In this document: piece by piece, positions 1 through 22,183 of the stretch
Layout: each line of letters begins with the position of its first letter
Position numbering within the stretch: position 1 is the first letter of the stretch
Virus record (IMG/VR): IMGVR_UViG_3300032308_001489
Location: 1 to 22,183 of that record
Strand: one strand, 5' to 3'
DNA from: a virus
Length of the DNA: 22,183 nucleotides
The notes under the pieces: model-generated
The model's input: the letters and a program-made list of their open reading frames with translations, nothing else
The model's database searches: none
What the model was told of the DNA's origin: nothing
Made by a program: the position numbers and the translations under genes

Positions 1-382
1 ATGAACCATTTTCTCCGTCTTCGGAGACCTCAATCCAAACCTCACGGTTGGGATACTTTGCTTTGATAGTGTCGTGAAGTTCATCAGACATCATCTCGCA
101 ACTTTTATAATCAAGACTTAGAACTGAACCTTGACCATTATACAACGTTTCAAGCCATCGCTTGAATTGGATGAATTCGATGTCCCTATCATTGTGTTGC
201 ACAGAGATCCACACCCTGAAATGAAAGATGTGGCGATGAGGATACCCCAAAAACGATACGTCATATTCGTCTCCTGTAGCTAGATTTGAATCTGTTAAAG
301 CTGCAGGATATTTATGTATACCTTCCTTGCGGAAAGTCACCCAGATCATTTTGTTTGGTCGAACATCTTGTCGAATAATCAT
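1..382 (-). CDS. QueD/6-pyruvoyl-tetrahydropterin-synthase-like protein (3' end cut by window)
   Basis: The first 127 residues are present; the rest lies beyond the window edge. The start is an ATG that shares ATGA with the stop of the upstream gene. His23 and an H49-R-H51 pair have the spacing of the zinc ligands of the PTPS/QueD T-fold family. They are followed by a strand (HFRVWISV) and a helix (DIEFIQFKRWLETLY) where the family has its conserved helix. The segment S94-C95-E96 and the strand with WIEVSED recall the family's TSE and V-x-E-x motifs. QueD makes 6-carboxytetrahydropterin on the 7-deazaguanine pathway, which would fit the transglycosylase gene at 4082-5638. The match is by motif only, and the usual GMVxDF signature is replaced by DIEF. 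Closely similar proteins are, from memory, usually annotated as hypothetical in marine T4-like phages. Confidence 0.5.
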   Translation of the reverse strand, partial: MIIRQDVRPNKMIWVTFRKEGIHKYPAALTDSNLATGDEYDVSFLGYPHRHIFHFRVWISVQHNDRDIEFIQFKRWLETLYNGQGSVLSLDYKSCEMMSDELHDTIKAKYPNREVWIEVSEDGENGS

Positions 383-597
383 ACAGACATTAAACCTTTA
401 CATAAATTGTTGATTTCTTCTCTAGTCATATTATAACTGTATGTGCTGGCAGAATCAACCTCTCCGTTGTTATTTAGGCATTCTTGAATAAATTCAATAG
501 CCATCAATCCTTTTGGTGATAGAGATTCCCAAGATTCTATGCGTAAACGAAATCCTTGATTTTCTTTAACTGTAAATGATTTAAAATTTTGTTTCAT
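379..597 (-). CDS. hypothetical protein, 72 aa
   Basis: I do not recognise this small protein. It is mixed-charge and soluble, with no membrane segment and no metal-binding pattern. The middle (SPKGLMAIEFIQECLNNN) looks helical. It is supported as a gene by ATGA overlaps at both ends: its start overlaps the stop of the 594-962 gene, and its stop overlaps the start of the QueD-like gene. It is therefore translated as part of the same message. The ribosome-binding site is weak (GAGAGG next to the start), so translation is probably coupled to the upstream gene. Confidence 0.6.
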   Translation of the reverse strand: MKQNFKSFTVKENQGFRLRIESWESLSPKGLMAIEFIQECLNNNGEVDSASTYSYNMTREEINNLCKGLMSV

Positions 598-962
598 CCT
601 CTCAGTGCCTCCATCATAACGATTTTACCTAGTGAATCACCGAGATCTTGATCTTCAGTAATTACATGCATGCTATTAAAATTGCGATCTTTGTTTCGAT
701 CATAACTACGAGTTTCTACCACATAGCCACCCGAGGCTTTGTAGATCTGAAGACGAAGACCGTCGCTGTCAAGGCGACTGCCCTCAACCGCTAATTGCGG
801 AACATCTTGTTCAATCTCGTCCTCTTTCATCAACCAGTTTCTGATACGCTGTCTAATTGTTAGTTTCACTTTTTGTTTCCTAATTTTACGAGCAGGTCTA
901 ATTGCTGTGACTTTAGCTTGATTAGCATAGGCCCCTGCTGAAGTTAATCCATAACCACTCAT
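594..962 (-). CDS. conserved phage hypothetical protein, 122 aa
   Basis: Function unknown. The N-terminal half is basic (ARKIRKQKVKLTIRQRIRNW, about residues 24-43) and could bind nucleic acid. The C-terminal half (LRLQIYKASGGYVVETRSYD, then NSMHVITEDQDLGDSLGKI) has a beta-strand pattern that I recall from small hypothetical proteins of T4-like cyanophages and pelagiphages. It is joined to both neighbours by ATGA overlaps, so it belongs to the same operon as the clamp and transglycosylase genes. Confidence 0.7.
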   Translation of the reverse strand: MSGYGLTSAGAYANQAKVTAIRPARKIRKQKVKLTIRQRIRNWLMKEDEIEQDVPQLAVEGSRLDSDGLRLQIYKASGGYVVETRSYDRNKDRNFNSMHVITEDQDLGDSLGKIVMMEALRG

Positions 963-1510
963 TTGATTATCTCATCTTTGCCATATTGATCCCAATCGGT
1001 AAAACGATCTCTACCCATTAGATCTCTGAGGTTATGGCACCATACCCCAGGATTAGTTGCTGAAAAATCTTTATCGTCTATCTTCAATGTAGCATTATAT
1101 CCTAATTGATTTATATAAGGTAATTTTACACTAATCTGCGGAATAAATCTACGATATTCTACTAACGGACTTTCCAAAAGACCCTCAGTTTCTCGAACAT
1201 CAAAATCTAAAGTGCACCAAAGATCTGCTTCCAAGCATGATTTGATCATGGTTTCCCAAGGAGTCCATCCTGCTACATCATTTACGCCGTTGGTCTGAAA
1301 ACTTTGATTAGCGCCGAAATAGATATGTTTGATATGTTTAGATGCGTCGAGATGTGAACGACTGTCTTTAACTATATCTAAGATAATTTCGGGATCATGG
1401 ACACCGACCACGAAAAGCGTAAGCATTCCGAAGGCAGGAGTGCGTTCAATTTCAGTGCCAACGAAAAATATTACATTATCTGCAACGCCCGTAGTATAAT
1501 CACGCTTCAT
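959..1510 (-). CDS. conserved phage hypothetical protein, 183 aa
   Basis: Function unknown. The sequence alternates strands and helices (TLFVVG, HIYFGANQSF, CTLDFDV, QISVKLPYI, NATLKIDD), suggesting an alpha/beta fold. The blocks FVGTEIERTPAFGM and TNPGVWCHNL seem familiar from marine T4-like phages, where they carry no function. I chose the ATG at 1510, because it has a GGAG ten bases upstream. The in-frame ATG at 1528 has only a weak site, and the GGAG would then lie inside its coding sequence. The start overlaps the stop of the 1500-2015 gene by 11 bases, and the stop forms ATGA with the next gene. Lying between the QueD-like and transglycosylase genes, it could belong to the same pathway, but nothing in the sequence proves it; the CxxxCxxC of radical-SAM QueE is absent. 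Confidence 0.75.
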   Translation of the reverse strand: MKRDYTTGVADNVIFFVGTEIERTPAFGMLTLFVVGVHDPEIILDIVKDSRSHLDASKHIKHIYFGANQSFQTNGVNDVAGWTPWETMIKSCLEADLWCTLDFDVRETEGLLESPLVEYRRFIPQISVKLPYINQLGYNATLKIDDKDFSATNPGVWCHNLRDLMGRDRFTDWDQYGKDEIIK

Positions 1511-2015
1511 TATCGTATGGCTCCACATTTTCTTCTAGCACAGCAGTATCCCCGTATCCGTTGGCATCTACAAGATCAATTTTTACAGGACCGAGGATAG
1601 CCACATGATCATCCTCTACTTCCCAATTATGATCACCATCGTAGATCCATGCTGTACCACAACGACCATCTTCATCTTCTTTCTCGTAACGAAGAATAGC
1701 TTCGATTTCAGCTTTTTCATCTTCAGTAAAACCGTCGTCGTAGGTATTACCTTCCATGTCCCAGCAACCGAATTGCACATAAACTGCGATAAGGTCGTCA
1801 AGATCGCAGCCCCATCCTACTTCAGGTCGACAATGTACACGATCTGTTTCAAATTTCCATACAGGTTCGTCTTCGGGACGGAAGCCGTAGCCCCAACGCC
1901 ATATTTCAGTCACATCAAATCCGCGAATGCGTCCATCGGGAAGTCGTTCGAAAACATCGACAAAATATTCTACTGATTTCTTTTCGAGGGGAGTAATTCT
2001 ATATAACTTTTCCAT
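1500..2015 (-). CDS. acidic conserved hypothetical protein, 171 aa
   Basis: I do not recognise a function. The protein is strongly acidic and rich in tryptophan (EIWRWGYGFRPEDEPVW, GWGCDLDDLIAVYVQFGCWD), with no signal peptide or membrane segment. The start ATG follows directly on the stop codon of the 2016-3020 gene (TAAATG), and the reading frame ends 11 bases inside the next gene, so translation is coupled on both sides. The acidic, W-rich composition resembles the two neighbouring hypotheticals and may reflect a small protein-binding or DNA-mimic role, but that is a guess. Confidence 0.7.
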   Translation of the reverse strand: MEKLYRITPLEKKSVEYFVDVFERLPDGRIRGFDVTEIWRWGYGFRPEDEPVWKFETDRVHCRPEVGWGCDLDDLIAVYVQFGCWDMEGNTYDDGFTEDEKAEIEAILRYEKEDEDGRCGTAWIYDGDHNWEVEDDHVAILGPVKIDLVDANGYGDTAVLEENVEPYDNEA

Positions 2016-3020
2016 TTAGACCTCGTTAGGATCAAAATTCAAACCACGCCAGCGTTTCACGCCAACAGCTTTTTCACCGTTCTCCTTCCAGGCACGTCCG
2101 GTCCATTTACACATACGTTCAATTGGGAAAGGCCAAGTTGTAGACTCAAACTCACATTCGTATTCACCCTTGCGTTCGGGTTTAATGCTAACATCAAACC
2201 AGTCTGTTTTAGCATCTTCCCAGATCTTGTCTAACTCTTTAGCAGGATCAAATTCTTCTTCGGGCGACGATTCATCAGATAGATCAGAATAGTAAGATTT
2301 ATCTTCGTCGTCCTCGTCTGTGTCATCTTCGTCTTCTTCCTGATCCTCTCGACTTATAATATCAGTATAAACTTCTTCACCGTTAAGTAAAACCCATTTA
2401 TTTTCTGCCCATTTACCTGTAGTAGAATAACCACCAAACCCGTCGAGTTCTTCTCCGTCGTATTCTACACCCGTAACAATGTACCAATCATCACAATTTT
2501 CATAGGAAATACTTAGTTTCTTAGGATCAAAAGGAGATTTAAGTATAAACTCAGCATCGAAGAAACAGCCCTTCTCGCCCTGCCCACCCCAGAACACTAC
2601 ATCATTTTCATCGCAGAGATCTAGTAATTCGCCTCCTCCGATTTCGTTTACGCTGACACCAGATTCTTCTAATTCGCTGTATCCTAGATTGTGTTCCCAG
2701 ACAGTATTTCCACTTTCGTCGGAAATGCAGATATCATTCAAATTAGACAACTCGGCACCCGACGCATGAAATAGATTGTCACAGTCGTAAGCACTACCGC
2801 AGGAGAAAGGTCTCATTTCGTCGGGAATGTCATCGAATCCGTCCCAACTAGACGCATATTCTTCAATATCGATTTTATTTTCTTTAAAATAATCGTAGAT
2901 TTTCCTATCTACTTTACCAGCATAACATTCACCACCGTAACCTTGAATAGTAAGTGTTACCTTTATAGGAGTGAATTTTAGAACATCGATTAGTTCTTGT
3001 TTTTGTTTTTTGGTAGCCAT
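2016..3020 (-). CDS. acidic two-part hypothetical protein, 334 aa
   Basis: The N-terminal domain (about residues 15-220) has the blocks VTLTIQGYGGECYAGKVDRK, then SCGSAYDCDNLFHASGAELS, which I recall from hypothetical proteins of marine T4-like phages. A linker at about 222-260 is almost all Asp, Glu and Ser. The last part (about 272-327) reads DWFDVSIKPERKGEYECEF, then MCKWTGRAWKENG and KRWRGL. This resembles DUF551-type phage domains, where W, G-x-Y and W-R-G-L are conserved. No enzymatic motif is visible. The ATG at 3020 is preceded by AAAGG and lies inside the 3' end of the 57-aa gene upstream. Function unknown. Confidence 0.75.
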   Translation of the reverse strand: MATKKQKQELIDVLKFTPIKVTLTIQGYGGECYAGKVDRKIYDYFKENKIDIEEYASSWDGFDDIPDEMRPFSCGSAYDCDNLFHASGAELSNLNDICISDESGNTVWEHNLGYSELEESGVSVNEIGGGELLDLCDENDVVFWGGQGEKGCFFDAEFILKSPFDPKKLSISYENCDDWYIVTGVEYDGEELDGFGGYSTTGKWAENKWVLLNGEEVYTDIISREDQEEDEDDTDEDDEDKSYYSDLSDESSPEEEFDPAKELDKIWEDAKTDWFDVSIKPERKGEYECEFESTTWPFPIERMCKWTGRAWKENGEKAVGVKRWRGLNFDPNEV

Positions 3021-3163
3021 GACATGCCTTTAATTGTGTTGATTAAGTTTAAAAATCTTGCCTTGTATAAATCCGATGATATCAAAGGAGCGTGATGTGG
3101 GCAGCGACCTTGTCGATAGTCGCATTTAGGAGAATATTCTTTTCCGCAGGTTTCGCAATTCAT
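2990..3163 (-). CDS. small zinc-ribbon-like protein, 57 aa
   Basis: This short gene fills an otherwise empty gap. It starts MNCETCGKEYSPKCDYRQGR and continues with CPHH, giving Cys3, Cys6, Cys14, Cys21, His23 and His24, a likely zinc-binding knuckle. The second half (ARFLNLINTIKGM) is a basic amphipathic helix. The start forms ATGA with the stop of the 3160-3645 gene. The frame runs 31 bases into the next gene before a TAA, so the overlap is out of frame. Proteins of this form (CETCGKEYSPKCDYRQGRC) are familiar from T4-like cyanophages. Function is unknown; binding to nucleic acid or to RNA polymerase is possible. Confidence 0.75.
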   Translation of the reverse strand: MNCETCGKEYSPKCDYRQGRCPHHAPLISSDLYKARFLNLINTIKGMSWLPKNKNKN

Positions 3164-3645
3164 CCTTCTAATCCCTGTTTAAGTAGATTGCGTTCTTGAT
3201 ATTCGTCTTCGTGTTTATCACATAGTGTTCGAATCCATCCACCGCTTCTCGTTGAGCCAGGGACGCCGCATTCTTCGCAGGTAACAGACGCCCAAGATTC
3301 CGCCATACGAACCATACCAAATACTTGTTCGTCACCTCCGTTGTAATAGAAACGGAGACCACCGAATTTTTCCTTAACTTGTACAGCAACAACCTGAGGA
3401 ATTGGTTCTCGGACATTTCTTTGTTCGTTGGGGTTTTTTTGATTATAATCAAGATCGAATTGGTGATTTTTATGACTCCAATCGATATGATGTTGAATGT
3501 TAGAACAGAGACTGTCTAGTATCCGATACCACCCATCGCCGCATTCAAATCCCCAGCACATAGCAGTTTTTGTCATGTCTGCGTGACGATTCGCAAATAT
3601 CTTAGGATACTTGCTACACAATGATTTATCTAGATCTGACCTCAT
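3160..3645 (-). CDS. zinc-finger-containing phage protein, 161 aa
   Basis: The N-terminal segment carries MCWGFECGDGWYRILDSLC (about residues 29-47), a block I associate with a conserved phage protein of unknown function. The middle has VQVKEKFGGLRFYYNGG. The C-terminal part has C123-x2-C126, then C142-x2-H145, a probable zinc site that follows the GMVRMAESWA helix. The start shares TAATG with the stop of the upstream gene, and the stop forms ATGA with the 57-aa zinc protein. Two adjacent zinc proteins suggest a shared role such as host-protein or nucleic-acid binding, but this is inference. Confidence 0.75.
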   Translation of the reverse strand: MRSDLDKSLCSKYPKIFANRHADMTKTAMCWGFECGDGWYRILDSLCSNIQHHIDWSHKNHQFDLDYNQKNPNEQRNVREPIPQVVAVQVKEKFGGLRFYYNGGDEQVFGMVRMAESWASVTCEECGVPGSTRSGGWIRTLCDKHEDEYQERNLLKQGLEG

Positions 3646-3875
3646 TACCAGGTTTTTACATCGGTTATATCAACGGTAGTATCGATGTCCTTATCGATGT
3701 CGTTGAATAAGTTGAACTTAACAACCACGGTAGGACCGATTCCGCTGTTGTTGTTTTCTTCGAGTGTAAACCACTCAACGTCTTTAAAATGATTAGCCAT
3801 TTTAGCCAATTTTTCAACCTGACTTCTATTAAGGCAAAATTGGTTAGGCTTAAACTTTTTATCTTTCGTCATCAT
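3645..3875 (-). CDS. conserved phage hypothetical protein, about 76 aa
   Basis: Function unknown. The N-terminal helix (FCLNRSQVEKLAKMANHFKD) is followed by strands (VEWFTLEENNNSGIGPTVVV, then KFNLF), an arrangement I recall from small T4-like phage proteins. Tandem ATG codons lie at 3875 and 3872; either could be the start, and no strong ribosome-binding site separates them. The start lies inside the end of the 3859-4071 gene and the stop is TAATG with the next gene, so expression is coupled. The C-terminus is Asp-rich. Confidence 0.65.
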   Translation of the reverse strand: MMTKDKKFKPNQFCLNRSQVEKLAKMANHFKDVEWFTLEENNNSGIGPTVVVKFNLFNDIDKDIDTTVDITDVKTW

Positions 3876-4071
3876 CAAAATCTAAAGTTTCGTGGTCATG
3901 TTCCCATTGCTTCTTCTTAAGTATAGCAATTTCGTCCTTGATTCGCAACCTTTCTTTCTTCAAATTATGTAATCTATCGTCTCCAAAAACGCCTGTTCTT
4001 TCCAAAGTTTCTACTTGTTTATCCAAAGCATGGTGCATCTCTTCTAAATGCTTGATTCTATGTTCATACAT
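3859..4071 (-). CDS. DUF465/YdcH-like coiled-coil protein, 70 aa
   Basis: The sequence RIKHLEEMHHALDKQVETLE followed by LHNLKKERLRIKDEIAILKK is the standard DUF465 (YdcH) pattern: two helices with R-x-x-x-L-E-E-x-H-x-x-L-D and L-K-K-E-x-L-x-x-K-D-E-I. The family is small, helical and of unknown function in bacteria and phages. A good ribosome-binding site (AGGAG, seven bases before the ATG) lies just after the stop of the transglycosylase gene. The extra acidic tail (about 15 residues) after the helices is not part of the usual family. Confidence 0.8.
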   Translation of the reverse strand: MYEHRIKHLEEMHHALDKQVETLERTGVFGDDRLHNLKKERLRIKDEIAILKKKQWEHDHETLDFDDDER

Positions 4072-4081
4072 AGCGATCTCC

Positions 4082-5638
4082 TTATTCTGCTACAAGTTTA
4101 TCTAATTCCTCATCTTCACGTTCATCTTCGTAGGCTGCTTTATCTTCTTGACCTTCTTCGTAGAACAATGTATTAGCGATGCTCTTCACACCGCCACGTA
4201 ATCTAGCACCCTCTACACCGTTTAAGAAACCTAATGTAGTAGCAGTTTCGATTAATTCAAAGGCAGTATCTTTATCTACACAGGCAAACAACTCTTCCAC
4301 GAAGCTGTCAAAATACAATATATTCCTTGGAACCCAATCGGATATCTCGTCACTGTAATCGTTATCTTTGACCTTAGCACGATATGTACGCCAGTTCATT
4401 CTAGGCTTGTTTAACAGTTCAATATCCATTAATTGATTGGCACGTTGTACTGCTTTGATATGACATTCGACATTATGCCCCATCATTAGAGCATAGGCAA
4501 AACTATCCCAAGATGTTTTGCCTTCTTTACCGATCTTGTTTAACATTCCTGGAGCATAATGGCATATATCCGCGATCGTAAGTCTTCGACCAACTTCGGA
4601 CTCGAAAGGAAAAGGTATATCGTGCCGTCCGGAAAGACCCTTATTATCTGGGGCTTTGTCCATGATAACACTCCATCGCTTAGGGGTGTGTTGGGCGTTA
4701 GTGTATACCAATCCGTGAGCTGTTGCGATGAAAGGTGATGCGCAGTCAAAGGAAATTGTGAAGTTTTCATTTACGTGCTTTCTAATTTGTCGCTGAATGC
4801 TAGTTAGATAGCAACTCCAATCTAACTGTGCAGTACCTAAGAAGTGCATCCAGTCTTTGCCTTCTAACATACCGTCAAACTTCATAGTGATAAGACGCTT
4901 TAGGGTAACAGGCATTTTACACATATTAGCACCACCCATAGCCCAACCTTCTGCGGCTCTATCACCGTACTTGCTAGTATCGGAATATTCTTTTACACCT
5001 TGATACCATGCTTCTGCGGTATCCCAGTTAGAACCTTGTAGAACGTTTAACAGTTTTGTTCCACCGTTGGCAGCACCGATTCTATTTTCTATAAAATATT
5101 TGTTGTTGAACTGTGTCTTTTCTAAGCAGTCTTCAAAGGTCTTCAGTCCGGTCTTTGGACTATGAATATGATCGCAGGCCCATGTCGGAACGTCCAACAT
5201 CATCGACCAATCAGCTGTAACATCTAACCAAGTTAAAATCTTTTCACGAACTTTATTAGCTTCTGCGCCTTCAAAGTTTTGCCAGTCAAACTTGATAACA
5301 CCTTTACCAATCTGATATCCACCCGAATCGCCTAGGATCATAGTAGCACCACGATCACGTTGTTGGATCATTAGTTCTTGATCTAAACTCTTTTCGATAT
5401 CTAATTGTGCATGACCTGCTGAATACAGAGCATACTTGTAATATAAATAACCCTGTTCAGGATTAAGAAAGTTCATACCTTCGATACCGCGATCAAATTC
5501 TTTAGGAATACGATCGTTAGGAACAAATTCTTCTTTGCGTTGTTTATCTACATATGTAGAATAAAAAGAACTGATAGCAGGCAAGTATACCGCATAGTCC
5601 TTTTGTAATGGTGTTAAATTAACTGGTTGTTTGCTCAT
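4082..5638 (-). CDS. dpdA: TGT-superfamily transglycosylase, DpdA-like (7-deazaguanine insertion into DNA)
   Basis: The 518-residue protein carries the tRNA-guanine transglycosylase core in order: ILGDSGGYQI (Asp104, matching LTDSGGFQ), SMMLDVPTW (Asp149), NVLQGSNW (199-205, matching the IQG loop), WAMGGANM (GG 235-236), MHFLGTA (264-270, matching LMGVG) and ISFDCASPF (Asp298, matching the nucleophile in MFDC). The C-x-C-x2-C zinc site of tRNA enzymes is absent. The protein is also much longer than a TGT (about 375), with an extra N-terminal region and about 200 C-terminal residues. DpdA enzymes with these features swap guanine for 7-deazaguanines in phage DNA to evade restriction. A QueD-like gene lies in the same operon. 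The start overlaps the upstream gene by 20 bases and has GAGAG before it. Whether the substrate is DNA or tRNA is inferred, not shown. Confidence 0.75.
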   Translation of the reverse strand: MSKQPVNLTPLQKDYAVYLPAISSFYSTYVDKQRKEEFVPNDRIPKEFDRGIEGMNFLNPEQGYLYYKYALYSAGHAQLDIEKSLDQELMIQQRDRGATMILGDSGGYQIGKGVIKFDWQNFEGAEANKVREKILTWLDVTADWSMMLDVPTWACDHIHSPKTGLKTFEDCLEKTQFNNKYFIENRIGAANGGTKLLNVLQGSNWDTAEAWYQGVKEYSDTSKYGDRAAEGWAMGGANMCKMPVTLKRLITMKFDGMLEGKDWMHFLGTAQLDWSCYLTSIQRQIRKHVNENFTISFDCASPFIATAHGLVYTNAQHTPKRWSVIMDKAPDNKGLSGRHDIPFPFESEVGRRLTIADICHYAPGMLNKIGKEGKTSWDSFAYALMMGHNVECHIKAVQRANQLMDIELLNKPRMNWRTYRAKVKDNDYSDEISDWVPRNILYFDSFVEELFACVDKDTAFELIETATTLGFLNGVEGARLRGGVKSIANTLFYEEGQEDKAAYEDEREDEELDKLVAE

Positions 5639-5993
5639 ATTCTCTCGCTAGTTTAGCAGTAACGTCTAACTGCTGTCGTGCCTTATTTAGGTTCTCTAAT
5701 GCTATTTTAACAGCCTGATTGTCTTTTGCCAATGATTCCCAAGCCAATTCTTCATCACGCTTCTTACATGCCCAGTCAAGTAAAGACTCTGCTTCACCGT
5801 TTAGACCAATACTGGAATAATCCATATTAAGTGTAATCCAATTATTGCCGTCGAATACTTCTATGTTCTGGTTGGTGGTATTGAATCTCATATTACCAAC
5901 ACCTTGGGCGCCGGAATAGTTGTTTATGTAAGTACTGGAATTTCCACCAGAAACAGACATATAACGTCCAGAAGCGTGAATGCTTTTAATCAT
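5619..5993 (-). CDS. putative virion-associated protein, 124 aa
   Basis: The N-terminal half (IKSIHASGRYMSVSGGNSS, then GVGNMRFNTTNQNIEVFDGN and NWITL) follows a pattern, G-x-x-R-[YF]-N-T-x-x-x-x-x-E-V-[YF]-D-G-x-x-W, that is common in tail-fibre and other virion proteins of marine phages. The C-terminal half (about 65-124) is a charged helix, probably a coiled coil. It sits between the clamp gene (TAATG junction) and the transglycosylase (20-base overlap), which is an odd place for a structural protein. The role is inferred from the repeat-like pattern only. Confidence 0.65.
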   Translation of the reverse strand: MIKSIHASGRYMSVSGGNSSTYINNYSGAQGVGNMRFNTTNQNIEVFDGNNWITLNMDYSSIGLNGEAESLLDWACKKRDEELAWESLAKDNQAVKIALENLNKARQQLDVTAKLAREYEQTTS

Positions 5994-6730
5994 TAAGCTG
6001 CCTGTGCTGGAATGATGTATTTGTAAGTAGCAAGACCGCTGTCTAGGGTGATCTGAATAGCACCTTCGTTACTCAACGACATCTTAGTATTGTTTACATC
6101 GGCAATCTTAAGGATACTCAAGATTGGCAGCACCGGCCAAGTCCAACCGCGATCTAGTTTGCCTGCTACATTCTGAGCAAATACAAACTCACCGCCGTGT
6201 GTTGAAGCATCACCAAAGATGAACTTCAAGTTACCACCATCTGTCTTTGCTAAGAATGTTGGATGTTCATTGTTAGCACCTGCTTGGAAGTTGAAACGCT
6301 GAACAGCGGCCACACTTGGTTCGATCTCAACGTCCCACTTAACACCACGGAACTTAACAGTTTTCATCTTTTCGTTGATGATTTCCTGATTCATGAAACG
6401 ATAATCATTGCGGAAATCTCCATCCTTGTTTTCAAAGTGGATACCAACAGGAATAGTTTCACCGTTACGTTCTGCTGACGTAATAGTGATCTTAGCGTCA
6501 TCCTTGTATTCTGATCCATCTAATAGATACTTTAGTTTATTCAACTGAGGCATACCAAATGTACCGATCATATCTGGGTACGGTGCGCTAGTTTCTGCGG
6601 TCATGATCACTGATCGATCATCAGCCATAGAAAAGATTTCAGTTTTTTCTTTGCTGCCTGTTACTTTAACTGTGGTAAGGAAGCCTAGGTTTTGTGTGTG
6701 ACTTACGATGTCTTGTAAAATGTCTTTCAT
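5993..6730 (-). CDS. gp45: DNA polymerase sliding clamp (T4 gp45-like)
   Basis: The 245 residues match the phage clamp subunit that forms a ring on DNA, tethers gp43 to the template and, in T4, also activates late transcription with gp33 and gp55. Recognisable parts are the N-terminal ILQDIVSHTQNLGFLTTVKV, the loop SAPYPDMIGTFGMPQLNKLK and the C-terminal strand GLATYKYIIPA. T4 gp45 is 228 residues, so the length is normal. It follows gp43 closely and has its own sigma70-like promoter in the 62-base gap. A GGAG lies nine bases upstream of the ATG. No gp44/gp62 clamp-loader genes are in this window. Confidence 0.93.
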   Translation of the reverse strand: MKDILQDIVSHTQNLGFLTTVKVTGSKEKTEIFSMADDRSVIMTAETSAPYPDMIGTFGMPQLNKLKYLLDGSEYKDDAKITITSAERNGETIPVGIHFENKDGDFRNDYRFMNQEIINEKMKTVKFRGVKWDVEIEPSVAAVQRFNFQAGANNEHPTFLAKTDGGNLKFIFGDASTHGGEFVFAQNVAGKLDRGWTWPVLPILSILKIADVNNTKMSLSNEGAIQITLDSGLATYKYIIPAQAA

Positions 6731-6755
6731 TTAGAGATTCTCCATGTATATTAAG

Positions 6756-6784
6756 ATTATATTTAGATCGTGAATGAAAATCAA
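6756..6784 (-). promoter_or_regulatory. sigma70-like promoter for the clamp gene
   Basis: In the short gap before the clamp gene, the minus strand reads TTGATT (6779-6784), a 17-base spacer, then a perfect TATAAT (6756-6761). The expected start site is about 20 bases upstream of the clamp ATG. A late-promoter-like CTAAATATA (6758-6766) overlaps the -10 box, so the clamp could also be made late. It suits a gene needed early in infection by host RNA polymerase. Confidence 0.6.
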
Positions 6785-6792
6785 CCTTGAAA

Positions 6793-7014
6793 TCATTCAA
6801 AATCAAACAATTTGTTAAAATTGTTGTCACTGCGAGTTGAACTGATGTCCCATTCCAAAACACCAATCAAGTTTTCTAATTTTTCGTCGATGACTGTTGT
6901 TTCCATTTCGCCGTCATCGAATGGTAAATCTTTAAACCATTGCGGTAAACGTAATTCGTCTACAGGATAGGCTACCGAAACATAGCCCATAGGATTATCT
7001 TTGATTACAAACAA
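6793..7014 (-). CDS. gp43: DNA polymerase gp43 C-terminal fragment (shifted frame)
   Basis: This frame continues the polymerase after its main frame stops at 6995. NPMGYVSVAYPVDELRLPQW is the typical tail of T4-like marine gp43, and the last residues, NNFNKLFDFE, match the C-terminal clamp-binding peptide (RB69 gp43 ends LFDMFDF). The two frames overlap only between an in-frame TGA (7021-7023) here and the TAA at 6995-6997. A residue-by-residue reading (VCNQR then DNPMGY) fits loss of two bases in an AGAG run at about 6997-7000. The fragment could start at the ATG at 6990 as a separate 65-residue protein. Alternatives are a true split gene, a ribosomal frameshift, or a sequencing or assembly error. 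Confidence 0.8.
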   Translation of the reverse strand: MFVIKDNPMGYVSVAYPVDELRLPQWFKDLPFDDGEMETTVIDEKLENLIGVLEWDISSTRSDNNFNKLFDFE

Positions 7015-9460
7015 TGACTTTCATGCCGTCGACAATATTCATCGAGTATTTGTCGTCGAACATTCTTTTGAGCGTATTCCAATTAAGGCTTGCTCTAACA
7101 TGACCAGGCATATTAGCCTTGCCAGCTTTCTTCTCTTTTGCGGCATATTCTGTAATGTTGTTGGCACGTTTAGGTGATCCTTTCTCCCAACCGGGTCTAG
7201 TTTTAAATTCAGTTCTAAAATCAGTGATATACTGTAATATCCCTTCTCGTGGATAGCCAGTTAGAACTCGAGTTAAGACTTCTGAGAGGAAGTCTTGAAT
7301 AACGACGGGTGTGTCAGAACGCTTGAGGTCGAGTCCCATGGCTTTGATTTTTCCTGGGTTTCCGTCAACATCTGCTCGTTTTCCTTCTTTGTCGTAGTAG
7401 AGAACTGCGTATCGCTTCTTGGTGATGAATAATCCTTTGGAAGCAACAATCTCGCGACCTGCCTTGATGACTTCTCCTCGGGTCTTGGGGCAATGAAAGG
7501 CGTCCTGCATGAATTTAACAAACGTGCCATTTACTTCTCCTCCTATGGTATCATAAAGTTCAACAACATTTTCTCTAGTCCAAGGTATTGATCCTTTTTC
7601 TATATCTTTTTTAAGAGTTGAATATGCCGAAAAATAACAACTGTCTGTATCACCGTAGATTACAGCCTTACCTACGTGATCATATTCTCCGGTAATAATT
7701 TCGTTTACTTTACTTGCCATATGTTTGGCAACCTGCCTGCCGGTAAGAGTTGTGGACTGTCCAATTCTATTATCAAAGAATCTACAGCCAGGATTAAGAA
7801 TAGCACCGTATAAACTATTCAAGTTAATCTTTTTAACTAACTGACGCTTGTCCCAATATTCTTCTTCTATGTCGTTGCCGGCCTGGATACATTCTTTAAG
7901 CTTGGCCTGCATTTCTTTACGTTCTTTATACCAGCGGGCTAAAAGCCCAGGAATGATTCCCTCTTTCTCATAGGTAAAGATAGTACCATTGGCACTTAAC
8001 ATCCACGGCTGATTGCTTTCAAATATTAAGTCATAGATCTGTGCTGCCGAGAGCGTATCACTGCCTCCGTCCTCCCAGTCAATGGTAATCTCACGACCTA
8101 CTTCACGATTCATTACTGCGGTGTATTCTAATGAACCAAACACACCTTCCCATGCTGCGGCAAATGATTTACCTTTGCCCATTTCGGCAGCGATATAATC
8201 TTTAGTACCATCTTGACGTAGCTGTCCTACGATAGTTTCTGGACCCATGTTAAGCGCACGAATCGCACTTGGATACAGTGAGTTAATATCTAATGAACCG
8301 ATCCATTCGTGGATACCTTTCTTGGGATAGGCAACATATGCTCCAGCAGCCTGTGTGTCGCCTTGTTCTTCCATCTTTTTACGATTAGGAACGATCATAC
8401 CACGACGATGTGCTTCGTTAATAATAGCCTGCTCAGTCACAGCCACAGCACCCATAGTTGTCTGTAGTAGAACTGTATTTTCGTGAGCAATTTTATTAGC
8501 TAGATCTAAGAATTTAAGTTTTTTGTCTAGCTTATCGAGTAGCGAACAGTCTTGTCTGTTGTATTCAATAAACTTGCGGAAATCGTTGTTATAGAGTTGA
8601 TCTAGCGTACCTTCGTAGACTGTTTTATTCTCACCGATTTCCATCTCACCGATAGCATCTAATCGATATGTGTGACGTTCCTCGTAGGTATATTTTCTAT
8701 ATAGTTCAAGATAATCCATATGAACGCGACCAATTAGATCATAGGTCACAGCAGTTTTGCCAAACTTTTCATATTCTCGTTTTTTAGGATAGCAGTCCCA
8801 TAAACAGAATCTACGTGTATCTTCTTTATTCAATACTTTGATAACACGATTTACAGTATACGGAATATCGAAACCTTCTGAGTTCCAACCACTTAGTACA
8901 TCGGCATCTTGAATAAGATCCAAGAATGTATCTAACATGTCTGCTTCGTTGTCAAACAGCATGGTATTTGGGAATTCCTCTACAGCCTTTTTGGCTTCTG
9001 CCATGTTCATAGTTTTGGGAGGAATAGCAAGACACACAAGAGTATCTAGCCACTGCAAATGTACAGCGATAGCAGTAATTGGCATAAACGCATCATCTGG
9101 CGAAGCATATCCACGCTCTGGATCGAAGTCTACTTCAATATCGAAAAACGCTGTGTTTAGTTTTGGAGCATCTACGTTTAAGTAGTGATCTTCCAGTGTC
9201 CTATAGATAGGATTGATATCTGATTCATAGAGTTTTTTATTACTATGAATCGCTAATTCTTTGCGAAGTTCCTTAACATTTTTACAGGTAACACGGCTCA
9301 GCGGCTCGCCTTTAATTGATTGATACTTACCCTTGGGATCGTAGTAATAAAAGATATGGCGAGCAGGATAATCTTTATAATGCCTTTCGCCTTTGTCATT
9401 GCGTTCAACGACACGAATCATGTCGTCGTCGCGATCATAGAATGCGTCAACGTAACTCAT
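6995..9460 (-). CDS. gp43: DNA polymerase gp43, family B (main part)
   Basis: This is the replicative polymerase with 3'-5' proofreading. Numbered from the ATG at 9460, the exonuclease motifs are FFDIEVD (Asp107, Glu109), GWNSEGFD (Asp198) and YNRQD (Tyr300, Asp304). The polymerase motifs are A, DINSLYPSAI (Asp391); B, KKINLNSLYG (about 543-552); and C, YGDTDS (Asp604, Asp606). KKRY follows as in T4-like enzymes. I chose 9460 because GGAG precedes it and the family starts MSYVDAFYDR; an in-frame TTG at 9490 would run through the leader hairpin. The frame ends early at 6995, and the thumb end and clamp-binding tail lie in another frame (6793-7014). Without that tail the enzyme should lack clamp-dependent processivity, so either the fragment is supplied or the shift is artificial. 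Confidence 0.95.
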   Translation of the reverse strand: MSYVDAFYDRDDDMIRVVERNDKGERHYKDYPARHIFYYYDPKGKYQSIKGEPLSRVTCKNVKELRKELAIHSNKKLYESDINPIYRTLEDHYLNVDAPKLNTAFFDIEVDFDPERGYASPDDAFMPITAIAVHLQWLDTLVCLAIPPKTMNMAEAKKAVEEFPNTMLFDNEADMLDTFLDLIQDADVLSGWNSEGFDIPYTVNRVIKVLNKEDTRRFCLWDCYPKKREYEKFGKTAVTYDLIGRVHMDYLELYRKYTYEERHTYRLDAIGEMEIGENKTVYEGTLDQLYNNDFRKFIEYNRQDCSLLDKLDKKLKFLDLANKIAHENTVLLQTTMGAVAVTEQAIINEAHRRGMIVPNRKKMEEQGDTQAAGAYVAYPKKGIHEWIGSLDINSLYPSAIRALNMGPETIVGQLRQDGTKDYIAAEMGKGKSFAAAWEGVFGSLEYTAVMNREVGREITIDWEDGGSDTLSAAQIYDLIFESNQPWMLSANGTIFTYEKEGIIPGLLARWYKERKEMQAKLKECIQAGNDIEEEYWDKRQLVKKINLNSLYGAILNPGCRFFDNRIGQSTTLTGRQVAKHMASKVNEIITGEYDHVGKAVIYGDTDSCYFSAYSTLKKDIEKGSIPWTRENVVELYDTIGGEVNGTFVKFMQDAFHCPKTRGEVIKAGREIVASKGLFITKKRYAVLYYDKEGKRADVDGNPGKIKAMGLDLKRSDTPVVIQDFLSEVLTRVLTGYPREGILQYITDFRTEFKTRPGWEKGSPKRANNITEYAAKEKKAGKANMPGHVRASLNWNTLKRMFDDKYSMNIVDGMKVIVCNQR

Positions 9461-9471
9461 TTTTCTCCATA

Positions 9472-9489
9472 TGCGACTTAGGGCTCGCA
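9472..9489 (-). promoter_or_regulatory. candidate gp43 translational operator hairpin
   Basis: The minus-strand RNA folds as UGCGA, loop GCCCUAAG, UCGCA: five base pairs with an eight-base loop. It ends three bases before the GGAG of gp43. T4 gp43 represses its own translation by binding a hairpin of this same architecture (five-pair stem, eight-base loop) next to its ribosome-binding site. The loop sequence here differs from T4's AAUAACUC, as expected for a distant phage. Recognition by this gp43 is inferred. Confidence 0.5.
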
Positions 9490-9518
9490 AATACCTATTG
9501 TGCGGCTTATGGCCTCGC
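9472..9518 (-). repeat. imperfect tandem repeat in the gp43 leader
   Basis: Two near-identical units lie on the minus strand between the membrane-protein gene and gp43: GCGAGGCCATAAGCCGCA (9501-9518) and GCGAGCCCTAAGTCGCA (9472-9488), 12 bases apart. Both can form small stem-loops that present CC(A)UAAG. The downstream unit is the hairpin listed separately. A 15-codon open frame (9478-9525, ATG to TAA) runs across both units and could be a leader peptide, but it has no supporting family. Confidence 0.55.
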
Positions 9519-9530
9519 CTACCATCTACA

Positions 9531-9818
9531 TTAATTACTTAGCAATCTTGCTAAGGCAACACTGTCTATCGTGACCATAAGAGCATAATTAGCCAGCATA
9601 CCAAAGGAACCACGATGATAACAGCACCCAGCATATATAACACACCCAAGTATCCAAACAGGGTAAAGAACCATGAAAGGTGGTGTTGGAACGGTGAGTG
9701 CCATAGTGACAGCGCAACCAATAGAAAGAATCCAAGCAAAGACCTCAAGACAAAAACGTATTCTATTGCTCGAGTAATCTTGTCGGATCCAGTTAATGAT
9801 TCCATTAATAACGCCCAT
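9531..9818 (-). CDS. small three-span membrane protein, 95 aa
   Basis: Three hydrophobic segments are visible: about residues 20-43 (RFCLEVFAWILSIGCAVTMA and on), 48-67 (FMVLYPVWILGCVIYAGCCY) and 72-93 (FGMLANYALMVTIDSVALAR). The blocks LYPVWILGCVIYA and GSFGMLANY are familiar from an uncharacterised membrane protein found next to gp43 in T4-like marine phages. It starts directly after the dsbA stop (TAAATG, with AAGGA upstream). A role in the host inner membrane is likely, perhaps placing replication at the membrane, but there is no direct evidence. Confidence 0.8.
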   Translation of the reverse strand: MGVINGIINWIRQDYSSNRIRFCLEVFAWILSIGCAVTMALTVPTPPFMVLYPVWILGCVIYAGCCYHRGSFGMLANYALMVTIDSVALARLLSN

Positions 9819-10085
9819 TTATTCCTTTTCAGGCAAATGTTTAGTGATACCAAGAATGCCTTCGATCTCTTCCCATTCTTCTTCGTGTTTCTTCCAATCG
9901 TCTTTGTGAGCGATTTTGATAGCTTTGGTAATGATACTAGGTTTAACCTGTAGTTCTTCTGCTACTGCTTTAATAGTTTCTTTTAAACCTTCTTGAAGAT
10001 CTTCAACTTCACGTAGAACGTTTGAACCTTCATTAATTAATCTTTCCAGTTTAGCTTTTTCTTCCGGACCGTACATTTTTGCCAT
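9819..10085 (-). CDS. dsbA: DsbA-like double-stranded DNA-binding protein
   Basis: The 88-residue helical protein (ERLINEGSNVLREVEDLQEG, then ETIKAVAEELQVKPSIITKA and IKIAHKDDW) matches the DsbA protein of T4-like phages. That protein binds double-stranded DNA and has been linked to late promoters in T4; T4 DsbA has 89 residues. It is not the disulfide oxidoreductase of the same name. Its strong ribosome-binding site (AAGGAG, eight bases before the ATG) and sigma70-like promoter (10108-10136) suggest early, strong expression. It is the first gene of the dsbA, membrane protein, gp43 unit. Confidence 0.85.
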   Translation of the reverse strand: MAKMYGPEEKAKLERLINEGSNVLREVEDLQEGLKETIKAVAEELQVKPSIITKAIKIAHKDDWKKHEEEWEEIEGILGITKHLPEKE

Positions 10086-10107
10086 AGATAAATCTCCTTA
10101 CTGAGCT

Positions 10108-10136
10108 ATTATATAGTCATAAAAAAAGCCGGTCAA
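10108..10136 (-). promoter_or_regulatory. sigma70-like promoter for dsbA-gp43
   Basis: The minus strand has TTGACC (10131-10136; five of six consensus bases), a 17-base spacer and a perfect TATAAT (10108-10113), placed 22 bases before the dsbA start codon. The -35 box lies inside the 3' arm of the terminator hairpin that ends the upstream unit, so one unit stops where the next begins. Confidence 0.7.
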
Positions 10137-10150
10137 TGATTAACCGGCTT
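10121..10150 (-). terminator. Rho-independent terminator after the 10170-11207 gene
   Basis: The minus strand has AAGCCGGT (10143-10150), a nine-base loop, ACCGGCTT (10126-10133) and a run of seven T (10121-10127). The perfect eight-pair GC-rich stem followed by U7 is a standard intrinsic terminator. It closes the long run of genes that reads down from the right side of the window. Confidence 0.85.
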
Positions 10151-10169
10151 TAGTTTACCAAAAGATAAA

Positions 10170-11207
10170 TTATTTTTTCTGTTCAGCAAGAACATCGTAC
10201 ATTTCAAATGTTCCACCCATACGTTCGTAAACCAATCCAGCATAGACTTCAGCTTTCATACCTTCGCCTAATTTGTTTTTGGCAATGCGTGTAGCCCAAG
10301 AAAATAATTCTTTGTCTAGCGGATCGATCTGTTGTTGACCGCCACTCTCTTGAACTAGTTTAACCATGTCTTTGAATGATAGAGGTAGTTCGATTGACTC
10401 AGCAACAACCTTCTTAGAAGTTTTTACAGATTCATTCTTCTTACCAAAGTACTTGGCTTGTTTAGCACTCATACCTTTTTTGCCATCTTTCTTGTCACCG
10501 CCTTTGTCAGCAGCAGCTTTTTTCATTGGCTCTTTCTTATCGCCGTCACCGTCGATATCTAAGAAGTCTGGTTTAGCAGCCTCGTCCATCTTTTCTTCGG
10601 CTTTTTTACCTTTGACTTTCTTATCTGCTTTTTTAGCTTCTTCTACCATCTCTAAAAATTTAGATTTAAACGCTTCAGCATCAATGTCTTCGTTCTTTTT
10701 CTTTTTAGATTTTGGAGCGTCTTCTTCTTCGTCGTCGCTTGAAGCAGGAGCACCGCGCTCATGTTTCATACCTGTGGCAGTTTTAGTTGCTGTGCCGTGT
10801 TGTGTTTTTTTCTTAGTACCGACTGGTTCATCGGCGTCAAACACTTCTTCTACTGTTTCGTCTTCTGCAATTGATTCGTCCTCGGATTCTACACCTTCGG
10901 CTTTCTTCTTAGCAATTTTAGTAGCGGTAGCATGCATAACTTCCTCGCCGCGATCACCGTAACGCTTTTCGAAACCGTCTTTATCTTTTTTCATAGACTT
11001 GACAACTTCTTCTTTCTTTTCTTTTTCAGCACTGGTCAATTTCTTTTCCATTAGATCGGCAGCTTCTGTTAATGTCTTAGTACCTGCTAAAACATGCATA
11101 GCGATATCTTCGTCTAGTTGAATCGCCTTGGGTAATTCAGGGGCTGCCGGAGTCTGTGGCGGTGCCTCCATGCTGTCGATTTTGCTTATTAATGATTTCA
11201 AGTCCAT
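10170..11207 (-). CDS. Lys/Glu-rich modular virion-type protein, 345 aa
   Basis: This is a charged, largely disordered protein made of short modules common in marine T4-like phages: RYGDRGEEVMHATATKIAKK (82-101), an acidic stretch (108-128), KPDFLDIDGDGDKKEPMKKA (212-231), SAKQAKYFGKKNESV (247-261) and a folded C-terminal block (LDKELFSWATRIAKNKLGEG, 297-316, then YAGLVYERMGGTFEMYDVL). The Asp-rich DIDGDGD could bind calcium, but it is not a standard EF-hand. The N-terminus MDLKSLISKIDSMEAPP resembles that of the 17106-18203 protein and may be a targeting peptide. Composition and context suggest a prohead core or internal capsid protein; no enzyme motif is seen. AAGGA lies about eight bases before the ATG. 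Confidence 0.8.
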   Translation of the reverse strand: MDLKSLISKIDSMEAPPQTPAAPELPKAIQLDEDIAMHVLAGTKTLTEAADLMEKKLTSAEKEKKEEVVKSMKKDKDGFEKRYGDRGEEVMHATATKIAKKKAEGVESEDESIAEDETVEEVFDADEPVGTKKKTQHGTATKTATGMKHERGAPASSDDEEEDAPKSKKKKNEDIDAEAFKSKFLEMVEEAKKADKKVKGKKAEEKMDEAAKPDFLDIDGDGDKKEPMKKAAADKGGDKKDGKKGMSAKQAKYFGKKNESVKTSKKVVAESIELPLSFKDMVKLVQESGGQQQIDPLDKELFSWATRIAKNKLGEGMKAEVYAGLVYERMGGTFEMYDVLAEQKK

Positions 11208-11208
11208 T

Positions 11209-11520
11209 TTATTTTCCTTGTTTGTGCTGATTCCATTGCTCTAAAAGAGAATTCTTTACTTCTAATTGTTGTTGTTCCTCGAAAGATCTTGGTCCAGATT
11301 CTACCTTAGCCTTGGCTAATTTTTCATATTCGAGGTGATGATAAACAGAAGATACATAATCTGCTGCTTTGGTTATCTTTGATTGTACCCAACCCTCAAG
11401 TTCTTGACCTTCTTCAATCATGTGAAAAAGTTTGGCAGAATACTTGGCTAGCTTATAAAGCTCAGCTCTGGCCATTTGTGCTTCGTGATCGTCGATCGAT
11501 GGGGGTTTCATGAGGTCCAT
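11209..11520 (-). CDS. conserved helical phage protein, 103 aa
   Basis: The core DDHEAQMARAELYKLAKYSA, then EEGQELEGWVQSKITKAADY, then VSSVYHHLEYE is a helical module that I recall from many T4-like marine phages, alone or fused to virion proteins. Its function is unknown. No ribosome-binding site precedes the ATG; instead a late-promoter motif ends five bases before it. A second ATG four codons in (at 11511) is possible. The stop lies one base before the next gene's start region, which holds that gene's AAGGA. Confidence 0.75.
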   Translation of the reverse strand: MDLMKPPSIDDHEAQMARAELYKLAKYSAKLFHMIEEGQELEGWVQSKITKAADYVSSVYHHLEYEKLAKAKVESGPRSFEEQQQLEVKNSLLEQWNQHKQGK

Positions 11521-11525
11521 AATTG

Positions 11526-11533
11526 TATTTATC
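11526..11533 (-). promoter_or_regulatory. late-promoter-like GATAAATA
   Basis: GATAAATA on the minus strand fits the NATAAATAN late motif reported for T4-like cyanophages (T4: TATAAATA). It overlaps the stop of the 11529-11789 gene and ends five bases before the next ATG. With T4 geometry, transcription would begin on the A of that ATG, giving a leaderless message. Chance occurrence is possible in AT-rich DNA. Confidence 0.4.
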
Positions 11534-11789
11534 TTTTGATGAAATTGCCTTCACCGAACAGTGAAGCTTTCATATCTAACGCATTTACCGCTGTTCCGTC
11601 CTTCTTTTTAGGCTGTTTTACCTTAGGTTGAGGAGGTGCTTTTGTGCCACTGCCGCTAGTAGGGCTACCGATATAGCTTTTTTTACCTCTAGCTGGGCCT
11701 GGGCTAATATGCGGGCTTACAACAGTAGCTATATTGCCCGATGATGTAGATCCTGCTGTAGCTGTTTCAAAAAGTTCCGAAATTTTCAT
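11529..11789 (-). CDS. low-complexity protein with capsid-targeting-like N-terminus, 86 aa
   Basis: The N-terminus MKISELFETATAGSTSSGN resembles the start of T4 Alt (MELITELFDE), with a possible gp21-type cut after LFE. The rest is rich in Gly, Ser, Pro and Lys (about 25-60) and ends KDGTAVNALDMKASLFGEGN. Proteins of this type (SELL-x-x-ATSGATS at the start, DGTAxNALD near the end) occur in T4-like cyanophages as small unknowns. No ribosome-binding site is visible; a late-promoter motif stands five bases upstream. The likely role is a minor internal or structural virion protein. Confidence 0.7.
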   Translation of the reverse strand: MKISELFETATAGSTSSGNIATVVSPHISPGPARGKKSYIGSPTSGSGTKAPPQPKVKQPKKKDGTAVNALDMKASLFGEGNFIKR

Positions 11790-11794
11790 AACAA

Positions 11795-11802
11795 TATTTA
11801 TC
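11795..11802 (-). promoter_or_regulatory. late-promoter-like GATAAATA
   Basis: This GATAAATA lies in the 21-base gap between the 11811-12386 and 11529-11789 genes, five bases before the ATG, the same geometry as the site at 11526. A weak inverted repeat (CTTAA, TCAA, TTAAG) lies just upstream. The predicted start site falls on the A of the start codon. Confidence 0.5.
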
Positions 11803-11810
11803 TTAATTGA

Positions 11811-12386
11811 TTAAGCTAAATAGGCCACTAATCTTACATTTCTAGCGATACCTTTTAGATTGCGTATCTGTCCAGGCTCTGCCTTTTCGATATCCTTATT
11901 TGTTACGTATACTTTTTTTAAATTATTACCAGAAATATCAACGAATTTGTGTGTCCTAAAGTTCCATCCATAGATTTGTATAGAGTGCTTTCTACGTAGT
12001 TCCTTCCATATCCGTTGACCACCAGGACTCTGTACATGATCGCTGATTAACATCAGATTTAATTTTTTAACAAGAAATTCGTAGAGTTTAACAGCACGTA
12101 CTTTATTATTTGGTCTGGCATATATTCCATAGATTTTAAAACTATTAGGGTTATCTAAAAATCTAGTGCCAGTTATAGCTAGTTCTACTTTTCTAGACTC
12201 CGGATCAAATACATTGTAGGCAGTTGTAAGTCCGTAACGTGCTCTCCATAGTTCATAACCTCCCGGAAAGGGGGATACAAATTCTCCCAACCATTCGGTT
12301 TCGGAAGAAATCGGAATCCGTTTTCCTCTTCTAGGTAGTTGATCTACTGTTCGGAGTTTTTTGTAGACAAAATCTATTAGCAGCAT
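11811..12386 (-). CDS. GNAT-like phage protein, 191 aa
   Basis: The central part (about 65-142) reads VELAITGTRF, then FKIYGIYARPNNKVRAVKLY, then LMLISDHVQSPGGQRIWKEL (111-130) and IQIYGWN. A strand, a helix beginning near R-x-x-x-x-A-x-x-L-Y-x-F-L, then L-x-S-D-x-x-x-S-P-G-G-x-x-x-W-x-x-L is a pattern I associate with GNAT-fold acetyltransferase-like proteins of T4-like phages. The classic acetyl-CoA loop (Q/R-x-x-G-x-G/A) is not preserved, so catalysis is doubtful. No good ribosome-binding site is seen; the ATG is nine bases after the upstream stop, which suggests coupled translation. Confidence 0.55.
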   Translation of the reverse strand: MLLIDFVYKKLRTVDQLPRRGKRIPISSETEWLGEFVSPFPGGYELWRARYGLTTAYNVFDPESRKVELAITGTRFLDNPNSFKIYGIYARPNNKVRAVKLYEFLVKKLNLMLISDHVQSPGGQRIWKELRRKHSIQIYGWNFRTHKFVDISGNNLKKVYVTNKDIEKAEPGQIRNLKGIARNVRLVAYLA

Positions 12387-12395
12387 AAAAGCTAC

Positions 12396-12824
12396 TTATT
12401 TTTTCTTTGATTTACCAGATTTCATATTGGCGCACCAGTGATACATTTTAGCACGTTCGCCTGATGAATTCTTGGCACGTTTACGTAGATCTGTTACAGA
12501 ACCGTTACAGCTAGCTCCAGATCGTTTTACACGGCCCGGACGACTTTTGCCTTTGACTTTACCGTCTGCGAAATTTTCAGTGAGCTTATTTAATTTTCTA
12601 TAATAATCTCCACCGATGGTCATTTTTGCCTGTTTATACAGCATCATTAATTGTGATGCTTGGGACTTTACATAGGAAGTTTGGGGCATAGTAGACATTT
12701 TATCAATGGCTAACTTCATTGCACCCACACCAGAATCAGCGTCTATAGCCAGTCTATCTTTGATGATTCTTTTCACATCATCGTCAGAAATTTTTAATTC
12801 GATGATAAACTCTTTTGCTTTCAT
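12396..12824 (-). CDS. basic phage protein with capsid-targeting-like N-terminus, 142 aa
   Basis: The protein starts MKAKEFIIE, close to the T4 internal-protein signal MKTYQEFIAE, with the I-x-E expected at a gp21 cleavage site. A helical middle (about 14-82) leads to a very basic C-terminal module, GKVKGKSRPGRVKRSGASC (88-106), then GERAKMYHWCANMKSGKSKK (122-141), with Cys106 and Cys131. This module recurs, alone or fused, in many marine T4-like phages. Its high positive charge suggests binding to packaged DNA. The start is ATGA with the HAD-GH19 gene. Confidence 0.75.
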   Translation of the reverse strand: MKAKEFIIELKISDDDVKRIIKDRLAIDADSGVGAMKLAIDKMSTMPQTSYVKSQASQLMMLYKQAKMTIGGDYYRKLNKLTENFADGKVKGKSRPGRVKRSGASCNGSVTDLRKRAKNSSGERAKMYHWCANMKSGKSKKK

Positions 12825-14260
12825 TTCATTACCATTTTAAAATCTTGAAATTTTTCTTTACGATCTTCTAATCCCTTCAACCCTGGATTAATTGGTTTGG
12901 TAGCCGATTTGGTATTGTAAAAATCATCCACCCTAGGCTGTACACGATTCTGCCAAAACCATATAGCTACCTTAGCAGCGATTTCTGGTTTTTCAACTAG
13001 TTCGGGTTTTTCTTCCAACGGTAAGCCCAATGCCTCACCGGCTTTCTTGTAATTGTATCTGCCAGTAAGTTGAATGTAACCCCTGCCTTTGTAACGAGCA
13101 CCGTCGCCGACTTTGTTGTTACCTAAACTTTTAGCCTTTGAGTTTACTTGGACTGTCTTTCCTGTTTTTTTATCTTTAACAAACTTAGGTTCGTATTTTT
13201 TAAAATCTAATGAACCGCCATACTCAACCATTGACTTGAAGTTATGCGACTCATGTGCGGTCTGTGCTAGGAACTGTGCTAGTTCTTCGCCCTTAATACC
13301 TGCTTCGATGGCTGCCTTAGTTAAAAACTTTTCGTGAGGACTATTAGTTACCGATTGTTTAGGAGTGGCATCTTTGGCAATTTTAATCATGCCTTTTTCA
13401 AAATTACTTTTTTCGTCGTCAGCTTGAGAAACTGCGACAGTTTTTTCTTTATCGTCTTGATTATTTTTGTAAGCATCATAGGCAGCAGGTCCACCTGCGG
13501 CTACAGCAGCACCTAATGCAGCACCACCTACCCAATCTTTCCATCCTTCACCTACACCACCGTCACCGCCACTGCTATCGCCGCTGTAACCAACATAATA
13601 TCCATAACCACCGTAAGGCCCTGGCCCATAAGCAGCCCAGCGAGGTTTACGTTTGCGTTTCTTTTCTGATACTATGCCTTCTCGCATATATTCCGATGCT
13701 TCGCCGTCTAAACTAACATGCCAAGCATAAAATCTAGTGCCGGGATGATCTTTCTTTAATTCGATAAATGTATGTAAATTAGGTTTAGCATCGTCATACA
13801 TTATCGCTTTATTATAATCGTCTTTGTCTAATAAAGATTTGATTATTTGTTTTTTGCGTTCTTCTGTTGTTCCGCCTTTGATATTTCCTGCACGATAGAC
13901 ATGTACTTTATCCATGTCAACTCCATACTTACGGAATGTATCTAGAAATAATTCTTTGTCATCAAAATCTGAACGAGCAGTAACCATTACTACTTTATTA
14001 CCTGTGGCGATATCTTTTTTAAGCTGATTCATCATAGGAATAATTGGTCGAGATTTTTCAAAGAACTCTCTAGCGTTTCGGAAGTCTTCAAAATCAAACG
14101 ATTCGCCGGGTTTTAGTTTATAGTGCGTAAAGTCGTGGCTATTAAGACTGTTAACAACTTCGCCGTCTTTGATCACGTGAACCTTAGTCTGTGTATTGAC
14201 TAGTGTGTCGTCTATGTCAAAGACAACTAATTTTTTGGGTTCAAATTCACGTGCTCTCAT
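12821..14260 (-). CDS. HAD phosphatase fused to GH19 chitinase/lysozyme-like domain, 479 aa
   Basis: Residues 11-195 form a HAD-family phosphatase: LVVFDIDDTL (Asp15, Asp17), VMVTARSD (Thr94) and MYDDAKPN (Asp156, Asp157). Next come a basic patch (KKRKRKPRW, 200-208), a Gly/Tyr-rich linker (211-238) and a hydrophobic GGAALGAAVAAGGPAA stretch (245-260). Residues about 305-479 match GH19 glycosidases, which cleave peptidoglycan or chitin: AQTAHESHNFKSM with likely catalytic Glu337, then YKGRGYIQLTGRYNYKKAG (390-408). The N-terminus MRAREFEPK resembles the MKAKEF starts of its neighbours. Phage GH19 domains serve as lysins or virion muralytic enzymes. Fusion to a HAD domain suggests a packaged, injected enzyme rather than an ordinary endolysin. 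Junctions are ATGA on both sides. Confidence 0.85.
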   Translation of the reverse strand: MRAREFEPKKLVVFDIDDTLVNTQTKVHVIKDGEVVNSLNSHDFTHYKLKPGESFDFEDFRNAREFFEKSRPIIPMMNQLKKDIATGNKVVMVTARSDFDDKELFLDTFRKYGVDMDKVHVYRAGNIKGGTTEERKKQIIKSLLDKDDYNKAIMYDDAKPNLHTFIELKKDHPGTRFYAWHVSLDGEASEYMREGIVSEKKRKRKPRWAAYGPGPYGGYGYYVGYSGDSSGGDGGVGEGWKDWVGGAALGAAVAAGGPAAYDAYKNNQDDKEKTVAVSQADDEKSNFEKGMIKIAKDATPKQSVTNSPHEKFLTKAAIEAGIKGEELAQFLAQTAHESHNFKSMVEYGGSLDFKKYEPKFVKDKKTGKTVQVNSKAKSLGNNKVGDGARYKGRGYIQLTGRYNYKKAGEALGLPLEEKPELVEKPEIAAKVAIWFWQNRVQPRVDDFYNTKSATKPINPGLKGLEDRKEKFQDFKMVMK

Positions 14261-14586
14261 CTTATTTTTATCACAGGATTTTTTCCGTGATACTGATCAT
14301 TTTTATAAGCAGTGATAACGCTTAGTTTATTTGATTCTTCGCTAGGTTTAGATACCACTACATGAACATCGGTACGTCTGTCATAGATATTGATGCTGGT
14401 TTCGGTTCCTATTTCTTGTATTTGCGATTTTGCTCGATCTAGTCTAGATAAAATATTTTTAACTAAATCTAGACTTATTCCTCGTTCTATCAGCCTATCT
14501 AAAAAATGCTGCGTGAATTGGAGATCAAATCCGCCAAACTTGGCTTCAAAGATTTTTTCTTCGACGATAAATTCTTTGGCTTTCAT
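14257..14586 (-). CDS. small protein with capsid-targeting-like N-terminus, 109 aa
   Basis: The start [19 protein letters not shown] again matches the T4 internal-protein signal, with I-V-E at the expected cut. The rest (LQFTQHFLDRLIERGISLDL, then TSINIYDRRTDVHVVVSKPS) has the H-x-x-x-R-x-x-x-R-G helix and following strands of small DUF4258- or RelE-like folds, known from toxins and from small phage proteins. I cannot assign an activity. It shares ATGA with the 26-aa gene upstream and with the HAD-GH19 gene downstream. Confidence 0.7.
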   Translation of the reverse strand: MKAKEFIVEEKIFEAKFGGFDLQFTQHFLDRLIERGISLDLVKNILSRLDRAKSQIQEIGTETSINIYDRRTDVHVVVSKPSEESNKLSVITAYKNDQYHGKNPVIKIR

Positions 14587-14663
14587 ACAGGTGAATACGG
14601 ATTTAGTGGACGATCTTCTTCGCCTTGTTGTTCTGGGTATACCGGATATTGATTATCATTCAT
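14583..14663 (-). CDS. tiny protein, 26 aa
   Basis: An open frame of 26 codons exactly fills the gap between the Fe-S carrier and the 109-aa gene, with ATGA overlaps at both ends. It is acidic and Pro-rich, beginning [17 protein letters not shown] and ending RPLNPYSPV. The double ATGA linkage is the pattern seen between nearly all genes here, which argues that it is translated. Function unknown; it may serve mainly to couple translation across the gap. Confidence 0.55.
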
Positions 14664-14986
14664 ACTGAAAAGCTACTCCCACATCCACAGGTAGTTTGAG
14701 CATTAGGATTTTTAATAATAAATTGACTGCCCATTAATTCTTCTTTGTAATCTATAGTAGCACCAGTCATATACTGCATGCTCATAGCATCAATAACAAA
14801 TTTATATTTTTCGTCTAGAGGAAATTCAAAATCATCTTCGTTAATTTCTTCGTCAAAAGTAAAACCATAGCTGAAACCACTGCAGCCTCCTCCCTGTACA
14901 AATGTACGGAGGAATAATTTAGGATTGTGTTCATCAATCAATAGATCTATGATCTTTGTTTTTGCTGAGTCTGTAATTTCAACCAT
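14660..14986 (-). CDS. A-type Fe-S cluster carrier (IscA/ErpA/HesB family)
   Basis: The 108-residue protein has the family fold and its three cluster ligands: Cys35 in [11 protein letters not shown], and Cys100 and Cys102 in [29 protein letters not shown] (69-88) is the family's central block. These proteins pass 2Fe-2S or 4Fe-4S clusters to target enzymes in the cytoplasm. HesB-like genes are known in marine T4-like phages and may help keep host Fe-S enzymes working or mature a phage enzyme; no such client is obvious in this window. GGAG lies six bases before the ATG. Confidence 0.9.
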
Positions 14987-15191
14987 TTTTATCTCCCACA
15001 GGCGGTTCTCCAGTTAGATATGGTAAACTAAACCACAGTTGAAACCATTCAGGTGTACCGGGTTTAATATTGTGCTTACGCTCTAGTTCACGCTTTTCTG
15101 TGCCAGTGATGCTGATATTACTACCACCATACGGCTGATAACCTTTAAATTCATTTATGCCAGCTAGGCGTTTTAATTCCGATAGTTCCAT
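14979..15191 (-). CDS. conserved small phage protein, 70 aa
   Basis: I chose the ATG at 15191, which forms TAATG with the upstream stop; the family starts [12 protein letters not shown]. The rest, [20 protein letters not shown] followed by [19 protein letters not shown], is a compact block that I recall from marine T4-like phages with no known function. The N-terminus is similar to the Alt-type capsid-targeting start, but the I/L-x-E cleavage motif is not clear. Its stop overlaps the Fe-S carrier start by eight bases. Confidence 0.7.
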
Positions 15192-15577
15192 TATTTTGTT
15201 GCCGGTTCGCCAGTGACATAGACTTCCCACTTTTTACCAGTCATGGCAGATTTTTTAGCAGCCCAGTCCTTTAGTCTATAGTATTCTCTACGCTCTTCTG
15301 GACTGTCGGCATAAGCACCATAAGGTCCGGGAAATACTTTCCACTTTTTACCGTTAATATAGATAGCAAAGTTGTTACCGGGTTCAGTGTTACCTTCATC
15401 CCAATCTTCTGGATCTCTTACTCTTTCGTCCATAGGAATACGATCTTTCTTATGTTTAACATCGCCTTGCTTTTCGGCACGTTTTAAATCCTTGTGTGCG
15501 CCAGCACCTGCGGTTTTTTGATTTTTAGCAACAAAGTTTCTAGGTTTGCTCGCTGGTATAAAATCTTTGGCTTTCAT
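15191..15577 (-). CDS. basic protein with capsid-targeting-like N-terminus, 128 aa
   Basis: It begins MKAKDFIPASKPRNFVAKNQ and continues KTAGAGAHKDLKRAEKQGDV, then KHKKD. This Lys-rich module (about 10-45) is shared by many proteins of marine T4-like phages. A second part (70-125) reads NFAIYINGKKWKVFPGPYGA, then RREYYRLKDWAAKKSAMTGK and KWEVYVTGEPA, a small beta-type domain. The role is unknown; the positive charge suggests contact with DNA in the capsid. It is ATGA-linked to the upstream nucleotidyltransferase and TAATG-linked to the next gene. Confidence 0.75.
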   Translation of the reverse strand: MKAKDFIPASKPRNFVAKNQKTAGAGAHKDLKRAEKQGDVKHKKDRIPMDERVRDPEDWDEGNTEPGNNFAIYINGKKWKVFPGPYGAYADSPEERREYYRLKDWAAKKSAMTGKKWEVYVTGEPATK

Positions 15578-16776
15578 GATGATCTCTTTTGTTTAGGACC
15601 TTTTCGGTATTTCCATTTTTTATCTGTAGAACACCAATATCGACCATAATTGCTTTCTTTAACATTTTCTGTTTTTTTAAACAGCTGATATCTTTTTATA
15701 AATTCTTTTTCTTTACTACTTAATTCTCGTCCTGTTTTTATTTTTGCTAGTATAAATCGATAATATGCCTCGTCATCGGCAAGTTCAATTAATGTATCTA
15801 TAGATTCGTGCATGCCAAAATTGCCCTGCATACGTACTTGTTCAATGTCGTTACTGTCTGCGAATCTGTCTACTTTTAAAGCTAATTTAAAATCTAATAT
15901 AGTTAGACCTTTAACATCGAATGTGGTTGTTTTAACAGTTACTTCTGCAACATCCTGCGTTACCTCAGCGAAATGATCCATTTCTTCACTGATCTTGTTA
16001 ATGTATGAAACAAAGTCCTCTGCGTGCCTATGATCTTTAGCCACATATTTGGCCTGTAAGATTCTATGATCTAACATTTCCCAGTCTGGAAGATATTTAC
16101 TTTTTAGATCATTTAGTTTATCATTGGGAATAAGTTTTTCTTCTATATCAACTTTTCTAAATTTTTCTTCTTCCACAGATTCATTTTTCTTTTTCTTAGA
16201 AGCTTTAGCTAATTCTTTTTCAATATGTGGAGCCATGTATTCTGCTACTAGATCAAAATAAGATTTACCTGCTATTTCAGTATCTGCGTCTATGCCAGCA
16301 GCCTTAGAAAAAGCTGCGCGATCCCCTGCACGAACAGCATCTCTCAATGATGTCGCCGAGCTTAGTCTAGGTGTTGGTTTTTGTTCAACAGTGGAGAAAT
16401 TATAAAATCCGTGGGCCTTGCCTTCGACTCCGTTGTAATCATTAATAGTCTTGATTACCCAATCTTCGTCAGTATATACAACAAGTTTAGAGTCTGGATG
16501 TTTTTTATAAATCTCACTGGCCATAGTCAACCAACTAGTGGTGCTTAATAAATGTCCTTCTAGCCCCGGATAAACTGTTTTCATCGCTTCGATTTTGATA
16601 TCGAACGGTAACGGATCTTTAGGGCCTTGTGTTGAAGCGTTGGTGCCTACATACCAGTTACCTCTGCTGCTCATCATTTCCCAAGCAGCTTTATGTCCCT
16701 GATGCGGAGGATTGAAGCGACCAAAAATGATAGCTACTTCGTCGCTCGGGGCTTCAAACAGTTCATTTAGTTTCAT
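15574..16776 (-). CDS. nucleotidyltransferase fused to a pterin-carbinolamine-dehydratase-like domain, 400 aa
   Basis: Residues 12-190 form a cytidylyltransferase/NMN-adenylyltransferase-like domain: IIFGRFNPPHQGHKAAW holds the HxGH signature (His25, His28), and RLSSATSLRDAVRAG (137-151) matches the ISSTxxR nucleotide-binding motif. After a KKKKNESVEEEK linker (194-205), residues about 214-305 follow the pterin-4a-carbinolamine dehydratase pattern: LPDWEMLDHRILQAKYVAKD, AEDFVSYINKISEEMDHFAE, and VTVKTTTFDVKGLTILDFKL, where the enzyme has HH, TH and GLT-x-x-D; one of the paired His is Asp here. A basic tail ends the protein. The start MKLNELFEAP resembles a capsid-targeting sequence with an L-F-E cut. 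NAD or pterin metabolism is possible; the substrate is unknown. Confidence 0.8.
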   Translation of the reverse strand: MKLNELFEAPSDEVAIIFGRFNPPHQGHKAAWEMMSSRGNWYVGTNASTQGPKDPLPFDIKIEAMKTVYPGLEGHLLSTTSWLTMASEIYKKHPDSKLVVYTDEDWVIKTINDYNGVEGKAHGFYNFSTVEQKPTPRLSSATSLRDAVRAGDRAAFSKAAGIDADTEIAGKSYFDLVAEYMAPHIEKELAKASKKKKNESVEEEKFRKVDIEEKLIPNDKLNDLKSKYLPDWEMLDHRILQAKYVAKDHRHAEDFVSYINKISEEMDHFAEVTQDVAEVTVKTTTFDVKGLTILDFKLALKVDRFADSNDIEQVRMQGNFGMHESIDTLIELADDEAYYRFILAKIKTGRELSSKEKEFIKRYQLFKKTENVKESNYGRYWCSTDKKWKYRKGPKQKRSS

Positions 16777-17104
16777 AGTCGCCGTCTTCTATGTGTTTAC
16801 GCTGCTCTTCGCAGATTTTTTTGGCTAATTCAACAAGTGATTCCCTAGGAAACTTTTCCTCTCGATCTTCAATATTGAATTGTTCACAGTATGATTTCAG
16901 CGCGGTATCGATGGGCTTTAGATATAAAGTGTAAGCTTTAGGATGATCTAAGTGTTTGCTGTGTTTTTTAACAACAGGAAACAGATACTGACTCAACATC
17001 TGATTGTCATTGTCAATAAAGAATTTTAGATCGCCTAACCAATCTACTTCTTTATCTTCTTCTTTGGGAGCCCCAATGGGACTAAACATTTCATTTAATA
17101 ACAT
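16763..17104 (-). CDS. conserved phage protein, 113 aa
   Basis: I chose the ATG at 17104, one base after the upstream stop (TAATATG), because the conserved part begins MLLNEMFSPIGAPK. An upstream in-frame extension would overlap the previous gene by over 100 bases. WLGDLKFFIDNDNQMLSQYL, then FPVVKKH, then YLKPIDTALKSYCEQFNIED form a helical protein that I recall as an unknown in marine T4-like phages. Its MLLNEMF start is similar to the MKLNELF start of its neighbour, so it may share the targeting signal. Confidence 0.7.
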   Translation of the reverse strand: MLLNEMFSPIGAPKEEDKEVDWLGDLKFFIDNDNQMLSQYLFPVVKKHSKHLDHPKAYTLYLKPIDTALKSYCEQFNIEDREEKFPRESLVELAKKICEEQRKHIEDGDYETK

Positions 17105-17105
17105 A

Positions 17106-18203
17106 TTACCAAGCCCTGCATGACCAATAACGTGCCTTCCAACGGGGACCTGGATTAGAACAGTTGTGACGAGCACGGAAACTCTTTCTGCGATTAGGAT
17201 TAGATTTCTTAATACGCATCTTCTTATCGCCAAAGTTTACTTTAACTACGTTGCCCTTAGGGCCTTTTACATAAACTTTAGATTTTTTAACATCGCCTTT
17301 CATAGGCTTGCCTAACGGAACTTCGCGACCTTGATACTTGGCTTCGTCGACGTCGTAATCTTCTTTTTTATACTTGTCTTTAATGCGACCTAATTCTTCT
17401 TCGCTGGCACCTTCTTTACCTGCTTTAGCCAACGCAGCCATACCGTCTTTGCCGAACTTTTTCTTTCCTAGATAATATTGTAGACCACTTTCTTCTACAT
17501 CATCTTCTTCGCTGACTTTGACGCAGTTATCTACACGACGACCGCCTTTCATCTTTGTGCCAGCATAGCGATAACCTTTCCAGCAAGCTTTGCCGTCGAG
17601 ACCTTTTTTCTTTTCTTCGTCTAAATTTACTTCTTCGAAAGTAAATCCGTTTTGTGTAAGCAGATCCATAGCAGCGTCATCTAATTCTATAACAATACCG
17701 TCTTCTAATATATCGACGATTTCTGTGCCGATTTCAAAATCTTCTGAGAAACTAATGCCAAAATCGTCGCCTAATTGATAAACATCTTCGTCGATATCTT
17801 CTTTTCCTGAAAAACCCTTAGCAGCCCCTTTTACTGCTCCTTTAACACCACCTATGATTTTACGTCCGACCTGTGCCATAAAAGGCTCGTCTTCTTCTTC
17901 TCTGTCTGCTTTTAACTTAGCGATTCTATCGTCGCTTTGTTTATCTATAGATTTTTTAATATGGTCGCTGGCATCTTTACGGATTTTATCAAAGTCGATT
18001 TCTTCTTCGAATCCCTTGTCCTTGGCTTCTTTTTCTAGATCCGCTTTACGTTGAATTATAGCCTGTGAAATTTCTGGATCTTCTCCGGCTACTGGATCCA
18101 TTTGTAAATCCTGTAGTGCCTTGCGTTTAGCAGCAAGGTCTTCTTTGTCTTTAAGTGCTGTTTCGCTAACTAAAGCGTCTAATTTAGATAAAAGGTCTCT
18201 CAT
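17106..18203 (-). CDS. modular virion-type protein, 365 aa
   Basis: The ATG at 18203 is preferred over an in-frame TTG at 18215: it has GGAAG about five bases upstream, and MRDLLSKLDALVSETA is a familiar start. An N-terminal coiled coil (to about 105) and a Gly/Lys-rich segment (KIIGGVKGAVKGAAKGF, 115-131) are followed by modules shared across marine T4-like phages: ACWKGYRYAGTKMKGGRR (206-223), YYLGKKKFGKDGMAALAKAG (243-262), and a basic C-terminal domain (289-365) with KYQGREVPLGKP, VKVNFGDKKM, RRKSFRARHNCSNPG and ARYWSCRAW. Composition and modules suggest a capsid-internal, scaffold or core protein. The late promoter and RBS hairpin just upstream support late expression. Confidence 0.8.
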   Translation of the reverse strand: MRDLLSKLDALVSETALKDKEDLAAKRKALQDLQMDPVAGEDPEISQAIIQRKADLEKEAKDKGFEEEIDFDKIRKDASDHIKKSIDKQSDDRIAKLKADREEEDEPFMAQVGRKIIGGVKGAVKGAAKGFSGKEDIDEDVYQLGDDFGISFSEDFEIGTEIVDILEDGIVIELDDAAMDLLTQNGFTFEEVNLDEEKKKGLDGKACWKGYRYAGTKMKGGRRVDNCVKVSEEDDVEESGLQYYLGKKKFGKDGMAALAKAGKEGASEEELGRIKDKYKKEDYDVDEAKYQGREVPLGKPMKGDVKKSKVYVKGPKGNVVKVNFGDKKMRIKKSNPNRRKSFRARHNCSNPGPRWKARYWSCRAW

Positions 18204-18227
18204 AGTATCTTCCAAGGGTTGATACTA
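18203..18227 (-). promoter_or_regulatory. ribosome-binding-site hairpin
   Basis: In minus-strand RNA, UAGUAUC (18221-18227) pairs perfectly with GAUACUA (18203-18209) around an 11-base loop that holds CUUGGAA. The last A of the stem is the A of the start codon, and the GGAAG ribosome-binding site lies in the loop and arm. Read-through transcripts would form it. A transcript from the adjacent GATAAATA would start near 18222 and lack most of the 5' arm. Confidence 0.55.
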
Positions 18228-18235
18228 TATTTATC
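18228..18235 (-). promoter_or_regulatory. late-promoter-like GATAAATA before the 17106-18203 gene
   Basis: GATAAATA on the minus strand lies in a 45-base gap and abuts the hairpin above. With T4 spacing the start site falls near 18222, giving a leader of about 19 bases with GGAAG before the ATG. Of the four GATAAATA sites found, this is the best placed. Confidence 0.65.
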
Positions 18236-18248
18236 GCAGCGTTAGAGT

Positions 18249-18602
18249 TTAATAATTATAGCGGATTTCGGTAATATCGCCGCTTATGTTCTTATAAGCA
18301 GCACGAATCCATAGGAAATTTCCACGGAAATTAAAGGTATAGTTCTGCTCAGCAGCGTCTTGGAAGTTAATCAGCGATTCGTTGATATCTACCCAGTCAG
18401 TATCGCTGGGATATAGTGCTAGTGTACCTTGTATTTTAATCAAACCAGTAAAGTTCTTAATAGAGTATATTACTGTATGTAAATTATCTGCTCTTCGATG
18501 ATATCCCGCGGCTTTATTTTTATCAGAATATACGAAATTAGGGTTTACAGACGAATCTGTCTGGGTGACGTTTTCAACAAGGATAAGGCTTTCTGTGCTC
18601 AT
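18249..18602 (-). CDS. putative virion structural protein, 117 aa
   Basis: All-beta pattern: HTVIYSIKNFTGLIKIQGTL (42-61), LYPSDTDWVDINE, YTFNFRGNFLWIRAAYKNIS (88-107), then TEIRYNY. The IxNFxGxIxIQGTL and FxGNFxWIRA blocks recur in structural proteins of T4-like cyanophages, though the exact virion location is not known to me. No membrane or signal segment is present. The start is four bases after the stop of the 18606-19220 gene, with AAGG touching the ATG and a GATAAATA directly upstream. Confidence 0.7.
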   Translation of the reverse strand: MSTESLILVENVTQTDSSVNPNFVYSDKNKAAGYHRRADNLHTVIYSIKNFTGLIKIQGTLALYPSDTDWVDINESLINFQDAAEQNYTFNFRGNFLWIRAAYKNISGDITEIRYNY

Positions 18603-18605
18603 CCT

Positions 18606-19220
18606 TTATTTATCGGAAATTACAAAGGTATATATGGTGCCCAGTGCTTCTGGTTTTTTTAGTTTTAGCATCAGTAACATCTGTTCGTCTTCGACATACA
18701 TGTATCTGCGGTCCCAATTCCAGTGGGTTTTATGAAACCAGTTTTTAACTGTATCTGTTATGTGTACTTTTGGTTTCTGTTTATCGACCCAATCCATATA
18801 TTTTTCTTTTTCTTCTCTAGAACTGATTCTATGGGGCTGTAGAAATACCTTGTACTTATAGATATCGTGAGGCAATTTTTTAGTTAGTATGGTATGTCCA
18901 TTGTCCAGAGACTCTAGATCAGGGTGAGGGGCGAACGAGTGTCTGAGATAGTCTTTAAACTTTTCGTACAAATTATTAAAGATTTTCTCATCGTTGGTGT
19001 AGATATCTATTATATTAGATTCTATTCGTTTGGCATAGGATTTTGTATCCAGCAGAGAAAGTTCTCTAGCGATAGCTTCTATTTCTTCACTTTTAGATGA
19101 AATAGACGACCCTGGTAATCCTAATAATCTCAAAGCAGTTACACCCTTAATCCTAAAACTAAGTTTGTAATTCCAAAGATTATAAAATTTCCGAGTTGTT
19201 AGTTTGGTCTTGTTCGACAT
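18606..19220 (-). CDS. conserved phage hypothetical protein, 204 aa
   Basis: Function unknown. The N-terminal part ([20 protein letters not shown]) and the C-terminal block (WNWDRRYMYVEDEQMLLMLK, then TIYTFVISDK) look conserved among T4-like marine phages by memory. Basic and aromatic residues are frequent, and no catalytic motif is seen. The ATG at 19220 lies 41 bases inside the end of the ClpA gene, out of frame; a strong GGAGG nine bases upstream, within the ClpA coding sequence, decides this start. Confidence 0.75.
   Translation of the reverse strand: MSNKTKLTTRKFYNLWNYKLSFRIKGVTALRLLGLPGSSISSKSEEIEAIARELSLLDTKSYAKRIESNIIDIYTNDEKIFNNLYEKFKDYLRHSFAPHPDLESLDNGHTILTKKLPHDIYKYKVFLQPHRISSREEKEKYMDWVDKQKPKVHITDTVKNWFHKTHWNWDRRYMYVEDEQMLLMLKLKKPEALGTIYTFVISDK
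18607..18614 (-). promoter_or_regulatory. late-promoter-like GATAAATA
   Basis: The motif overlaps the last codons of the 18606-19220 gene (GAT AAA TAA) and ends four bases before the next ATG. A start site at T4 spacing would fall at the start codon. Because the motif also encodes Asp-Lys-stop, coincidence is harder to exclude here than at 18228. Confidence 0.4.
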
Positions 19221-21540
19221 TGTTTTCTGCCTCCGCAGCTTTAGCGGCTGCTTTTCTCGCTTTTCGCTCCTCTTTAGTTTCGGGTCTAGGCATTTCTGTT
19301 ATCGTAAAATCTAATTGATCATCGATGACGCTAACAGTTACTTTACCACCGTCTTTAAGATCTCCAAATAGTATGCGTCTGCTCAAAGGACTTTTAATCT
19401 TGTTATCGATTAATCTAGCCAAAGGTCTAGCCCCCATCTTCTTATCATAGCCTTTTTCGGCTAACCAGTTTTTGGCCTGCTTGTCTAAAACTATTTCTAC
19501 AAATTTATCTTTGATCTGAGAATTAAGATCTGCGATAAATTTATCAACGATCTGTTGAACCACTTCCATGCTAAGACCACGGAATTTAATAATAGAATCT
19601 AAACGATTGCGGAATTCTGGCGTAAAGAATTTTTTAACTGCCTTATCGTCTTCCCCTTCTTTTTCCAAATCGCCGAAACCGATAGTATTCTTTTCGTTAT
19701 CCGCAGCACCTAAGTTTGACGTCATGATAAGAATACAGTTGCGGCCATCTGCTTGTTTACCGTTCGATCCTGTGACAAATCCGTTGTCCATGAACTGTAA
19801 TAGAATATTAGTAACATCAGAGTGTGCTTTTTCAATTTCATCTAACAATAACACACAGTTAGGATGTTCTTGCAGTTTAGTGATTAGTTGTCCAGCATCT
19901 TCTTCAAAGCCAACATAGCCGGGAGGAGCACCGATTAATTTAGCCACCGAATGCTTTTCTTGATATTCACTCATATCGAATCTAATCAATCCAAGGCCCA
20001 TCTTTTCTGCTAGTTGTTTAGCAGTTTCAGTTTTACCTGTACCAGTGGGTCCGAGGAACAAGAAGCAACCTACTGGTTTATTCGGCAACTTCATTCCGGC
20101 CTGTGCTACAAAGATTTTATCTAATAGATTATCTACAGCAGTATCTTGACCGTAGACCGCTGACTTAAGATTCTTTTCTAGATTAGATAGATTTTTTGAC
20201 TCTTTTTCGGCTACTGTTTCTACAGGCATATTAATCATCTTTGATAATTCAAAGGTTACCTGTTCGATATCTACGATCTGTGTAATACCTTCCTCAGCCG
20301 GATCATCTTTGATTTTATATCTAGCTGCCGCACAGTCAATAATATCTATTGCTTTGTCCGGTAACTTTTTATCCGGCATGTATTTGATCGATAACTTCAC
20401 TGCCTGTTCGATAGCAGCATCAGTGATCTTGACATTATGATGTCCTTCGTAGTATTTCTTAATGCCTTTAATAATCTTAACTGTGAGTTCTTGTGTAGGC
20501 TCATCGATAGTAACACGTTGGAATCGACGCATTAACGCACGATCCTTTTCAAAGTGTTTGCGATATTCTTCCCAAGTGGTAGAAGCTATTAGCTTGATGA
20601 TACCTTTGGTTAGGATTGGTTTAAGGATATTAGCAAGATCGTTCGAGCTTTGATTTGCGGCTCCGGCTCCCTGCATCATGTGTGCTTCGTCGATGAAAAG
20701 AATAATTTTACCTTTCTTTTCTAAAGCACTGAGAACAGCTTTGATCCTTTCTTCAAAGTCACCGCGATATTTGCTGCCTGCGATAAGGCTGCTAATATCC
20801 AGTGTATAGACACTGTGATCTTGTATGAATTTAGGAACTTTCTTTTCGAAGATCTTACGAGCTAGTCCTTCTGCGATAGCGGTCTTTCCCACACCAGGAT
20901 CACCGACCATTAATACGTTACACTTGTTACGTCGAGCAAGTATCAACTGAATTTTTTCTAATTCTTCATCTCTTCCGATCACAGGATCGATTTTACGCTG
21001 TTTGGCTTGTAAGCTGAGATTAGTACAGAATTGATTGATGATTCTATCGAGCTGTGACGGATTTGGCATTGTCGGCAACGGAGCACCCTCTTCTTCTTCT
21101 TGTTGTATAATGTTGTCTTGGAAATACTTGATAAATTTTTCTTTGGTTACTCCGCCTTTAGTAAGGAAATAGAAACCATGGCTATTTTTTTCTGATAGAG
21201 TGCTGATGATTATATCAGCTACTTCCATTCTCTGTCGACCACTGAATAATACCTGTGTAAAACAGCGATTCAATACACGCTCGACAGAATTAGTTTTTTT
21301 AGGTTTAATTTCAGCATCTTCTGTAATGATGTCTGACATATTATTTTTAAGGTAGTGCTCTATGTTACTTTTAATAAAAGATAGGTCAGCACCGTAGTTT
21401 TCCAACACTTCGATACCCTCGTCATTACAGACGATACCATAGATTAGATGTTCTATAGTGATGTATTGATGTTTGAATGCTTTGGCTACTTGTACAGCAT
21501 GATCAAATATTATTTGTAAATTTTGACTAGGTTCGATCAT
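19180..21540 (-). CDS. clpA: ClpA-type AAA+ unfoldase, 786 aa
   Basis: An N-terminal Clp repeat domain (1-145: [12 protein letters not shown]) precedes two AAA+ modules. D1 has Walker A GDPGVGKT (213-220) and Walker B LFIDEA (281-286). D2 has Walker A GPTGTGKT (497-504), Walker [10 protein letters not shown] (564-572) and the sensor region [11 protein letters not shown] (638-648). There is no ClpB middle coiled coil. Ile620-Gly621-Phe622 sits where ClpA carries its ClpP-docking IGL loop, so the protein may feed substrates to host ClpP. The pore loop KYRGDFE is present. The length is close to E. coli ClpA (758). An acidic and Ala/Lys-rich tail (about 745-786) is extra. It is ATGA-linked to def; no phage clpP is in the window. 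Confidence 0.93.
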
Positions 21541-22028
21541 TTTGTTTTCCTTAGTTTTTTCATAGCTAATTGTAACTTCATCTGACTCACTCTGTCAACA
21601 AAACAGATTCCTTTGAGATGATCAAATTCGTGTTGAAACACTCTAGATATCAGTCCGTCGAGTTCGGCAGTATGTATATTACCTTTTGAATCTTGATATT
21701 CGGCTAGAATTTTTTTTGGTCTTTTAACAGACAACCACAGATCTGGATAACTTAAACATCCCTCTCTGAAAAGTTCAGTTTCTTCTCCGCAACTTAAAAT
21801 TTTAGGATTGAACACAGCCATAGGCTTAAATCCCGGTATTCCTTTGCTGCCCATGACAAAAACATTTTTTGTCAGATTGATCTGATTAGCAGCTAGACCG
21901 ATTCCGTTGTTTTTTAACATAAAATCGATCATCTCTTCTTCCAGCGATTCCGGATCGTTGTCTGTACCAAAAATCCAATCAGTGCTGGTTTCTAATAATG
22001 TGTCGTGAGGTCCTAGTTTAAATTCCAT
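21537..22028 (-). CDS. def: peptide deformylase
   Basis: All three family motifs are present: GIGLAANQ (42-49), EGCLSYP (89-95, metal ligand Cys91) and QHEFDHLKG (132-140, His133 and His137 as ligands, Glu134 catalytic). The enzyme removes the formyl group from the N-terminal Met of new proteins. Phage deformylases are known from marine cyanophages, where they are thought to act on host or photosystem proteins. At 163 residues it is near the bacterial length (about 168) and has a basic C-terminal helix. Its start overlaps the end of dnaJ by 11 bases and its stop forms ATGA with clpA. Confidence 0.95.
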   Translation of the reverse strand: MEFKLGPHDTLLETSTDWIFGTDNDPESLEEEMIDFMLKNNGIGLAANQINLTKNVFVMGSKGIPGFKPMAVFNPKILSCGEETELFREGCLSYPDLWLSVKRPKKILAEYQDSKGNIHTAELDGLISRVFQHEFDHLKGICFVDRVSQMKLQLAMKKLRKTK

Positions 22029-22183
22029 GTTCTTTTGTTGTTTTGATCAATTCTATTTGAGCAGCTGATAAGTTTCTAGGAATTTCTACCTTGATTCTTA
22101 TCAACAAATTGCCCCTCATTCTTGTTCTCATATTAGGCAAGCCTTCTCCTCTGCAGCTCATCACTGTGTCGGGCTGTGTTCCG
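22018..22183 (-). CDS. dnaJ: DnaJ-like co-chaperone, C-terminal end only (5' part outside window)
   Basis: The last 54 codons are present in the frame GTQPDTVMSCRGEGLPNMRT, then RGNLLIRIKVEIPRNLSAAQ and IELIKTTKEHGI before TAA. GTQPxTVxxxRGxGxP and RGxLxxxxxVExPxxLxxxQ are the signature of the second C-terminal substrate-binding domain of DnaJ/Hsp40. The J domain and zinc-binding region, if any, would lie to the right of the window. It heads the dnaJ-def-clpA run. Confidence 0.88.
   Translation of the reverse strand, partial: GTQPDTVMSCRGEGLPNMRTRMRGNLLIRIKVEIPRNLSAAQIELIKTTKEHGI

Follow-up and report, generated by a model that had tools for sequence, protein, structure and literature searches.

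The window is a 22,183-nt stretch of viral DNA (positions 1 to 22,183 of IMG/VR record IMGVR_UViG_3300032308_001489). The ORF under study lies on its minus strand, starts with ATG, and encodes 518 aa. It is surrounded by the following features, all read from the same strand.

2..382, minus strand: w2, an unnamed DpdA-associated protein, cut by the window end
959..1528, minus strand: w959, an unnamed DpdA-associated protein of 189 aa
4082..5638, minus strand: predicted DpdA2-like DNA-guanine transglycosylase, assigned from its AlphaFold2 model, TGT fold, hhalign comparison to DpdA2, and conservation
5619..5993, minus strand: small ORF of 124 aa between the clamp and dpdA, overlapping the dpdA start by 20 bases
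5993..6730, minus strand: sliding clamp (gp45/PCNA-like); the PAC2 homolog in the same relative place is annotated as proliferating cell nuclear antigen
6756..6784, minus strand: promoter-like site, 26 bases ahead of the start of the clamp gene, with 10/12 consensus matches; the number of such sites is not above that in shuffled sequence
6995..9490, minus strand: family B DNA polymerase (gp43-like; PF00136, E 1e-35; phrog_262, E 8e-186)

ORF 4082-5638 lies downstream of both the clamp and the polymerase, which agrees with the earlier note's placement of the gene near gp43. That note also described the gene as co-transcribed with the clamp. The shared strand stands, and since we found no minus-strand terminator-like site between clamp and dpdA, co-transcription is plausible. 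The small ORF between them resembles PHROGs of unknown function weakly and is kept in many relatives.

The protein carries the tRNA-guanine transglycosylase (TGT) catalytic motifs, all in TGT order: D104 in GDSGGYQ, D149 in MMLDVP, Q201-G202 in VLQGS, G235-G236 in WAMGGAN, and D298 in SFDCASP. The core first read from the sequence (D104, GG235-236, and D298 in FDC) was therefore present in full, with D149 and Q201-G202 in addition. In an alignment of 65 family representatives, D104, D149, and D298 are each invariant (65/65), as are H265 and G268. Conservation is lower at G236 (62/65), Q201 (54/65), and G235 (51/65). The description of this core as intact holds for the protein itself; with G235 kept in just 51 representatives, the GG pair is not strictly a family feature. 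The TGT zinc motif, CxCxxC, occurs neither in the protein nor in any of the 65 representatives, in line with the earlier claim that the tRNA-enzyme zinc site is missing, and the estimate of about 140 extra residues was close to the 143 by which the protein exceeds the 375 aa E. coli TGT. We considered a metal site at C359/H388/H393 and do not claim it: the His pair is near-invariant, yet missing in Vibrio phage 2.275.O, and C359 is variable.

A catalytically dead TGT paralog serving as a DNA-binding accessory protein would be compatible with the replacement of Q201 by S in 11/65 representatives and with the unfixed G235. However, all three catalytic or pocket Asp positions, H265, and G268 never vary, and nearby que genes are kept over great divergence. 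We consider this explanation extremely improbable.

AlphaFold2 produced a model of the protein (pLDDT 88.5, pTM 0.88, 62 sequences) with a TGT-type (beta/alpha)8 barrel. When the model was compared to the PDB using Foldseek, TGTs occupied ranks 1-20 (E 1.5e-8 to 1e-3), and they also led the results of a second structure aligner (Z 18.4, rmsd 4.5 over 305 residues). The fold is common to bacterial and eukaryotic tRNA-guanine transglycosylases (PDB 2ash, 2bbf, 7nq4; Z about 18), whose motifs DSGGFQ, FDE, QG, GG, and FDC have counterparts here, and the catalytic Asp pair D102/D280 (Zymomonas numbering) corresponds to D104 and D298. Unlike the tRNA enzymes, the protein combines the missing CxCxxC and the added length with a lack of any match to PF01702 at E ≤ 1. 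PF01702 is not diagnostic against a DpdA assignment, as it gave no match in any of 22 phage records, those of 9g DpdA and nt-1 DpdA2 included.

Profile comparison narrowed the placement. The family profile aligned with that of DpdA2 at 96% probability by hhalign (E 3.4e-9), with D104, D149, and D298 matched to Asp residues of DpdA2, while six unrelated control families scored 0.1–0.3%. A single TGT scored weakly (16.5%), and 9g-type DpdA showed no profile-level similarity (0.2%). Among the viral models in BFVD, nt-1 DpdA2 matched our model with an E of 7.6e-9. Together, the modeled structure and the profiles place the protein in the TGT superfamily, as the earlier note had proposed. The family shares with DpdA2 of Vibrio phage nt-1 (YP_008125322; Hutinet et al. 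2019, PMC6884629) the TGT fold, an identical order of the DSGG, D, and ISYD/ISFD motifs, the missing zinc motif, and linkage to folE. It differs in that BLAST finds neither from the other and that nt-1 DpdA2 has H where most of the family has Q201. The nt-1 sequence also matches phrog_10773. The product of ORF 4082-5638 does not, so we place it beside DpdA2, as a sister, and not within it; the relative in Vibrio phage 2.275.O is the sole family match to that PHROG, and a weak one (E 0.13). The "DpdA type" named in the note can thus be refined to a sister of nt-1 DpdA2, distinct from the 9g enzyme. Compared with DpdA (DpdA1) of Enterobacteria phage 9g, which is 317 aa long, the present protein is much longer, but both are TGT-superfamily genes found beside a clamp and que genes, and in 9g, as in these loci, dpdA adjoins the clamp.

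Further subfamilies, DpdA3 and DpdA4, were reportedly described by Cui et al. in 2023 (NAR) along with a predicted CDG decarboxylase (DpdL), and part of the present family may already have been named within DpdA3/DpdA4. Campylobacter phage CP220, which we take to be a DpdA3 host, was rejected as a DpdA3 reference: its ORFs matched neither profile, known 9g DpdA gave no match either, and DpdA3 could not be identified among those ORFs.

Searches of Pfam, PHROGs, NCBIfam, and PDB sequences (phmmer/hmmsearch) gave nothing for the protein. The 13 matching GenBank phage records are all labelled "hypothetical protein", which bears out the earlier remark that many relatives are not annotated as DpdA. 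They come from 11 PA5oct-like Pseudomonas phages (43% identity), Vibrio phage 2.275.O (28%), and Sinorhizobium phage Phosso (31%). At least 593 stretches in IMG/VR encode relatives; this number and the Z of 18.4 between the model and TGTs mean that the resemblance is not due to chance. The patterns used found no relative in 84,980 cellular genomes, and the PA5oct-like and Vibrio homologs, each used as a single query in viral searches, gave no pattern matches.

The gene neighbourhood was examined in 46 non-redundant loci (74 before redundancy removal), each with at least 9 kb downstream. A clamp lies upstream of the dpdA homolog in 40/46. Downstream of the homolog, on the same strand, are folE (34/46) and queE (40/46), with one or the other in 44/46. 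Across the 74 loci, every match to the clamp, w959, the linked glycosyltransferase (GT), folE, or queE is on the strand of dpdA, including 62 FolE and 68 QueE matches. The C.HH motif is present in 87/88 FolE matches and the C...C motif in 69/70 QueE matches. In the PA5oct-like phage PAC2, the order is polymerase, clamp, dpdA homolog, glycosyltransferase, phosphoribosyltransferase, QueE. A phosphoribosyltransferase-domain gene is found near folE and queE in 34/46 loci (L018:17196-17693, L082:23946-24380) and could act in purine or deazaguanine salvage. Loci L003 and L004, whose proteins are 93% identical to ours, carry the entire cassette. In an alignment with L004, the window stops some 0.2 kb short of the GT frame and roughly 1.4 kb short of that of folE, which explains why it shows neither gene.

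The most complete set is in Vibrio phage 2.275.O, where the dpdA homolog (28% identical) is followed by QueF, YhhQ, QueC, and FolE, with QueD further on and a QueE-like gene also in the que cluster. YhhQ was found in this phage only, as was QueF above the cut-off; a sub-cut-off QueF match falls inside nt-1 folE. In this phage, an amidoligase-like gene (L083:16741-17853) also comes immediately behind the dpdA homolog, and a glutamine-amidotransferase-like protein is encoded within the que cluster (L083:20387-21001). Phosso and L103 have no FolE or QueE within their flanks; Phosso has FolE and QueD elsewhere. The earlier note suggested a search of the full genome for folE, queD, queE, and queC. 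Among the relatives, beside the common folE and queE, queD was found in 6/21 IMG/VR contigs and in the named phages, and queC in 0/21 of these contigs, which may be fragments; queC was found only in Vibrio phage 2.275.O and nt-1. From these counts, the phage-encoded 7-deazaguanine pathway looks incomplete.

A rival reading is a phage TGT acting on tRNA of the host or of the phage (queuosine or preQ1 type), a modification that folE and queE would boost. tRNA modification is the ancestral activity of TGTs, the fold and catalytic residues are compatible with such an enzyme, and the authors of a Menderavirus genome paper describe relatives as tRNA enzymes (PMC9025141). However, 65/65 representatives lack the zinc motif that tRNA TGTs carry, the nearest profile is that of DpdA2, whose phage carries 7-deazaguanines in its DNA (PMC6884629), the gene is placed with the clamp and polymerase, and we found no phage tRNA gene in the window. 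We regard a tRNA substrate as improbable.

We conclude, with a probability of about 0.87, that ORF 4082-5638 encodes a DpdA-type phage DNA-guanine transglycosylase belonging to a large, unannotated sister family of DpdA2. What the analysis shows is the fold, the catalytic residues, the relatedness to DpdA2, the missing zinc motif, and the gene linkage, and all of these support this reading. The DpdA role in particular is supported by the linkage to the clamp, folE, and queE and by the whole preQ0 set in Vibrio phage 2.275.O. The enzyme very probably exchanges guanine in the virus's own DNA for a 7-deazaguanine; that DNA is the substrate we infer from the DpdA2 relation, the zinc motif loss, and the clamp and polymerase linkage. 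In phage 9g, the DNA carries dG+; modification has been proven for 9g and CAjan, dpdA is required for it in CAjan, and 7-deazaguanines shield phage DNA from restriction enzymes (PMC6884629). The earlier claim that the gene product modifies phage DNA against restriction is strongly supported by gene linkage as far as a DNA-modifying role is concerned, while the inserted base is uncertain in a family that usually lacks queC.

If the enzyme works as TGTs do, D298 would be the nucleophile that attacks C1' of a deoxyguanosine in the phage DNA and sets guanine free, with D104 assisting as acid/base. A free 7-deazaguanine in the TGT pocket would then be inserted, with D149, Q201-G202, and the G236 region predicted to bind the base from their TGT counterparts. 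The position of dpdA right after the clamp fits modification during or just after replication, and the modified DNA would be expected to resist restriction.

FolE, QueD, and QueE together yield 7-carboxy-7-deazaguanine (CDG), which QueC turns into preQ0 (PMC13329287). The precursor may therefore be CDG made by FolE and QueE of the phage together with a QueD of phage or host origin. Because queC was not found in the contigs and the step from CDG to preQ0 needs QueC, either host QueC would finish preQ0 or CDG would be inserted, as such or after decarboxylation. Vibrio phage 2.275.O presumably makes preQ0 and preQ1 itself.

The three other linked genes bear on this choice. The GT and w2 are each found in 42/46 non-redundant loci and w959 in 41/46. 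The GT belongs to a GT4-like family (L018:14695-15789, L221:7757-8785, L102:4734-5894) linked to both DpdA subfamilies, with an EX7E-type motif (ETLGISWYE in L018), and it may decorate the inserted base. Among 14 dpdA2 loci, 9 have the GT and 7 have w2, and most GT-bearing loci have w2 next to the GT and to either dpdA or dpdA2. All three genes are present in Acidovorax phage ACP17, where the order is QueD, FolE, w959 homolog, dpdA2, GT, w2, QueE; the w959 homolog is directly upstream of dpdA2, and the GT overlaps the dpdA2 end by 4 bases. No queC is annotated in the 12 kb surrounding this cassette. Phage nt-1, unlike most phages of the present family, has queC; neither the GT nor w2 turned up in the nt-1 regions covered or near dpdA2 in two further nt-1-like loci with short flanks. 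Most of the 21 IMG/VR contigs tested show no thymidylate-synthase-type gene, nor does ACP17, so a GT acting on hydroxymethylpyrimidines of the thymidylate-synthase family appears unlikely in those phages.

The absence of queC from most phages and the presence of the GT, w2, and w959 beside true DpdA2 as well suggest that the base used by most family phages is not plain preQ0 and may be glycosylated. As a sub-case of the main reading, the enzyme may insert a non-preQ0 base (CDG or decarboxylated 7-deazaguanine) that the GT4-like enzyme then glycosylates and that w959 and w2 act upon as well. The retention of folE and queE where queC is missing, the frequency of the three linked genes, their recurrence beside dpdA2, and the scarcity of thymidylate-synthase-type genes argue for it. 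On the other hand, host QueC could complete preQ0, the contigs are fragments, and the GT acceptor is putative. Pfam GT scores are below the cut-off except in X1, whose homolog matches PF00534 at 8e-12. We hold this sub-case only tentatively. Its stronger form, in which T4-like and jumbo phages carry a QueC-free 7-deazaguanine (CDG or 7-deazaguanine) glycosylated by the GT4-like enzyme, with w959 and w2 as pathway enzymes, is rather unlikely. If true, it would mean a glycosylated 7-deazaguanine DNA base and two new enzymes of its pathway. The conservation of the GT, w2, and w959 beside two DpdA subfamilies hints at steps not yet accounted for and may signal a new DNA base.

Neither w959 nor w2 is clearly related to a known enzyme. 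The w959 AlphaFold2 model has a mean pLDDT of 80.8 and a fairly confident core, and w959 gave no Pfam match, no PDB sequence match, and no significant fold match. Its core is weakly QueE-like, without the QueE cysteine cluster; comparison with QueE structures gave a Z of about 6 over about 130 residues, below the noise line, so this modeled likeness is suggestive only. The conserved motifs of w2 are GIHKYPAA, PHRH, RDIEF, SCEM, and SEDGENG, the first four of which are reminiscent of QueD/PTPS. Profile comparison does not confirm a QueD relationship (hhalign 3.6%), and ACP17 carries both QueD and w2.

If the main reading is right, phages that have already been isolated should have modified DNA. 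A large DpdA subfamily without annotation, represented by at least 593 IMG/VR loci and by Pseudomonas phages PA5oct, Paride, and Callisto, would join the known guanine-modifying phages. Two published accounts of PA5oct-like phages contain nothing on DNA modification.

Three other minus-strand regions of the window were recorded. At 15574-16776, a nucleotidyltransferase-like domain (PF01467, just under the cut-off) is fused to a pterin-4a-carbinolamine dehydratase (PF01329, E 2.5e-16). The 479-aa ORF at 12821-14260 joins a polynucleotide-kinase/HAD-like N-terminus to a GH19 chitinase/endolysin C-terminus. A ClpA/ClpC-like double AAA ATPase (19180-21540) overlaps the end of a peptide deformylase gene (21537-22028).
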